Part shown: piece by piece, positions 1 through 64,000 of the stretch
How the letters are laid out: each line of letters opens with the position of its first letter
Numbering within the stretch: the stretch's first letter is position 1
Assembly (NCBI RefSeq): GCF_002159535.1
Contig: NZ_NFIU01000009.1
Coordinates: forward strand, 1-64,000
DNA length: 64,000 nt
Reading direction: 5' to 3'
DNA from: Olsenella sp. An290
Lineage (GTDB): Bacteria > Actinomycetota > Coriobacteriia > Coriobacteriales > Atopobiaceae
Program-made: the position numbers and the translations under genes
Notes under the pieces: model-generated
The model's input: only the letters and a program-made list of their open reading frames with translations
Told to the model about the DNA's origin: nothing
The model's database searches: none

Positions 1-318
1 GTGGTGATGATTCTAGCACGGGTGCGTGCCGGCCCCGCGGGCAGGGCTACTCCCAGGCCCACTGGCCGTTCACGAAGACCGGGGTCTCCGCGCCGTCCGC
101 GGCGATGCCACAGGGACGTCCGGCGATGATCGGTGGTGCGCCGTCAGGGCTTCGAACCCTGGACCTTGGGATTAAAAGTCCCCTGCTCTACCAGCTGAGC
201 TAACGGCGCGTGGTGATGATTCTAGCACGGGTGCGTGCCGGCCCCGCGGGCAGGGCTACTCCCAGGCCCACTGGCCGTTCACGAAGACCGGGGTCTCCGC
301 GCCGTCCGCGGCGATGCC
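1..318. repeat. 109-bp direct repeat flanking tRNA-Lys
   Basis: Bases 1-109 are repeated without a mismatch at 210-318, an offset of 209. The right copy holds the last codons and stop of the M29 aminopeptidase gene, so the left copy is a detached duplicate of that gene end. The tRNA-Lys gene lies between the copies. The left copy touches the window edge, so the true repeat may be longer. A tandem duplication of the unit tRNA plus gene end is the simplest reading. An integration scar at a tRNA gene is the alternative, but no integrase gene is visible here. Confidence 0.9.
134..209 (-). tRNA. tRNA-Lys (anticodon TTT)
   Basis: Read on the minus strand, a full cloverleaf can be traced. The acceptor arm GCGCCGT pairs with ACGGCGC, the D-arm contains TAGCTCAG, the anticodon loop is CTTTTAA with anticodon TTT, and the T-arm contains GGTTCGAAGCC. 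A CCA end is encoded at 134-136. It lies downstream of the M29 aminopeptidase gene on the same strand. Confidence 0.95.
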
Positions 319-1536
319 CGTAATGTTGAGGTCGTCCGCGCCGACCATGAAGTCGACATGCGTGCTGCTCTGGTTGACGCCGCGGGCAAGGAGCTCGTCC
401 TTCCCCAGGTTGGCGCCGCCCTCGAGGCACTCGGGGAAGCCCATGCCCAGCGCCAGGTGGCAGCTTGCGTTCTCGTCGTAGAGCGTGTCGTAGAAGAGCG
501 TGGAGCTCTGTCGGATCGGCGTGTTCTTGGACACGAGCGCAAGCTCGCCGAGACGGCAGGCGTTCTCGTCCGTCTCGATGATGTGGCGCAGGACCTCGCG
601 GCCCTGCTCGGCGTCAAACTCCACGACGCGACCGCCCTCAAAGCGCAGCCAGAAGTCGCGGACGGTCTGCCCGGCGTGAACGAGCGGCAGGGCGGAGTAG
701 ACGACGCCGTCGGCGCGCAGGCGATCCGGGCTGGTGAAGACCTCCTCAGTGGGAATGTTGGGGAAGAAGGTCACGCCGCCGCGCGTGCGGCCGGCGCCGC
801 CGTCCCAGACGTGGCCCGCGGGAAGGCCCACGACGAGGTTCGTGCCGTTTGAGGACTCGTAGCGAAGCGCGTCGAAGCGGTGAGAGTTGAGGAAGCGCTT
901 GGTCTTCTCGAAGGAAGCGTTGTGGGTCTCCCACGCGCTCTCCGGGTCATCCCCGTCGGCGCGCGCGACCTCCAGGATGAGCACCCAGAGGCGATAGAGC
1001 GCCTCGGCGGGAGAGAGGTCCGGGAAGACCGCGCGGGCCCAGGACTCCACGGGCACGCCGGCGATGCACCAGACGTTGTGCCCAAAGTCCATGCCGTCGC
1101 GGAAGGCGCGGCACTCGGTGTTGCGCGCCTTGGCGGCCGCGGCGGGCTTGGCGGGGTCTATCCCCTTGAGCACGGCGGGGTCGGATCCGGAGAGGAAGAG
1201 GAAGGCGGCCCCGTCCTCGGCCAGGGAGTTCAGCTGCTCGATCTGCCAGGACGGCGTGTGCTCAAAGAAGCTGAGGTCGCAGTTCTCGTAGGTGAGGCGC
1301 ATGACCTCGTCATCCTTCCAGATGACGGTGACGTGACCCGCGCCTGCCTGATAGGCGGCGCGCACCACGCGGCGCGCAAAATCCGCGCGCTCCACGGGAG
1401 CCTGGAGCACGAGCTCCTGGCCGGGGACCAGCGTGGCGCCCTTGCGCACGAGCAGGTTGGCGTAAAGGTCCAGCTGGTCGGACAGCGCCTCGGTGGCGAG
1501 GCGGCATTCCTCGTCGGTCATGGGGAGAGAGGCCAC
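256..1536 (-). CDS. M29 family aminopeptidase (AmpS/PepS type)
   Basis: The roughly 426-residue product resembles clan MQ family M29 metallo-aminopeptidases, cytosolic enzymes that remove N-terminal residues from peptides using two metal ions. The C-terminal half shows the family's metal-binding pattern, with a His in NASCHLALGMGF and a His and Asp in SSTHVDFMVG. The Tyr that follows the first His by seven residues in the Thermus enzyme is Phe here. I prefer the GTG start at 1536 because AAGGGA sits 7 bases upstream; the ATG at 1521 is possible but lacks a ribosome site. Longer in-frame readings run into the tRNA-Gly gene and its terminator. The gene stands alone between two tRNA genes on the same strand. 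Length is normal for the family. Confidence 0.88.
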   Translation of the reverse strand: MASLPMTDEECRLATEALSDQLDLYANLLVRKGATLVPGQELVLQAPVERADFARRVVRAAYQAGAGHVTVIWKDDEVMRLTYENCDLSFFEHTPSWQIEQLNSLAEDGAAFLFLSGSDPAVLKGIDPAKPAAAAKARNTECRAFRDGMDFGHNVWCIAGVPVESWARAVFPDLSPAEALYRLWVLILEVARADGDDPESAWETHNASFEKTKRFLNSHRFDALRYESSNGTNLVVGLPAGHVWDGGAGRTRGGVTFFPNIPTEEVFTSPDRLRADGVVYSALPLVHAGQTVRDFWLRFEGGRVVEFDAEQGREVLRHIIETDENACRLGELALVSKNTPIRQSSTLFYDTLYDENASCHLALGMGFPECLEGGANLGKDELLARGVNQSSTHVDFMVGADDLNITGIAADGAETPVFVNGQWAWE

Positions 1537-1583
1537 AGGCGTTCCCTTCGTTCGGCAGACGGCGAGAGGGACCCGCCGCATGG

Positions 1584-1604
1584 AAAGGGCCCCTTTCGGG
1601 GCCC
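1584..1604 (-). terminator. hairpin after tRNA-Gly
   Basis: On the minus strand GGGCCCC and GGGGCCC form a 7-bp GC stem with a four-base loop, followed by TTTTCC. It lies just past the tRNA-Gly gene and before the aminopeptidase start, so it probably ends or attenuates the tRNA transcript. Confidence 0.6.
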
Positions 1605-1613
1605 GATGTCTTC

Positions 1614-1688
1614 TGGAGCGGGCAACGGGACTCGAACCCGCGAATGTCAGCTTGGGAAGCTGATGCCTTACCACTTGGCGATGCCCGC
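1614..1688 (-). tRNA. tRNA-Gly (anticodon CCC)
   Basis: On the minus strand the acceptor arm GCGGGCA pairs with TGCCCGC. The anticodon stem TCAGC/GCTGA encloses the loop TTCCCAA, giving anticodon CCC. The T-arm has GGGTTCGAGTCCC and the CCA end is encoded. Confidence 0.95.
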
Positions 1689-1769
1689 GTGCGAGAGGAT
1701 TCTACCACAGCGCGCAGGCGGGCGGCGCGACACCACGGGCACCCCATAATCGTCCCATCGGGCGTTCGG

Positions 1770-1775
1770 TATAAT
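1770..1775 (+). promoter_or_regulatory. -10 box of bioY
   Basis: A perfect TATAAT lies 37 bases before the bioY start codon. No convincing -35 hexamer is present at the usual distance, and I see no BirA-type operator. Confidence 0.55.
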
Positions 1776-1812
1776 CTCACCCGCCTTTTCCGTACGACTC
1801 CAAGGGGGTTTC

Positions 1813-2352
1813 ATGTCAGCTCGTCAGATCTGCCGCTGCGGCGTGGCCGTGGCGCTGCTTGCCGTTGCCTCGTACATCTCCGTCCCGTTTGGACCCGTGC
1901 CCTTCACGCTTCAGACGCTTGTGCTCGCGCTGCTGCCGGTTGCGCTGGGCGGACGCGACGCGCTCGTTGCCGTGGCGCTCTACCTGCTGCTGGGTGCCGC
2001 GGGACTTCCCGTCTTCTCCGGCATGTCCGGCGGCGCGGGTCACCTGCTCGGGCCGACCGGCGGCTATCTCTGGGGCTTTTTCGTGGGAACGGCGCTTGAC
2101 GCGCTCGTCCTGCGCCTAAGGGCGATTCCCGAGCCCGTTCGCGGCGTGGCGGGCGCGGCCCTTCTGCTCCTGACCTCCTACGTCTGCGGAACGATCCAGC
2201 TCATGACCGTCATGGGAATGGGCGTCGAGGCGGCTCTGGCCGCGGCGGTCATCCCGTTTGTCATCCCGGACGTCGTGAAGATGCTTGTGGGCGTGAGCGT
2301 GGGATACCGCGTGCGCCGGGCGCTTTCCGTGAGTGCCATGGACCTGGCGTAG
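1813..2352 (+). CDS. bioY: biotin transporter BioY
   Basis: This 179-residue, strongly hydrophobic protein matches the BioY family, the substrate-binding membrane component (S component) of biotin ECF transporters. Family marks are the N-terminal stretch with SVPFGPVPFTLQT and the block GPTGGYLWGF near residue 80, followed by further membrane helices. The start is fixed by AAGGGGG just upstream at 1802-1808. The gene is monocistronic, with no EcfA/EcfT genes beside it, so it would use shared ECF subunits encoded elsewhere or work alone, as some BioY proteins do. It suggests dependence on biotin uptake. Confidence 0.93.
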   Translation: MSARQICRCGVAVALLAVASYISVPFGPVPFTLQTLVLALLPVALGGRDALVAVALYLLLGAAGLPVFSGMSGGAGHLLGPTGGYLWGFFVGTALDALVLRLRAIPEPVRGVAGAALLLLTSYVCGTIQLMTVMGMGVEAALAAAVIPFVIPDVVKMLVGVSVGYRVRRALSVSAMDLA

Positions 2353-2364
2353 CGCGGCCGCGGC

Positions 2365-2601
2365 GGGTACGTACACGCCTGCCGGGTACGTACACTTGCG
2401 GCGGGTACGTACACGCCTGCCGGTTGCGTACACTTTCGCGGGTTACGTACACGTTTGCCGGTTGCGTACACTTTCGCGGGTTACGTACACGACCACACAG
2501 GCCATCTACCTGCATGGATGTAAAACCATCAGACAGGCAAGGCCTCTTTTCGTGTACGTAACCACCTGAAATGTACGTAACCGGCGCAAGTGTACGTAAC
2601 C
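2365..2601 (+). repeat. 19-bp-period repeat element, copy 1 (7 + core + 3)
   Basis: Seven direct units of the form GGKTRCGTACAC start at 2365, 2384, 2403, 2422, 2441, 2460 and 2479, exactly 19 bp apart, each followed by a 7-base variable spacer. Then comes a 61-bp core (2491-2551) containing TCTACC, ATG, CAAGG and a terminal CTTTT run. Three inverted units GTGTACGTAACC follow at 2552, 2571 (first base A) and 2590, again 19 bp apart. The spacers alternate (GCCTGCC, TTGCGGC, GCCTGCC, TTTCGCG, GTTTGCC, TTTCGCG), suggesting growth in two-unit steps. The two arms could fold back on each other. The element is intergenic, directly after bioY. Apparent reading frames through it only translate the repeat. 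Confidence 0.95.
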
Positions 2602-2712
2602 AGACGACAGGGTTGCCGGCGCACGGGGACGCGGACGGGCGCTTCGGGCCGGTACTTGGGTAGGAAGGCGTGACCGGGAAAGGTTTTGGCTTCATAGAGC
2701 ACATGTGATGGC

Positions 2713-2741
2713 GAAGGGCTCCGATTCAATCGGGGCCCTTC
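2713..2741. other. 13-bp hairpin, possible terminator
   Basis: GAAGGGCTCCGAT (2713-2725) pairs with ATCGGGGCCCTTC (2729-2741) around a three-base loop, with one G-T pair. The following CTCGTTAG is a poor T-tract. It could end transcription from bioY through the repeat element. No gene is seen between 2602 and 2902. Confidence 0.4.
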
Positions 2742-2902
2742 TCGTTAGCCGTGCGTCGCGAGAAAAACAGCGCCCGCATCCTGCGACCAGCGGAATGCGG
2801 TCATCCCCGCGTCCTTTGACCGTAAGGTTTACGTCGGTGCGGGAAAACCTTCCCGGAAGGGTCCTCTCGTACCGTGTCTCTCGTCAAGAGAAAGGAGACA
2901 CG

Positions 2903-3079
2903 ATGAGGGAAAAGCCTACGAAGCGACCGGCACGGCGAGAAGAACCACGGGGCGGGAGACGCCGACGCGGTCCCGTCTCCCGCCTCACGGGCGGAGACCT
3001 CCCTCTTGGGGGCATGCCTCCCGCAACGGGCCACGCCGGGAGGGCACGCGGCCTCGGCAGCCTCTGCACACAAAAATGA
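2903..3079 (+). CDS. possible small basic protein (58 aa) of unknown function
   Basis: An ATG at 2903 follows AAAGGAG at 2891-2897 with good spacing and opens a 58-codon frame rich in Arg, Pro and Gly, beginning MREKPTKRPARREEPRGG. I recognise no family. Two features argue for caution. The ribosome site sits in a potential hairpin (GTGTCTC with GAGACAC). The coding frame also contains a long stem, GGCGGGAGACG with CGTCTCCCGCC, at about 2952-2983. This may be a structured leader or RNA rather than a true gene. It lies between the repeat element and the end of a convergent peptidase gene. Confidence 0.3.
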   Translation: MREKPTKRPARREEPRGGRRRRGPVSRLTGGDLPLGGMPPATGHAGRARGLGSLCTQK

Positions 3080-3106
3080 CGGCGGGCCGCGTGCTGCCCG
3101 CCGTCA
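3072..3106 (-). terminator. terminator of the M28-like gene
   Basis: TGACGGCGGGC (3077-3087) pairs with GCCCGCCGTCA (3096-3106). On the minus strand the stem is followed by five T residues (3072-3076). It lies 37 bases past the stop codon of the peptidase-like gene. Confidence 0.85.
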
Positions 3107-3142
3107 CTGATACCGTATGGGGCGCGATGGTCCCGAGCCGCG

Positions 3143-5668
3143 CTACGAGCGTCGAATCATCTCGGTCACGATCTCGGTCACCGCCGCGGCCTGATCGCCG
3201 GAGACGTTCTCGGCCACGTCATCAGGCGTGCGGCTGAGCGCGGGAAGACCGTTCTCGCCCAGGCCCATGACGGTGACGGAGCGCATGGAGGACCTCATGG
3301 CCGGCGTCGCGTCCGTGGACATCCAGTCGTAGTCCTGCTGCGCAAGCTCGTGGTGAAGGTCCTTGGCCGCCCCGGAGAGCAGGCGGACGAGCCTGCGGTC
3401 CGCACGACGGGTGGACTCGAGACCCTCCTTCGTGAGCACCGTGAGCTCGCCCGCACCGATGCGGTCGAGGTTCACGATGAAGCAGCCGCGCACCTCGGAG
3501 CGATGGTTCCTGAGGAAGGACCTCATGCCCGCATGGTCGAGGGAGGACCCGCCAAGAGCGACGAACCAGATGTCGTGCGAGACGAGGGCGTCATCGCCAA
3601 GGCCAAGAACTGCCTCGCGCAGCTCCTCCTCGGTCGGAGCGTCCTCGTCCTCCACAAGACGAAGGCCGTCTCTTGAGGTGGCGCCGCCACGCCAGAGCGG
3701 ATCGTCCTCGGAGTCGCCGAGCCAGCCACCCTTTCCGGTTGCCTTCTTGGCGGTCTTCTCGGTGGCCTCGCCCTTCTTGGAGGGGGACGCCCCGTCATCG
3801 GCAGAGGTCTTCTCGGCCTGGTCCGCAGAGGACTCGGCGTCATCCGCGACAGAGGAGCCACCGAGCTTGGAGAAGAAGCCCTTCACGCGGTCGAGCAGGC
3901 CGGTGAGCGGATTCTCCTTGGCCTCGGGCTCGTCGGCGGCCTCGGAAGTGGAGATGGTCTCGATGGGCTCGGGAGCCTGGACCCCCGCGGAGGGAGCTGA
4001 GGTGGGAGCGGAGGCGTTGATCCGCTGGGCGGAGGGGTTGGTGTTGAAGGGATCGGAGGAGACGGAGGAGGGGTCGGGCAGGTCAAAGAGGGAAGCGCGA
4101 CGCGCCATGGGGGAGACCTGCGGGCGATAGCTCGTCTTGCCCCACTCGGGGTCGGCCGGCGCGGTGGGGTGCGGCTTCTCGTCGGGCGTGACGGGCTGAG
4201 TCTCGTCAAGCGCAAAGGTCCCCTCGGTGGTGTCGAGCCCCGAGGCGTCCTTCTTGCCGACGCCACGGCTGCCCTCGCCGTCCATCACGAGCGAGAAGCG
4301 CCCGTCGGAGAGCAGGTCCTCGCGCGTGGCGCCAAGGTCGTTCTCGGCAGGGGCGGAGGCGACGGGGCGGGACGGCATGGTCGCCTCGGCCTCGTCGGTC
4401 ACGAGCGTGAGAGAGGAGGTGGACTCAGGGGAGACGGAAGGGGCGGCCTCTGCGGCGGCATCCTCATCAGAGGGCTCGGCCGCCGGGGCGGAGACAACGG
4501 AATCGTCAGCCTCATCGGCGGGGGTGGCAGCGTCGGTGGCCCCATCCTTGGAAGGCGCGACCTCCTCGTCGGAGGCGGGCACAAAGGGGAAGAGGCGCGT
4601 CTGCTCGAGCTCGGAATCGGGCTCGGGTCCGTTCTCGACCGCGTCGCGCGGCTCCCCCGCCTCTTCGGCGGCGAGCTGCGAGGCGCCCGCCGGCTCCTCG
4701 GCCCCGGCCGGAGCCGGCCCGACGACGGCGTCGCGATACTCGATCTCGCACTCCTCGGGGAGGATGGCGAGCGAGCGAAGCACGTCCTCGCCGTGGCGCA
4801 CGCCGAGTACCTCGACGCGCTCAACGGCGACGGCGGCGGACACGGGCTCGGGCTCGGAGCCGTCCTCGGCGTCGAAGGGCTCCTCAATGCCCTCGGCCGC
4901 CTCCTTGCGGCGGGTCTCAGACTCGCGCGGGGTCGGCACGAGGCCGCTCGGACGGACGTTCTCGAGGACGCCGAGCATCGCCGCAACGCCTGACTTGTTG
5001 TCGTTGGCGCCGAGGGTGCACGGCGAGAAGCGCTCGTAGATGGCCGCCACGGCCAGAAGCAGTGCGGGGAGGGAGGCAATGATGCCGATGATCCAGAACA
5101 CGATGCGCGCGGGCGCGGGAAGGAAGCCCATGACCTGAATCAGCGCGCAGACGGCAACGAGAAGGCAGCAGGGCTCGGTGAGCTTGGTGACGAGCGGAAG
5201 GTAGGGGGCGATGGGCGTGGAGTAGAGGAAGTTCTCGTGCGGGGTGTCATAGTGGGCAACCACGACGATGGGGCGGTTTCCCTTGGACACGAGCGGGCCC
5301 GTGGCGCGGTGCACCGCAATGACGTTCTGGCTGCGGGCCTGGGGGCCGACGGTGAGGGACGGCTCGCGCCCAAAGAGGCGCATCACCACGAGCACCGCAG
5401 GAATGATCGCAAGGATGAAGCCCACGACGGTGAGGGCCACGACGCCAAACCCCGACACGAGCACGCCGAGGAACATAACGATGCCGAGAATGGCCGCGGA
5501 CAGGCCGCCGAGCAGGGGCGCGTCGAACTCCTCGATCGACGGCTCGACCTCGTGCTGGCCCATGAGCCAGGAGATCGTCTGCGCAGCCTGGAGCTCCTCC
5601 TGGCTGTTGGCGGGTGCTATGCCCACCTTCTGGTTGAGGTAGTCCAGGTAATCGTGTGTCATGGCCAT
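3143..5668 (-). CDS. membrane protein with degenerate M28 peptidase fold and long acidic insert
   Basis: The 841-residue product has an M28-like domain split in two. The N-terminal part carries two pairs of membrane segments (about 51-98 and 163-212), an AHYDTPHE motif (His139, Asp141) and GANDNKSGVAAMLG (Asp223), matching early M28 metal ligands. About 430 residues of Glu/Ala/Ser/Pro-rich low-complexity sequence follow. The C-terminal part (from about 690) has IVNLDRIG, like the family's NLDMIG, but the catalytic Glu-Glu pair is replaced by Ser-Ser in VALGGSSLDHAG. The C-terminal metal His is also replaced, in SRTPDD, where HTPDD would be expected. It is therefore probably not an active peptidase. 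AAAGGA precedes the ATG at 5668. Confidence 0.75.
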   Translation of the reverse strand: MAMTHDYLDYLNQKVGIAPANSQEELQAAQTISWLMGQHEVEPSIEEFDAPLLGGLSAAILGIVMFLGVLVSGFGVVALTVVGFILAIIPAVLVVMRLFGREPSLTVGPQARSQNVIAVHRATGPLVSKGNRPIVVVAHYDTPHENFLYSTPIAPYLPLVTKLTEPCCLLVAVCALIQVMGFLPAPARIVFWIIGIIASLPALLLAVAAIYERFSPCTLGANDNKSGVAAMLGVLENVRPSGLVPTPRESETRRKEAAEGIEEPFDAEDGSEPEPVSAAVAVERVEVLGVRHGEDVLRSLAILPEECEIEYRDAVVGPAPAGAEEPAGASQLAAEEAGEPRDAVENGPEPDSELEQTRLFPFVPASDEEVAPSKDGATDAATPADEADDSVVSAPAAEPSDEDAAAEAAPSVSPESTSSLTLVTDEAEATMPSRPVASAPAENDLGATREDLLSDGRFSLVMDGEGSRGVGKKDASGLDTTEGTFALDETQPVTPDEKPHPTAPADPEWGKTSYRPQVSPMARRASLFDLPDPSSVSSDPFNTNPSAQRINASAPTSAPSAGVQAPEPIETISTSEAADEPEAKENPLTGLLDRVKGFFSKLGGSSVADDAESSADQAEKTSADDGASPSKKGEATEKTAKKATGKGGWLGDSEDDPLWRGGATSRDGLRLVEDEDAPTEEELREAVLGLGDDALVSHDIWFVALGGSSLDHAGMRSFLRNHRSEVRGCFIVNLDRIGAGELTVLTKEGLESTRRADRRLVRLLSGAAKDLHHELAQQDYDWMSTDATPAMRSSMRSVTVMGLGENGLPALSRTPDDVAENVSGDQAAAVTEIVTEMIRRS

Positions 5669-5829
5669 GCTGGTCGTCCTTTTTACGAGTCTCGGGGACC
5701 GAGTTCAGAGGCGTGCATACAATCAAAAGAGTATACGTCTTGTCTTCTTTTTTTCGTGGAAAAGACGCAGATGGGTCGCGCACCGTGCCGAGCGGCGCCG
5801 ACAGACTGACGGGTGAGGGAGGTTTGGCC

Positions 5830-6798
5830 GTGAGGCTGACCAAGGACGACGAGCGGGCAAGAAGAATCGGCTCGCTTGCCCTGGAGTTCATGAACGCCGC
5901 GGGCCCCCTGCCCTCCTCCGAGATCGCGCGGCACTTCTACCCGGCCCTTTCCCCGGAAAGCTTCCGTCGTGCCTTCTCGCGCGACCGCGAGGCGCTGCTC
6001 ACCTGCGGCATCGTCGTCGTCGAGCGACGGCGGCCAGGAGAGGAGTCCTCCTGGGAGGTCGACGAGGAGGCCTCCTTCCCCCAGGGGGCCGCGCTCGCGC
6101 CCCTCGAGGCCGCGGCGCTTGAAATCTCATGTCAACCCCTACTTGATGACCCGACCTTCCCCTTTGCGCGCGACCTCAGAATCGCCCTCGCCAAGCTGAC
6201 GCGCTCCTTCGCGGAGGGCCTCGTCGTTGCGCCTGCCCGCCCGGACTCCGAGACGCGGACCACCGCGACCCTCAGGGAGTGCCTCATGGCGCACCACGCG
6301 GCGCGCATCGCCTACACGGACGCCCGGGGCCGCGAGTCCGAGCGCCTCATCGCACCCTACGGGTTCTTCTCGCTGGGGCAGGCGCTCTACCTCGTGGCCG
6401 CGCAGCTTGACGAGAAGGGCGCGCCCCTTGAGGGACACACCCGAACCTACCGTGCGGACAGGGTCCGGGCGGCCAGCCCGGTTCCAGCCGTTCCCGTTGA
6501 GGTCCCGGAGGACTTCTGCGTGGACGACTGGCGGCGGCTCCCCTTTCAGATGGGTGCCGCGAGGGTTCCCTGCACCTTCCTCGTCCCTGCCGAGCGGCAA
6601 GATGACGTGGGCCGCATAACCCGCGGCCAGGGCGCCCTTGAGCCCGCGGAGGGCGGCCTTGTCTGGGAAGTGGGCGCGTGCGACCTCACGGCCGCCGCGC
6701 GCTGGGCCGTGGCGCAGGGCATCGTGCCCCAGGCTCCGCCCGCACTCGTCGACGCCACCCGTACCATCCTCGAGGAGGTGATCGGGGATGTCGCGTAG
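5830..6798 (+). CDS. WYL-domain transcriptional regulator, first of a pair (PafB-like)
   Basis: This 322-residue protein has an N-terminal helix-turn-helix region (about 1-70) and a C-terminal WYL region, where RLIAPYGFFSLGQALYLVAA is typical of WYL domains. WYL proteins are usually DNA-binding regulators that sense nucleic acid or nucleotide ligands. In other actinobacteria the PafB-PafC pair activates DNA-damage genes. The GTG at 5830 is preferred because GGGAGG lies 7 bases upstream. The frame stays open further upstream but shows no coding character there. Its last bases overlap the start of the next WYL gene, so the two are surely co-translated. No proteasome or Pup genes are in the window, so the PafB label rests on arrangement only. 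Confidence 0.8.
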   Translation: MRLTKDDERARRIGSLALEFMNAAGPLPSSEIARHFYPALSPESFRRAFSRDREALLTCGIVVVERRRPGEESSWEVDEEASFPQGAALAPLEAAALEISCQPLLDDPTFPFARDLRIALAKLTRSFAEGLVVAPARPDSETRTTATLRECLMAHHAARIAYTDARGRESERLIAPYGFFSLGQALYLVAAQLDEKGAPLEGHTRTYRADRVRAASPVPAVPVEVPEDFCVDDWRRLPFQMGAARVPCTFLVPAERQDDVGRITRGQGALEPAEGGLVWEVGACDLTAAARWAVAQGIVPQAPPALVDATRTILEEVIGDVA

Positions 6799-7759
6799 GT
6801 CCCGGGAGATCGGCCGTCCCGGCTCGCTCAACGAGGCGCGCGAGCTCGTCGCCCTGCTCGCAAGCCTGAGTGACGCCGGCGACGCCCTCACCGCTCAGGC
6901 CATCGCCGAGAGGCTGGGCGTCTCGGAGGAGCGAGCGCACCATCTCATGACCCTCGTGATGACCTCGTCCGCGGCGGGCGGCGCCCCGCTCCCGCTCACG
7001 GAGGACGGAGCGGGCGAGCTCGCGCTGACCTTCTCGGGAGGCATGCACGGGAGAGCGGTCCGCCTCACGCGAGGGGAGACCACCGCGCTCGAGGCCGCGC
7101 TCGCCAAGCTCGGCATCCCGGGAGACGATCCGCTCCGCGCCCGGCTCGCGGGCGCTCTCGCACGTGAGGGGCGGGACCCCGACCTTGTGCGGCGCCACCT
7201 TGCCTCCGACGAGGTCGCCACCAACCCCGGCACGCTCGGCGCGTGCTCGCAGGCCTTGGCCCGACGCGAGGCCCTCACCTTTTGCTATGCCTCCCCGTCG
7301 GCCCCCGCGGGGGAGCGGCACGTCCTTCCCTCGTCCCTCCGGCACGAGGACGGCGCCTGGTACCTTGACGCCTATGACCTGGGACGTGCCGGGGAGCGCA
7401 CGTTCCGCCTCGACCGCATGAGCGACGCCCATGCCACCCCGGCCGAGGAGCTGCCCCCGCGGGACGAGAAGGACCCCGCACGCAGCGTCCGCATACGCCT
7501 CGACGACCCGAGCCTCATAGACCAGCTGGACTGGCACGGCGCCACCGTCACGCCCCGGCCGGACGGGTCCGTGGAGGCGGAGCTCCCCCTCTACGGCGGG
7601 CCCTGGCTCGCGCGGATGGTCGCGGCCTGCGGAAGCTCCGCACACCTGGAGGACGCCGATCTTGCGGAAAGCTCCCGCGCGGCCGCGCGGGAGCTGCTGG
7701 GCCGCCTGCCCGCCCCGCAGGGCGCCTACTCGTGCCCTGTACGCCAGAGCCCGATGTAG
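6788..7759 (+). CDS. WYL-domain transcriptional regulator, second of a pair (PafC-like)
   Basis: This 323-residue protein begins with a winged-helix segment (AQAIAERLGVSEERAHHLM, about residues 36-54). It ends in a WYL region with the block DGAWYLDAYDLGRAGERTFR. It overlaps the upstream WYL gene by 11 bases and probably forms a heterodimer with it, as PafB and PafC do. The 3' end overlaps that of the convergent dinG gene by 34 bases, with no room for a terminator between them, so the two transcripts must be partly antisense to each other. Confidence 0.8.
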   Translation: MSRRSREIGRPGSLNEARELVALLASLSDAGDALTAQAIAERLGVSEERAHHLMTLVMTSSAAGGAPLPLTEDGAGELALTFSGGMHGRAVRLTRGETTALEAALAKLGIPGDDPLRARLAGALAREGRDPDLVRRHLASDEVATNPGTLGACSQALARREALTFCYASPSAPAGERHVLPSSLRHEDGAWYLDAYDLGRAGERTFRLDRMSDAHATPAEELPPRDEKDPARSVRIRLDDPSLIDQLDWHGATVTPRPDGSVEAELPLYGGPWLARMVAACGSSAHLEDADLAESSRAAARELLGRLPAPQGAYSCPVRQSPM

Positions 7760-10665
7760 CGCCCCACGCTCGCCGCCTCCAGCGTGGACACGCTCTTCGA
7801 GGGCAGCGAGCTAATGAAGAGCTTCCCGTACCCCTTGGTGGTGAGGCGGGAGTCCGCCAGCACGAGCACTCCCGTGTCGCTCGCCGAGCGGATGAGGCGC
7901 CCGGCGGCCTGCTTCACGGAGATCACCGCGTCGGGCAGGGAGTACTTCCACCATGCGCGGGCCTCGCGAAGGTCGCGCTCGCGCACGAGGGGGTCGTTGG
8001 GGCTCGCAAAGGGAAGCTTGGGAATGACCACGCAGCGCAGGGTGTCACCGGCGGCGTCAAAGCCCTCCCAGAACGAGCGGAGCGCCATGAGGGAGAGGGC
8101 GCGGTCCTCGGTGAAGCGCTGACGGAGACGGCGCGGAGACGAGCCGCGCTCCTGGCACGCCACCTCAAGGCCCTGCGCGGCCAGGCGTGGCCGCAGGCCC
8201 TCGTAGACGCGCTCCATGTCGCGTCGGTTGGTGAAGAGCGTGAGCACGGACCCGCCCATGGCAACGTGCACGTCAAAGAGCAGGTTCTCAAGGGCCGGCA
8301 GGTAGGCTCGGTCGCTCGGCGCCGGCAGGTCGCGCGCCACCACGACGGACATGTGGCCGTCAAAGTCAAAGCTCGAGTCCAGCCGCACCTCGCGGTGCGC
8401 TCCCGCGCCCGGCACGTCAAGCCCGACGGCATGGTTGAAGTGCGAGAAGTCCTCGCCCACGGCGATCGTTGCCGAGGTAAAGACGACGCTCTCCATCTCC
8501 GGCAGCCAGCGGCGGGCAAGGTCGGACCCCACGTCGAGCTTCTCCGCCACAAGCCGCTCCTGCGCGATCTTGCGCTTGGAGCGCGTGACCTGCGCGGAGT
8601 AGACGTAGGTAGGGTCGGTCCCGGCGCAGATGAGCCTGATGCCCGCCAGAAGGTCCCGCAGGAACCGCGTGGACTCTCCCAGGTCGGCCGCGAGCTGCGG
8701 CGCCTCGGCGGCGAGCGCCTCGCCCGCCTCGGCCAGCTGCTTGACCGCCTCCTCGAGCGCGTCTCCGGCGCGGCCGCCCGCCTCCTCGACGGCGCCCCAC
8801 TCGGCCGTGGCCCGGGCCTCCTCGCCCAGCCAGAGCGTCATGGTGTCGTACCCACCGTCCGCACGGGCAATGCCGGCAAGCTCGTGGACTGCCACGAACA
8901 GGTCGGCCACGGCAACCGAGGCGCGCGCCACGCCCGCGGCGGCCTTTGCGAGCAGCCCTGTCACGAGCGTCGAGGACTCGAGCGGCATGACCTGCACCAT
9001 GAGGTTGTGGATGACGCCCGTCTTGGCTCCGCCCAGAAGCTCGAAGGCGCGCCGGGCCTCGTCACCGGAGACCTCGACGGCCCACTGCCGCCGGGCCTCG
9101 GCCTCAAAGCCGTGGGCCTCGTCGACCACCCAGTGGCGGATGGGCGGCAAGATCCTGCCCTCGGCGTCCACGTTTCTCAGCAGCAGCGAGTGGTTGGTCA
9201 CCACCACGTCGGCGGAGGCGGCGCGGCGGCGCGCGCCGTGGAGCGGGCACTCGTTGGGGAAGTACGGGCACCTGGCGCGCAGGCACTCGCCCGGGGTGGT
9301 CGTGAGCATGGCGCGGGGCACGTAGCGCCAGCGGATTCCCAGGGCGTCCACGTCCCCGTCAACGGACTGGCACGCGTAGGCGTAGGTCACCGCTATGGCC
9401 GTGAGCATGTCCGCGGCCACGGCGTTGTCCGAGCGCCCGTCGTGCGGGACCACCGCAAGCGGCAGCTCGTCGCGCGCCGCGCGGTCCAGCCGGTGCAGGC
9501 ACGCGTAATGGTCGTAGCCCTTGAGGCTCGTGAAGGTGAGCCCTCCGGGCAGCGCCTGCGCGAGGGCGGGAAGCTCGTGGGAGATGAGCTGGTCGGTGAG
9601 GGCGTTCGTCTTGGTGGCAATGCCAACGGTCACGTTGTTGCGCCGGGCAAAGAGCGCCTCGGGGAGCAGGTACGCCACGGACTTGCCCACGCCCGTTCCC
9701 GCCTCGATGGCGCGATGGGTGGACGACGCTAGCGCATCGGCAACCTCGCACGCCATGCTCACCTGCTCCGGGCGCTGCTCCATCTCCCCGTACATCCGAG
9801 AGACCACGCCTCCCGGCTCAAAGCCGCGACGAATCTCCTCGGCCGAAGGCGCCAGGAGGGCACCGGCCTCGCTCGCATCCTGCCGCTGCTCGCCGCGCAC
9901 CTCGCGGACAAGACGCGCACGGTGCGCCTTGAGCGAGAACGCGGTCGGCTCCACGTCCTTCTCGGCCGCCAGGTAGGAGAAGAGGGGCCGGAAGGGCCAC
10001 GTCACCTCCTCGTGCATGCCGGCGAGAAGAACCAGGAGGCCCGCGGGCAGGTCCGCGAGCGCCTGGAGCAGGAGCGGCCAGAGGCCCGCGAGGGCGTCGA
10101 CGTCATCGCTCGCGCGGTGCGTCACTGACGCGCAGCCAAAGGCCGCCGCCATGTCTGCCAGGCGGTGCGTGGTCAGGCAGGGAAGCGCGATGCGGGAGAG
10201 GGAGAGCGTGTCCACCCAGGTGTCGGAGACAAGGGCTCCGCCGGGCACCGCCTCGATGAAGGTACGGTCGAAGGTCGCGTTGTGCGCAAGGACGGGCGAG
10301 CCCGCCACAAAGTCCGCAAGAGCCGCCACCGCGTCACGGGCGCTCGGCGCGTCCGTGACGTCTCGGTTGGTGATGCCGGTGAGGCGCGTGATCTCCTCGG
10401 GGATGGGGCCCGTGGGGTGCACGAAGGTCTCGAAGCGCTCCACCACCTCTCGGCCGGAGAGGCGGGCGGCGGAGATCTCGATGAGGTCGCAGTCCCTGAA
10501 GGACAGGCCCGTGGTCTCCGTGTCCAGAACCACAAGGTCCTCCTCGAGCGCCCCGAAGTCGCGCCCGGCGGCGCGGGAGGCCAGGCTCAGGTAGCGATCC
10601 CGGACCTCGTCGGGCGTGCCGGGAATGATGAGCTCGGAGAGCGGAAGGTTCGTCCCGTCCCTCAT
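7726..10665 (-). CDS. dinG: DinG-type helicase with N-terminal 3'-5' exonuclease domain
   Basis: The 979-residue product joins a DEDDh exonuclease domain to an XPD/DinG-type superfamily 2 helicase. The exonuclease shows VVLDTETTG (Asp48, Glu50), HNATFDRTF and HRASDDVDA. The helicase shows a Walker A loop AGTGVGKS near residue 325 and a DEAH box in WVVDEAHGFE near 517. Four cysteines between them (HYAC, then C-x4-C-x6-C in ECLRARCPYFPNEC) match the iron-sulfur cluster of DinG/XPD helicases. The protein is expected to unwind damaged or structured DNA during repair. Its ATG overlaps the stop codon of ddl as ATGA, so it is translationally coupled to a cell-wall gene. Confidence 0.9.
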   Translation of the reverse strand: MRDGTNLPLSELIIPGTPDEVRDRYLSLASRAAGRDFGALEEDLVVLDTETTGLSFRDCDLIEISAARLSGREVVERFETFVHPTGPIPEEITRLTGITNRDVTDAPSARDAVAALADFVAGSPVLAHNATFDRTFIEAVPGGALVSDTWVDTLSLSRIALPCLTTHRLADMAAAFGCASVTHRASDDVDALAGLWPLLLQALADLPAGLLVLLAGMHEEVTWPFRPLFSYLAAEKDVEPTAFSLKAHRARLVREVRGEQRQDASEAGALLAPSAEEIRRGFEPGGVVSRMYGEMEQRPEQVSMACEVADALASSTHRAIEAGTGVGKSVAYLLPEALFARRNNVTVGIATKTNALTDQLISHELPALAQALPGGLTFTSLKGYDHYACLHRLDRAARDELPLAVVPHDGRSDNAVAADMLTAIAVTYAYACQSVDGDVDALGIRWRYVPRAMLTTTPGECLRARCPYFPNECPLHGARRRAASADVVVTNHSLLLRNVDAEGRILPPIRHWVVDEAHGFEAEARRQWAVEVSGDEARRAFELLGGAKTGVIHNLMVQVMPLESSTLVTGLLAKAAAGVARASVAVADLFVAVHELAGIARADGGYDTMTLWLGEEARATAEWGAVEEAGGRAGDALEEAVKQLAEAGEALAAEAPQLAADLGESTRFLRDLLAGIRLICAGTDPTYVYSAQVTRSKRKIAQERLVAEKLDVGSDLARRWLPEMESVVFTSATIAVGEDFSHFNHAVGLDVPGAGAHREVRLDSSFDFDGHMSVVVARDLPAPSDRAYLPALENLLFDVHVAMGGSVLTLFTNRRDMERVYEGLRPRLAAQGLEVACQERGSSPRRLRQRFTEDRALSLMALRSFWEGFDAAGDTLRCVVIPKLPFASPNDPLVRERDLREARAWWKYSLPDAVISVKQAAGRLIRSASDTGVLVLADSRLTTKGYGKLFISSLPSKSVSTLEAASVGRYIGLWRTGHE

Positions 10666-11636
10666 GCGCCCGCCGCACTCTCGCGCCCCTCGAGCGCGTA
10701 TGCCACGAAGCGCGCGCAGAGCTCGGGGAACTCGATGCCACCATGGCGCGCGGAGTCCGGAAGGAGGCTCTCGGCCGTCATGCCGGGGATCGTGTTGGTC
10801 TCAAGGATCACGGGCACGCCCTCCGGCGTGACGATGAAGTCGCTCCGCGAGCACCCGCGGCAGCCGAGCGCACGGTGAGCGCGCACCGCGAGGTCCTGGG
10901 CCTTGGCGTAGACGCCCGCCTCAAGACGGGCGGGGATGACATGGTGGAGCGCCGAGGGCTCGTACTTGACCTTGAGGTCGTAGAACTCGGCGCCCGTCAC
11001 GATCTCCACGATGGGCAGGGCGCGGGCGTCGTCGTTGCCAATAACGGGAACCGTGATCTCCGTTCCCTCGACGCACTCCTCAATGAGCACGCGCCCGCCG
11101 TCCGCGCCGGCAAGCGCGATGGCGTCGTTCAGCACCGCTCGGTCGGTGACGCGCGTGATGCCGTAGCTCGACCCATTGGCCGCAGGCTTCACAAAGAGGG
11201 GCAGGCCCAGCCTCTCCAGGACCTCGTCGATCTGGTCCTCGGTGAGGCGCGTGCCCCCCGCCACATCGACGCCGCGAGGGGCGCGGATGCCCGCGGACGC
11301 GTAGACGGCCTTGGAGAGCTCCTTCTCGCTTCCCACGGCAGACGCCGCCACGCCGGAGAACGTGTAGGGGATGTGCAGGATCTCAAGAAGCCCCTGGACG
11401 CAGCCGTCCTCGCCATAGCGGCCGTGCATGGCCACAAAGGCCACGTCGTAGCCGCCGCGGGCGAGCCGGGTCACAAAGTCGCTCTCCGCGAGGTCAAGCA
11501 GGTCAACCGTAGTGAAGCCAGCCTCCCTGAGCGCGGCCTGGCACTCCCGGGCCGAGCTCAGCGAAATCTCTCGCTCGTCGGACCAGCCGCCGCACACGAC
11601 GACCACCCGCTTGGTCAGCAGTTCTTCTCTGTCCAT
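10662..11636 (-). CDS. ddl: D-alanine--D-alanine ligase
   Basis: The 324-residue cytosolic enzyme joins two D-alanines with ATP for peptidoglycan synthesis. It shows the ATP-grasp plan of the family. The N-terminal block is VVVVCGGWSDEREISLSSAR. The central block FVKPAANGSSYGI lies in the ATP-binding region. The C-terminal block SRSDFIVTPEGVPVILETNT gives the metal ligands, followed by PGMT. The ATG at 11636 is chosen because AAGGAG lies 5 bases upstream; an in-frame extension upstream looks non-coding. It is the first gene of a two-gene operon with dinG and is divergent from rlmN across about 100 bases. Confidence 0.93.
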   Translation of the reverse strand: MDREELLTKRVVVVCGGWSDEREISLSSARECQAALREAGFTTVDLLDLAESDFVTRLARGGYDVAFVAMHGRYGEDGCVQGLLEILHIPYTFSGVAASAVGSEKELSKAVYASAGIRAPRGVDVAGGTRLTEDQIDEVLERLGLPLFVKPAANGSSYGITRVTDRAVLNDAIALAGADGGRVLIEECVEGTEITVPVIGNDDARALPIVEIVTGAEFYDLKVKYEPSALHHVIPARLEAGVYAKAQDLAVRAHRALGCRGCSRSDFIVTPEGVPVILETNTIPGMTAESLLPDSARHGGIEFPELCARFVAYALEGRESAAGA

Positions 11637-11739
11637 CAAAGCTCCTTGCCTGTGCGCCCGTACGCTAGACTCGTTCTTGGACCTATGACCTTCGAGGATA
11701 CCCCACCACAGAGACGACACGCGGACGCGGAGGAGAAAA

Positions 11740-12819
11740 ATGCGCGCAGACGACGGACAGAACGAGGCAAGCGAGAAGAACGCCCCGCTCAGGGACCTTC
11801 ATTCCCTCACGCGCGGTGAGCTCGCGGAGCTGCTGTCCTCGCTGGGGCAGCCTGCGTTCAGGACCAAGCAGGTCGAGGAGTGGGTCTGGGTGAAGAACGC
11901 CCAGTCCTTTGACGAGATGACCAACCTTCCGAAGTCCCTGCGCGAGGAGCTGGCGCGTCACGTCACCCTGGGCGGTGCCGAGGAGATCGCTCGCCAGGCC
12001 TCTATCGACGGAAGCCGCAAGTACCTCCTGCGCTTTCCCGACGGCGTGTCCGTTGAGTGCGTGGGCATGCCCTCGGGCAACCGTCTCTCCGTCTGCGCCT
12101 CGACTCAGGCGGGCTGCGCCATGGGCTGCGCCTTCTGCGCGACGGGCTCCGCGGGCCTCACGCGCTCCCTCACCGCGTCAGAGATCTACGAGCAGGTCAT
12201 GCACGTTCGCGATGACTTCAACACCCGTGTCACAAGCGTCGTTCTCATGGGCCAGGGCGAGCCCTTCATGAACTATGACGAGACGCTCCGCGCGCTTCGC
12301 CGCCTCAACTCGCCCGATGGCGCGGGCATCGGAGCGCGCCACCTCACGGTTTCCACCTGCGGCGTCATCCCCCAGATCATGCGCTTTGCCAACGAGCCCG
12401 AGCAGTTCACGCTGGCCGTCTCCCTCCACTCCGCGGTTCAGCAGACCAGAAACGCCCTCATGCCCGGCGTTCGCAAGTACTCTCTCATCAACCTCTACAG
12501 CGCGATGGGCGAGTACGTGGCCAAGACCGGACGCCGCCCGACGTACGAGTACGCGCTCATTGCGGGCGTCAATGACACCGACAACGAGCTCCAGGCGCTC
12601 TGTGACTTCTGCGAGGGGACGCTCGCGCACGTGAACCTCATCCAGCTGAACGACGTCGAGGGCTCCAAGTTCCGTCCGTCCACGCAGCTCAGGGCCGAGG
12701 ACTTCGTGCGGCGCCTTGCCCGCGTGGGCGTTGAGGCCACCATCAGAAACTCTCGCGGCTCTGACATCGACGCCGCCTGCGGCCAGCTCAAGCAGCGCTC
12801 GCTCAGGTCCGGCCGCTAG
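11740..12819 (+). CDS. rlmN: 23S rRNA/tRNA adenine C2-methyltransferase RlmN
   Basis: This 359-residue radical SAM enzyme methylates C2 of A2503 in 23S rRNA, and of A37 in some tRNAs. The cluster-binding CxxxCxxC is Cys126, Cys130 and Cys133 in AGCAMGCAFCATG. The two additional catalytic cysteines of the RlmN/Cfr mechanism are present as Cys119 (RLSVCAS) and Cys347 (DIDAACGQL). Length and layout are normal. GGAGG lies just before the ATG. The gene is monocistronic, ended by a strong terminator. Confidence 0.95.
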   Translation: MRADDGQNEASEKNAPLRDLHSLTRGELAELLSSLGQPAFRTKQVEEWVWVKNAQSFDEMTNLPKSLREELARHVTLGGAEEIARQASIDGSRKYLLRFPDGVSVECVGMPSGNRLSVCASTQAGCAMGCAFCATGSAGLTRSLTASEIYEQVMHVRDDFNTRVTSVVLMGQGEPFMNYDETLRALRRLNSPDGAGIGARHLTVSTCGVIPQIMRFANEPEQFTLAVSLHSAVQQTRNALMPGVRKYSLINLYSAMGEYVAKTGRRPTYEYALIAGVNDTDNELQALCDFCEGTLAHVNLIQLNDVEGSKFRPSTQLRAEDFVRRLARVGVEATIRNSRGSDIDAACGQLKQRSLRSGR

Positions 12820-12838
12820 TCCCTCTTTTATCTCGCGA

Positions 12839-12874
12839 ATGGGCCCCATACTTCTTGTACGGGGCCCATTTTTA
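12839..12874 (+). terminator. rlmN terminator
   Basis: ATGGGCCCC and GGGGCCCAT form a strong stem followed on the plus strand by TTTTT. It also separates rlmN from the end of the convergent par operon. Confidence 0.9.
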
Positions 12875-12896
12875 GTACATATGTTCTCTTTTGTAC

Positions 12897-13142
12897 CTAG
12901 TAGCCGAGCGCTTCCCATTCTTTTCTGGTCTGCTGCCGATTAGGGAGCTCGTCTTCTTCCATGACCTGACCCTCGGCCTGCTCGATGCTCTCGTTGACCT
13001 GACGGTAGGCGTCCCGGACGGTAGACACCGTCTTCCTGAGCTCTGCCCGTGCCTCGTCCGTCAGGAGCACGCGATACGCCACTGCCGCGCACGTCCCCAG
13101 CACACCAAGAAGAACGAGGGGTCCTATCAGGCCTTTTTTCAT
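12897..13142 (-). CDS. small membrane-anchored protein downstream of parB, unknown function
   Basis: The 81-residue product starts MKKGLIGPLVLLGVLGTCAA, a single N-terminal membrane segment, and continues with a charged, probably helical tail containing RKTVSTVRDAYRQVNESIEQ. I recognise no family. Its ATG directly follows the TAA stop of parB (TAAATG), so it is translated as the last gene of the parA-parB operon. This placement suggests, but does not prove, a role near the membrane in origin positioning or envelope function. Confidence 0.75.
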   Translation of the reverse strand: MKKGLIGPLVLLGVLGTCAAVAYRVLLTDEARAELRKTVSTVRDAYRQVNESIEQAEGQVMEEDELPNRQQTRKEWEALGY

Positions 13143-14009
13143 TTAGGACCACGTCCTCGGACCGGCGAGCAGATCAACGATCTCACCAAGCTGCTCCTCC
13201 GAGGCAAACTCGATCTCAATCTTGTTTTTGCCTCGGACGTTCTTCACACGGACGTTGGTGTTGAGTGCCGTCCTCATCTGCTGGGCCGCACGCTTGAACG
13301 ACTGCGGCGTCGGTGCGCGATGGGGCCGCTCTGTGGTCTCAAGCTGCGTGAAGAGGGGTGCGAGTGCTTCCGTCTGGCGTACGGAGAGCCGCTCCGCCAC
13401 GACCTTCTGGGCAAGTCTCACCCGGCCGTCCTCACTGGGAACCGCCAGAATGGCCCGCGCGTGACCTGCTGAGATGCTCCCATCCTCAACATAGGCCTGC
13501 ACCTCTTTGGGAAGGTCAAGCAGTCGCAGTGTGTTTGTGATCGCAGACCTGGACTTTGAAACGGCCTTGGCCAGCTCCTCCTGCGTAAGGCCCCTCTCCT
13601 TGATGAGCTGCTTGTAGCCACGAGCCTCCTCGAGGGGGGTGAGGTCTGCGCGCTGCAGGTTCTCAATGAGGGCAAGCTTGAACACCTCGTCATCCGAGAT
13701 GTCCTTGATGATGACCGGCACCTCATCCAGCCCCGCTGCCTTGGCCGCCTGATAGCGTCGCTCACCTGCGACAATCTCGTAGTCCATCCCCTTCTTGCGA
13801 ACAAGCAGCGGCTGAAGCACGCCATTCTGCCGAATGGAGTCGGTCAGCTCAGCAAGGTCCTCTTCCTTAAAGGTCTTGCGCGGCTGCCCCTTGTTCGGCT
13901 TGATCTTCGAGAGGGGAAGCGTTGAGTCGTTTCTCATTCCTGCTGTCTCGGCATCTGCCTCGCCAACGAGAAGACCAAGTCCCCTTCCCAGGCCACTTTT
14001 CTTAGCCAC
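13143..14009 (-). CDS. parB: chromosome-partitioning protein ParB (CTP-dependent clamp)
   Basis: The 288-residue protein binds parS and spreads along DNA to organise and segregate the origin. The N-terminal nuclease-like ParB domain contains QPLLVRKKGMDYEIVAGERR, including the GERR CTP-binding motif. ALIENLQRADLTPLEEA follows, then a helix-turn-helix with LTQEELAKAVSKSRSAITNT. A C-terminal dimerisation region ends the protein. The GTG at 14009 is preferred because GGGAGG lies upstream; it overlaps the end of parA by 8 bases. Three parS sites lie 0.8-1.1 kb away. Confidence 0.94.
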   Translation of the reverse strand: MAKKSGLGRGLGLLVGEADAETAGMRNDSTLPLSKIKPNKGQPRKTFKEEDLAELTDSIRQNGVLQPLLVRKKGMDYEIVAGERRYQAAKAAGLDEVPVIIKDISDDEVFKLALIENLQRADLTPLEEARGYKQLIKERGLTQEELAKAVSKSRSAITNTLRLLDLPKEVQAYVEDGSISAGHARAILAVPSEDGRVRLAQKVVAERLSVRQTEALAPLFTQLETTERPHRAPTPQSFKRAAQQMRTALNTNVRVKNVRGKNKIEIEFASEEQLGEIVDLLAGPRTWS

Positions 14010-14802
14010 GTGCAACAACCTCCCTCGCAAGACGCGCGTACGCAAGGGCACCCTTGCTCACCCGTGCGTACTTGCAGACTGGAAGTCCGTGGCTCGGCGC
14101 CTCGGACAGCTTCACATTACGCGGAATGACCGTCTTGAAGACCTTCTTGTCAAAGTAGTTCCTCACTTCCTCGACAACCTGGTTGGAAAGCGAGGTGCGG
14201 CTGTCGAACATCGTCATGACAATACCAAAGATCTCAAGGTCAGGGTTCTTATCCCGCTGAACCATCTGCATGGACTCCAGGAGCTTTGCCACGCCCTCAA
14301 GTGCGTAGTACTCACACTGAATCGGGATGATGAGCGAGTCAGCCGCAATGAGCGCATTGATGGTGAGCAGGCCAAGTGACGGTGGGCAGTCAATGAAGAT
14401 GTAGTCAAACTCATCCTTGAGTGGCTCCAGAGCCTTCTTGAGCTTCTGCTCTCGCTCCTCGGCAGACACCAGCTCAATCTCTGCCGTTGCAAGCTGAATC
14501 GTCGCCGGAACGAGAAAGACATTCTTCACGCAGGTCTCGTGAATCGTTTCCTCAATCGGCTGACCGTGGAGAATGACATCGTAAATGTCGTGCTCCAGCT
14601 CGTCCTTCTCGATGCCATAGCCGCTCGTCGTGTTGCCCTGGGGGTCAAAATCGATAATCAGGACCTTCTTCTTGTTCTCACCAAGACACGCGCAGAGATT
14701 GACGACGGTCGTTGACTTTCCAACGCCACCCTTCTGGTTGATCACGGCAATGGTTCTGCTGTCGCGCTGCGGAAGCCCGCGCTTGACGTCCTTGTAGCTC
14801 AT
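14002..14802 (-). CDS. parA: chromosome-partitioning ATPase ParA (Soj)
   Basis: The 266-residue ParA/MinD-family ATPase binds the nucleoid as an ATP dimer and moves ParB-parS complexes. It has the deviant Walker A motif INQKGGVGKSTT with the signature Lys, the Walker A' segment LIIDFDPQGN and the Walker B segment YIFIDCPPSLG. AAGGGGG precedes the ATG. It is followed by parB with an 8-base overlap. Two parS sites lie in the short space between this gene and rsmG, so ParB binding could affect transcription here. Base composition of parA-rsmG is visibly less GC-rich than the rest of the window. Confidence 0.95.
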   Translation of the reverse strand: MSYKDVKRGLPQRDSRTIAVINQKGGVGKSTTVVNLCACLGENKKKVLIIDFDPQGNTTSGYGIEKDELEHDIYDVILHGQPIEETIHETCVKNVFLVPATIQLATAEIELVSAEEREQKLKKALEPLKDEFDYIFIDCPPSLGLLTINALIAADSLIIPIQCEYYALEGVAKLLESMQMVQRDKNPDLEIFGIVMTMFDSRTSLSNQVVEEVRNYFDKKVFKTVIPRNVKLSEAPSHGLPVCKYARVSKGALAYARLAREVVARG

Positions 14803-14844
14803 CTGACCCCCTTGTCGTTCTTGTTCCTCTCTACTATACGTTAT

Positions 14845-14860
14845 TGTTTCACGTGAAACC
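14845..14860. promoter_or_regulatory. parS site 1
   Basis: TGTTTCACGTGAAACC matches the bacterial parS consensus TGTTTCACGTGAAACA at 15 of 16 positions. It lies just upstream of parA. Confidence 0.92.
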
Positions 14861-14882
14861 TCATCATCTGATCCTTAACAGA

Positions 14883-14914
14883 GAACCCCATGTTTCACGT
14901 GAAACATGGGGTTC
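14883..14914. promoter_or_regulatory. parS site 2 inside a 32-bp perfect palindrome
   Basis: The exact parS consensus occupies 14891-14906. It is extended on both sides by GAACCCCA and its complement, making a perfect 32-bp palindrome. As RNA or single strand this could also form a terminator-like hairpin between rsmG and parA, although no T-tract follows. Confidence 0.95.
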
Positions 14915-14944
14915 AAACCCGTTCTGAAAACTCTGACAATTACG

Positions 14945-15682
14945 CTACATTCCCAGCGGTTCCTTCTTCGCCATTCCAGCCTTTCGAGGAAGCTTGATAC
15001 GCGGCTTCGTTGTCTTCTGGTAGAAGAGAAGCTCACGATGTCCAAGCCCCTGGGGAAGCTCATAGGTTTCACGTGAAACAAACGCAAGCCCACAAATCGC
15101 TGCGGCACGCTCAGCTGCGGACAGCTCCTCGTCAGTTGGACGCGCCTTCTCAAGCACCAGGAAGCCAGACTTCTTAAGAAGTGGTGCCGCATACTCAATA
15201 AGAACGTTTGACTGGGCAACTGCTCGAGCGAAGACATAGTCAAAGGTTCCAAAGAGCTCACGGGGCAAGTCCTCCACACGGGTGTGTCGAGCCTCGACCT
15301 GCGCGCACCTCAGTGCGGAAGCAAATTCTTCAACGGCAGCGATTTTCTTTCCAACAGAGTCGATGAGCAGACCATGAGCGCCCGTCATAATCGCAAGTGG
15401 TAGCCCAGGAAAGCCCGCTCCCGTACCCATGTCAACGTATCGCGTCTTCTCGTCCATCTCAACAAGATCACTGGCCATAGGAAGAAGGGAATCGACCAAA
15501 TGAAGGGTCACAGCCTCCGAGGGATCGGTAATCCTTGTGAGGTTCACCACCTTGTTCTTCTCGATAACCAAGAGAAGGTGATGAACCAGGCTTGATGCCT
15601 GCTCGGGACTACAGGCAATCCCAAAGCCCGAGAGCTCATCGATGAGCCTCTGCTCAAGCACATTCGTCGTTTCGATATCCAT
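14945..15682 (-). CDS. rsmG: 16S rRNA (guanine-N7) methyltransferase RsmG (GidB)
   Basis: The 245-residue protein methylates G527 of 16S rRNA using S-adenosylmethionine. The cofactor-binding block YVDMGTGAGFPGLPLAI and the adjacent KVVNLTRITDPSEAVTLHLVDS are typical of the family. The ATG at 15682 is chosen because AGGAG lies 6 bases upstream. In many bacteria the gene sits beside parA-parB near the origin, as here. A parS site lies within its 3' half. Loss of RsmG in other species gives low-level streptomycin resistance; the gene here looks intact. Confidence 0.93.
   Translation of the reverse strand: MDIETTNVLEQRLIDELSGFGIACSPEQASSLVHHLLLVIEKNKVVNLTRITDPSEAVTLHLVDSLLPMASDLVEMDEKTRYVDMGTGAGFPGLPLAIMTGAHGLLIDSVGKKIAAVEEFASALRCAQVEARHTRVEDLPRELFGTFDYVFARAVAQSNVLIEYAAPLLKKSGFLVLEKARPTDEELSAAERAAAICGLAFVSRETYELPQGLGHRELLFYQKTTKPRIKLPRKAGMAKKEPLGM
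15065..15080. promoter_or_regulatory. parS site 3, within rsmG
   Basis: GGTTTCACGTGAAACA matches the parS consensus at 15 of 16 positions and lies inside the rsmG coding region. Confidence 0.9.
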
Positions 15683-15731
15683 AGTGAGCTCCTGACAAAA
15701 ACCCATGCATCAAAAGAAATTGTCACAGAAA

Positions 15732-15760
15732 AGGGGAGGATGCTCAACACATCCTCCCCT
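15732..15760 (-). terminator. terminator of the rpmH-jag operon
   Basis: AGGGGAGGATG pairs with CATCCTCCCCT around a seven-base loop. On the minus strand it is followed by TTTTC. It lies 29 bases past the jag stop. Confidence 0.88.
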
Positions 15761-15788
15761 GACCATAGCGTATGTGAGAACCAAGACG

Positions 15789-16367
15789 CTAGACGGCGGT
15801 GATAACCACGTAGCGCTCGGGCTCCTCACCCTCAGAGTGGGTCACCACGCCGTCGTCCTCTCGGAGGGCAAGGTGGATGATGCGGCGCTCATAGGCATTC
15901 ATCGGCGCAAGAGAGACCTTGGAGTGGCGCTGCTTGGCACGAGCCGCAGAGGAGCGGGCAATGTCCTCGAGCTTCCTGCGACGACGCGTCTTGTAGCCCT
16001 CAATGTCAACGACAATGGGGTAGTAGAACTTCAGACGGCTGCTCATGAGCGAGCTCAGGACCATCTGAAGCGCGTCCAGCGTACGACCGTGGCGGCCAAT
16101 CAGCACGGCAAGGTCTCCACCGTTCACGTCGAGGATGAGCTCACCGCCCTCACCGTCATACTCATCGATGGAGGAGCCCGTCTCGCCAAAGAGTGCGAGA
16201 ATGGCCTTGAGGTAGGAAACCGCCAGATCCGCGACCGTGTCGGTCTCCTCGTCGGTCAGGGCGATGCCCGCCTCAAAGTGCTCCCTGATGGAAGCGAACT
16301 CATCGGAGGCGTCGACGGGCGCGGTTGCCACGTCCTCCTCCACGTTCTGCTTGACTTCGTCCCCCAT
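15789..16367 (-). CDS. jag: RNA-binding protein Jag/KhpB
   Basis: The 192-residue protein has an acidic N-terminal region, a KH-type RNA-binding segment (DLAVLIGRHGRTLDALQMVL, about 94-113) and a C-terminal R3H domain (SLAPMNAYERRIIHLAL). Jag/KhpB proteins bind RNA and influence cell elongation and division; here it would act with membrane insertion factors encoded just upstream. The ATG at 16367 follows GGAGGA with good spacing. It is the last gene of the rpmH-rnpA-yidD-yidC-jag operon. Confidence 0.92.
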   Translation of the reverse strand: MGDEVKQNVEEDVATAPVDASDEFASIREHFEAGIALTDEETDTVADLAVSYLKAILALFGETGSSIDEYDGEGGELILDVNGGDLAVLIGRHGRTLDALQMVLSSLMSSRLKFYYPIVVDIEGYKTRRRRKLEDIARSSAARAKQRHSKVSLAPMNAYERRIIHLALREDDGVVTHSEGEEPERYVVITAV

Positions 16368-16427
16368 GACGTCTTCCTCCAAATTAATCAAACTAATTGA
16401 GCGATATAACAAGAGCTGAGAGCGTTG

Positions 16428-17186
16428 TTAGTTCTTCTTGTGCGGACGAGGCTTGCGCTCCTTGCGCACCACGTCGACCTCAATCGGCTTGTTCGCGGCC
16501 TCGAGCTCGGCCTCGCGCTTGGCCTTCTCGGTGATGCGCTGCGTGATGACCTTCTGCTGGACGACCTGCCAGAGAGACGAGGAGACGTAGTACAGCAGGA
16601 CGGCCGCCGGCACACCCCAGCCAAACCAGAGCATCATGAGCGCCATGACGCCGCCCATGGTCATGGTCTGGGTGCGCTGAGACTCGCTCTGGGTCTTGAC
16701 GCTCATGACCATGGGGATGAACGTCAGGACGCCAAACAGCACGTCAAAGAGGATGTAGGGGACGGCAGCCACCCAGCCGGAGTTCTGGAGCACGGTGGCC
16801 ACGGACTGAGAGATGGACGGCAGGATGCCAAAGAACGAGGCGTCGGCGGGCACCTGCTTGGCCACGGTGAACAGGCCAAAGAAGACCGGCATCTGAAGCA
16901 GGATGGGCAGGCAGCCGCCAAGCGGGTTGAACTTCATCTCGGCGTAGACCTTGCGCATCTCCTCGGACAGGCGCACCGGGTCGTCCGCGTAGCGCTCCTG
17001 GATCTCCTGGAGCTTGGGCTGAACGAGCTGCATGCGCACCGTCGACTTGGTCGAGTGCGCCATGAGCGGGGTCAGGATGAGACGGATGATGACCGTCAGG
17101 ATGATGACGGCCAGGCCCCAGTCCCCGACGAAGCCCTCGATGCTCGCGAGCACCCAGGTCAGAAAGTTAATAAACCATTCCCACAT
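16428..17186 (-). CDS. yidC: membrane protein insertase YidC
   Basis: The 252-residue Oxa1-type insertase helps membrane proteins enter the lipid bilayer. Length matches the short Gram-positive form. It begins directly at the first membrane helix without a lipobox Cys or signal peptide cleavage site. The conserved Arg in the membrane groove is in VIILTVIIRLILTPL. The block KFNPLGGCLPILLQMPVFFG is characteristic, and there is a basic C-terminal tail ending RKERKPRPHKKN. GGAGGA precedes the ATG. Confidence 0.95.
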   Translation of the reverse strand: MWEWFINFLTWVLASIEGFVGDWGLAVIILTVIIRLILTPLMAHSTKSTVRMQLVQPKLQEIQERYADDPVRLSEEMRKVYAEMKFNPLGGCLPILLQMPVFFGLFTVAKQVPADASFFGILPSISQSVATVLQNSGWVAAVPYILFDVLFGVLTFIPMVMSVKTQSESQRTQTMTMGGVMALMMLWFGWGVPAAVLLYYVSSSLWQVVQQKVITQRITEKAKREAELEAANKPIEVDVVRKERKPRPHKKN

Positions 17187-17205
17187 GGTTCCTCCGCTCC
17201 GTCCC

Positions 17206-17442
17206 TCAGGGGACGGGATCGTATCCTCCAGCGTGCAGGGGGTGACACCTCAGCAGCCTCCGAAGGGCGAGCCAGAGGCCGCGCGCGAGGCCGTGGCGCA
17301 AAATGGCCTGACGGGCGTACTCCGAGCAGGTGGGCACGTAGATGCACCGGGGGCCCAGCAGAGGCGACAGCCGCCGCTGATAGAAACAAATGGCCCTGTC
17401 GGCCGCGCGGGCGGCGACAGAGCCACGACGTCCTCGGTCCAT
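17206..17442 (-). CDS. yidD: membrane protein insertion efficiency factor YidD
   Basis: The 78-residue product has the YidD core [20 protein letters not shown], then [10 protein letters not shown] and [12 protein letters not shown], which is essentially diagnostic for this small family. YidD assists YidC-dependent insertion. Its ATG follows the rnpA stop codon directly (TAGATG), so translation is probably coupled. Confidence 0.93.
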
Positions 17443-17763
17443 CTAGCGCGCCGCCCGGGCAAGCAGCCTCGAGAGCGACGCCGCGACCTGCTCGGGCGAG
17501 CTGTCGTGCGTCCTCGAGGTGGCAAACAGCAATACGTCGCAGCCGCCCCCGGGAAGCGAGCACAGGCGCGCGGCCTCGCGGAGGACGCGCTTGCACCTAT
17601 TCCTGAAGACGGCGTTGCCAAGCCTCTTGGCTGCGATGAAGGCCACCCTCCCCGGGTGGCCCTCCTCGCACGGTGTCACGCGAATGCGCAGGAGGGCGTC
17701 GTTGTAGCGCCTCCCGCGCGAGAAGACCCTCTCAAAATCTCGCTTGGATTTGATGGTCTCCAT
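17443..17763 (-). CDS. rnpA: ribonuclease P protein component
   Basis: This 106-residue basic protein is the protein subunit of RNase P, which matures the 5' end of tRNAs. The RNR motif is present as NAVFRNRCKRVLREA (about residues 50-64), and the N-terminal ETIKSKRDFERVFSRGRRY is typical. It follows rpmH by about 9 bases and is immediately followed by yidD. Confidence 0.94.
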   Translation of the reverse strand: METIKSKRDFERVFSRGRRYNDALLRIRVTPCEEGHPGRVAFIAAKRLGNAVFRNRCKRVLREAARLCSLPGGGCDVLLFATSRTHDSSPEQVAASLSRLLARAAR

Positions 17764-17772
17764 CGGTCCTTG

Positions 17773-17907
17773 TTAGACGGTGAGGCGCTTGCGGCCCTTG
17801 GCGCGGCGACGGGCCAGGACGGCGCGGCCGCCCTTGGTGGCCATGCGGGCACGGAAGCCGTGGGTGGTGGCGCGCTTGCGCTTGTTGGGCTGGTACGTAC
17901 GCTTCAT
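17773..17907 (-). CDS. rpmH: 50S ribosomal protein L34
   Basis: The 44-residue product, beginning [20 protein letters not shown] and ending [11 protein letters not shown], is ribosomal protein L34. GGGAGG lies upstream of the ATG. It is the first gene of the minus-strand operon that ends with jag and marks the left side of the origin region, as in most bacteria. Confidence 0.98.
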
Positions 17908-17959
17908 AGCTATTCCTCCCGATTGGGTATGAACGTCCTTTAGAGCAATAAGCTCAGAG

Positions 17960-17989
17960 ATTGTAAGGGTCCTGCTCGCCGGCTGTCAA
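17960..17989 (-). promoter_or_regulatory. rpmH promoter
   Basis: On the minus strand TTGACA (17984-17989) and TACAAT (17960-17965) are separated by 18 bases, a near-consensus housekeeping promoter 50 bases upstream of rpmH. Confidence 0.8.
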
Positions 17990-18073
17990 TTTCTTCACCC
18001 AAGAATCTCCTTGTGACCTTGACAAATCCGCACCCCTGCGCGTGGGACCGCGTGAAACCAATCGCAACCAACT

Positions 18074-18103
18074 TTGCATAACGGTGAAACGCGTCCGTAC
18101 AAT
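18074..18103 (+). promoter_or_regulatory. promoter toward the GHKL-ATPase gene and dnaA
   Basis: TTGCAT (18074-18079) and TACAAT (18098-18103) are separated by 18 bases. A second candidate -10, TATGAT, lies at 18106-18111. It is divergent from the rpmH promoter. Confidence 0.6.
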
Positions 18104-18142
18104 GCTATGATTTTTCAGCGGCTCTCAGCTGTGTTACTCCTG

Positions 18143-18235
18143 TTTTCGACATGTTTTTATCCGGTGTTGAAAACTTTCGTTCACATTGAAACCGCAGTGA
18201 AAAGTTTTCTTCATCTGTTCAGCGCGTGTTGAAAA
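18143..18235. other. DnaA-box-like sites left of dnaA (possible part of oriC)
   Basis: This AT-rich stretch holds TTTTCGACA (18143), TTATCCGGT (18157), TGTTGAAAA (18165) and TGTTGAAAA (18227). All resemble the DnaA-box consensus TTATCCACA or its reverse complement. The last site overlaps the region just before the next gene's start. The gene strands diverge here, as expected beside an origin. Confidence 0.55.
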
Positions 18236-18249
18236 GAACGGAGACCAAG

Positions 18250-19311
18250 GTGCCACGGGACTTCTATCCCTTCGTCGAGAAGGACCACGAGGAGGACGGG
18301 AACGGCCCGGACGAGCCCGTGGTCGAGCACCCCGCGCGCATCGCCGTGTACGACGACGTCGCCTCGGCGCCGCGCGTGGTGATGATCGAGCCCCAGGACG
18401 TGCGCAGCTACCTCGAGGAGATCACCTCGGCGGTGAGCCGGCTCGTGCGCGAGCAGGGCGGCACCATCCCGTTCATGGTCATCCGCGAGATCGTGGAGAA
18501 CTTCATCCACGCCTACTTCCAGGCCCCCACCATCACCATCCTGGACGGCGGCAACACCATCCGCTTCTCCGACCAGGGCCCCGGCATCCGCGAGAAGTCG
18601 CTCGCCCTCGAGTACGGGACGTCGAGCGCGACGGAGGGGATGAAGCGCTACATCCGCGGCGTTGGGTCGGGCCTTCCCTACGTGCAGCAGTACATGGTCG
18701 ACAAGGGCGGGAGCCTCGACATCGAGGACAACATCGCGGGCGGCACCGTGGTGACCATCTCCACGCGTCCGCAGGAGGACGCCCGGGCAACGGCAAACGC
18801 CGAGGTCACGCCCGACGAGGCGGCGCCGGCCGCGTGGGGGCAGCCCGTATGGCCGCAGCAGGGCGGCGCCTCATGGCCGCAGCAGCCGGCATGGGGGCAG
18901 GCGCCGGCCCAGCAGCCCGGCTGGCCCGCATACCCCGCCGCCGCGGGCTGGGCGCAGGGAGCGGTGCCCGCACCGATGCCGGGCGCGCCAGTCGCCGGAG
19001 CGGGCGCGCCCGGCCAGGCCTTCCCGCAGCAGCCGTTCCCGCAGCAGCCCTGGCCCGCCCAGCAGCCCGCGGCTCCGGCCGCCCCGGCACCCGCACCCGT
19101 GACGCCGCTCGACGAGCGAGCGCGCCAGGCGCTTGCCCATCTCGCCGCGCGCGGCGAGGCGGGGCCCTCCGACCTCACGCAGGCCTTTGGGCAGTCCGCG
19201 TCCTCGTGGTCGCGGACCCTCCAGACCCTCGCCCGCATGGGCGCGGTCACCAAGGGGGCCCAGAAGTACCGCCTCACGGAGTATGGGCAGGCGCTCGCCG
19301 CATCCTCGTGA
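18250..19311 (+). CDS. GHKL ATPase domain fused to C-terminal winged helix, unknown function
   Basis: The 353-residue product has a histidine-kinase-like ATP-binding domain (about 60-180). It contains an N-box REIVENFIHAYF, a G1 box RFSDQGPGI and a G2 box GVGSGLPYVQQYM. No phospho-acceptor His domain or membrane segment is seen. A Gln/Pro/Ala/Trp-rich linker (about 190-290) follows. A winged-helix-like domain ends the protein, with LDERARQALAHLAARGEAGP and a YRLTEYGQALA tail. The GTG at 18250 is chosen because GGAG lies 6 bases upstream. It lies between rpmH and dnaA, surrounded by DnaA-box-like sites, so a link to replication control is plausible but unproven. It could instead be a SpoIIAB-like signalling ATPase. 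Confidence 0.75.
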   Translation: MPRDFYPFVEKDHEEDGNGPDEPVVEHPARIAVYDDVASAPRVVMIEPQDVRSYLEEITSAVSRLVREQGGTIPFMVIREIVENFIHAYFQAPTITILDGGNTIRFSDQGPGIREKSLALEYGTSSATEGMKRYIRGVGSGLPYVQQYMVDKGGSLDIEDNIAGGTVVTISTRPQEDARATANAEVTPDEAAPAAWGQPVWPQQGGASWPQQPAWGQAPAQQPGWPAYPAAAGWAQGAVPAPMPGAPVAGAGAPGQAFPQQPFPQQPWPAQQPAAPAAPAPAPVTPLDERARQALAHLAARGEAGPSDLTQAFGQSASSWSRTLQTLARMGAVTKGAQKYRLTEYGQALAASS

Positions 19312-19318
19312 CGAGGGG

Positions 19319-19358
19319 TTATCAACAATAGCTATACTGGGTTCCACGCTTTTCAACA
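19319..19358 (+). promoter_or_regulatory. dnaA promoter region with two DnaA-box-like sites
   Basis: TTATCAACA (19319-19327) and TTTTCAACA (19350-19358) bracket a -10-like TATACT at 19333-19338. The arrangement suggests autoregulation of dnaA by its product. No clear -35 hexamer is seen. Confidence 0.6.
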
Positions 19359-19361
19359 TTC

Positions 19362-20930
19362 GTGGATACGGAACCTATGGAACTCACGCTTGAATCCGAC
19401 GCCGACGCGCTCTGGCAGGACGCGCTCGACCTTCTGGCCGCAGATGACAAGGTGGCCCAGTCATTTGTCGCGATGCTGCGCAACTGCGCTCCCGTCTCGA
19501 TGGAGGACGGGACGCTGCGCGTGGCAACGCCCATGCGCCTTGTGCACAAGACCGTCTCAAAGAACGCAAGGGTCGTGGAGGAGTACCTCTCCCAGGCGGC
19601 CTTCGAGCCGGTGCACCTTGAGGTGGAGTTTGCCTCCTCCGAGGCGGCGCCCCGCCCCCAGCCGCAGAGCTCGAGCATGTCGCCCGAGGAGGTCGCCTCG
19701 TGGACCCGCGAGACCGAGCGTCCTTCTCGCCCGCAGACCCCGCAGAAGATCGCCGAGGACACCTGGGACGAGCGCTCTGAGGGCAAAACCGACGAGGAGA
19801 ACCGCCGGCGGCGCGAGAAGAACCCGCTGGTCGAGGAGATCTCGCCCGCGACCTCCAAGCTCACCTTTGAGCGGTTCGTGCGCGGCGAGGAGAACGACAT
19901 GGCCTACCAGGCCGCCCTCCAGGTCGCAAACGGCATGAACAGCAACTACAACCCCCTCTTCATCTACGGCAAGAGCGGGCTGGGCAAGACACACCTCCTG
20001 CGCGCGATCCAGAACTACATCGCGCGCAACGACCCGTCGCGGCTCTGCGTCTACCGCGACGCCTCGAGCTTCATCACCGACTACACCGAGGCCATGCGCC
20101 ACTCGGAGCGCTCGGCGGCGTCAGTCCTGAGGCAGAACTACACCGACATCGACGTCCTCATCATCGACGACATCCAGAAGATGGCCGGCAAGGCCGGAAC
20201 GGTGGGCTTCTTCTTTGACACCTTCAACGAGCTCATCGGGAACGGCAAGCAGATCGTCCTTGCGGCCGACCGCACACCCGCACAGCTCGGCATGGGCAAG
20301 GACGGCTTCGACGAGCGCGTGACGAGCCGCCTGGCCTCGGGCTTCTCCATGTCCATCCAGGTGCCGAGCTACGAGCTCAAGCTCCGCCTCATCGAGACCT
20401 TCTGCGAGCGCATGCGCGAGGACGCCGAGCGCGAGAACGTGCCGGCGCTCTCGGGCGTGGTCCCCGACGCGGCCATGAGCCACATGGCCGAGCTCGCGGG
20501 CACCAACATCCGCGTGATCGAGGGCTTCTGCCAGCGGTGCCTCTTTGCGGCGACGGCCGCCGAGGGGCGCGGCCGCGAGATCAGCCGCGAGGAGATCGGC
20601 GCGATCGCCAAGGAGTGCTGGCCGTCGACGATGCGCTCGGTCTCCATCGAGGACGTGCAGAAGGCCGTCGAGAAGGCCTACGACATCGACCACGCGAGCC
20701 TCGTGGGAAGCAAGCGCCACAAGAACGTGATGGAGGCGCGCCACGTGGCCATCTGGCTCTCGCGCGAGCTCTGCGACCGCACGCTGGCAGACATCGGCAA
20801 GCACTTCGGCGGGCGGAGCCACGCCACGGTGATGCACAGCATCAGCGTCATCGACGAGACCAAGCGCGAGGACAAGGCCTTCTACGACCGCCTCATGCAG
20901 ATCCGCGACTCCATCGCGGGCAACGCGTGA
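19362..20930 (+). CDS. dnaA: chromosomal replication initiator DnaA
   Basis: The product (522 residues from the GTG at 19362, or 517 from the ATG at 19377) is the initiator that binds DnaA boxes and melts the origin. Domain I (about 15-90) is followed by an acidic, Pro-rich domain II. Domain III has the Walker A loop YGKSGLGKTH and the Walker B segment VLIIDDIQ. Domain IV carries the DNA-reading signature KHFGGRSHATVMHSI. In E. coli the signature reads FGGRDHTTVLHA, so Ser replaces an Asp, which could go with a shifted box preference. Neither start has a strong ribosome site, so the true start is uncertain by five codons. Confidence 0.96.
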   Translation: MDTEPMELTLESDADALWQDALDLLAADDKVAQSFVAMLRNCAPVSMEDGTLRVATPMRLVHKTVSKNARVVEEYLSQAAFEPVHLEVEFASSEAAPRPQPQSSSMSPEEVASWTRETERPSRPQTPQKIAEDTWDERSEGKTDEENRRRREKNPLVEEISPATSKLTFERFVRGEENDMAYQAALQVANGMNSNYNPLFIYGKSGLGKTHLLRAIQNYIARNDPSRLCVYRDASSFITDYTEAMRHSERSAASVLRQNYTDIDVLIIDDIQKMAGKAGTVGFFFDTFNELIGNGKQIVLAADRTPAQLGMGKDGFDERVTSRLASGFSMSIQVPSYELKLRLIETFCERMREDAERENVPALSGVVPDAAMSHMAELAGTNIRVIEGFCQRCLFAATAAEGRGREISREEIGAIAKECWPSTMRSVSIEDVQKAVEKAYDIDHASLVGSKRHKNVMEARHVAIWLSRELCDRTLADIGKHFGGRSHATVMHSISVIDETKREDKAFYDRLMQIRDSIAGNA

Positions 20931-21195
20931 GGGAGCCGTGTGCGATGCGGCGGGAGGTTCTTGTCGACAACCTTGTCGATATCATGTGGGAAGCGTCTGA
21001 AAACCCGCTCGGCCGTGTGGAAAGAGTTTTCGACAGTGAGGGGAGTGTTGGGAGATGTTGAGGGGCACCCGCCCGAGAAGACCCAAGGGCAGCTATCCCT
21101 ACCTCGCCTTCTAAGGGTTTTTCTACTTTTTGACACGCCCTATTACTACTGCTGTTCTTAAAAGATATCTAGAGAAATAAGAGAAAGGGTCGCAC
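20931..21195. other. probable oriC between dnaA and dnaN
   Basis: The spacer contains TTGTCGACAA at 20961 (a box on both strands), TTGTCGATA at 20973, TGTGGAAAG at 21016 (reverse of CTTTCCACA) and TTTTCGACA at 21027. An AT-rich stretch at about 21110-21190 could be the unwinding element. A TTGACA at 21130 may be the -35 of dnaN. Together with sites left of dnaA this gives a bipartite layout, as in Bacillus. No origin test can be done from sequence alone. Confidence 0.65.
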
Positions 21196-22296
21196 ATGAA
21201 GTTCACCGTCAGCCAGTCGTCCCTCATGAGGGCCCTCTCCGTGGTGGCCAAGGGCATGGGGACCAACTCGACCCTCCCCATCCTCTCGGGCGTCTACATC
21301 CGCGCGCACGAGGGGGCCCTGGAGTTCCAGACCAACAACCTCACCATCTCGATCCGCCACCTCATCCCGGCAAACGTCGAGGAGGAGGGCGAGACCGTGG
21401 TCTCGGGCAAGGTCATCACCAACATCGTGAAGACCCTTGCGGACTCGGCGGTGACCTTCGAGGGTGGTGACCGGCAGATTACAGTTTCCTGCGACAAGTC
21501 GACCTTCCGGCTCAACACGCTCAACCCTGCGGACTGGCCATCCTTCCCCGAGCTCACGCCCGACCGCACGATCGAGCTTCCGAGCGAGCTGCTCTCCCGG
21601 ATGGTGGACAAGGTCTACAAGGTGACCTCGCGCGAGACCTCGCGGCCCATCCTCCAGGGCATCCTGCTCACGGTCGAGGACAACACCATTCGCCTCGTGG
21701 CCACGGACTCCTTCCGCCTGGCCGTCTGCGACTCCTCCGTGGAGGCCGCGGCGGGCGAGACGTTCCGCGCCATCGTGGGCGGCGCCGTCTTCCACGACGT
21801 CCTCACCATGCCCTCCATGACCGACACCATCCAGATCGGGACGACGGAGAGCCAGGTGGTCTTCACCTTTGGCAATACGACCTTCGTCGCCCGCCGCATC
21901 GAGGGCAACTTCCCCGACTACAAGCAGCTCCTCCCGCCCTCCTGTGGCACGGCGGTGACCCTGGCCACCGACGAGTTCTCCGCGGCGCTCAAGCGCGTCT
22001 CCGTGATCGCGCTGCAGAACGCCTCGGTGCGCTTTGACATCGACGTCGAGGCGGGTCTCATGAAGCTCTCCGCGAGCTCTCCCGAGCAGGGCGAGTCCAC
22101 CGAGCTCCTGCCCGTCGAGGCCGAGGGTCAGAGCCTTGCCATCGCCCTCAACTACCACTACGTCTTCGACTGCGTGAACGCGGTCTCGGGCGCAGGCGAG
22201 CTGCGCCTTGAGCTCCAGGGCCCCACCCAGCCGGGCATCTTCAAGAGCAACGGCAAGGTCAACTACCTCTACCTGCTCATGCCGGTCCGTCTGTAG
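21196..22296 (+). CDS. dnaN: DNA polymerase III beta subunit (sliding clamp)
   Basis: The 366-residue ring-forming clamp holds polymerase III and other replication proteins on DNA. The N-terminal block MKFTVSQSSLMRALSVVAKG and the C-terminal peptide-binding end NYLYLLMPVRL are typical. Three repeated clamp domains of about 120 residues are consistent with the length. It lies downstream of the probable origin and is followed 7 bases later by recF. Confidence 0.96.
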   Translation: MKFTVSQSSLMRALSVVAKGMGTNSTLPILSGVYIRAHEGALEFQTNNLTISIRHLIPANVEEEGETVVSGKVITNIVKTLADSAVTFEGGDRQITVSCDKSTFRLNTLNPADWPSFPELTPDRTIELPSELLSRMVDKVYKVTSRETSRPILQGILLTVEDNTIRLVATDSFRLAVCDSSVEAAAGETFRAIVGGAVFHDVLTMPSMTDTIQIGTTESQVVFTFGNTTFVARRIEGNFPDYKQLLPPSCGTAVTLATDEFSAALKRVSVIALQNASVRFDIDVEAGLMKLSASSPEQGESTELLPVEAEGQSLAIALNYHYVFDCVNAVSGAGELRLELQGPTQPGIFKSNGKVNYLYLLMPVRL

Positions 22297-22303
22297 GCAG
22301 CGC

Positions 22304-23395
22304 GTGGGACTTCTGGTAGCACACCTATCCCTGGCCGACTTCCGCTCCTTCGAGCGCCTGGAGCTTGAGCCGTCGCCCACCACGACGGTGCTCGTGGGCC
22401 CCAACGCGGCGGGCAAGACGAACACCGTCGAGGCCCTGCAGATGCTCACCGCGGGCTACTCCTTCCGGCGCCCCTCGCCGCGCCAGCTCGTGCGCGAGGG
22501 GGCCAGCTCCGCGCGCATAGACGCTCGCCTCCAGGGTGACGGGCGCGTGGTGGACATGCGCTGTGACGTGGTCGACGGGCGCCGGCAGTTCTCCCGTAAC
22601 GGGAAGCGCTGCCAGGCGTCCGAGGTGCCCGAGTCGCTCATGTCGGTGCTCTTCTCGCCGGACGACCTGAGCCTCGTGAAGCGCGGCGCGTCGCACCGCC
22701 GCCGCGAGCTCGACGACTTTGGCTGCCAGGCGAACCGCGGCTACGCCAACGTCCTCGCCGCCTACCAGCGCTCCGTGGAGCAGCGAAACCGCCTGCTCAA
22801 GGAGGAGCGGCCGGACCCGGCGCTGCTCGACGCGTGGGACGCCTCGGTCTCGCTGGGGGGCGCCACGCTCCTCGAGGCCCGCCTCAGGCTCTTTCGGCGC
22901 CTGGCCGAGAAGGTCAGTGCCATCTACGGGCGAATCTCCCACGGCGAGCCGCTCGTCTGCTCGTACGAGTGCACGCTCGGCCCGGACGTGGGGGAGCTCG
23001 GCAGGGACGAGCTGCGCGAGCTCCTCTGGGAGCGCCTGAGCGCCGGGCGCGCCGAGGACCTGCGGCGTCAGCAGACCTGCGCGGGGCCCCACCGCGACGA
23101 CGTGACCTTTCTCATTGACGGGCGCGACGCCCGGGCCTTTGGGTCCCAGGGGCAGCAGCGCTCGGTGGTGCTGGCGCTCAAGATGGCGGAGGTCGAGGTT
23201 GCCCACGACATCCTTGGCTCGCGGCCGCTTCTGCTGCTCGACGACGTCATGAGCGAGCTCGACGAGCGCCGCCGCGACGCCGTCATCCGTTTTGCCCAGC
23301 AGGGCATCCAGACGGTGGTCACCACCACCAACCTGGGGTACTTCTCGCGCGAGCTCCTGGACTCGTCCGAGGTGGTGAGCTTTGATGGCCGATGA
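22304..23395 (+). CDS. recF: DNA replication/repair protein RecF
   Basis: The 363-residue SMC-like ATPase helps load RecA at gaps. The Walker A loop is VLVGPNAAGKTNTVEALQ near residue 28. A signature region contains FGSQGQQRSVVLALKMAEVE, and the Walker B segment with D-loop is LLLLDDVMSELDERRRDA. The GTG at 22304 starts right after the dnaN stop without a clear ribosome site, so translational coupling is likely. The 3' end overlaps the next gene. Confidence 0.95.
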   Translation: MGLLVAHLSLADFRSFERLELEPSPTTTVLVGPNAAGKTNTVEALQMLTAGYSFRRPSPRQLVREGASSARIDARLQGDGRVVDMRCDVVDGRRQFSRNGKRCQASEVPESLMSVLFSPDDLSLVKRGASHRRRELDDFGCQANRGYANVLAAYQRSVEQRNRLLKEERPDPALLDAWDASVSLGGATLLEARLRLFRRLAEKVSAIYGRISHGEPLVCSYECTLGPDVGELGRDELRELLWERLSAGRAEDLRRQQTCAGPHRDDVTFLIDGRDARAFGSQGQQRSVVLALKMAEVEVAHDILGSRPLLLLDDVMSELDERRRDAVIRFAQQGIQTVVTTTNLGYFSRELLDSSEVVSFDGR

Positions 23396-23921
23396 GCTGA
23401 GCGAAGCCCTGCACCGTCGCGAGGCCTCCCCGAGCGCGCTCGGCGACGTCTTCTCCTCGTTTCTGGAGGAGCGCGCGGGCGCGGCCGGGCGCGTCACGCG
23501 GGCCTGGTACGCCGCGAACGGCGACATCGAGCGGGCCCACACCACGGGGACCTTTGTGCGGGAGCCGCGTCGCGGCGAGGCGGGCCCCGTGCTTGTTGTC
23601 TACGTGGACTCGAAGGCGCGCGTGACGGACTTCTCCGCCAACCGCGAGGTCTACCTCGCCCGCCTTGCGCACGCGGGGCTCCCCTTCTCGAAGATCGAGT
23701 TTCGGCTGAGCAGGTACCCGCGGCGCGAGCCGCAGGCGCCCGCGCGGGAGAAGGGGTCCTTCTCGCCCGCGGCCTCCCGCGCGCAGGTGACGCTGACGGC
23801 CGAGGAGGAGGCCAGGATCGAGCGGATGTGCGCCACCTTGCCCGCGTCCCTGCGCGAGAAGGTCTCTGAGGCCATGAGGGCGTCTTATTGCCGTCAGCGC
23901 GCTGAACGTGCGGTGGAATAG
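23385..23921 (+). CDS. DUF721/DciA-like protein
   Basis: The 178-residue protein lies between recF and gyrB, exactly where actinobacteria carry the DUF721 gene whose relatives (DciA) recruit the replicative helicase DnaB. The N-terminal segment ALGDVFSSFLEERAGAAGRV followed by TRAWYAANGDIERAHTTGTF fits the DUF721 pattern. A central strand region (GPVLVVYVDSKARVTDFSAN) and a charged C-terminal tail follow. The ATG overlaps the end of recF by 11 bases. The assignment rests mainly on context and weak similarity; a helicase-loading role is inference. Confidence 0.7.
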   Translation: MADELSEALHRREASPSALGDVFSSFLEERAGAAGRVTRAWYAANGDIERAHTTGTFVREPRRGEAGPVLVVYVDSKARVTDFSANREVYLARLAHAGLPFSKIEFRLSRYPRREPQAPAREKGSFSPAASRAQVTLTAEEEARIERMCATLPASLREKVSEAMRASYCRQRAERAVE

Positions 23922-24073
23922 TCGAAAATCGTGAAGGTGGCCTTAGAATCTCTCTCACGGCCTCATAAGCGGTATCATGACTATGTATGGCTCGGCGATG
24001 TGCCGTGGCCTCAACCAATAGTCACCTTCATCGGCACGTCAGGAAGGAACCCCTTCCGGGAGAGGGAGAGCGC

Positions 24074-26110
<2,037 letters not shown>

Positions 26111-26124
26111 TCACCTCCCGACGG

Positions 26125-26195
26125 GGTGTGCAAAGGGGACAGGCACCTTTGCACGCTAAGAACCCGTGCAAAGGTGCCTGTCCCCTTTGCACACC
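26125..26195. repeat. 31-bp perfect inverted repeat between gyrB and gyrA (MITE/REP-like)
   Basis: GGTGTGCAAAGGGGACAGGC and the next 11 bases (26125-26155) are perfectly complementary to 26165-26195, leaving a 9-base loop. The inner sequence is built from AAAGGGGACAGGCACCTTT. I recall similar sequences recurring in many unrelated bacterial genomes as short palindromic elements. The hairpin would lie in the gyrB-gyrA messenger, only 16 bases before the gyrA start. No second copy was found in the window. Confidence 0.9.
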
Positions 26196-26210
26196 AGAGA
26201 AAGGCCCCAC

Positions 26211-28979
<2,769 letters not shown>

Positions 28980-29022
28980 CAACTGAGAGTCTGCCGAGCG
29001 TGCGCTCGGCTAGGAACGCAGG

Positions 29023-29063
29023 CCCCACCCCCTGGGCGCAAAGCGTGGTCCGGGGGGTGGGGC
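29023..29063 (+). terminator. hairpin after gyrA
   Basis: GCCCCACCCCC (29023-29033) pairs with GGGGGGTGGGGC (from 29052). The trailing sequence CTTATGG is a weak T-tract. It is the likely end of the gyrBA transcript. Confidence 0.6.
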
Positions 29064-29162
29064 TTATGGTTGAGCGGCGACGGCGCGGGGGCGGAGCCGC
29101 GCCGGTGCGACGGCGCCGCGGTTTGACCGGCGACTGAGTCGCAGCCGCGCGGCTCCTACGAA

Positions 29163-29282
29163 TGTTGGGTACTTTTTTCGCGATGAGCGAAGTACCCAAC
29201 ACTTGAGGTGCATCTCTGAGCTGGGAAAACGCCGGCAGAAAAATGTTGGGTACTTCGCGAGACGCGAAAAAAGTACCCAACA
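29163..29282. repeat. pair of 39-base hairpins in opposite orientation (REPIN-like)
   Basis: Two 39-base units, 29163-29201 and 29244-29282, each begin TGTTGGGTACTT and end AAGTACCCAACA, so each is an imperfect palindrome. The second is nearly the reverse complement of the first: the run of six T with CGCG in one matches CGCG with six A in the other. The whole is symmetric about 42 bases of unrelated sequence. Such paired palindromes resemble REPIN elements. The rest of 28980-29326 holds only the gyrA terminator and no gene. Confidence 0.88.
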
Positions 29283-29326
29283 CTCGCAAAGTCAAATCAG
29301 AACGTGACCGAGCTGGGCGGGAGCGG

Positions 29327-29860
29327 CTACTCCTCGCCCGCGTTTGGGCTCACGTTGAAGTCCTCGGGGGACAGGCTCTCCACAAACTCGTGGAACTCGG
29401 CAAGCTCCCGCTCTTGCTCATCCTTCTCAACCGAGCGGAAGTCGGGAAGCGCCGCCACGGAGAGCACGTCTTCCTCCGCAAAGATGGGGGCCTCCGCCCG
29501 CACCGCAAGCGCAATGGCGTCCGACGGGCGCGCATCCACAAGCACCTGCCCGCCATCGTCGCGCAGCAGCTCTACCTGTGCAAAGAAGATGGTCCCCTCA
29601 ACTCCGACAATGCGCACGCTGGAGCAGCTCGCGCCAAGCGCCTCGATCGAGGAGACAAGAAGGTCGTGCGTCATGGGCCGGCGCCCCTCGCGCGGGTTTA
29701 CGCCCATGGAGATGGCCGTGGCCTCGATGGACCCGATCCTAATGGGGAGCTGCAGCTCAGGTGAGCCGTCCTGCTCGTCACGGGGTCGGAGTACGACAAG
29801 CGAGGGGAGCGGCCCGGAGCCTACCACGACGCTCTCTATGTCCATTCGCCTAAGTGCCAC
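29327..29860 (-). CDS. DUF151 (bifunctional nuclease domain) protein
   Basis: The 177-residue protein matches the DUF151/BFN family. The marks are LQLPIRIGSIEATAISMG, RRPMTHDLLVSSIEALGA and the block VDARPSDAIALAVRAEAPIF. Family members have been described as bifunctional DNases/RNases in plants and are widespread but poorly characterised in bacteria. The GTG at 29860 is preferred because AAAGGA lies 6 bases upstream; an ATG five codons in is an alternative. It has an acidic C-terminal tail. It is transcribed away from the following tRNA genes and stands alone. Confidence 0.85.
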   Translation of the reverse strand: MALRRMDIESVVVGSGPLPSLVVLRPRDEQDGSPELQLPIRIGSIEATAISMGVNPREGRRPMTHDLLVSSIEALGASCSSVRIVGVEGTIFFAQVELLRDDGGQVLVDARPSDAIALAVRAEAPIFAEEDVLSVAALPDFRSVEKDEQERELAEFHEFVESLSPEDFNVSPNAGEE

Positions 29861-29962
29861 GAACCATCCTTTCTCTTGCTCGCATATCCTACCCAATTGG
29901 GCGTGTCGGAACACGCCTCATGTCCCCCGTGAGCGAATCGAAAAGAAAATGCCAAAATCTCG

Positions 29963-29991
29963 TTGACGCGGCCGGGAGACCTGTGTAATAT
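29963..29991 (+). promoter_or_regulatory. tRNA-Ile promoter
   Basis: TTGACG (29963-29968) and TAATAT (29986-29991) are separated by 17 bases. The -10 ends 13 bases before the mature tRNA. Confidence 0.85.
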
Positions 29992-30004
29992 ATCTCCTTG
30001 CGTT

Positions 30005-30081
30005 GGGCCTGTAGCTCAGTTGGTCAGAGCGTCCGGCTGATAACCGGGAGGTCACAAGTTCGAACCTTGTCAGGCCCACCA
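30005..30081 (+). tRNA. tRNA-Ile (anticodon GAT)
   Basis: The acceptor arm GGGCCTG pairs with CAGGCCC. The D-arm contains TAGCTCAG, the anticodon loop CTGATAA gives GAT, and the T-arm contains AGTTCGAACCT. The CCA end is encoded. Confidence 0.96.
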
Positions 30082-30096
30082 CTTTCCTGACAATAG

Positions 30097-30140
30097 TCAC
30101 CCCAGCGTTAGCCGAGTCGCCGCTGGGGTGATTATTCTTT
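30097..30140 (+). terminator. terminator after tRNA-Ile
   Basis: TCACCCCAGCG pairs with CGCTGGGGTGA (30121-30131) and is followed by TTATTCTTT. Confidence 0.85.
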
Positions 30141-30167
30141 ACCGGGACAGGTTGTCCCGGACCCAGA

Positions 30168-30243
30168 GGGGACGTAGCTCAGCTGGGAGAGCGCGGGCTT
30201 TGCAAGCCTGAGGCCGTGGGTTCGAACCCCATCGTCTCCACCA
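30168..30243 (+). tRNA. tRNA-Ala (anticodon TGC)
   Basis: The acceptor arm GGGGACG pairs with CGTCTCC with one G-T pair. The anticodon loop TTTGCAA gives TGC, the T-arm contains GGTTCGAACCC, and the CCA end is encoded. Ile and Ala tRNAs are often in the rRNA spacer; here they stand apart from any rRNA gene. Confidence 0.96.
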
Positions 30244-30251
30244 TCAGATCG

Positions 30252-30279
30252 GCCGGGGCCTTCGGGTCCCGGCTTTTTT
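30252..30279 (+). terminator. terminator after tRNA-Ala
   Basis: GCCGGGGCC pairs with GGGTCCCGGC around a TTCG loop and is followed by six T residues. Confidence 0.93.
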
Positions 30280-30400
30280 GTCGTGCCGCTCTTGGGGTGC
30301 GCGGAGCTCGCCGGCCGCCCGTCCGCCAGCACCCCCCGCGCCCCGCGCACCAGCCCCGCTGCGGTATCATTCGGGCGAGAAACACGACGTAAGGAGTGCC

Positions 30401-30823
30401 ATGTCACACAGCGAGGACCGGCGCGAGGGCGTCTCCCCCCAGACCGACGAGCTGGCGAGCGCCCTCATGGGCGACGCGCTCGACCTCATGGCCGCCGGCA
30501 GGGAGTTCGAGGTCCTTCTGGTCATCGAGGACAAGGCCGGCGAGGTCACGAGCTATGAGTTCAAGGACGACGGCCCCGAGGCCTGCCTCGAGGGCGCGCA
30601 CGAGCGCGTGACGTCGCTCCCCCATGCCGTCCGTTACGCCATCGCGTACGAGGGCGCCGTCGAGGATGACTCCGGCAGCTACGCCGACGCGCTCCTCCTG
30701 GAGTTCGGAGAGCGCGGTTATCGCAGCTATTCGGCCTACTCGCTCGTGGACGGCAAGGGCGCAGGTGATGGTTTCACGTGGACCGACCCCGCGCCGGCCG
30801 GAGAGTTGCCCCCGCTGCTGTAA
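30401..30823 (+). CDS. conserved-looking small acidic protein of unknown function
   Basis: The 140-residue product starts MSHSEDRREGVSPQTDELAS. It contains FEVLLVIEDKAGEVTSYEFK and a segment HAVRYAIAYEGAVEDDSGSY, alternating strands and helices typical of a small cytosolic alpha-beta fold. I recognise no family and see no signal peptide or membrane segment. AAGGAG lies just before the ATG, and TATCAT at about 30364 may be a -10 box. It lies between tRNA-Ala and typA, 67 bases before typA, so the two may share a transcript. Confidence 0.75.
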   Translation: MSHSEDRREGVSPQTDELASALMGDALDLMAAGREFEVLLVIEDKAGEVTSYEFKDDGPEACLEGAHERVTSLPHAVRYAIAYEGAVEDDSGSYADALLLEFGERGYRSYSAYSLVDGKGAGDGFTWTDPAPAGELPPLL

Positions 30824-30890
30824 AGTACCGTATGGCGAGAAATACCAGCCGCCGGCCGAGAAGTGTCGGCGCACAGAGCGAGAGGGACCC

Positions 30891-32729
30891 ATGCGTCAGG
30901 AGAACATCAGGAACATTGCGATCATCGCACACGTCGACCACGGCAAGACCACGCTCGTTGACCAGATGCTCAAGGCGACGGACGCCTTCCGTGAGAACCA
31001 GCAGGTCCAGGAGCGCGTGCTGGACTCCAACGACCAAGAGCGCGAGCGCGGAATCACCATCCTGGCGAAGAACATCTCTATCGAGTACAAGGGCGTGAAG
31101 ATCAACGTCATCGACACGCCGGGTCACGCCGACTTTGGCGGCGAGGTCGAGCGCGTGCTGCGCATGGCCGACGGTGCCCTGCTGCTGGTGGACGCCGCCG
31201 AGGGCCCCATGCCGCAGACCCGCTTCGTCCTGCGCCACGCCATCGACGCGGGCCTGGCCATCATGATTGTGGTCAACAAGATCGACAAGCCCGCCGCGGA
31301 GCCGGAGAAGGCCGTCAACACCTCTCTCGACCTCATGGCCGACCTCGGTGCCACGGACGAGCAGCTCGAGTTTGCCATGGAGCACGTCATCTACGCCTCC
31401 GCGGTGAACGGCTTCGCGCGCCTGGACCCCGAGGACGGCAACCAGGACATGTTCCCCATGCTCGACATGATCGTGGACGAGCTGCCCGCCCCCGAGGTCG
31501 ACGTGGACGGCCCGCTGGCCATGCAGTGCGTGACCATCGACCACTCCGAGTACGTGGGCCGCATCGGCATTGGCCGCATCTACTCCGGAACCATCCACGC
31601 CGGCGACAAGATCCTTGTGGTGAAAAACGACGGCTCCCGTGCCATGAGCCAGGTCAAGCAGCTCTTCACCTTTGACTATCTGGGCCGCAAGGAGTGCACC
31701 GAGGCCCAGGCCGGCGACATTGCGGCCGTCGTGGGCATCGACTCCACTGACATCGGCGACGTCTACACCGACCCCGAGAACCCCGTCGAGCTGGAGCCCA
31801 TCGAGATCGACCCGCCCACGCTCTCCGTTGTCTTTGAGCCGTCGACCTCGCCGCTCGTGGGCCGCGAGGGTGATATCGTGGGTGGCCGCCAGCTCAAGGA
31901 GCGCCTCATGCAGGAGCGCGAGAACAACGTGACCATGCGCATCGAGGAGCTGCCGGACAAGACGGGCGTCGAGGTGGCCGGCCGCGGCATCCTGCACCTC
32001 TCCGTCCTCATGGAGACCATGCGCCGCGAGGGCTTTGAGTTCCAGGTTGGCCGCCCGCGCGTGCTCTTCAAGAAGGACGGGAACGGCAACCTTACCGAGC
32101 CCGTCGAGCAGGCCGTGGTGGAGTGCCCGGGCGAGTACTCCGGCAAGGTCATCGAGGTCTTTGGTAACGCCGGCGGCACCATGACCACGATGGACACGGG
32201 CACCACCCAGACCCACCTCGAGTTCAAGATCCCCACGCGCGGCATCATGGGCCTCAAGAACCGCATCCTCAACGTCACCCATGGCGAGGCCGTCTTCTAC
32301 CACACCTTCCTCGAGTACGGCCCCTACGCCGGCGAGATCGGCGTGCGCCAGAACGGTGCCATGATCTCCATGAGCACCGAGAAGGCCGTGGCCTACGCGC
32401 TCGGCACGCTCCAGGAGCGCGGCACCCTCTTCGTGGCCCCCGGCGACGAGTGCTACGAGGGCATGCTCGTGGGCGAGCGCTCCAAGGCGGGCGACATGGT
32501 CGTGAACATTGCTCGCACCAAGAGCCTGGGCAACCAGCGCTCCTCCACCGCCGACATTGCCGTGCAGCTCACGCCGCCGCGCACCTTCACCCTGGAGGAG
32601 GCGCTCGAGTACATCATGGACGACGAGCTCGTGGAGATCACGCCCAAGAGCGTCCGCATGCGCAAGCGCCTGCTCTCCGAGATCGAGCGCCGCAAGTGGG
32701 CCGTCCGTAACGGCAAGGTCAAGAAGTAG
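30891..32729 (+). CDS. typA: ribosome-associated GTPase TypA/BipA
   Basis: The 612-residue translational GTPase acts on the ribosome, especially in stress and in 50S assembly. The G1 motif [17 protein letters not shown], the G2 region [11 protein letters not shown], the G3 motif [16 protein letters not shown] and the G4 motif VNKIDKP are all present. The TypA-specific C-terminal region has [20 protein letters not shown]-like sequence and a basic end [12 protein letters not shown]. The ATG at 30891 follows GAGAGGG. Length is normal for the family. Confidence 0.95.
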
Positions 32730-32750
32730 CAGCCGGCACGACCAACCGCC

Positions 32751-32766
32751 GCATCTATATATAGAT
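32751..32766. repeat. 16-bp perfect AT-core palindrome
   Basis: CATCTATATATAGATG lies between the typA stop and its terminator. It could be a protein-binding site or a weak hairpin; its role is unknown. Confidence 0.8.
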
Positions 32767-32772
32767 GTCTTC

Positions 32773-32822
32773 GGCGCCGCGTTCTTCTCGCCCTGGGGCG
32801 GGGGACGCGGCGCCTTTTGTTT
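32773..32822 (+). terminator. typA terminator
   Basis: GGCGCCGCGT (32773-32782) pairs with ACGCGGCGCC (32805-32814), followed by TTTTGTTTT. The loop contains GTTCTTCTCGCC, whose complement GGCGAGAAGAAC recurs at 32837-32848. Confidence 0.85.
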
Positions 32823-33216
32823 TCAGCAGAGCGCCGGGCGAGAAGAACCTCACGGCGCATCCCAACAGAACCGTTGAGCGGTCAAAAACAACCGTTCACG
32901 GAACGACGGGATAGTCTGCCGTCAGCTCCTTGAGAGGCGGGCGTGAGGCTCAATGCTGCATTTTGCAATCTAATTGGCGGAAATGAGTCATCATTACGTC
33001 ATATTTTAGTGAGATATGCGACATTGGTACCTCGCTTGTATGACCAATCACTCGCAATGCTTCCCAAAAGCTCGCGGCACGGTTGCCAAACGGCAGCAGA
33101 AAGGGAGCAAAACCGTTCCGGCTCTTGTGAGCTAAAGTATCTCTGAATAGCGCTCATTGGGAGTGCTGTGTCGATTTTTGGCGCATGGACAAAGGAAGCT
33201 AAAAGGGAGGAAGTGC
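32823..33216. other. AT-richer gene-free spacer before the GH20 gene
   Basis: This stretch holds no convincing gene. It is clearly richer in A and T than its surroundings, especially 32940-33130, and leads into AAGGGAGGAAG, the ribosome site of the GH20 gene. The promoter of that gene must lie here, but I see no clear -35/-10 pair. Confidence 0.5.
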
Positions 33217-36200
33217 ATGAGCAAGCGTTTTGCAAGGAGCCTTACGGTCTTCTGCATGCTCGCGTTCGCGCTGCTCGTTGCCGGCGCAGGGTTCTTTGCG
33301 CGTCCCGCGTACGCGGAGACCGTGAACCTGGCTCTGGGCAAGAGCGTGACGGCGAGCTCGCATGAGGCAGACAACGTTCTGCCCGAGAACGCCGTCGACG
33401 GCAACACGACGGACAAGCAGAACTCCAGGTGGGGCAGCAATCAGGGTGATCGCCCCGCATGGATCACCGTTGACCTGGGCCAGAGCTGCAAGATCAGCTC
33501 CATCGAGGTCTACTGGGAGCGTCACACGGCCCTCAAGTACGAGGTCCAGATCTCCAACGCCGACGCCAACCCCGGCGTGGACGGCGAGTGGACCACGGTC
33601 TACTCCTACGACAAGGAGGAGCCCCCGGCCGATACCCACGAGGTCTTTGAGCTCGATCAGGTGACGGACGCCCGCTTTGTCCGTCTCTATATTGAGAACT
33701 ACCTCCCGGCCGACCCCACGGTTTCTGGTGACGTCCGCTGGGACACCATCTCTATTTATGAGCTCATGGTGAACGGCGAGGGCACCGGCGAGTCCACCCA
33801 GGACCCGCAGCAGAACGTCGCTCTCAACAAGGGCGGCCAGGCGAGCTCCGTTGAGGCCGCCACGCTCGCGGCGGACAAGCTGACCGATGGCGACACGTCC
33901 ACCAAGTCCTCCCGCTGGAGCAGCTCCGTGGGCGCCAAGCCCTCCTGGGTCTACATCGACCTCGGCGCGTCCTATGACGTGAGCACCATCCGCCTGTACT
34001 GGGAGCGCCGCAACGCCACCAACTACAAGGTTCAGATCTCCAACGCCGAGACCGTCCCCACGGACGACTCCGGCTGGACCGATGTCTACACCAGCACCTC
34101 CGCTCCCGCGAACAAGATGGAGGACATCACGGTCGCGGACGGCCCGCAGAAGGCTCGCTTCGTGCGCGTCTACATCAGCGACTACGTGAGCGCCGATCAG
34201 TACGGCGACGGTGAATGGAACTCGGTCTCCCTCTACGAGATCGAGGTCTACGGCGGCGACGCCCCCATGTCCCCCGGCGACCTTGCCGATCAGATCGTCG
34301 TGAACGCGCCCCAGAAGGGTGACACGCGCCTTGACGTGACCATGCCCGAGGCCGAGGGCTACAAGGTCGAGTTCCGTGGCGCCGACTTCGAGCAGATCGT
34401 CGACAGCGAGTTCAACATCAACACCCCGCTCGTCAACAAGGACGTGAAGCTCGCCTTCAAGATCACGGACACCACGACGGGCTCCTATCAGCTCGTCGAG
34501 CGGACCGTCACCATCCCCGGCGAGTACGAGACCAACCCCGGCGCCGAGGCTCCCGTCATTCTGCCGGAGCTCTCCGAGTGGGCCGGCGGTGAGGGCACCT
34601 TCACGGTTGGCGCCTCCACCAAGATCTACTACACCGACGCTTCCCTCAAGAGCGTGGCAGAGCTCTTTGCCGCTGATCTCTCCGAGGTTCTGGGCCTTGA
34701 CCTCACGGCCGAGCAGGGCGAGGGCGACGGCATCGTCTTCACCCAGAGCAGCGATGCCGAGCATGTGGCCCTGGGCGAGGAGGGCTACACCCTCTCCGTC
34801 ACCGGCTCTCGCGTCACCGTGACCGGCTCCGCCAACGGTTCCGAGTGGGACGCCACCACGAGCGCCAACTGGGGTGCCCAGACGCTGCTTCAGGCCTTCG
34901 AGCAGGGCAAGGGTTCCATGGCTCAGGGCGAGGCGCGCGACTACCCGCTCTACAAGGTCCGCGGCATCATCCTTGACGTGGGCCGCAAGACGTTCACGAT
35001 GGACTGGCTCGATCAGCTTGCGCGCGAGATGGCGTACTACAAGATGAACGACCTCAACGTCCACCTGAACGACAACTTCATCGGCATCGAGAGCTACGTT
35101 GCCGACGGCATCGACCCGGCCGACCTCGAGAAGGGCGCCTACTCCGGCTTCCGCATGGAGTCCGACATCACCGAGGGCACCGAGTACACCTTCGGCGGCA
35201 AGCAGTTCACGGCTCGGACTAACCTCACGAGCTCTGACCTCTCCTACACCAAGGACGAGTTCGCGAACTACATCAACAAGTACGCCGAGCTCGGCGTGAA
35301 CATCTCCCCCGAGATTGACACGCCCGCTCACTCGCTCGCCATCACCAAGGTCTTCCCCGACCTCTCCTATGGCGTGATGCGGCACCGCAACCGCGACCAC
35401 CTCGACATCATCAACCAGTATGATGCGGTTCTCGACATGGCCGAGACCATCTGGGGCGAGTACGTTGGCGAGGGCGATGCCTTCAGCGGCGCCCGCTACA
35501 TCAACATCGGCGCCGACGAGTTCAACGTCTCCGGAAAGGGTGACCACGACACCGGCAACGCGCTCGCTACGGGCGTGGCGTACCGCATGTTCGTGAACGA
35601 CCTCTCCAACTTCATGCTGGACAAGGGCTACACTCCGCGCGTGTGGGGCTCCCTCTCCAACTACTCTGGCGACAACTCGATGGTCGAGCGCGCCGACGAG
35701 GCCCAGGTTCTTCTCTGGAACTCTGGTTACGCGGACATCACCGAGATGTACAACATGGGCTACCAGCTCATCAACTGCGATGACGGTACCTACTACATCG
35801 TGCCGGGCGCCACGTACTACTATGACTACCTGAACCCGAGCACCATGTACAACGCGGCCATCAACACGCAGAACGCCACCATCCCGGCGGGCGACCCGCA
35901 GATGGTCGGCGGCATGTTCGCCGCGTGGAACGACATGATCGATCGCAACGCGCTCGGCATCTCCGAGTACGACGTCTACGACCGCCTGCACCAGTCCATG
36001 GGCCTCTTTGCCGCCAAGCTCTGGGGCAAGCCCGCCGACGCCCTCTCCCTTGAGGAGGCCCAGGGTGTCATGAGCAGCCTCGGCCTCGCGCCGGGCACCA
36101 ACCCGGGCTACGCCATGGACGCCAACGAGGACGGCACCTACGTCCAGCTGGGCATGGATGACCAGACCGACGCCTCCGGCATGGACCGAGGCATCGCCGA

Positions 36201-38418
36201 GCTCAAGAACGCCACCATCGAGGACCTTGGCTACACGGGCGCCCTCAAGCTCAACGGCGGCGAGTCCTACGCCAAGCTCAACGGCATCGAGACCCTCGGT
36301 CTTGGCTCCGACCTGCGCGTGAAGGTCATGCGCACCTCCGACTCCACCGAGGAGCAGGTGCTCTTTGAGTCCCCGTACGGCAAGATCCTTGCCGTCCAGG
36401 ACGGCACCGGCAAGGTGGGCATCTCCCGCGAGGACTATGACTTCACCTTTGACTACACCCTGCCCGTGGGCGAGTGGGTCGAGCTTGAGTTCAAGAACGT
36501 CAAGGACCAGACCTCGCTCTTCGTGAACGGCCAGCTGGTCCAGACCGTTGGCTCGGGCACCCGTGGCGCCGAGCACGCCACCAACATGTTCCCGCTCGCG
36601 TACGTGGGCTCCGCCACCAACGCGTTCGAGGGCTACGTGAACGACGTCTACGTGACCGCGTCCCCCGACGTGACCACGACCGAGTACGCCTCCACCATCT
36701 CGCTGCTCTATGCCGTCCAGACTGCTGACGCGGTGCTGGCCGAGCAGGACGTCCCGGGCCTCGCCGACGCCATCGAGGCCGCCAAGGCGGTCATCGACCA
36801 GGTGAACCCGGAGAAGTCTGCCATCGACACGGCCGCTGCGGCCATCGATGACGCGCTCGCTGGCGCGGATTACGAGAAGGCCGACTACACGATGGTCGAG
36901 AAGTACCTCGCGCTCGTGCCCGAGGACCTCTCCGCCTTCACCCCTGAGACCGCCGGTGTCCTCGAGCAGGCCATCGCCGGCATCCGCGAGGGCCTTCCCG
37001 CGGGCATGCAGGAGACCGTTGACGGCTACGTGTCCACCCTCGTCGCCGCGCTCGACGGGCTTGAGCTCCAGCCGGCGCGCGACCTCAACTTCATCGACAG
37101 CGCCACGCTGACCGCCACCGCCTGCTCGCAGCAGTCCAACAGCGGCGCCGAGGGCCCCGCCACCAACGTCCTTGACGGGAGCGTGTCCACCCTCTGGCAC
37201 ACCCTCTGGAACGGTGACGGCTGCGACGAGCACTGGATCGAGCTCTCCAAGAAGGATGGCTCCCCCATGACGGTGAACGGCCTTGAGTACACGCCGCGCT
37301 CCGGCGGCGGCAACGGCACGGCCACGAGCTATCGCGTCGAGGTCAAGAACGCCGACGGCGGCTGGGACACCGTTGCCGAGGGCACCTGGGACACCTCCGG
37401 CGCTGCCAAGACGGTCTCCTTTGACACGGGCTACACCACCACGGCCGTGCGCCTGGTGATCGTTGAGGGCGTGGGCGGCTTTGGCTCCGCTGCCGAGATC
37501 CGTCTTGGTGACGGTGCCGTGAGCGCCGACGTCGAGGGCCTGCAGTCCGTCGTCGACTTTGCCAAGACGCTCACCGAGGGCGAGTTCACCACCGAGTCCT
37601 GGACCGCCTACCAGGAGGCCCTGGCCGCCGCTCAGGCGCTTCTCGACACCGAGAACCCCGATGCGACGCAGGTCGAGGCCGCCAAGGCCAACGTCCTTGC
37701 CGCTCAGGTGGCCCTGCGCTTTGTTGCCGAGGACCCCGAGCCCGAGCCTGAGCCCGAGCCGGTTGACAAGACCGTCCTTACGCAGCGCGTCGCGACGGCC
37801 GAGGAGCTTGCTGCCAGCGGCTCCTACACCGACGAGTCCGTCAAGGCCCTGCAGGATGCGATCGACTCCGCCAAGGAGGTCCTCGCTCAGGATGACGCCA
37901 CGCAGGAGGCTGTCGACGCCGCTGACGCCGCGCTCGCGGCCGCGATTCGCGACCTTGTCGAGAAGCCCGGGCAGACCGTCGACACCTCCGAGCTCAAGGA
38001 CGCCATCAACGACGCCGCCTCGCTCGTGAAGGACGACTACACCGCTGAGTCGTGGGCTGCCTTCGAGGAGGCCCTCAAGGCCGCCAACGAGGCGCTCACC
38101 TCCGACGACCAGGCCAAGATCGACGCTGCCCTTGAGGCGCTGAACGAGGCCAAGGCCGCGCTCGTCGAGGCCACCACGCCTGGTGGCGGCGAGGAGCCTG
38201 GTGGCGACCAGAAGCCTGGCGACACCACGCCCGGCGGTGACACCAAGCCTGGCGACACCACCAAGCCTGGCACCGGTACCTCCAAGCCCGGAACCACCAC
38301 GGGCACGGGCTCCACGGTGCCTGAGACCGGCGACAACAGCCTACCCGTCATGGGTGCGGCCCTGACCGCCGGTGCCGTGCTTGCCGCTGGCCTCCTCCTC
38401 CGCCGCAAGGCCGAGTAG
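33217..38418 (+). CDS. wall-anchored multidomain beta-N-acetylhexosaminidase (GH20)
   Basis: The 1733-residue surface protein starts with a signal peptide (cleavage near ARPAYA, residue 32). Two F5/8 type C (CBM32-like) domains follow (about 37-186 and 198-347). A GH20b-type domain (about 440-570) and a GH20 catalytic barrel (about 578-948) come next. The catalytic Asp-Glu pair is Asp767-Glu768 in YINIGADEFNVSG. Then come a LamG-like domain (about 988-1155), a third F5/8C domain (about 1288-1435) and three FIVAR repeats (about 1438-1656). A Gly/Thr/Lys/Pro-rich wall-spanning stretch and a sortase signal VPETG at 1701-1705, with membrane helix and RRKAE tail, end the protein. It probably trims terminal N-acetylhexosamines from host mucin glycans. 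GGGAGGAAG precedes the ATG. Confidence 0.92.
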   Translation: MSKRFARSLTVFCMLAFALLVAGAGFFARPAYAETVNLALGKSVTASSHEADNVLPENAVDGNTTDKQNSRWGSNQGDRPAWITVDLGQSCKISSIEVYWERHTALKYEVQISNADANPGVDGEWTTVYSYDKEEPPADTHEVFELDQVTDARFVRLYIENYLPADPTVSGDVRWDTISIYELMVNGEGTGESTQDPQQNVALNKGGQASSVEAATLAADKLTDGDTSTKSSRWSSSVGAKPSWVYIDLGASYDVSTIRLYWERRNATNYKVQISNAETVPTDDSGWTDVYTSTSAPANKMEDITVADGPQKARFVRVYISDYVSADQYGDGEWNSVSLYEIEVYGGDAPMSPGDLADQIVVNAPQKGDTRLDVTMPEAEGYKVEFRGADFEQIVDSEFNINTPLVNKDVKLAFKITDTTTGSYQLVERTVTIPGEYETNPGAEAPVILPELSEWAGGEGTFTVGASTKIYYTDASLKSVAELFAADLSEVLGLDLTAEQGEGDGIVFTQSSDAEHVALGEEGYTLSVTGSRVTVTGSANGSEWDATTSANWGAQTLLQAFEQGKGSMAQGEARDYPLYKVRGIILDVGRKTFTMDWLDQLAREMAYYKMNDLNVHLNDNFIGIESYVADGIDPADLEKGAYSGFRMESDITEGTEYTFGGKQFTARTNLTSSDLSYTKDEFANYINKYAELGVNISPEIDTPAHSLAITKVFPDLSYGVMRHRNRDHLDIINQYDAVLDMAETIWGEYVGEGDAFSGARYINIGADEFNVSGKGDHDTGNALATGVAYRMFVNDLSNFMLDKGYTPRVWGSLSNYSGDNSMVERADEAQVLLWNSGYADITEMYNMGYQLINCDDGTYYIVPGATYYYDYLNPSTMYNAAINTQNATIPAGDPQMVGGMFAAWNDMIDRNALGISEYDVYDRLHQSMGLFAAKLWGKPADALSLEEAQGVMSSLGLAPGTNPGYAMDANEDGTYVQLGMDDQTDASGMDRGIAELKNATIEDLGYTGALKLNGGESYAKLNGIETLGLGSDLRVKVMRTSDSTEEQVLFESPYGKILAVQDGTGKVGISREDYDFTFDYTLPVGEWVELEFKNVKDQTSLFVNGQLVQTVGSGTRGAEHATNMFPLAYVGSATNAFEGYVNDVYVTASPDVTTTEYASTISLLYAVQTADAVLAEQDVPGLADAIEAAKAVIDQVNPEKSAIDTAAAAIDDALAGADYEKADYTMVEKYLALVPEDLSAFTPETAGVLEQAIAGIREGLPAGMQETVDGYVSTLVAALDGLELQPARDLNFIDSATLTATACSQQSNSGAEGPATNVLDGSVSTLWHTLWNGDGCDEHWIELSKKDGSPMTVNGLEYTPRSGGGNGTATSYRVEVKNADGGWDTVAEGTWDTSGAAKTVSFDTGYTTTAVRLVIVEGVGGFGSAAEIRLGDGAVSADVEGLQSVVDFAKTLTEGEFTTESWTAYQEALAAAQALLDTENPDATQVEAAKANVLAAQVALRFVAEDPEPEPEPEPVDKTVLTQRVATAEELAASGSYTDESVKALQDAIDSAKEVLAQDDATQEAVDAADAALAAAIRDLVEKPGQTVDTSELKDAINDAASLVKDDYTAESWAAFEEALKAANEALTSDDQAKIDAALEALNEAKAALVEATTPGGGEEPGGDQKPGDTTPGGDTKPGDTTKPGTGTSKPGTTTGTGSTVPETGDNSLPVMGAALTAGAVLAAGLLLRRKAE

Positions 38419-38441
38419 GGCTCGCGCAGAGCAAACCCTAG

Positions 38442-38480
38442 GCGGGGGCGACGCGTACACGGCGCGTCGCCCCCGCTTTT
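38442..38480 (+). terminator. terminator of the GH20 gene
   Basis: GCGGGGGCGACGCG (38442-38455) pairs perfectly with CGCGTCGCCCCCGC (38463-38476), followed by TTTTAT. Confidence 0.95.
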
Positions 38481-38848
38481 ATGTGGGGTGGGAGCCGCTG
38501 GGGGTGTGCCGCTGCCGGCGGTGAGCTGCCGGCGGTGACAGAAAAGCCTTCCAGTGCGCGCGTGCCAGCGCACACTGGACGTTATTCTCGTCCGTTCGGA
38601 CAGAACAATTGACGAGTGCACGCTCCGCCGCGCGCACTCGGCGCATTTTTGCTCAGAAGCGAGAAACCCAGTTCAAGAAACCCAGCCCAGATGCACGTCT
38701 CGCTGGATAAAAGTGACGGGACCGGCGGACACCGCAGCGTCATCAGCTCCATGCTGATGCTGTCAGTGATAAAGAGAAGAACGAACCGCGAGGCACTCGA
38801 AAGCAAAGGAGCAGTGCGCCCGGCCTGGCGCAGGAGCGACCCCGCGCC
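38481..38848. other. gene-free spacer with a 14-bp tandem repeat
   Basis: No gene is supported here. GCTGCCGGCGGTGA is repeated back to back at 38511-38524 and 38525-38538. The rest, including a short run of A-rich sequence at about 38660-38810, shows no promoter or RNA I can identify. Confidence 0.5.
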
Positions 38849-39628
38849 CTATAGCCCCTTGGGAGCCGTAGGCCGCCCTGACTCCCCGGGGTGCTTGCGC
38901 GTGGCACGCGTGACGCGCGAGACAACGCGAACCTGACGCTTCACGAGCCTTACGCTGCGTCTAACGTGCGGCGCCAGGTCAACGTCGGCAGGCGTCTGGA
39001 CGTTGTAGTGAAGCGACCAGCGCCTCAGGCCAATGGTCACGGCAATGCAGAGCGCCGACCCCCAGAACTTGCTCACGGAGCCCACCACAACGGCAAGGTA
39101 GTAGACCGCCGCCCCGCCGAAGGCACAGAGCGCATAGAGGTTAGAGCGCTGGAAGATGCGCGGAACCTCACCGAGAAACACGTCGCGCAGCATGCCGCCG
39201 CCCACGCCCGTCATGATGCCCATGAGGACGCAGCTCGCCGGGAGAAGACCGTGGACGAGCGCCTTATCGGTGCCCACGAGCGCGAAGAGCGCCACGGCCG
39301 TGATGTCGAGCCACTCAAGCAGCCGCCCAGCCCTGTCGAGCGGCTGCGGGAAGAAGAACGCAACAAGGCCCGTGGCCACGCTCAGGGGAATCGCAAAGGG
39401 GGACTCCAGCATGTAGACGCTGCCCACCTGCATCATGATGTCGCGGATGAGCCCGCCTCCCAGCCCACAGAGCAGCGCGAGCCCAACAAACCCAACGGCG
39501 TCGAGGTGCCGCGCCCGCGCCACCATGACGCCGCCCGCCGATCCCACGACTACGGACGCAAGGTCAACCCAGGTAGGAAGGGAGACGGCCGCGAGCTCGG
39601 GGCCGGAGGTGGTGAAGATGTCAAGCAC
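38849..39628 (-). CDS. TRIC-type cation channel family protein (UPF0126/YadS-like)
   Basis: The roughly 259-residue membrane protein consists of two similar halves. Each carries the family mark: GLALLCGLGGGLIRDIMMQVG in the first half and GIMTGVGGGMLRDVFLGEVP in the second. These are the GGG-x-hRD motifs of the bacterial trimeric intracellular cation channel family. Seven or so membrane segments are expected, with a basic C-terminal tail. The GTG at 39628 is chosen because GAGGAA lies upstream; it starts VLDIFTTSGPELAAVSLPTW. No neighbouring gene hints at the transported ion. Confidence 0.88.
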   Translation of the reverse strand: MLDIFTTSGPELAAVSLPTWVDLASVVVGSAGGVMVARARHLDAVGFVGLALLCGLGGGLIRDIMMQVGSVYMLESPFAIPLSVATGLVAFFFPQPLDRAGRLLEWLDITAVALFALVGTDKALVHGLLPASCVLMGIMTGVGGGMLRDVFLGEVPRIFQRSNLYALCAFGGAAVYYLAVVVGSVSKFWGSALCIAVTIGLRRWSLHYNVQTPADVDLAPHVRRSVRLVKRQVRVVSRVTRATRKHPGESGRPTAPKGL

Positions 39629-39746
39629 GGTGGTTCCTCGAATCTCGCGCCTGCCTAAAACTGCTCGTACATTGTTACGCAACGTGCCGTCCGCCGAGAC
39701 GAGAAAAACAACCAGATTGACGCTCGCATTGTGGCGCGGCTTACGC

Positions 39747-39752
39747 TATACT
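39747..39752 (+). promoter_or_regulatory. -10 box of the tRNA-Ser pair
   Basis: TATACT lies 20 bases before the first tRNA-Ser gene. A TTGACG at 39717 is too far upstream (24-base gap) to be a standard -35. Confidence 0.5.
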
Positions 39753-39771
39753 GACCGCTGCACCATCACAT

Positions 39772-39862
39772 GGAGAGTTGTCCGAGTGGCCGAAGGAGCA
39801 CGATTGGAAATCGTGTAGGCGCCTAAAGCGTCTCCAGGGTTCAAATCCCTGACTCTCCGCCA
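39772..39862 (+). tRNA. tRNA-Ser (anticodon GGA)
   Basis: The acceptor arm GGAGAGT pairs with ACTCTCC. The anticodon loop TTGGAAA gives GGA. A long variable arm typical of serine tRNAs follows (TAGGCGCCTAAAGCGTCT), then the T-arm GGTTCAAATCC and an encoded CCA end. Confidence 0.95.
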
Positions 39863-39903
39863 GAACTTATTCGCGGCGCCTTCGGGCGCCGCGTCACCCT
39901 TAC

Positions 39904-39993
39904 GGAGGGGTGGCAGAGTGGTTGAATGCGGCGGTCTCGAAAACCGTTTACCCCTTCGGGGGTACGAGGGTTCGAATCCCTCCTCCTCCGCCA
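39904..39993 (+). tRNA. tRNA-Ser (anticodon CGA)
   Basis: The acceptor arm GGAGGGG pairs with CTCCTCC with one wobble. The anticodon loop CTCGAAA gives CGA, the variable arm is long (TTTACCCCTTCGGGGGTA), the T-arm is GGTTCGAATCC and CCA is encoded. It follows the other tRNA-Ser by 41 bases containing a 9-bp hairpin at 39872-39893 without a T-tract. Confidence 0.95.
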
Positions 39994-40004
39994 TACGAGC
40001 ATAA

Positions 40005-40029
40005 GACCGGTCCTCGGGCCGGTCTTTTT
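40005..40029 (+). terminator. terminator after the tRNA-Ser pair
   Basis: GACCGGTCC pairs with GGGCCGGTC around a two-base loop and is followed by TTTTT. Confidence 0.92.
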
Positions 40030-40211
40030 CATGCCGAGATCACCGGCATACAGAATTCGTTCAGCTTGCATACACCAAGCTCACACCTGGGACGCAGCGA
40101 ACAGCCATTGCGGTGGCATGAGGATGACCAGCGTCTTCCCTTTAGGGTACGCTACACATCAGCGCGACATGCGCGGCCACCCGGCCGCACTGCCTCAAGA
40201 AAGGGACTCAC

Positions 40212-41474
40212 ATGGAATATGACAGTGACCTCGAGGGTTTCCGCTCGGACCGCTATCTCGCGCGCTCCTGGGCGCTGCTGACCCGTGAGCGCGGCTGGAT
40301 CAAGGTTGTCCTGCTCATGACGATTGCTCTGCTTGTGCCCATTGCGGGCTGGCTCGGCGTCATGGGCTACGTCCTTGAGTGGGCGCGCCACACGGCATGG
40401 GGTGCCACGAGCGGCCCCAAGCGAAAGGGCGTGAAGCTTGGCGAGTGCTTCTCGACCGGCTGGCGCGCGTTTGTGGTCATGCTGGTGTGGTACTTCTGCT
40501 GCGCGGTGATCTCGGCGATCTTTGACGTTGTCCCCGTCTTTGGTGACCTTCTCGTCTTCCTGTGGTCCATCGTAATGATCGGCATGCACGTTGTGGTGTG
40601 CGTTGCCGTCCTGCGGGCCACCATCTACCAGAAGATCGCCCCCGGCCTTCGCGTCGAGACCATCTGGAAGATGGTCAGCCACGACCCTCGCGGCCTGCTG
40701 CGGGTGCTGGGGATGATGATCGGCCTTGGGCTGATTGCTGGCGCCGTGATGACGCTTCTCTTCACCGTCATGCTGACCTCTATCATCCCGCAGCTCATGT
40801 ATGCGATTGGCTATTTCTACGAGTACGGCTACTACATGAGCGACTACGTGCTGACGCAGTACGTAATCAACACCATCGTCGCGATTCTGGGCTCTCTGGG
40901 CCCCTCGCTGCTCGTTGCGGCCGTCATCTCGACCTTTGCGGTCTCGATGATCTCCCTGCTGGCCTACACGGCGCTTGCGCTCTGGATGCGCCAGTTCAAC
41001 GTCCCCGCCTGGGGCCGTGACGAGGACCCCCTGCCGCCCTTCCTGACCGACCCGCGCGACCAGGGCTTCTCAACGCCTTCGACCCCTGACAGCACTCCCG
41101 TGGCGCCTACCGGTGTCTCCGAGACCCCTGTCGAGAAGAACGACGAGCCCGTCCAGGACAGCACGACCGAGGTCCCCGAGCCGATCATTACCGAGCCCGT
41201 GGCTGCCGATGCGCCCGAGCCCGTGGTCGAGCCCGCGGTCGAGCCCGTGCCTGAGCCTGCGGCCGCGAACCCCGATGTGCCGGACGACGCAGTCACGGAG
41301 ATCGTGGTCGAGGGCGACATCGAGGTCGCCACGACCGAGCTCCCGTCCGCAGGAGAGCTCGAAGCCGAGCCGGAGCCCGAGGGGACGCCAGAGCCCGAGG
41401 CTCCCGCCACCCCGGCCCCCAAGGACCCGGACGACCCCATGACCCCACCGGACTTCTCAAACGCCTGGAAGTAG
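40212..41474 (+). CDS. DUF4013-like polytopic membrane protein with Pro/Glu-rich tail
   Basis: The 420-residue product has about six membrane segments within residues 30-260. The pattern around GYVLEWARHTAWG and the repeated long hydrophobic stretches resembles DUF4013 membrane proteins. From about residue 275 to the end it changes to a Pro/Glu/Val/Ala-rich, highly acidic, probably disordered cytoplasmic tail (for example VEPAVEPVPEPAAANPDVP). The ATG follows AAAGGGA. It is a single-gene unit between the tRNA-Ser terminator and a strong terminator of its own. Function is unknown. Confidence 0.75.
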   Translation: MEYDSDLEGFRSDRYLARSWALLTRERGWIKVVLLMTIALLVPIAGWLGVMGYVLEWARHTAWGATSGPKRKGVKLGECFSTGWRAFVVMLVWYFCCAVISAIFDVVPVFGDLLVFLWSIVMIGMHVVVCVAVLRATIYQKIAPGLRVETIWKMVSHDPRGLLRVLGMMIGLGLIAGAVMTLLFTVMLTSIIPQLMYAIGYFYEYGYYMSDYVLTQYVINTIVAILGSLGPSLLVAAVISTFAVSMISLLAYTALALWMRQFNVPAWGRDEDPLPPFLTDPRDQGFSTPSTPDSTPVAPTGVSETPVEKNDEPVQDSTTEVPEPIITEPVAADAPEPVVEPAVEPVPEPAAANPDVPDDAVTEIVVEGDIEVATTELPSAGELEAEPEPEGTPEPEAPATPAPKDPDDPMTPPDFSNAWK

Positions 41475-41486
41475 CGCGGAGCCCCA

Positions 41487-41520
41487 AGCCCGCCTCCCCC
41501 GCGGAGGCGGGCTTTCTTGT
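41487..41520 (+). terminator. terminator of the DUF4013-like gene
   Basis: AGCCCGCCTC pairs with GAGGCGGGCT (41504-41513) and is followed by TTCTTGT. Confidence 0.85.
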
Positions 41521-41808
41521 AGAGGTGACGGTCACGCAAAAAGTGGGCCGCGCGAGAAAAACGATGCGCCGCGCGACAAGAGAGGAGCCCCCTGCGCGCG
41601 ACAGGTCCTTCTCGGCCGCCCAATCGTGGGGAAGCGGTGGAGGTTTGGGGCCAAAACGGTTCTTTCCGGTAGGGGGAGACAGGGTCCAACTGGGACATCT
41701 TTGCAGGTGAAAGCTACCGGGAAGCCATCGGTACGTTTTGCGTCACCAGCACCGGGTAAGCTAGGTGCAGGGGTTTCGTGGAGGCTGAGCAAGGGGACGG
41801 CGCAACTA
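41521..41808. other. gene-free spacer
   Basis: No gene, repeat or known RNA can be supported between the terminator and the rpsF promoter. Confidence 0.5.
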
Positions 41809-41865
41809 TGGTATGATGCTTCGCCGAACCTTTCCTGCTCCGGGTGCGCCTTCATGTCCCGGAGC
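41809..41865 (+). promoter_or_regulatory. rpsF promoter and leader hairpin
   Basis: TGGTATGAT at 41809-41817 is an extended -10 promoter. The leader then contains GCTCCGGG (41837-41844) pairing with CCCGGAGC (41858-41865). A structured leader at this position fits the S6:S18-binding motif known upstream of rpsF in many bacteria, which gives feedback control. I have not verified the fine structure. Confidence 0.55.
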
Positions 41866-41890
41866 CATTAGCCCAGAGGAGGTGAACCGC

Positions 41891-42178
41891 ATGAAGGCCT
41901 ATGAACTGCTGTACTTTGTCGACCCCACCTGCAACGAGGAGACCCGCGCCGGCGTTATGAAGCGCATCGAGGTTGCTCTTGGTGATGGCACCGTCGACAG
42001 CGTCGAGGACTGGGGCAAGCGCAAGCTCGCCTTTGAGATCGACGACCTCACGGAGGGCGACTACACCCTCATCAACTTCCACGCAGATCCCACCGTTATC
42101 GCCGAGCTCGACCGAGTTCTGCGCATCAACGACGCCGTGAAGCGCCACATGGTCGTGCGCCGCGTCGACAAGGACTAG
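41891..42178 (+). CDS. rpsF: 30S ribosomal protein S6
   Basis: The 95-residue protein begins MKAYELLYFVDPTCNEETRA and contains GKRKLAFEIDDLTEGDYTLI, typical S6 blocks. It binds S18 on the small subunit platform. GAGGAGG lies just upstream of the ATG. It is first in rpsF-ssb-rpsR-DUF2232-rplI, the usual operon order. Confidence 0.97.
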   Translation: MKAYELLYFVDPTCNEETRAGVMKRIEVALGDGTVDSVEDWGKRKLAFEIDDLTEGDYTLINFHADPTVIAELDRVLRINDAVKRHMVVRRVDKD

Positions 42179-42224
42179 GCATGGAAGCGCGGGCGCAGGC
42201 CCGCATGAGAGAGGGAGTGAGAAG

Positions 42225-42731
42225 ATGAGCATCAACAGGGTCAACATCTCGGGCAACCTCACGCGAGACCCCGAGCTGCGCATGACCGGCGGCGGCACGC
42301 AGATTCTCTCCTTTGGAGTGGCCGTCAACGATCGCCGTCGCAACCCGCAGACCAACGAGTGGGAGGACGTTCCCAACTTCGTGGACTGCGTCGTGTTTGG
42401 CGCCCGCGCCGAACCGCTCTCCCGCTTCCTCTCCAAGGGACAGAAGGTTGCCGTTGAGGGCAAGCTTCGCTATAGCTCCTGGGAGACCAAGGACGGGCAG
42501 CGCCGCAGCAAGCTCGAGGTGATCGTCGACGAGATCGACTTCATGTCGCCGCGCGGCCAGCAGGGAGGCGGTGCGGGCGGCTACCAGCAGCCGGCGCCCT
42601 CGTTCCAGCAGGGACCCTCCTATGCCGCCCCGGCGCCCCAGGGCTCCTATGCGCCCCAGGCGCAGGCGGCCCCGCAGCCCGTCCAGACCCCGCCGTCGGC
42701 AGACGTCTACGACGAGGACATCCCGTTCTAA
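42225..42731 (+). CDS. ssb: single-stranded DNA-binding protein
   Basis: The 168-residue protein has an N-terminal OB fold (MSINRVNISGNLTRDPELRM and, further on, YSSWETKDGQRRSKLEVIVD). A Gly/Gln/Pro-rich linker follows, then the conserved acidic C-terminal tip DEDIPF, through which SSB recruits partner proteins. It lies between rpsF and rpsR as in many Gram-positives. Confidence 0.96.
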   Translation: MSINRVNISGNLTRDPELRMTGGGTQILSFGVAVNDRRRNPQTNEWEDVPNFVDCVVFGARAEPLSRFLSKGQKVAVEGKLRYSSWETKDGQRRSKLEVIVDEIDFMSPRGQQGGGAGGYQQPAPSFQQGPSYAAPAPQGSYAPQAQAAPQPVQTPPSADVYDEDIPF

Positions 42732-42770
42732 TCACCTGGCGGCCCGCGCCGCCAACAGAAAGGCAATGAC

Positions 42771-43043
42771 ATGGCTCAGCAGAAGCAGGATTTTCAGCGC
42801 CAGCCGCGTCGCAAGTACTGCCAGTTCTGCAAGGAGGAGACCGAGTACATCGACTACAAGGATGTGCAGCTTCTCCGCAAGTACATGACCGACCGCGGCA
42901 AGATCAAGCCGCGCCGCGTCACTGGCGCCTGCACGCAGCACCAGCACGACATCGCGCTCGCGATCAAGCGCGCCCGCGAGATGGCTCTCTTGCCGTACAC
43001 CGTCCCCGTGGTCTCCAGCCGCGGCGGCCGCAACCGCGGCTAA
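42771..43043 (+). CDS. rpsR: 30S ribosomal protein S18 (zinc-binding form)
   Basis: The 90-residue basic protein carries S18 blocks [20 protein letters not shown] and [20 protein letters not shown]. Cysteines in KYCQFC and TGAC make it the zinc-binding variant common in Actinobacteria. It forms a heterodimer with S6. Confidence 0.96.
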
Positions 43044-43071
43044 GAGCCCCAAGCACTGAGAGAAGCGCGCG

Positions 43072-44154
43072 ATGAGCGAGTGGCCCAACAACGGAGGTCC
43101 CGTCCCGCCCCAGGGCAGTGACGGCTCCCGTTCCGAGGCCACGGACGAGGGCCTGGTCCCCGCGGGCCAGACCAGCCGCGACAACGGTCGCAGGCCGCTC
43201 TCCGTCACGGCCTCGGTTGCCCTCTGCGCAATTGGCGGGGTGATCGCCTCCTCGTCGATGACGCTCTTCGCGCCCGTCTTTGTCGCCTATGGCCTGGCGG
43301 CGCTGCTCCAGCGTCACGGCCTGCGCGACATGGCGCTGGGCCTCCTCGCGGCGATCGCCGCCGCCCTGATCACGGGCGTCCCCCAGGGGACGGTCGTGGC
43401 CGTGGGAAGCGTCATCGCCTGCCTGGCATCGGCCCTTGTCGCCGGCATCTGGGTCAAGGGGAAGGTGACCGCCGGTCTAGGGTGCGTCATCGTGGCGGTC
43501 GTGGCCGCCGTGAGCCTTGGCGCGGACGCCGCCCTCGCCACCCTTGAGGGAACCACCCTCAGCGCGTCCGTCCAGGGCCTGCTGGGAGCCATACAGCAGC
43601 AGGCGTCCGAGGCCCCGGCCTCGGTGCTGCCTCAGGTTGACCTGGTGAGCGACCTGCTTTCGCTGCTCTGGCCCACGTCCTACGTGGTCCTGGGCCTGTG
43701 CGAGAGCGTCGCCGCCATGCTCGGCTCGCTGCTGGCAACGGTTCCGGCTCCCGGCGAGTCGCGGGAGGTGCCGCACCTGGCCCTCTTTGACCTGCCGCTG
43801 TGGGTCGTCGGCGTGTTCGTGGCCGCCGTCGCCGGCATTGCCGTGGCGCTCACGGTGCCCGGCGTGCCCGAGCTGGTCCTCATGGTCGCGGCAAACCTTG
43901 CCATGGCCGTGAGGTTTGCCCTGGCCGCGCAGGGGCTTGCGGTGCTCTCCTGGCTCATGCGGGAGAAGCGCGTGGGCGCTCTGCTCAAGCTGGCGGCATG
44001 GGTGGTCGCGTTCCTTCTTGAAGTGCAGTTCATCGTTATGACCGTCGTGGGTCTCGTTGACGTCTGGGCGAACTTCCGCCACCTCACCCGAGGCGGCGGG
44101 CCCGATGGCGCGGACGCCACGAAGCAGGACAAGGAGCCGGCCTCGGCCGGCTGA
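43072..44154 (+). CDS. DUF2232 (YybS-like) membrane protein
   Basis: The 360-residue product has a polar N-terminal tail of about 40 residues followed by about eight membrane segments. Its place between rpsR and rplI matches the YybS/DUF2232 genes of Firmicutes and Actinobacteria, as do the hydrophobic pattern and the charged segment RKRVGALL-like (REKRVGALLKLAAWVVAF). The function of the family is unknown; a membrane role in growth or sporulation has been suggested for relatives. It starts at ATG 43072 with only a weak ribosome site and ends 15 bases before rplI. Confidence 0.72.
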   Translation: MSEWPNNGGPVPPQGSDGSRSEATDEGLVPAGQTSRDNGRRPLSVTASVALCAIGGVIASSSMTLFAPVFVAYGLAALLQRHGLRDMALGLLAAIAAALITGVPQGTVVAVGSVIACLASALVAGIWVKGKVTAGLGCVIVAVVAAVSLGADAALATLEGTTLSASVQGLLGAIQQQASEAPASVLPQVDLVSDLLSLLWPTSYVVLGLCESVAAMLGSLLATVPAPGESREVPHLALFDLPLWVVGVFVAAVAGIAVALTVPGVPELVLMVAANLAMAVRFALAAQGLAVLSWLMREKRVGALLKLAAWVVAFLLEVQFIVMTVVGLVDVWANFRHLTRGGGPDGADATKQDKEPASAG

Positions 44155-44169
44155 CCGAAGGAGTTTCCC

Positions 44170-44697
44170 ATGAAAGTCATCCTCTTGGGTGAGCTTCGGG
44201 GCAAGGGCGGCGAGGGCGACATCGTAGACGTCGCCCAGGGCTTCGCGGAGAACTTCCTGTTCCCCAACAAGATCGCCCAGCCCGCCACCCCGGGCAACAT
44301 CAAGCAGCTCGAGGAGCGTCGCCACAACATCGAGAAGCGCGAGGCCGAGCGCATCGCCAACGCGGAGGCCACCAAGGCCGCCCTCGATGGCAAGTCGGTG
44401 ACCGTCGACGCTAAGATCGGCGAGGAGGGCCAGCTCTTCGGCTCCGTCACCCCCGCCCAGATCGCTGACGCCATCCAGGCTCAGCTTGGCGTTGAGGTCG
44501 ACCGCAAGCGCGTCGCCCGCGGCAACAACATCAAGACCTCCGGCAAGCACGCCGTCGAGGTCAACCTCTACCGTGAGATCACCGCCACCGTCAACGTCCT
44601 CGTGGGCGTGACCGAGGAGGAGACCACGGACGAGGAGACCGCCGAGACCGCTGAGGTCGAGGCCACCGAGGCCGAGGTCGCCGCGACCGAGGAGTAG
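44170..44697 (+). CDS. rplI: 50S ribosomal protein L9
   Basis: The 175-residue protein has the L9 N-terminal signature MKVILLGELRGKGGEGDIVD followed by VAQGFAENFLFPNKIAQPAT, then the connecting helix and C-terminal domain (SVTPAQIADAIQAQLGVEVD). A Glu/Thr-rich tail of about 25 residues extends beyond the usual end. It is last in the rpsF operon. Confidence 0.96.
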   Translation: MKVILLGELRGKGGEGDIVDVAQGFAENFLFPNKIAQPATPGNIKQLEERRHNIEKREAERIANAEATKAALDGKSVTVDAKIGEEGQLFGSVTPAQIADAIQAQLGVEVDRKRVARGNNIKTSGKHAVEVNLYREITATVNVLVGVTEEETTDEETAETAEVEATEAEVAATEE

Positions 44698-44703
44698 CCT
44701 CAC

Positions 44704-44977
44704 TTTTCAACGCACGACGCCGTGAGCTGCGAGTTTCTACAATAACCGCAGGTCAGGATTGTGTAAGAGAGCGCCCCGTCAGTTAACGCAGCTGACGGGG
44801 CGTTTTTCTCGGCCTTTCAGAACACCATCATCTAGCTGCTGTTTTGTAACTGGCATGCTCTTTGAGGACCATATTCCGGCAGTTTGCGGACAGGTGTTTG
44901 GCCGCCTTGGGTAAGGCCCACGTATGTTGAAAACCCTGCGTTTGCGCAGGATGCAAAATTGTTGAAAACGTTGAAAA
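44704..44977. other. cluster of DnaA-box-like TGTTGAAAA sites upstream of dnaB
   Basis: TTTTCAACG at 44704-44712, TGTTGAAAA at 44925-44933 and 44960-44968, and CGTTGAAAA at 44969-44977 recur in this 480-base spacer. The same TGTTGAAAA words occur in the origin region 26 kb away. A perfect CCTGCG-TTTG-CGCAGG hairpin lies at 44936-44951 between them. The rest of the spacer to 45140 holds no gene. Confidence 0.6.
44772..44808 (+). terminator. terminator of the rpsF-rplI operon
   Basis: CGCCCCGTCAG pairs with CTGACGGGGCG (44792-44802) and is followed by TTTTTCTC. Confidence 0.95.
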
Positions 44978-45140
44978 CGAAGAAATCCCCGGTCAGCGCG
45001 GTCTGGTTCTGAACAAGGCGGCATTGGGGCATGCCGCACGTCACGATGCGACTTGACAAGCGGGGCTGGCGCGACAGCCCGGCCCGCCGCCCGCGTCCGA
45101 CCGATGTCCCGTATCGGTCCCTTCCCGTCCACACCCGGCG

Positions 45141-45149
45141 TGCGATAAT
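45141..45149 (+). promoter_or_regulatory. dnaB promoter (extended -10)
   Basis: TGCGATAAT, an extended -10 element, lies 30 bases before the dnaB start. Confidence 0.6.
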
Positions 45150-45178
45150 TACCGTGCCCGTTCGAAGAAGGAGACAGA

Positions 45179-46567
45179 GTGGCCCAGAGCGAATACGAAG
45201 TCAACCCCACGCGCATGACCGCCAACGAGAACGCCGTCATGCCGCAGGACCCGGAGGCCGAGGCCTCTGTCCTCTCCGCCATGATGGTCTCCGCGGAGGC
45301 CCTCCAGGAGTGCCTCATCGACCTTGAGCCGGACGACTTCTACTACCCGTCCAACCGCACGGTCTTCATTGCGATGCGGGAGATGTTCGAGAAGAACATG
45401 CCCATCGACACGATCTCCCTCGCCGACTACCTGCGAAGCTGCGGCGAGCTCGAGCGCGTGGGCGGCCGGAGCTTCCTTCTGGGCCTGGGGAACAACTCGC
45501 TTGCCCTTGTGGGCTGGCGGCGCCACATCGAGATGCTCCATCGCGACACCACGCTGCGCAAGATGATCAGCGCCTCCGCGCAGATCACGGCGCTCGCCTA
45601 CGACGCCCCCGAGGACACCAAGGAGGTCGTCGACCGGGCCGAGCGCATGCTCCTGGACGTCACCAACCGCGACGTCCACAAGAACGAGCAGTCGCTCGAG
45701 GAGATCATGGGCAACCTCTACGAGGAGCTCGGGCGTAGCAGCACCGAGAGCGACAAGCCGCTCGGCGTCATGACGGGCTTCCCCAAGATCGACGAGACGC
45801 TTCTTGGCCTGCGCCCTGGCCAGATGATCGTCATCGGCGCCCGACCGGGCGTGGGCAAGACCTCCTTCGCGCTCAACCTTGCCACGAACGCGGCCTTCAA
45901 CGGCGCCTCCGTAGCGCTCTTCTCGCTTGAGATGTCCAAGGTGGAGATCGCGCAGCGCCTGCTTGCGGCCAACGCGCGAATTGGCCTCCAGGAGATCCGC
46001 TCCGCGCGCATTCGCGACGACCAGTGGCCGCAGATCCTCAAGGCCACCAACGACCTCTCGCAGCTCGACATCATGATCGACGACACCCCCGGCACCACGG
46101 TGACGGAGATTCGCGCCAAGGCGCGCCGCATCCTACGCGGCAAGCCCCTGGGCATTGTCATCGTGGACTACCTTCAGCTCATATCGCCTCCGGCGGGCGG
46201 GCGCCGCGCGGACAGCCGCGCCACGGAGGTCTCCGAGATGAGCCGTGGCATCAAGATCATGGCCAAGGACCTTGAGGTGCCCGTCGTCGCGCTCTCGCAG
46301 CTCAACCGTACCGTCGAGAACCGAACGGGCAAGCGCCCGCAGCTCTCCGACCTGCGCGAGTCCGGCTCTATCGAGCAGGACGCCGACATCGTTGCCCTGC
46401 TCGACCGCTCGATGAACGAGGACGAGGCCTCCCGCGAGGACCGTCCGGCCCTGAACGAGACCACGTTCATCATCGCCAAGAACCGCTCCGGCGCGCTTGC
46501 GGACGTGGCGCTGACCTTCCTCCCGGGCTCCACCAAGTTCGTCGAGGTCGACGGCTTCCACGACTAG
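45179..46567 (+). CDS. dnaB: replicative DNA helicase DnaB
   Basis: The 462-residue hexameric 5'-3' helicase unwinds the fork. The N-terminal domain begins after MPQDPEAEASVLSAMM. The RecA-like domain has Walker A VIGARPGVGKTSFALN, Walker B GIVIVDYLQLI, and the end block SDLRESGSIEQDADIVALL. No intein is inserted. The GTG at 45179 follows AAGGAG. A DciA-like loader candidate is encoded near dnaA, consistent with a DciA-type rather than DnaC-type loading system. Confidence 0.96.
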   Translation: MAQSEYEVNPTRMTANENAVMPQDPEAEASVLSAMMVSAEALQECLIDLEPDDFYYPSNRTVFIAMREMFEKNMPIDTISLADYLRSCGELERVGGRSFLLGLGNNSLALVGWRRHIEMLHRDTTLRKMISASAQITALAYDAPEDTKEVVDRAERMLLDVTNRDVHKNEQSLEEIMGNLYEELGRSSTESDKPLGVMTGFPKIDETLLGLRPGQMIVIGARPGVGKTSFALNLATNAAFNGASVALFSLEMSKVEIAQRLLAANARIGLQEIRSARIRDDQWPQILKATNDLSQLDIMIDDTPGTTVTEIRAKARRILRGKPLGIVIVDYLQLISPPAGGRRADSRATEVSEMSRGIKIMAKDLEVPVVALSQLNRTVENRTGKRPQLSDLRESGSIEQDADIVALLDRSMNEDEASREDRPALNETTFIIAKNRSGALADVALTFLPGSTKFVEVDGFHD

Positions 46568-46651
46568 CTTCGTTTGCGGAGAGGGTGGCGCGCCCGCGCG
46601 CCGCGGTTCGTGTCGGTTTGCCCTGTCGCCTTTGTCGAGTTCGGAGTGCCG

Positions 46652-46657
46652 TATAAT
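46652..46657 (+). promoter_or_regulatory. -10 box of purA
   Basis: A perfect TATAAT lies 37 bases before the purA start. No well-placed -35 hexamer is evident. Confidence 0.6.
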
Positions 46658-46693
46658 CTCAACGTATGTGACTTCTAGACGAGAGGGACGCGC

Positions 46694-47974
46694 ATGTCGG
46701 CATCAGTGCTCGTGGGTACTCAGTGGGGCGACGAGGGCAAGGGTAAGGTCACCGACCTCATCTCGGGGGACTTTGACGTCGTGTGCCGGTACGCCGGTGG
46801 AGCCAACGCCGGCCACACGGTCATTGCCAACGGCAAGAAGCTGGCCCTTCACCAGGTTCCCTCCGGCGTCATGTACGAGGGCACCTACCCCGTGATCGGC
46901 AACGGCTGCATCGTCGACCCCGAGATCCTGCTCCAGGAGATCGACATGCTCGCCGAGCAGGGCATCTCCGCCGAGCACCTCAAGATCTCCGGCAACGCGC
47001 ACATCGTCATGCCCTACCACAAGGACCTCGACGGCGCGCACGAGAAGAAGCTCGGCAAGAACCTCATCGGCACCACCAAGCGCGGCGTCGGCCCCTGCTA
47101 CATGGACAAGATGAACCGCACCGGCCTGCGCATCCAGGACATGCTGGACGAGAAGATCTTCCGCCAGAAGCTCGAGAGCGCGCTCGCCTACACCAACCCC
47201 ATTCTCGAGAAGGTCTACGAGCTCCCCACCTACACCGTGGAGCAGATCTGCGAGACCTATCTGCCCTACGCGGAGCGCATCCGCCCGTACATCGTGGAGA
47301 GCAGCCTCTTCCTCAACGAGCAGCTCGAGGCCGGCAAGAACATCCTCTTTGAGGGCGCCCAGGCCACGATGCTGGACATCGACCACGGCACCTACCCGTT
47401 TGTCACCAGCTCCAGCTGCACCGCCGGCGGCGCCGTCACCGGCTCGGGCGTCGGTCCCACCAACATCGACCGCGTCCTCGGCGTGGCCAAGGCCTACCTC
47501 ACGCGCGTGGGCTCGGGCCCGTTCCCCACGGAGCTCTTCGACGAGGTGGGCGACAAGCTCGGCGAGGTCGGCCACGAGTTTGGCGTGACCACCGGGCGCA
47601 AGCGTCGCTGCGGCTGGTACGACGCCGTCGTGGTGAACTACGCCGCGCGCGTGAACGGCCTCACCGACCTGGCCATCACCAAGCTCGACGTCCTCGGCTG
47701 CCTGGACGAGATCAAGGTCTGCGTGGCCTACGAGTGCGACGGCGTGGAGTACCGCACCGTGCCCGAGCACCAGAGCGTCTTCTATCACGCCAAGCCGGTC
47801 TACGAGACCCTGCCCGGCTGGAAGTGCGACATCTCCGGCATCCGCAACTTCTACCAGCTCCCGCGCGAGGCCAAGGACTACATCGACTTCCTCGAGCAGC
47901 TCGCGGGCGTCCGCGTCTCCATCATCACGGTGGGCCCGGACCGCGAGCAGACCATCGACCGCTACTGGCACTAA
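46694..47974 (+). CDS. purA: adenylosuccinate synthetase
   Basis: The 426-residue enzyme makes adenylosuccinate from IMP, aspartate and GTP. The N-terminal GTP/IMP block VLVGTQWGDEGKGKVTDLIS and RYAGGANAGHTVI are family signatures, as is FEGAQATMLDIDHGTYPFVT in the middle. The start follows GAGAGGG. It leads a short row with a DegV-like gene and purD, of which purA and purD belong to purine synthesis. Confidence 0.97.
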   Translation: MSASVLVGTQWGDEGKGKVTDLISGDFDVVCRYAGGANAGHTVIANGKKLALHQVPSGVMYEGTYPVIGNGCIVDPEILLQEIDMLAEQGISAEHLKISGNAHIVMPYHKDLDGAHEKKLGKNLIGTTKRGVGPCYMDKMNRTGLRIQDMLDEKIFRQKLESALAYTNPILEKVYELPTYTVEQICETYLPYAERIRPYIVESSLFLNEQLEAGKNILFEGAQATMLDIDHGTYPFVTSSSCTAGGAVTGSGVGPTNIDRVLGVAKAYLTRVGSGPFPTELFDEVGDKLGEVGHEFGVTTGRKRRCGWYDAVVVNYAARVNGLTDLAITKLDVLGCLDEIKVCVAYECDGVEYRTVPEHQSVFYHAKPVYETLPGWKCDISGIRNFYQLPREAKDYIDFLEQLAGVRVSIITVGPDREQTIDRYWH

Positions 47975-47989
47975 CGGGCCGCACGGGTC

Positions 47990-48958
47990 GTGGGACAGAC
48001 GGACTTTGCGCTGGTGTGTGACGCGGGGTGCGACCTGCCGTCCCTCTACCTCGAGCGGACGGAGGCCACCGTGGTCCCCTCTGCTGCCGTCACGGACGCC
48101 GAGGGTGGCACCGCCGCGCTGACCTGGGAGTTCGAGAAGACCTATCGGGCCCTGGCCGCGCGCGGGCGCACGCAGATCGCCTCCGTCCACTCCGCGCGCG
48201 CCTTCTCCGCGGAGCTCGCCTGCGCCGAGGCCGCTGCGGCGGCCTGCGCCGACGTTGCCGACGTGCAGGTCATCGACTCGGGATCGGGATCTGCGGCCAC
48301 GGGCATGGTGCTCTTTCGCCTGGCCTGTCACCGTGCCGATGGCGTGTCGTTCGAGCGCTCCGTGGCGGCTGCGCGCGAGCTTGCGCGCCACGTCCGCCTG
48401 CTCGTGATCCCCGACCCCTCCGCGCACTTCTCGCGCCGGCGGACCCAGCGCCGCCGTCGGGGGCTTCTCAACCGCGCAACCTCGTCGCTGCGCGTCCGCA
48501 TCTCGGGCGAGCGCGGCCTCTACCTGGTGACGCGCGGCGAGATCACCCAGCTTGCCCGCGCCACCGACCTCTCCGAGCTCACGGGCCGCCTCGCCCACGC
48601 CATGAGCGCGGTGGCCGCCACGGAGGGCGAGCTCGTCTACGCTACCCTGGAGACCGGCGACCAGCGCGCGCTGCGCGTTATGGAGAAGCCGCTCGACACA
48701 AACGAGTTCGAGGCGCGTCACCTGGGCACGCTGCGCGCGACGCACGCCGTGGAGACCATCATCGGCACGGGTGCGGTGGGCGTTGCGTTTGCGCCGAGCA
48801 GGGACTACTGGCGCGCGGCGGACGACCTGCCCATTACGGCGGCCGTCCCGGAGGCGCCCGACGCCCCGCCCGGTACGACGCCCGGCCCGCGCCCGGGTTT
48901 GCCCGGCCACCCCACGGAAACCCGCGCCCCAGGCGCTCACGAAGGAGGACGCTCATGA
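47990..48958 (+). CDS. DegV-like fatty-acid-binding family protein (diverged)
   Basis: The roughly 322-residue product resembles DegV proteins, which bind fatty acids and in some bacteria supply fatty acid kinase. Supporting blocks are CDAGCDLPSLYLER at the N-terminus (DegV: DSTCDLP), VQVIDSGSGSAATGMVLFRL in the middle, and THAVETIIGTGAVGVAFAPS near the C-terminus, where DegV ends in a GPGxxG-type block. The first Ser of DegV is Ala here. An Arg-rich loop SRRRTQRRRRG and a Pro/Gly-rich tail are unusual. The GTG at 47990 has no clear ribosome site, and the stop overlaps the purD start as ATGA. Confidence 0.6.
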   Translation: MGQTDFALVCDAGCDLPSLYLERTEATVVPSAAVTDAEGGTAALTWEFEKTYRALAARGRTQIASVHSARAFSAELACAEAAAAACADVADVQVIDSGSGSAATGMVLFRLACHRADGVSFERSVAAARELARHVRLLVIPDPSAHFSRRRTQRRRRGLLNRATSSLRVRISGERGLYLVTRGEITQLARATDLSELTGRLAHAMSAVAATEGELVYATLETGDQRALRVMEKPLDTNEFEARHLGTLRATHAVETIIGTGAVGVAFAPSRDYWRAADDLPITAAVPEAPDAPPGTTPGPRPGLPGHPTETRAPGAHEGGRS

Positions 48959-50241
48959 ACAACACCAAGGTCGACATTCTGCTGCTTGGCTCCGGCGGCC
49001 GCGAGCACGCGCTGCTGGCAAAGCTCGCCGAGTCCCCGCGCGCGGGCCGACTCTTCGTGGCGCCCGGCAACGGCGGCATGAACGCCGCCGCCGAGCCCGT
49101 GACCGATCTTGACATCGAGTCCCCCGTGGCCGTGGCCGAGTGGGCGAGCTCGCACGGGATCGGCCTGGTGGTGATCGGCCCGGAGGCCCCGCTCGTCGCG
49201 GGCGTGGGTGACGCCGTGCGCTCCGCGGGCATCCCGTGCTTTGGCCCCAACGGGGACGCCGCGCGCATGGAAGGATCCAAGAGGTTTGCCAAGCAGGTCA
49301 TGAGCCGTGCGGGCGTTCCCACCGCCGCCTACCGCTCCTTCACCGACGAGGCCAGCTGCGTCGAGTACGTCGAGCGCACGGGCGGACCGCTCGTGGTCAA
49401 GGCGGACGGCCTTGCGGCGGGCAAGGGCGTCATCGTGGCCAAGACCACCGAGGAGGCGCTGGCCGGCGTGCACGAGTGCTTCTCGGGCGCGTTCGGCGAG
49501 GCCGGGGCCACCGTCGTGGTTGAGGAGACCCTCGAGGGCCCGGAGTGCTCGCTGCTCGCCCTCACCGACGGCACGACCGTGGTGCCGCTGGCCACGGCGC
49601 AGGACCACAAGCGCGCGCTCGACGGCGACAAGGGCCCCAACACGGGCGGCATGGGCGTGTACTCCCCGGTCCCCGAGCACCTGGTCTCGGCCGAGGACCT
49701 CACCGCGATGGTGGAGATCGAGCGCCGCGTGGTCGCCGAGCTCGCGGCCGAGGGCATCACGTACTCCGGCTGCCTCTACGGTGGCTTCATGCTCACCGCC
49801 GAGGGCCCCAAGGTCCTGGAGTTCAACGCGCGCTTCGGCGACCCGGAGACCCAGGTCGTCCTGCCGCGCATGAAGGCCGACCTCATCGACGTGTTCCTGG
49901 CCTGCGACAACGGCACCCTCACCGAGGACATGATCTCCTGGGACGACGACTGGGCGGTCTCCGTGGTGCTGACCTCGGCGGGCTATCCGGGCTCGTATGA
50001 GAAGGGCAAGGTCATCACCGGCATCGAGCGGGCCGAGGAGCTCGAGGGCGTGACCGTCTACCACGCGGGCACGGCCGAGAAGGACGGCGAGCTGGTGACC
50101 GCCGGCGGGCGTGTGCTTGACGTCACCGCCGTGGCCCCGACCTTCCAGGAGGCCCGCGAGCGCGCCTATGCCGCCTGCGAGCTCATCGACTTCGACGGCA
50201 AGACCTACCGCAGCGACATCGGCCTGCGCGCCGTCAAGTAG
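48955..50241 (+). CDS. purD: phosphoribosylamine--glycine ligase
   Basis: The 428-residue ATP-grasp enzyme catalyses the second step of purine synthesis. Family blocks include LLLGSGGREHALLAKLAESP and FVAPGNGGMNAA, then VVKADGLAAGKGVIVAKT in the ATP-binding region, NTGGMGVYSPVP, and VLEFNARFGDPETQ. GAAGGAGG lies before the ATG, which overlaps the stop of the upstream DegV-like gene. Confidence 0.96.
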   Translation: MNNTKVDILLLGSGGREHALLAKLAESPRAGRLFVAPGNGGMNAAAEPVTDLDIESPVAVAEWASSHGIGLVVIGPEAPLVAGVGDAVRSAGIPCFGPNGDAARMEGSKRFAKQVMSRAGVPTAAYRSFTDEASCVEYVERTGGPLVVKADGLAAGKGVIVAKTTEEALAGVHECFSGAFGEAGATVVVEETLEGPECSLLALTDGTTVVPLATAQDHKRALDGDKGPNTGGMGVYSPVPEHLVSAEDLTAMVEIERRVVAELAAEGITYSGCLYGGFMLTAEGPKVLEFNARFGDPETQVVLPRMKADLIDVFLACDNGTLTEDMISWDDDWAVSVVLTSAGYPGSYEKGKVITGIERAEELEGVTVYHAGTAEKDGELVTAGGRVLDVTAVAPTFQEARERAYAACELIDFDGKTYRSDIGLRAVK

Positions 50242-50269
50242 GGTTCCGCGCTCCGTTCGAGGCTTGCAT

Positions 50270-50309
50270 GCGGCCCGCGGGTGGGAGACCACCTGCGGGC
50301 CGCGGTTCT
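50270..50309 (+). terminator. purD terminator
   Basis: GCGGCCCGC (50270-50278) pairs with GCGGGCCGC (50295-50303), with further pairing of GGTGG and CCACC inside. TTCTTT follows shortly after. Confidence 0.8.
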
Positions 50310-50406
50310 TTCCGGTTGCGGCCCGGCCGCGGTCCCACCTGGGGCGATGCCGCGCGCGGAGGCTCCCTCGCCCGCCGCGCGCCTTTCCCCGCCGGCCCTT
50401 CTCGCC

Positions 50407-50605
50407 GGGTACGTACATTCCCGGCGGTTACGTACACTTTTGGCGGTTACGTACACGCTTTCCGGTTACGTACACTCCGGACGGTTACGTACACTCTTGC
50501 TCAGGCCATCTACCAGGGAAAATGCAAAACCACTCTCCGCAAGGCTCTCTTTTTTGTGTACGTAACCGGAAGAAGTGTACGTACCCGGAAAGCGTGTACG
50601 TACCC
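50407..50605 (+). repeat. 19-bp-period repeat element, copy 2 (5 + core + 3)
   Basis: Five direct units (GGGTACGTACAT, then GGTTACGTACAC four times) start at 50407, 50426, 50445, 50464 and 50483, exactly 19 bp apart. The 61-bp core runs 50495-50555 and shares TCTACC, ATG, CAAGG and a terminal T-run with copy 1. Three inverted units start at 50556, 50575 and 50594. From the core outward the long-arm spacers are TCCGGAC, GCTTTCC, TTTTGGC, TCCCGGC. The short arm repeats GCTTTCC at the facing position, which would extend the pairing of the arms. Confidence 0.95.
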
Positions 50606-50714
50606 GGCGAGCTTGAGCGCGCCCTGCCCAACAATCTGGCGAGAGGAACCTCGGCTCAGCAGGTGCCCCGCCGTCTGGAGCGTATTGCGCGTGGTCATCC
50701 GCCCCGCCGCCCCC

Positions 50715-50894
50715 GGTTACGTACACTCCCGCCGGTTACGTACACTTTGGACGGTTTCGTACACGAAAAAGTCCCCTTGGATGGGTCAGCTCCAGCATTT
50801 CCGCAGGTAGAAGACTTGGGCTGGTGTGTACGTAACCCCCGGGAGTGTACGTAACCGGAAAGAGTGTGCGTAACCGCCAAAAGTGTACGTAACC
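50715..50894 (-). repeat. 19-bp-period repeat element, copy 3, reversed (4 + core + 3)
   Basis: On the plus strand three GGTTACGTACAC-type units start at 50715, 50734 and 50753, followed by the 61-bp core (50765-50825) and four GTGTACGTAACC-type units at 50826, 50845, 50864 and 50883. Read on the minus strand this gives the same plan as copies 1 and 2: a longer arm, core, T-run and three inverted units. Long-arm spacers from the core outward are TCCCGGG, TCTTTCC, TTTTGGC, the same order as in copy 2. Copies 2 and 3 face each other with their three-unit arms across 109 bases (50606-50714) in which I see no gene. The stretch 50895-51098 is also gene-free. Confidence 0.95.
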
Positions 50895-51098
50895 GGAGCG
50901 GGCGGCGCGTCGGGCGAGAAGAACCGCCGGGCTGCGTCCCCCGCCCCCGCACGCACCAGCCGCCGCGCGCCACGAGCGCCCCCCGCCCATCTCCTTCTCA
51001 GAACGTGCATCTCTCTGTCGTACAGTGTGGGTGCCGCAACGTGAAGGGGCGCGGGGTCGGCTGCCCGCGCGCCCGCAGCCACGCAGGAGGATGATCGC

Positions 51099-51812
51099 AT
51101 GGCCCAGAAGAACGAGCTTACCGACGACCGCTCCAACGCGTTCGATGACATCCGCGACACGGTGGCGGCCTTCACCTATGACGGGGACCGCTCGTCTCAG
51201 GACCACGTGTCCGGCACGCCCGAGCGCCGCGCCCTCGTCCTTGGCGACGACGACCCGCGCGACAAGGCCCTCGCCGAGCGCCCCATCAGCGAGGACGTTG
51301 CCTGGACGGGTCGCATCTTCAACGTCGACCGCCTGCGCGTGGAGCTTCCCGACGGGCGCAACGCGGTTCGCGACGTGGTGCGCCACACGGGCGCGGTCGC
51401 CATCGTTGCGCTCACGGACGACGGGCGAATCTGCCTGGTGCGCCAGTACCGCACGGCCCTCGGCCGCGTGACCGTTGAGATTCCGGCGGGCAAGCTCGCC
51501 CCCGGCGAGGATCCGCTCGAGTGCGCGGAGCGCGAGCTCCTTGAGGAGACGGGCATGACGGCGGAGCGCATGGCGTTTCTCACCACCATTGCGAGCTCGG
51601 CGGGCTTCTGCGACGAGCTCATCCACATCTACATGGCCACCGGCCTCACCTTCTCCAAGTCGAGCCCCGACGCGGACGAGTTCATCAACGTCGACCTCGT
51701 AGAGGTGGGAGAGCTCATCGACGCGGTTCTTGACGGGCGGATCGAGGACGCCAAGACTGTGGTCGGCGCGCTGGTGTGCGACGCGATCTCCCGGCGACTC
51801 TCGGAGGAATAG
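51099..51812 (+). CDS. NUDIX hydrolase, ADP-ribose pyrophosphatase-like
   Basis: The 237-residue protein has a Nudix box running from GKLAPGEDPLECAERELLEE to TG, matching the GX5EX7REUXEEXGU pattern. The preceding VALTDDGRICLVRQYRTALG and VTVEIPAGK are typical of ADP-ribose pyrophosphatases. About 60 N-terminal residues before the fold are acidic and probably disordered. CAGGAGG lies upstream of the ATG. It stands alone between the repeat elements and the pilus island. Confidence 0.88.
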   Translation: MAQKNELTDDRSNAFDDIRDTVAAFTYDGDRSSQDHVSGTPERRALVLGDDDPRDKALAERPISEDVAWTGRIFNVDRLRVELPDGRNAVRDVVRHTGAVAIVALTDDGRICLVRQYRTALGRVTVEIPAGKLAPGEDPLECAERELLEETGMTAERMAFLTTIASSAGFCDELIHIYMATGLTFSKSSPDADEFINVDLVEVGELIDAVLDGRIEDAKTVVGALVCDAISRRLSEE

Positions 51813-51844
51813 GCGCGGCATTCTGCAGCAGCACCAGCTTGGCT

Positions 51845-51884
51845 CAGCGCGGGGTCGTCAGGGGCGGCCCCGCGCTGTCGTTTC
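51845..51884 (+). terminator. terminator of the NUDIX gene
   Basis: CAGCGCGGGG pairs with CCCCGCGCTG (51868-51877), followed by TCGTTTC. Confidence 0.65.
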
Positions 51885-52242
51885 ATGCCCACGCCGACCG
51901 CTCGCACCCGCAACAGAGCCCTCAGCAAACGCGCCTCCCGAGGCCCTGCCGCACGGCACCAAGCCCCGGCTCCGGCCAACACAAAACCAAAAAGTACGCG
52001 CCCCCTCAATCAAAGGAGAACGGTGTTTGTTCCCCATAATGTCCTTTGGTTCCCGATTTATGCACCTACATCTACCTTTTGGGAACATCTCAAACTTCTC
52101 AAAACCATTTGTATGCCTGAAGGTTAAGATACGAGACACGCCAAATTGTGGGAGGGGCCACGCTTCTGTACGGGGCTGGCCGCCGCCCACGGCTGAAAAG
52201 TAGGGCGGGGCCAACGGCTTCGAGTTGTGAGGGAGTACCACC
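51885..52242. other. gene-free, AT-richer spacer before the pilus island
   Basis: No gene is supported. The stretch 52000-52150 is much richer in A and T than the flanks and must hold the pilus promoter, but no clear -35/-10 pair is visible. GAGGGAG at the right end is the ribosome site of the tip gene. Confidence 0.5.
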
Positions 52243-55200
52243 GTGGACGCCAAGCGAAGCAAAATTGTGACCGGAGGGGGGTTGCTCGCTGCCGTATGCC
52301 TGGCCGCGGTTCTAAGCGTCGGTAACGCGCTCGTTCTCCCCTCCGCAACGTTTGCCGAAGAGGCGACGACAGAGTCGAGCGCCGGAGCAAGCTGGGAGTC
52401 CTCCCTCCCCAAAAACATTCCCTCCCGTTGGGACCGCGCCGTCGTGACTGTGGCGCGGAGCCAGGTTCGCTATACCGAGAAGTCTCTGTCTGCGGTCGCA
52501 AACGAGCAGGCCACGGGGTCTGCGTTCTTCTCGCGCTATGACGAGTGGGCCGGCGAGCCCTCCACGGAGTGGAACACGCTCTTTGCGTCCTTCTGCCTTG
52601 AGAACGCCGGCGTTGAGGGCATGCCTCAGGACACCGACGCCCAGGCGTGGGCAGAGAAGCTGCAGAAGAACGATCCTTCTCTGTATGTTGCCGCGGCCGA
52701 CCACGCTCCCGAGCCTGGCGACCTTGTGTTCTTCCGCTCAGACGAGGGCGAGAAGAACGAGGCGGCTCGCGTGGGCATTGTGTCCGAGGTGACCGAGGCC
52801 ACGGACGAGACGCCGGCCCAGATGAAGGTCGTTGAGGGTGACGTTGACGGTGCGGTTGTTGAGACCGCCTACGACCTTGATGACGAGAGCATCCTCGGCT
52901 ACGGCTTGCTCCCCGAGCAGCCGGCGGATGATGTTACCGCTGAGGGCGCCGATGCTGACGACACGGTGACGCTTGACGACACGCTCACCTACGAGGCCGA
53001 GGACTACACCGTTGCCGTGAAGGTGTCCGGCGAGGCCACGGTCTCCGAGGGCGCCGATTCCGCCGAACCTGCCAGCGAGGCGGAGGGCCTCTCCATGGAG
53101 ACCGTCGCGCTGGACGGCAGCACTCCGGAGTACCAGGCCGCCGAGGCCTACCTCGAGGACAATGATCCTGAGAGCGTGGTCAGCGTCTCCGCTCTCGAGT
53201 TTGAGTTCACCTATAACGGTCAGGCGCTCGACGTCTCCGACTGTGACGTGACCGCTGAGGTCACTCCGAGCGAGCAGCTGCAGGCCGAGGCCAACGCCAT
53301 CGAGACCTCCGAGGACACGGCGGACGAGGCCGAGGTTGGCATTGCCCTCACCGCGCTCCAGAGCACCGAGGGCAGCGAGGCCCAGGAGCTCGACACCGTG
53401 ATGGTCGAGAAGGACGCGACCGAGCGGCCGACGATGACGCTTGCGCTCGACGCTGCTGCACCCGCGCTGCAGCTTGTGGCTCGCGAGGCACTGAATCCTA
53501 CGTTTACGGTGCAGTATTACGCGAACCTCACAACGCTTGTCCGAAACGATGACGGATATCTGAGAATTCTTGACACAAGCGGTAATGGTGACGGTACGGG
53601 GGGCAATCTCCCGACGAATGGCGGAAGTTTGCCGCAAACAGGCCTTTATGTCGAGGACGATGGCTCCCTCGAGTCCACGACGACTCTTATGCAGCTATAC
53701 AAGGAGAAGAGCTTTAACTACTTTGATGCTCCGGGCCTGCCGTATGTGAACATCTTCCGTGATAATGGAAACTACACTGCTAAAGAGGTCTGGGTGCTGA
53801 AGGACGGTAAGTCGGCGTCGAGCACGAACCCTGATGACTGGGAGACCTACGGGCCCATCGGACAGGCGACTGAGCTTCACTTTACGAACAATCCCGATAA
53901 GAAGGACGATCCGGACACCATCTATATTGAGGATGGAATGGTCATTCGCCTGGTCGCAGATCAGACGGAGAGCAACTACAACAATGCCGCTACGTTCTAT
54001 GATTATGACATCACAAACGACGGTAGAAATACTTGGGATGGGACGAACGGTGCCCATGGAATCAACAGCAATAGTAATTACCAGGGTACTGGAGCTAAGC
54101 TTGCTTTTGGCAATGCCAATACGGGCACGGGCCTGGACACTCAGTCCTGGAATGGTAACACGCTCAACAAGTATAACAACGCGAGTATCGAAGGCTGTAC
54201 GTTCGGCCTGGTGAAGGGCCTCGATGACCAGGGGCATATTGTATATGCCGACGACATAAGCGCTCCCAAGCTCTTCGACGACGGTTCGGCAATTGGAAAG
54301 AGGGAAATAACCAATTATTCTCTCGACTTTAATCGAGCTGGGGATACTTATACGCTCTCCGCAGTAAGTGGCGCAGGACTCGACAATCTTGAGAACTTTA
54401 CGAGACTTGATCACTATGTCAACGGTGAGATGTTCTGGCAGAACAGGGTAATTTATACAAATAACTTCTGGCCGATGGACGGAAACCGAGGCACTGATGG
54501 CCTAACCGGCGAATACTATAACCGAGGCGATTTCGTCGGGTATGGCGGCAATGATATGTATCCGCCAAGTGATGACAGCAAGGCTCACAATAACCTGTTC
54601 GGAATGGTGTACAGCGTTAACTTTAAGCTGACTGAGGACTACGTCGGCCCGCTGGAGTACTACTTCTTCGGCGACGATGACATGTGGGTATTTCTCGATG
54701 GCAGGCTGATCTGCGATATCGGTGGCGTGCACAGCTCTGTTGGCATGTATGTCAACCTGTGGGACTACATCAAGCAGGGCGATGCAGGCGAGCACACGCT
54801 CAAGTTCTACTACACCGAGCGCGGTCTCTCTGGCTCCACGTGCTACATGCAGTTCACCCTGCCGTCCGTCTCCTCTAACACCCCTTCGTATCAGAACAGC
54901 CAGCTGAAGGTTCAGAAGGAAGTCGTAGGCAGCGCAGATCCCAATACCGAGTTCAGCTTTGATATCAGCATCGAGCATGAGAACGAGGTAGTTGAAGGTT
55001 CTGACTATTCAATCGTCCGCTACGACGCAGAGGGCAACCGCGTCGAAAGCTCGCTGCTGACCGGTGGTGAGGGCTCCTTCAAGCTCAAGGCCAACGAGTA
55101 CGTAATCATCGACTACCTGCAGCATGGGACCAAGTACACAATTAAGGAAACGGGCGCTGAAGGCTTTGAAGTCAGCAACCAGATTGATTACGGCACCACA

Positions 55201-55392
55201 AACAAGTCTGAGACGGTAGTCGGCACGATAGCTCCGGGCATTAGCAACTTCGTGTTGTTCACCAACACGGCACGACCCAAGCTGCCCGACACCGGCGGAC
55301 CGGGAGCACTCATCTTCACCCTTGGCGGAGCCGCCGTCATTGTGACCGGCCTTACGTATGGGTTCTATCAGCGGAAGCGTTCTTCTTGCTGA
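52243..55392 (+). CDS. pilus tip adhesin with fibro-slime and SpaA-like domains, LPXTG-anchored
   Basis: The 1049-residue product has a signal peptide (ending near PSATFAEEA). A CHAP-like N-terminal domain (about 65-200, RYDEWAGEPSTEWNTLFASF) follows; the position usually held by catalytic Cys is Asn. An acidic region comes next. The large central region ends in a fibro-slime/PA14-like domain with YYFFGDDDMWVFLDGRLICD and GEHTLKFYYTERG. A Cna-B/SpaA-like domain (about 885-1005) has an E-box YTIKETGAEG, and the sorting signal is LPDTGG near residue 1014. The gene's middle (about 53.5-54.6 kb) is notably AT-richer than both ends. It leads the pilus operon and is probably the tip subunit. Confidence 0.85.
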   Translation: MDAKRSKIVTGGGLLAAVCLAAVLSVGNALVLPSATFAEEATTESSAGASWESSLPKNIPSRWDRAVVTVARSQVRYTEKSLSAVANEQATGSAFFSRYDEWAGEPSTEWNTLFASFCLENAGVEGMPQDTDAQAWAEKLQKNDPSLYVAAADHAPEPGDLVFFRSDEGEKNEAARVGIVSEVTEATDETPAQMKVVEGDVDGAVVETAYDLDDESILGYGLLPEQPADDVTAEGADADDTVTLDDTLTYEAEDYTVAVKVSGEATVSEGADSAEPASEAEGLSMETVALDGSTPEYQAAEAYLEDNDPESVVSVSALEFEFTYNGQALDVSDCDVTAEVTPSEQLQAEANAIETSEDTADEAEVGIALTALQSTEGSEAQELDTVMVEKDATERPTMTLALDAAAPALQLVAREALNPTFTVQYYANLTTLVRNDDGYLRILDTSGNGDGTGGNLPTNGGSLPQTGLYVEDDGSLESTTTLMQLYKEKSFNYFDAPGLPYVNIFRDNGNYTAKEVWVLKDGKSASSTNPDDWETYGPIGQATELHFTNNPDKKDDPDTIYIEDGMVIRLVADQTESNYNNAATFYDYDITNDGRNTWDGTNGAHGINSNSNYQGTGAKLAFGNANTGTGLDTQSWNGNTLNKYNNASIEGCTFGLVKGLDDQGHIVYADDISAPKLFDDGSAIGKREITNYSLDFNRAGDTYTLSAVSGAGLDNLENFTRLDHYVNGEMFWQNRVIYTNNFWPMDGNRGTDGLTGEYYNRGDFVGYGGNDMYPPSDDSKAHNNLFGMVYSVNFKLTEDYVGPLEYYFFGDDDMWVFLDGRLICDIGGVHSSVGMYVNLWDYIKQGDAGEHTLKFYYTERGLSGSTCYMQFTLPSVSSNTPSYQNSQLKVQKEVVGSADPNTEFSFDISIEHENEVVEGSDYSIVRYDAEGNRVESSLLTGGEGSFKLKANEYVIIDYLQHGTKYTIKETGAEGFEVSNQIDYGTTNKSETVVGTIAPGISNFVLFTNTARPKLPDTGGPGALIFTLGGAAVIVTGLTYGFYQRKRSSC

Positions 55393-55452
55393 GCGTTTGA
55401 ATCAAGTCCTGTAGGAAAGTTCCAACTGGGAAGGAATGAGAGGAAGTAACCT

Positions 55453-56910
55453 ATGAAGCATTTGAAGAAGTTCATAGGGGCGGTCGCCGCCGCACTCATG
55501 GTCTTTGCCATGACCGTGACGCCCGCGTTTGCCGCGAGCGGCACCAACGACAACAGCGGCTCCATCACCATCAACGACGCTGAGCCCGGCCACACCTACA
55601 ACGCGTATCAGGTTCTCGTCCTCGAGAGCTACAACACTGACAAGGGCGCGTACTCCTACAAGGCGAACGCCGACTGGGCTGAGTGGCTTGCAACCCAGAC
55701 CCAGTACGTCTCCGTCGACGCCCAGGGCTATGTGACTTGGGTCAAGGATGCCGATGTTGCCGCCTTCGCTAAGGCTGCCATCGCGCATGCCAAGGAGGCC
55801 AAGATTGCTGCAAAGGGCACTCAGAAGGCCCCCGCTGCCGCTGAGGGCGCGCAGTACTCCACCGTCACGTTTAGCAACCTGAACCTCGGTTACTACCTCG
55901 TTGACACCACGGTCGGCACGCTCTGCTCGCTTGACACCACCACTCCTAGCGCCACGATGGAGGAGAAGAACGAGCTGCCTCCTGTGAAGAAGGAGGTCAA
56001 GGAGGACTCCACTAACAACTGGGGCGACGAGAACAGCGCCGAGATTGGCGATACCGTCGAGTTCAAGACCACCATCACCGCCAAGAAGGGCGCGGAGAGC
56101 TACGTCCTCCACGACGTCATGTCCAAGGGCCTGACGCTCAACGCTGACTCCATCAAGGTTCAGGTCGGCGGCACTGATCTTGCTGCGGCTAACTACACCC
56201 TCAAGACGTCCGACCTGAACGACGGCTGCACCTTCGAGATTGAGTTTACTCAGAGCTACCTCGATACCATCACCGCGGATACCGACATCGTCGTGACCTA
56301 CAGCGCTGTGGTGAACGAGAATGCCGTCATCTTTGTTGACGCTAACACCAACAAGACCAAGCTGGCGTTTGGCGAGGATCACCGTGACGAGACCACGTGG
56401 GATGAGACCAAGACCTACACCTACAAGGTCGATGTCGTGAAGACTGACGGTGACAACAAGGTGCTTGACGGCGCCGAGTTCAAGCTCTACGACGCCAAGA
56501 CTAGCGGCAACGAGATCGCCCTTATCGAGGTCTCTGATGGCGTGTATCGCCTCGCCAAGGATGATGAGACCGGTGTCGATCACATCACCACTGTTAACGG
56601 CCAGCTCGAGATCAAGGGCCTTGATGCCAACACGACCTACTGGCTCGAGGAGACCAAGGCCCCTGAGGGATACAACAAGCTCTCCGGTCGTGTTGAGATT
56701 GCTGTCAAGGATGCCAACATCGACGCCACGGTCAACGGAGGCGTCTGGCACGAGGGCGACGGCGGCATCCACGTCGTCAACAAGGCCGGCAACATCCTGC
56801 CCTCCACCGGTGGCATGGGCACCACGATCTTCTACGTGGCCGGCGGCGCCATCGTCATCGCCGCTGCTGCGACGCTCGTGTACCGCAAGCGCATGGAGAG
56901 CAACCGGTAA
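55453..56910 (+). CDS. major pilin, SpaA type, LPXTG-anchored
   Basis: The 485-residue surface protein has a signal peptide (cleaved near TPAFA-AS, residue 28). A first domain comes before residue 170. A Lys-rich pilin-type motif ELPPVKKEVKED lies at about 175-185, where the polymerising Lys would lie. Immunoglobulin-like domains follow, and the last is a SpaA-type domain with the E-box YWLEETKAPEGYNKL at about 396. The sorting signal is LPSTGG at about 449, with membrane helix and RKRMESNR tail. It lies between the tip gene and the class C sortase, the standard order of a sortase-assembled pilus cluster. Confidence 0.92.
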   Translation: MKHLKKFIGAVAAALMVFAMTVTPAFAASGTNDNSGSITINDAEPGHTYNAYQVLVLESYNTDKGAYSYKANADWAEWLATQTQYVSVDAQGYVTWVKDADVAAFAKAAIAHAKEAKIAAKGTQKAPAAAEGAQYSTVTFSNLNLGYYLVDTTVGTLCSLDTTTPSATMEEKNELPPVKKEVKEDSTNNWGDENSAEIGDTVEFKTTITAKKGAESYVLHDVMSKGLTLNADSIKVQVGGTDLAAANYTLKTSDLNDGCTFEIEFTQSYLDTITADTDIVVTYSAVVNENAVIFVDANTNKTKLAFGEDHRDETTWDETKTYTYKVDVVKTDGDNKVLDGAEFKLYDAKTSGNEIALIEVSDGVYRLAKDDETGVDHITTVNGQLEIKGLDANTTYWLEETKAPEGYNKLSGRVEIAVKDANIDATVNGGVWHEGDGGIHVVNKAGNILPSTGGMGTTIFYVAGGAIVIAAAATLVYRKRMESNR

Positions 56911-57026
56911 GTATGCATAGGCCTGCGTGAGCGGGCAGTCCCGGCTCCGCCGGGGAGGTTCTACCTCCCCGGCGGACGCGGGGGACCACGATAGCCTAAC
57001 GGCTACAGTGGCAAGGAGAGGCCAGC

Positions 57027-57842
57027 GTGAGCAAGAGCACCAGGAGAACCGCATCAAACGTCGTTCTTATCGTCCTTCTTATCGCTGGTTTGTCCCTGCT
57101 GCTGTATCCAACGGTCAGCAACCTTTGGAACTCGATGCACATGTCGCAGGCGATCGTCGATTACTCGGAGGAGGTGTCGGACATGAACGCACAGGACTAC
57201 ACGGCGTTCTGGGAGCGTGCGGAACGCTACAACCAGGAGCTCGCCCAGGACCCAGACCGCTTCCAGATGACCAACTCTGAGCGGGCGGACTATGAGAGCC
57301 AGCTCAAGGTGTCCGACACCGGCATCATGGGTTACATCGAGATCCCAACCATCGGCGTGTCCGTTCCCATCTATCACGGGACGGAGGAGTCCGTCCTGCA
57401 GGTTGGTGCCGGGCATCTTGAGGGAAGCTCGCTGCCAACGGGCGGATTGGGGACGCATTGCGTGCTCACGGGTCACCGCGGGCTGCCGAGCTCCGAGCTG
57501 TTCACGGACATTGACAAGCTCGAGGTCGGCGACGTGTTCGAGCTGACCGTGCTTGACCGCACCATGACGTACGAGGTCGACCAGATTCTCACGGTTGACC
57601 CGTATGACATGGACGCGCTTGCCATCGATCCGCAGCAGGACTACTGCACGCTCGTCACGTGCACGCCCTACGGCATCAACACGCATCGCCTGCTCGTCCG
57701 CGGGCATCGGGTGTCCAATCGGACCGCGGAGGACGAGGTTGCCGCTCAAAAGGTGAGCCCCGTTGTGCCCGTGGCGGTTGCGGGCGGCGTCTTGGTTGCG
57801 GCTGGAATTGCTCTGCGAGCCCTTTCTCGCAGGAAGAACTAG
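57027..57842 (+). CDS. class C (pilin-polymerising) sortase
   Basis: The 271-residue membrane-bound transpeptidase joins pilin subunits. It has membrane segments at both ends (about 12-32 and 240-262), the class C hallmark. The catalytic His is in LTGHRGLPSSELF, the catalytic Cys in YCTLVTCTPYGINTHR, and the Arg in LLVRGHRV. The region around EIPTIGVSVPIYHGT is typical. The usual aromatic DPW/DPF lid is not obvious; AQDPDRFQM is the nearest candidate. The GTG at 57027 follows GGAGAGG. Confidence 0.93.
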   Translation: MSKSTRRTASNVVLIVLLIAGLSLLLYPTVSNLWNSMHMSQAIVDYSEEVSDMNAQDYTAFWERAERYNQELAQDPDRFQMTNSERADYESQLKVSDTGIMGYIEIPTIGVSVPIYHGTEESVLQVGAGHLEGSSLPTGGLGTHCVLTGHRGLPSSELFTDIDKLEVGDVFELTVLDRTMTYEVDQILTVDPYDMDALAIDPQQDYCTLVTCTPYGINTHRLLVRGHRVSNRTAEDEVAAQKVSPVVPVAVAGGVLVAAGIALRALSRRKN

Positions 57843-57854
57843 GAGGGACATCGT

Positions 57855-58499
57855 ATGAAGTGGCTCAGAAGACTCACGGCACTTGCGATGACGGTGCTCG
57901 CTTTGAGCCTTACGGGCGTTGCGGCCTACGCGCACGAGGTACCCGATCCGTCGCGCACGGGGACGATTTCCGTCAGCATGAAGTATGACGGTCAGCAGGT
58001 TCCCGGCGGCACCGTGACGCTGTATCGCGTGGGGGACGTTGTCTCGGATAACGGCGACTACCTGTTTGCGCTTAACGATGCCTGCGCTGACAGCGGGGTG
58101 TCGCTTGACGACCTGCAGTCTCCGGACGCTGCGGAGGCGCTTGCGGCGTGGGTGACGTCTCACGACGTTGCCGGCACCACGGTTGAGGTTGGCGCTGACG
58201 GCACGGCCACGTTTGGTGACGTTGCGCTGGGCCTTTATGTCATGGTGCAGAACGAGCCGGCTTCTGGCTACTACGCCATCGACCCCTTCCTCATTGGCAT
58301 GCCGCTGACCGAGGACGGCGCGTACGTGTACGATATTGACGCAAGCCCCAAGCTTGAGCTGCAGAAGAAGCCCGTGACGCCGCCCACGGAGGAGACCGCT
58401 CCCGAGACGGGCGACCCCGCGACGCCCGTGGCCGCCTTTGCGCTGTGCGGAGCCGCGCTTGTGGGCGTTGCCCTGGTTGCGCTTCGCGCGCGCCGCTAA
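57855..58499 (+). CDS. minor (basal) pilin-like wall protein
   Basis: The 214-residue product has a signal peptide (about 1-27, ending AAYA). A single SpaA/Cna-B-like domain has GTISVSMKYDGQQVPGGTVT and DVALGLYVMVQNEPASGYYA. A Pro/Thr stretch leads to a sorting signal APETG (instead of LPXTG), and a membrane helix and RARR tail end the protein. AGGAGG lies just upstream of the ATG and the gene starts 12 bases after the sortase gene. It probably anchors the pilus to the wall. Confidence 0.85.
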   Translation: MKWLRRLTALAMTVLALSLTGVAAYAHEVPDPSRTGTISVSMKYDGQQVPGGTVTLYRVGDVVSDNGDYLFALNDACADSGVSLDDLQSPDAAEALAAWVTSHDVAGTTVEVGADGTATFGDVALGLYVMVQNEPASGYYAIDPFLIGMPLTEDGAYVYDIDASPKLELQKKPVTPPTEETAPETGDPATPVAAFALCGAALVGVALVALRARR

Positions 58500-58523
58500 C
58501 GACGGTTTTGCGAGGACGTAGGG

Positions 58524-58811
58524 ATGCCTGCCAACACGGTCATCATCTACTCTCCGCGCCGGCTGACGCCGACGGAGCGCAGCATTCTTGCATACGTGCT
58601 CGACCACGAGGGAGAGGCCTGCTCCAAGGAGGAGCTCGCCGCGACCTTGGGACGCAGCAAGGTGACGGTGAGCAAGTCCATCTCGCGCCTGCGCGCGGAT
58701 GGGCTGCTCCTTTCTGAGCCGTGCTACGACGAGAATGGCGCCCAGCTTGCAAATGCCTACCGCCTGGCACCCTCCGGGGCTTCCGCCGTCTCCCGCGAGT
58801 CTACACGCTGA
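58524..58811 (+). CDS. small winged-helix DNA-binding protein at the end of the pilus cluster
   Basis: The 95-residue product is almost entirely a winged helix: RRLTPTERSILAYVLDHEGE, then CSKEELAATLGRSKVTVSKS as the helix-turn-helix, and ISRLRADGLLLSEP leading to the wing. It resembles MarR-type or response-regulator output domains but has no receiver domain. It starts 24 bases after the minor pilin gene and precedes a terminator, so it is likely co-transcribed and may control the pilus operon. The family is not certain. Confidence 0.75.
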   Translation: MPANTVIIYSPRRLTPTERSILAYVLDHEGEACSKEELAATLGRSKVTVSKSISRLRADGLLLSEPCYDENGAQLANAYRLAPSGASAVSRESTR

Positions 58812-58864
58812 TTCAAGCGCCTTCGCAATGAGCATGTGAGCGTGGCAGTTCGCTGCCCGTGATT

Positions 58865-58897
58865 GAGCCGCCCAATCTGATCGCGGGCGGCTCTTTT
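58865..58897 (+). terminator. terminator of the pilus operon
   Basis: GAGCCGCCC pairs with GGGCGGCTC (58885-58893), followed by TTTT. Confidence 0.88.
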
Positions 58898-59146
58898 CAT
58901 ATCTTGCCGGGCGCCGCGCGCCGTTGAGGGCGGCTGTCCGACGGTGCTTATACCACATGACGCCGCGTTCCCGTCAATATACATTTTTTATTAAGTGTGA
59001 AGGATAAGGCGTGTAAAACGTGGCAGGCTTCCACTTGGTCGGGGCGGGTCTTCCGCCATATCTCAGTATTGCTGGGTGATCGGCGGCTTTGGGCGCCGGG
59101 ACAAAGAGTGCCGTGCGATACCTTGAGACGGAAGTGGGAACGCGTC
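58898..59146. other. gene-free spacer before the broken adhesin gene
   Basis: This mixed-composition stretch contains an AT-rich patch at about 58970-59000 and no gene I can support. It may hold the old promoter of the broken adhesin gene that follows. Confidence 0.4.
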
Positions 59147-59934
59147 ATGAAGTGGGAACCAAGAAGGAAGAGTCGCCTGTTTGCCTGTGTTATGACGCTC
59201 CTGTTGAGCGTAACGATCAGCCTTGTGGCGGCACCCTCCGCGTCCCTGGCCGACGGTTTTGAGGATCACGTCCTTAGAACCGCCCTTCCGCCAAACACAG
59301 CATGAACATGTTTGACTACTGGCTGATCGACAGACTGGCCGTCGACTACTCGTGGAACAATCTGCCCGGATACCGCGACCAGGGGATAAACGCGGGTCAT
59401 AACCTGCGCTTTGTGTACTCCACCCGAGGGGAGAGCGCTCCCAACACAGGCTTTTTTGGCGGCCCCCTCATGGGAATTGTGGGCAACACGCTTGATGAAA
59501 ACGGATACCCAACGCTCTCGGTCACATACGGTGGCGAATCCCTTGCCTATCTGTTCGATATGAGCAATGAGGCAAGCGGCCAGCCGGGCAAGGCAACCTA
59601 TCCGGGAGTGAGCGGGCTCTTCCGAGTCGACGACGAGGGATATTACTACTATGACTCCCGTCATGAGTTTGCCTCGCTCGACGCTGCCACCCATCACGTC
59701 AACGTGTATGACACGTGGGCGGTCAAGGCGTCGCCTCTTCCGATGTCCAACCACGACGGGCAGTTCTTCCCGCTGGACCGGCCGACCACCGTCTTTGACC
59801 TTGTCGACGGTGCGCTTGTGCAGAAGGACGTTGCCGACCCGAGGTCCCTCTTGTTATTTTGCCCGTCTTCCCCACAGGGGAGGCGGGCTTTTCCTTTATG
59901 CGGATACCGCATGCTATATTTCATAAAAATATAA
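59147..59934 (+). pseudogene. broken adhesin gene (frameshift and 3' truncation)
   Basis: An ATG at 59147 opens a signal peptide (MKWEPRRKSRLFACVMTLLL, then SVAAPSASLADG-like sequence) but meets TGA at 59303-59305. From 59302 a different frame continues with adhesin-like sequence: NMFDYWLIDRLAVDYSWNNL, FVYSTRGESAPNTGFFGGPL, GLFRVDDEGYYYYDSRHEFA and SNHDGQFFPLD. These match the kind of N-terminal region found before fibro-slime domains in tip adhesins, so one frameshift splits the gene. After about residue 190 of the second frame the coding sequence runs straight into a terminator hairpin (59861-59894). The C-terminal domains and wall anchor are missing. The gene is almost certainly dead. Confidence 0.8.
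59861..59894 (+). terminator. terminator fused to the end of the broken adhesin
   Basis: GCCCGTCTTCCC pairs with GGGGAGGCGGGC with two G-T pairs and is followed by TTTT. It lies in the frame of the truncated adhesin, suggesting that a deletion joined the adhesin to a downstream terminator. Confidence 0.8.
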
Positions 59935-59999
59935 AATATATTCAGGTTAAGAGCAGCATTAGAGAATAATGGTGTGACATTCTCTCTCCGGATGCCTCC

Positions 60000-60449
60000 T
60001 TGGTCTTGGGCCTTGGTGCGGCCGCCGCAGGCTCCCCAAGGCCTGTCTCGGGCCCCATGCCGGAGCTTTCCGTGGGGGAGGAGTCCTACGTGGGCTCCGT
60101 CGAGCTGCCAACGCTGGGGCTGGAGCTGCCGGTGGCGTCGGGCCCCCGGGACGGGCACGTTGACCTGGCGTGCCGAATCTCTGGGTCGGTGTACGAGGGC
60201 GACCTCGTCCTTGCGGGGAACGATCACCGCGCCGCCTTTGGCGGGCTGGGGCTCCTGCGCCCGGGGGACGCGGCGTACGTGAGCGATACGCTGGGCCACC
60301 GGTTTGCGTTCGTGGTGGAGGCCGTGGGGGCCTCCGCGTCCGACCGCGCCGGCGCAGCGCTCACGTTGCTCACGCAGACGGACGCGGGGGAGCCCCTGGT
60401 GGTGACCTGCGTCGCGGCTGCCGAGCACTCTGGCGACTTCGCGTACTAG
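60000..60449 (+). CDS. sortase-like remnant
   Basis: The frame encodes about 149 residues resembling the core of a sortase: VELPTLGLELPVASG, then YEGDLVLAGNDHRAAFGGLG with a candidate catalytic His, LLRPGDAAYVSDTLGHRF, and EPLVVTCVAA with a candidate catalytic Cys. The protein ends 12 residues after that Cys without the conserved Arg. At the N-terminus the frame begins at a stop codon (59967) with no membrane anchor and only a TTG start without a ribosome site. It is probably a decayed sortase gene belonging to the wrecked second pilus locus. A functional but highly diverged sortase is less likely. Confidence 0.5.
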   Translation: MVLGLGAAAAGSPRPVSGPMPELSVGEESYVGSVELPTLGLELPVASGPRDGHVDLACRISGSVYEGDLVLAGNDHRAAFGGLGLLRPGDAAYVSDTLGHRFAFVVEAVGASASDRAGAALTLLTQTDAGEPLVVTCVAAAEHSGDFAY

Positions 60450-60562
60450 CGGGACGGCACCGCCGGGCAGCGCGGGCCCCATGCGCGTGCGGCGCACGCA
60501 ATGCGGGGCCGGTGCTACCCTAGTCCCCGCACGTTTCCGCACGACCAGACGGAGTCTTCCCC

Positions 60563-62338
60563 ATGCCTAGCACGCACCCCTCGCTCTTCTCGCGCTTTCT
60601 TTCGTACTATCACGGCCAGCTGCACCTCTTTGTGATCGACACCCTTGCCGCCATCACGGTGGCTGCGATCGACCTGGCCTTCCCGCAGATTCTCCGCACG
60701 CTCACGGGAGGCCTCTTCACGGAGGGGCCGTCCGCCATCATGGGGGCCCTTGTCTACCTTGCCGTGGGCCTGGTCCTCATGTACGCCGTTCGCTTTGCCT
60801 GCCGCTACTTCGTGATCTTCTGGGGCCACGTCATGGGCGCGCGCATGGAGAGCCGCATGCGTGAGGACCTCTTTGACGCGTACGAGCGCATGTCCTTCTC
60901 GTACTTTGACCATCACAAGACGGGCGACCTCATGAGCCGTCTGGTGTCCGACCTCTTTGACATCTCCGAGGCGGCGCACCACGGGCCCGAGTTTGTCCTC
61001 ATTGGCATTGTGGAGGTCACGGGCTCGTTCATCATCCTCTCGACGATCAACCTGCCGCTCACGGGCGTCCTCGCGCTCATTGCGTGCCTGCTCGTGGCCT
61101 ACAACGTGTACGCCAACTGGCGGATGCGCGCGGTCTACATGGAGAACCGCGTGCGGATCTCCGGCGTGAACAGCCGTCTGGAGGACTCGCTCGCCGGCGT
61201 CCGCGTGGTCAAGAGCTTTGCCGCCGAGGACGTGGAGCGCGCCAAGTTCCGCGCGAGCAACGGCGCCTACCTCGACTCCAAGACGCGCATGTATCGCGCC
61301 ATGGGCCGCTACCAGGCCGCCATCGCCGTCATGATGGGCGCGCTCAACACGGCCGTGGTGGTGCTCGGCGGCTGGCTGATCGCCGAGGGGCAGATGAGCG
61401 CCATCGACCTGGCAACGTATGCGCTCTACATCTCGCTCTTCACGCAGCCGATCACGTCCATCCTGGACTTTACGGAGACCTTCCAGAAGGCCATCGCGGG
61501 GTTCCGGCGCTTCTGCGAGGTCCTGGACACCCAGCCGGACATCCAGGACCGCTCGGACGCCGTGCCCCTGCGCGTGACGGAGGGCGCCATCAGCTATCGC
61601 GACGTGCGCTTTGCGTACAAGGACGCCGACGGCACCGCAGACGACGAGGTCATTCGTGGACTCACGCTCGACATTGCCCCCGGCGAGACCGTGGCCCTGG
61701 TGGGTCCCTCGGGCGGCGGCAAGTCCACCACCTGCTCGCTCCTGCCGCGCTTCTATGACGTGGACGCCGGCTCCATCTCCATTGACGGGCAGGACGTGCG
61801 CGGCGTCACCCAGCGGAGCCTGCGCGAGGCCATTGGCCTTGTCCAGCAGGACGTCTACCTCTTTGACGGGACGATCGCCGAGAACATCGCGTACGGCTCG
61901 CCCGACGCCACGATGGAGGAGATTCGTGCCGCCGCGCGCAAGGCGAACATCGCGGACTTTGTGGAGAGCCTGCCGGACGGCTACGAGACCGAGGTCGGCG
62001 AGCGCGGCAGCCACCTCTCCGGCGGCCAGAAGCAGCGCGTGGCCATTGCGCGCGTCTTCCTCAAGAACCCGCCGATCCTCATCTTTGACGAGGCCACGTC
62101 CGCGCTCGACAACGAGTCCGAGCAGGCCGTCCAGGAGTCGCTGTCGGAGCTCGCCCGCGGGCGCACCACGCTCGTGATCGCGCACCGCCTCTCCACCATC
62201 AAGAACGCGGACGAGATCGTGACCATGGAGGGCGGCCGGGTCTCCGAGCGCGGCACCCACGAGGAGCTGCTCGCCCGCGGCGGCACGTACGCGCGCTACT
62301 ACGAGATGCAGTTCTCGGACGGGGCGCCCGCAAGGTAG
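60563..62338 (+). CDS. ABC transporter, fused permease and ATPase (exporter type)
   Basis: The 591-residue half-transporter has six membrane segments in the first 300 residues (MsbA/LmrA-like, with RMSFSYFDHHKTGDLMSRLV) and a C-terminal ATPase. The ATPase shows Walker A VGPSGGGKSTTCS, the signature LSGGQKQRVAIAR, Walker B LIFDEATSALD and the switch His in VIAHRLSTI. It would work as a homodimer, since no partner half-transporter gene is adjacent. Substrate cannot be told from sequence; lipids, drugs or peptides are possible. GGAG lies upstream of the ATG. Confidence 0.92.
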   Translation: MPSTHPSLFSRFLSYYHGQLHLFVIDTLAAITVAAIDLAFPQILRTLTGGLFTEGPSAIMGALVYLAVGLVLMYAVRFACRYFVIFWGHVMGARMESRMREDLFDAYERMSFSYFDHHKTGDLMSRLVSDLFDISEAAHHGPEFVLIGIVEVTGSFIILSTINLPLTGVLALIACLLVAYNVYANWRMRAVYMENRVRISGVNSRLEDSLAGVRVVKSFAAEDVERAKFRASNGAYLDSKTRMYRAMGRYQAAIAVMMGALNTAVVVLGGWLIAEGQMSAIDLATYALYISLFTQPITSILDFTETFQKAIAGFRRFCEVLDTQPDIQDRSDAVPLRVTEGAISYRDVRFAYKDADGTADDEVIRGLTLDIAPGETVALVGPSGGGKSTTCSLLPRFYDVDAGSISIDGQDVRGVTQRSLREAIGLVQQDVYLFDGTIAENIAYGSPDATMEEIRAAARKANIADFVESLPDGYETEVGERGSHLSGGQKQRVAIARVFLKNPPILIFDEATSALDNESEQAVQESLSELARGRTTLVIAHRLSTIKNADEIVTMEGGRVSERGTHEELLARGGTYARYYEMQFSDGAPAR

Positions 62339-62519
62339 GCGACCGGTTTCCAGGGAACGGTTCCAGGGGATGGAAGGAGATGGTGCCGGCGCGCACCTGC
62401 CTCCCGTTTTCCTTTCTTTCCCAAGTTTTCCTTTCTTTCCTAATTGGCCGCGAGCTGGGCGTTTTTGCCTCTGGGGTTGGGCAGAATATGTGACCTGCCG
62501 TCCGTGCCGAGCGAATGCG

Positions 62520-62525
62520 TATACT
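62520..62525 (+). promoter_or_regulatory. -10-like box before the 265-residue membrane protein gene
   Basis: TATACT lies 70 bases before the start codon. No -35 hexamer at the standard spacing is visible. The 62339-62594 spacer has two TTTTCCTTTCTTTCC runs at about 62407-62442 and no gene. Confidence 0.4.
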
Positions 62526-62594
62526 AAACAGCAAATCTGCTGTGACCCTACGCCGCCCTGCGGCCGCCGGGTCCTGCGACGGGGGAAGAGGGGC

Positions 62595-63392
62595 ATGGCT
62601 AGGAACCGCGACATCGCGCGCGTGCAGAAGGGTGCGCTCACGGCTGACGAGGCCGAGAAGCTCTTCTCCACCGTTGACCACACCGGCCACTCGGACGAGG
62701 AACGTGCCCGTCGCCAGCGCGCCCATCGCAAGGAGAAGGGCGTCTCCCTTGACATTGACCCGCTCTCCGAGGAAGACCCCTCGGGCTCCAACGTGGGGAA
62801 GGTCATTGCCAAGACGGCCGTCACCTTTGTGATGCTGCTCCTGGTCCTGGTGGTGGCCGGCCAGGTGTTCTTTGGCCTGGTTCGTCGCTCCAACACCTCC
62901 GACCTCACGCAGAGCGTCACGGTGCGCACCGTGGCCTCGGCCCTGCGCGGCGGCGTGGAGTGGGGCAACGGCTTCACGCAGTTCCCCGAGGACTTCTCCG
63001 TCCAGGAGGCGGACGAGAACACCGGCCGCGTGGAGGTCACCGTCACGGACACGAGCTCGGAGAACGCGCTCGAGTGCTTTGCGGGCTCTGGCGTGCAGGC
63101 TCAGGCGTTTGCGGTGAACTGCCTACTCAATCCCAACATCAACACCGTCGTGTACCACGTCAACGTGCACATGAGCGAGGACGGGGAGATTCAGCAGTCC
63201 GCGCTCTTTGGCTTCCTCAAGCCCACGGGTGACGTGACCTCGTACATCACGTACGTGTGGACCAAGACGCAGTCCGCCGACGGCGTCCAGCTCTCGCTGC
63301 ACATCACGGGACTTGACGACTCCATCCAGGGCGAGCTGCGCGACAAGATCACGACGTCCTTCACGCCCGTCCAGGTGCTCAAGGGGGAGTAA
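62595..63392 (+). CDS. single-pass membrane protein of unknown function
   Basis: The 265-residue product has a charged cytoplasmic N-terminal part of about 75 residues (for example RARRQRAHRKEKGVSLDIDP). One membrane helix follows (AVTFVMLLLVLVVAGQVFFG, about 77-96). An extracellular domain of about 165 residues contains VEVTVTDTSSENALECFAGS, CLLNPNINTVVYHVNVHMSE and GFLKPTGDVTSYITYVWTKT, a beta-rich pattern. I recognise no family. GAGGGGC precedes the ATG. It is followed 132 bases later by a zinc-ribbon protein gene. Confidence 0.75.
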   Translation: MARNRDIARVQKGALTADEAEKLFSTVDHTGHSDEERARRQRAHRKEKGVSLDIDPLSEEDPSGSNVGKVIAKTAVTFVMLLLVLVVAGQVFFGLVRRSNTSDLTQSVTVRTVASALRGGVEWGNGFTQFPEDFSVQEADENTGRVEVTVTDTSSENALECFAGSGVQAQAFAVNCLLNPNINTVVYHVNVHMSEDGEIQQSALFGFLKPTGDVTSYITYVWTKTQSADGVQLSLHITGLDDSIQGELRDKITTSFTPVQVLKGE

Positions 63393-63524
63393 CCCCCGGT
63401 CCCGGGCCCTCAACTTGCCTTTAAGTTTCAGCCTTTCGGCAGGATAGGGCTCTTTTCCCTCCCGAATGTGTCGATTGCGTGATACCGTAAAAAGTCGGAG
63501 GGAGAAAGGGAAAGGGGGCCTTCC

Positions 63525-64000
63525 GTGAAGTGCAAGAACTGTGACGCGGAGCTGCCCGAGAACGCGCGCTTCTGCCCGGACTGCGGCACGCCCACCGACG
63601 GGGTGCCCACGTCAAAGAAGCTCGAGGAGCCGCTTGAGCCGATGGGCCTGGGCGCGGTGCCGCTTGTGCCCATTGCTCCGCCTCCACGTGCGTCCAAGGT
63701 GGTGCCGAGGATTCCTCGGCCGTACGTTCCGCATTCCAACCAGCGCCCCGCGCGCTACGCGTCCTCGCATCACTCGCCGCTCATCTGGCTTGACGAGCCG
63801 GAGCGCCGCCGTGCCGAGCGCCTTGAGAAGGCCGAGCTGCTCGAGCGCCGCCGCCGCGCGTCGCGCCCTGCCGGAGACGCCTCCCGCTCCGAGGAGGAGG
63901 CACCTCAGGATGTGACCGAGGCCGCCGAGCGCACGACGGACGAGAAGGACCGTGCGCCCGAGGAGACGGTCGAGGTTACGGCCGCCGAGCAGGAGCTCGC
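63525..64000 (+). CDS. zinc-ribbon protein, 3' end outside the window
   Basis: The frame opens at GTG 63525 after AAGGGGG and stays open to the window edge (158 full codons). The first 21 residues form a double-Cys zinc ribbon: KCKNCDAELPENARFCPDCG. A Pro-rich linker and then a highly charged Glu/Arg/Ala region follow (for example EPERRRAERLEKAELLERRR), probably disordered or coiled. Zinc-ribbon proteins with such tails often continue into a membrane helix and an extracellular domain, but this cannot be seen here. Confidence 0.7.
   Translation, partial: MKCKNCDAELPENARFCPDCGTPTDGVPTSKKLEEPLEPMGLGAVPLVPIAPPPRASKVVPRIPRPYVPHSNQRPARYASSHHSPLIWLDEPERRRAERLEKAELLERRRRASRPAGDASRSEEEAPQDVTEAAERTTDEKDRAPEETVEVTAAEQEL

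Follow-up and report, generated by a model that had tools for sequence, protein, structure and literature searches.

A tail-to-tail pair of inverted unit arrays after purD in Olsenella sp. An290: members of a dispersed, probably mobile intergenic element family accompanied by a gene for a PD-(D/E)XK-like protein

Introduction

Dispersed inverted elements that have a dedicated gene are best known together with HUH (RAYT) transposases. Among the features which Bertels and Rainey (2011; PMC3116915) set out for the REPIN-RAYT system are a pair of inverted, highly conserved short sequences whose distance is perfectly constant and whose spacer is less conserved, an extragenic location, a genome-specific sequence and a dedicated gene next to which the same repeats stand. 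The account of the Drosophila foldback transposon Galileo in PMC3573991 includes inverted ends made of internal direct repeats, which expand and shrink, and a small middle. For the BOX elements of pneumococcus, the properties given in PMC3049150 include dispersed, modular organisation and a variable number of tandem modules in a conserved frame. Correia elements and other bacterial MITEs are characterised in PMC10969869, among other things, as short elements with inverted ends, often intergenic and some having a protein-binding core.

Our study deals with two arrays of inverted units lying after purD, within a stretch of 64,000 nucleotides (the window) of the genome of Olsenella sp. An290 (G000; 2.15 Mb in 42 contigs). 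A literature search covering titles and the beginnings of abstracts has yielded no description of these elements, and none of the six Coriobacteria/Actinobacteria words looked for in PMC3733652 was present there.

The pair after purD and its family in the genome

Copy 2 consists of a five-unit arm on the forward strand (50407-50494; unit GGTTACGTACAC with a period of 19, unit starts at 50407, 50426, 50445, 50464 and 50483), a core of 61 bp (50495-50555, forward strand) having the core motif TCTACCAGGGAAAATGCAA at 50509-50527, and an inverted three-unit arm (50556-50605, reverse strand) whose last unit ends at 50605. Copy 3 begins with an arm of three forward units (50715-50764), followed by a 61-bp core on the reverse strand (50765-50825, core motif at 50793-50811) and an arm of four reverse units (50826-50894), the last of which ends at 50894. 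These coordinates agree with those given in an earlier note on this DNA, and its description of the three-unit arms as facing each other 109 bp apart (50606-50714) is also confirmed; with the core of copy 2 forward and that of copy 3 reverse, the two form a tail-to-tail pair. A further family member, copy 1, was located elsewhere in the window (2365-2601, forward strand) with seven forward units, a 61-bp core (2491-2551) and three reverse units. With up to two mismatches, GGTTACGTACAC has 27 matches in the window, 25 of them inside the three arrays, against an expectation of 1.49 (sd 1.34, largest 5) from 100 dinucleotide shuffles of the window. After the NUDIX gene, GTTCCC/GGGAAC repeats around TCTACC at 52029-52092 were seen by eye, possibly another small element.

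A two-unit pattern search of all contigs, which elements with single-unit arms could have escaped, located 18 elements in 16 places of the genome. They have a common architecture of n x (12-bp unit + 7-bp spacer), a 61-bp core and inverted units, with two to seven units in each arm, and the earlier assignment of both copies to one element family is borne out by them. The gap of the best forward/inverted unit pair is exactly 61 bp in 18 of 18 elements. Five positions are invariant among the 135 units, and the 99 spacers are low in information and weakly constrained. The pattern common to the cores is roughly TCTACCTGC..AAATG.AAAACGCC....CGAGAAGGACC.TTTTTC; positions outside this motif are near saturation, the average pair differing at 27.3 of 61 positions, and the spread in this genome is therefore not recent. 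Conserved units in combination with a fixed core geometry are what protein-binding sites would leave. The elements are extragenic in the contexts read, and the gene contexts, judged by eye, are mostly convergent or tandem where readable, several being unreadable. Other families of this genome resemble this one in the core motif and have different arms, namely AAAAAGTACCCAACA (three loci), GATTAACGCACAAAATCTGACA and AACTGCAACA (L077, L079, L080, L078, L081).

Architecture in related genomes

The architecture recurs within the genus (Atopobiaceae, Thermophilibacter-like) with species-specific units. None of 59 relatives yielded a TACGTAC array with a period of 19. In 19 of the 31 genus genomes, GTGTACRYAMCC is present in 9-127 copies (reversed control 0-2); the count is 0-6 in the remaining 12, some at control level, and several of these 12 carry other unit forms. 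The block TTCTTCTCGNCANNNNNTCTACCTGCG (up to two mismatches) was detected in 24 of 31 genus genomes as compared to 5 of 364 others of the order. At those genus loci read that have discernible arms it sits between the two arms, and it has no match in G000.

The geometry of the elements was found to be quantised. Ten of 102 distinct inverted pairs were set aside (nine with gaps of 28-41 bp and one of 131 bp), and the inner gaps of the other 92 elements in the fetched loci measure 60-61 (21 elements), 68-70 (14) or 78-81 bp (57) with none between, counts which are inflated by shared descent, as 18 gaps of 61 match the 18 elements of G000. Unit periods in the fetched loci are 19 (114), 21-22 (89), 31-32 (9) or other values (10), and the steps of gap and period are near one helical turn. 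Across the family there are one to eight units per arm, and the element length is about 105-300 bp.

For the purD-NUDIX interval, the earlier note had proposed a comparison with close relatives, in which the pair could be present, cleanly absent or single. Among the named relatives at the NUDIX locus are species of Thermophilibacter and Olsenella, besides other Atopobiaceae, with a NUDIX protein 79-88% identical in protein comparison. Both genes were held by 18 of 29 genus loci, and at these 18 no inverted pair of GTGTAC-type units (up to one mismatch) was found between them, but these relatives are too distant for a base-exact empty site. Other inverted-repeat elements lie between purD and NUDIX in some of them (L195, L198). 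Many relatives also have, between the same two genes, a conserved HTH-coiled-coil protein of 160-169 aa ending in PWWKRxxFATKLLG (L182, L178, L184, L190, L195, L201). This protein was rejected as the array binder here because it is absent from G000 and matched in only 16 of 31 genus genomes.

A gene bracketed by the elements

The elements are associated with a gene. A 315-aa PD-(D/E)XK-like protein is encoded with an element on both sides in eight of the eight species where it was found; in G000 the gene is placed on contig C9, at about 4.6-5.5 kb, between two elements. Among 402 reading frames near the scanned element loci, this family stands at the largest number of loci (seven, in different genomes), followed by frame families at six, five and four loci, which partly represent one locus common to related species. 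An element lies on each side of the gene within about 300 bp at seven of seven loci, and an eighth locus (G027), fetched for its two core blocks, is bracketed likewise. The carriers (G000, G004, G011, G019, G021, G022, G025 and G027) were found via element loci. Since the neighbouring frames share no similarity between the seven loci, the cassette stands at different places in seven species. At these seven loci the two flanking elements are alike, forming direct repeats in four and inverted repeats in three; in G004 they are 96% identical over 159 bp in direct orientation.

All seven frames are open, and their proteins are 55-62% identical to the G000 protein, with S-P-M-E180, D225, E236, H243, D250 and R255 invariant in the seven members. 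Comparison of the G011 and G022 genes, which form a close pair, gave an uncorrected pN of 0.028 versus a pS of 0.137. The protein matches PF18741 (REase MTES_1575) below the cut-off (E 0.0079, 16.7 vs 38.2 bits), and six of the seven members match weakly. The PF18741 family resembles DUF559/Vsr. No NCBIfam, PADLOC or meaningful PDB match was obtained for the protein, and its N-terminal part has no match in the libraries searched. Further homologues are L249, L253 and, in another Atopobiaceae genome, L237, where an inverted repeat and a core-like motif were seen by eye beside the gene. A single-sequence structure model of this distant homologue was unusable (pLDDT 36.5).

Solo elements mostly share the unit of their genome's cassette. 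The G004 cassette unit GAGGTTATGCG is carried by three of three solo elements found by core block, and a fourth element (L289) has another unit form; for the G019 cassette unit TGCATCGTGTACAC, solo agreement is one of one. Some of the five solos in G027 agree with the cassette unit and L431 deviates, and in G025 the cassette unit form is a minority among the solos. There are also pairs of elements separated by about 1 kb that do not enclose the gene (G001, L419). A Collinsella homologue, 25% identical, adjoins an inverted repeat with 52-nt arms; this repeat has ten BLAST places in a 900-kb record, some of which are probably arms of one copy, and one further copy in the 200 kb read.

Probable mobility of the family

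In G029, 18 cores of 79-81 bp were obtained, several pairs of which are 88-94% identical at different loci; the best local flank scores between six such loci are 29-46, values without a shuffled control. These near-identical cores, along with the bracketed gene at different places in seven species, support the mobility of the family, which the earlier note had already considered. The family is probably mobile, and we infer that, if it is not so now, it was until recently. Direct repeats at the element ends of G000, G025 and G029 occur at chance level, giving no sign of target-site duplication, and complementary flanks at element ends are likewise not seen beyond chance. Of 29 parsed genomes, 13 have an rpmA-obgE spacer of 158-208 bp; judged by eye, the spacer holds family elements in G000 and G014 and different inverted-repeat families in others. 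Also by eye, the rpmA-obgE spacers of relatives (L339, L353, L335) were found to contain quite different arrays, with CTTGACGAAACGGGGCTCGTCTCAGC-like units of which three are forward and three or four inverted, and with a GACTCATTTCCGGAAATGAGTC-like palindrome in about nine copies.

Viral contigs gave no match for the unit array, another unit form or the core block; a third unit form occurs on three viral contigs, all without the core motif, and the strict core motif has 19 viral matches, estimated to be near chance. The elements were found in no plasmids and no phages. The bracketed gene was found in no phages, and its only plasmid match is one distant Collinsella record.

The reading that we favour, at a probability of roughly 0.6, takes copies 2 and 3 as separate members of a dispersed intergenic element family, with the bracketed PD-(D/E)XK-like gene as its trans partner and a mobility resembling that of REPIN-RAYT or foldback elements. 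The same arrays could be envisaged as host regulatory or chromosome-organising sites, where a host protein binds the units, the bracketed gene is autoregulated, and site and protein have co-evolved without mobility. The exact core length in 18 of 18 elements, the quantised gaps and periods, the strong conservation of the units and their matching, for the larger part, to the cassettes are all compatible with such sites. We nevertheless consider this account improbable, as the bracketed gene stands among unrelated neighbours in seven species, near-identical cores occupy different places in G029, and the rpmA-obgE spacer is short in 13 of 29 genomes; the mostly convergent or tandem gene contexts, read by eye where readable, also argue against it.

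Two members or one composite

The earlier note had derived copies 2 and 3 from one ancestor, spacers included, by the order of their long-arm spacers. Read from the core outward, these are TCCGGAC/TCCCGGG (4/7), GCTTTCC/TCTTTCC (6/7) and TTTTGGC/TTTTGGC (7/7). The matching order thus holds, with 17/21 letters, and is the best among the 120 element pairs that could be compared (mean 10.3, sd 2.3); for random triplets of spacers the probability of 17/21 is P = 0.011, in a comparison which had been picked by the earlier reader. The cores, however, have 27 differences in 61 positions, which places them near the middle of 153 pairs (mean of all pairs 27.3), and because they differ like an average pair no recent duplication is visible. 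Descent from one copy is consequently doubtful, with the spacers speaking for it and the cores against it.

The inverted flanks CTTCTCGCC (50398-50406) and GGCGAGAAG (50913-50921), which had suggested a composite with its own ends, are present, and they are parts of a 13-mer, GGCGAGAAGRACC. It stands as GGCGAGAAGGGCC at 50394-50406 (reverse strand, one mismatch) and as GGCGAGAAGAACC at 50913-50925 (forward strand, exact), and another copy is located between copies 2 and 3 at 50638-50650 (forward strand, one mismatch). In the genome, GGCGAGAAGRACC has 113 + 97 = 210 exact copies (reversed-pattern control 0). Allowing one mismatch in 12 letters, it lies within 120 bp of the arms in 15 of 18 elements and has the same inverted sense in 20 of 24 listings, a count in which two sites lying between paired elements appear twice. 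Three single elements (L036, L037 and the second element of L035) have the motif on both sides. The window sites of GGCGAGAAGRACC are 2934, 10021, 23755, 32837 and 50913. Many of the sites read are intergenic and others lie in coding sequence (e.g., L087), and the motif sometimes occurs as hairpin-forming inverted pairs (L083, L082, L088).

A composite, in which both copies and the flanks CTTCTCGCC/GGCGAGAAG move as one, or an inverted duplication of one copy, would be in keeping with the closest spacer order of 120 pairs and with the inverted flank motifs. It has little to recommend it otherwise, since the cores are no closer than average, the flank motif, present in 210 copies, is also seen near single elements, and the two members of the second close pair (C1, locus L031) have the reverse arrangement. 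As the motif accompanies single elements too and one copy of it lies between the pair, the claim of one composite with its own ends is not supported, and copies 2 and 3 look like two separate family members. The neighbouring pair would most likely represent two insertions into one tolerant spacer, and a later exchange between arms is possible.

Transposases and hairpins

The elements could also be genuine REPINs whose movement depends on a Y1 (RAYT-type) transposase acting on single-strand hairpins. Their short inverted units, constant distance, species specificity and intergenic position where read are in line with this, and two Y1_Tnp genes are present in G000. We hold it to be most unlikely, because no TACGTAC or full core motif was found within 1.5 kb of either G000 Y1 gene, repeats of another kind lie beside both, and neither the G000 core hairpin nor the inner stem in G000 and G029 has compensatory changes. 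The inner stem of G025 gave a weak compensatory signal (first 6 bases P 0.004; first 10 bases P 0.051). A Y1 (RAYT) partner was rejected for G000, as its Y1 genes are not linked to the units. By eye, these Y1_Tnp genes (L146, L147) were seen to have an HTH-like C-terminal tail and GGGGACAGG-type flanking repeats.

A structured RNA with the core as hairpin loop and the arms as stem is barely credible, for although TGCR-NAAA-YGCA resembles a stem-loop and a sigma70-like promoter at rpoB reads into a core-like motif in several genera (by eye), there is no covariation (no core pair above shuffles in the 18 copies of G000 and in 18 distinct loose 19-mers), no Rfam family reaches its gathering score (only tRNAs in the window, only sub-threshold matches at seven loci), and the arms are unequal in length with spacers that are not complementary as a rule. 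The apparent G..C/A..T covariation of an RNA or ssDNA core hairpin was imposed by the strict search pattern, and this candidate was rejected. Upstream of rpoB, the sigma70-like promoter is antisense to rpoB and directed into TYTACCTGCRNAAAYGCAA (L104, L120, L131, L134-L136; by eye).

Growth of the arms and proposed mechanism

Exact spacer 7-mers recur inside one arm in 8 of 106 pairs versus 50 of 4615 between elements. In comparisons made on inverted sequence, opposite arms of the same element have 7 exact matches among 130 pairs, versus 22 among 2210 between elements (permutation P = 0.0025). The mean spacer similarity is hardly higher for arms of the same element (3.47/7) than for other pairs (3.32/7), and only the exact matches stand out between arms. 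Several G029 arms repeat spacers letter for letter. This recurrence within and between the arms of one element suggests that arms may grow by tandem duplication of a unit plus its spacer, and that they may exchange sequence across the core with the opposite arm.

Coming back to the element family with a trans partner, its units would bind a protein, and the association of the gene with the elements points to a possible activity of its product on them. A protein acting in trans, for which the PD-(D/E)XK-like cassette product is the likeliest candidate, would bind the units on one helix face, and once bound it may join the arms and, as the element spreads, cut the DNA or protect it. The elements of the window would then be solo, non-autonomous copies.

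A more specific proposal, which we put forward tentatively and rather doubt, is a nuclease-based counterpart of REPIN-RAYT, in which a PD-(D/E)XK (Vsr/MTES-like) protein, encoded between two array elements, recognises inverted unit arrays that are helically phased and with whose sequence it co-evolves in each species, and in which it promotes or permits the spreading of solo arrays through intergenic DNA without target-site duplication. If true, this would be a second way to make and keep populations of dispersed inverted elements, beside that of HUH (RAYT), and it would account for a conspicuous share of the genus's intergenic DNA. As the distant Collinsella homologue also adjoins a large inverted repeat, the principle may run through the order Coriobacteriales. 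The 18 elements of G000, tens of units in many relatives and eight cassettes with largely matched units make up a ready test set.

Comparison with known systems

Like Correia elements and other MITEs, the elements are short and have terminal inverted repeats; unlike them, they have no target-site duplication, and no known IS parent was found. As regards the autonomous parent of a DDE-type MITE, the product of the element-flanked gene in eight species is PD-(D/E)XK-like and is not a known transposase. With BOX elements they share a dispersed, modular build with variable tandem modules in a conserved frame. BOX, however, repeats its middle module, whereas here the inverted ends are repeated and the middle is fixed in length. 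In common with Galileo, the inverted ends are built from direct repeats varying in number (1-8 per arm) around a small middle. Galileo is eukaryotic and has a P-type transposase, whereas the present elements are bacterial and about 105-300 bp long; Galileo is also much longer.

The cassette protein is alike to the MTES_1575/Vsr-like PD-(D/E)XK family (PF18741) in the acidic and His/Arg pattern of its C-terminal half, but it stays below the Pfam cut-off (16.7 vs 38.2 bits), and it is a putative nuclease. In relation to REPIN-RAYT, the family differs in that the bracketed gene is PD-(D/E)XK-like and not a Y1 HUH transposase, the arms are tandem arrays of 1-8 units, and hairpin compensation is absent in G000 and G029 and weak in G025. 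As no Y1 link was found in G000 and no hairpin compensation in G000 or G029, we do not count it as a member of the REPINs. It resembles them in its inverted units at a fixed distance (gap of 61 in 18 of 18), extragenic where read, in its genome-specific units, and in the dedicated gene with the same repeats beside it. The family probably works in the manner of a REPIN-RAYT or foldback system.
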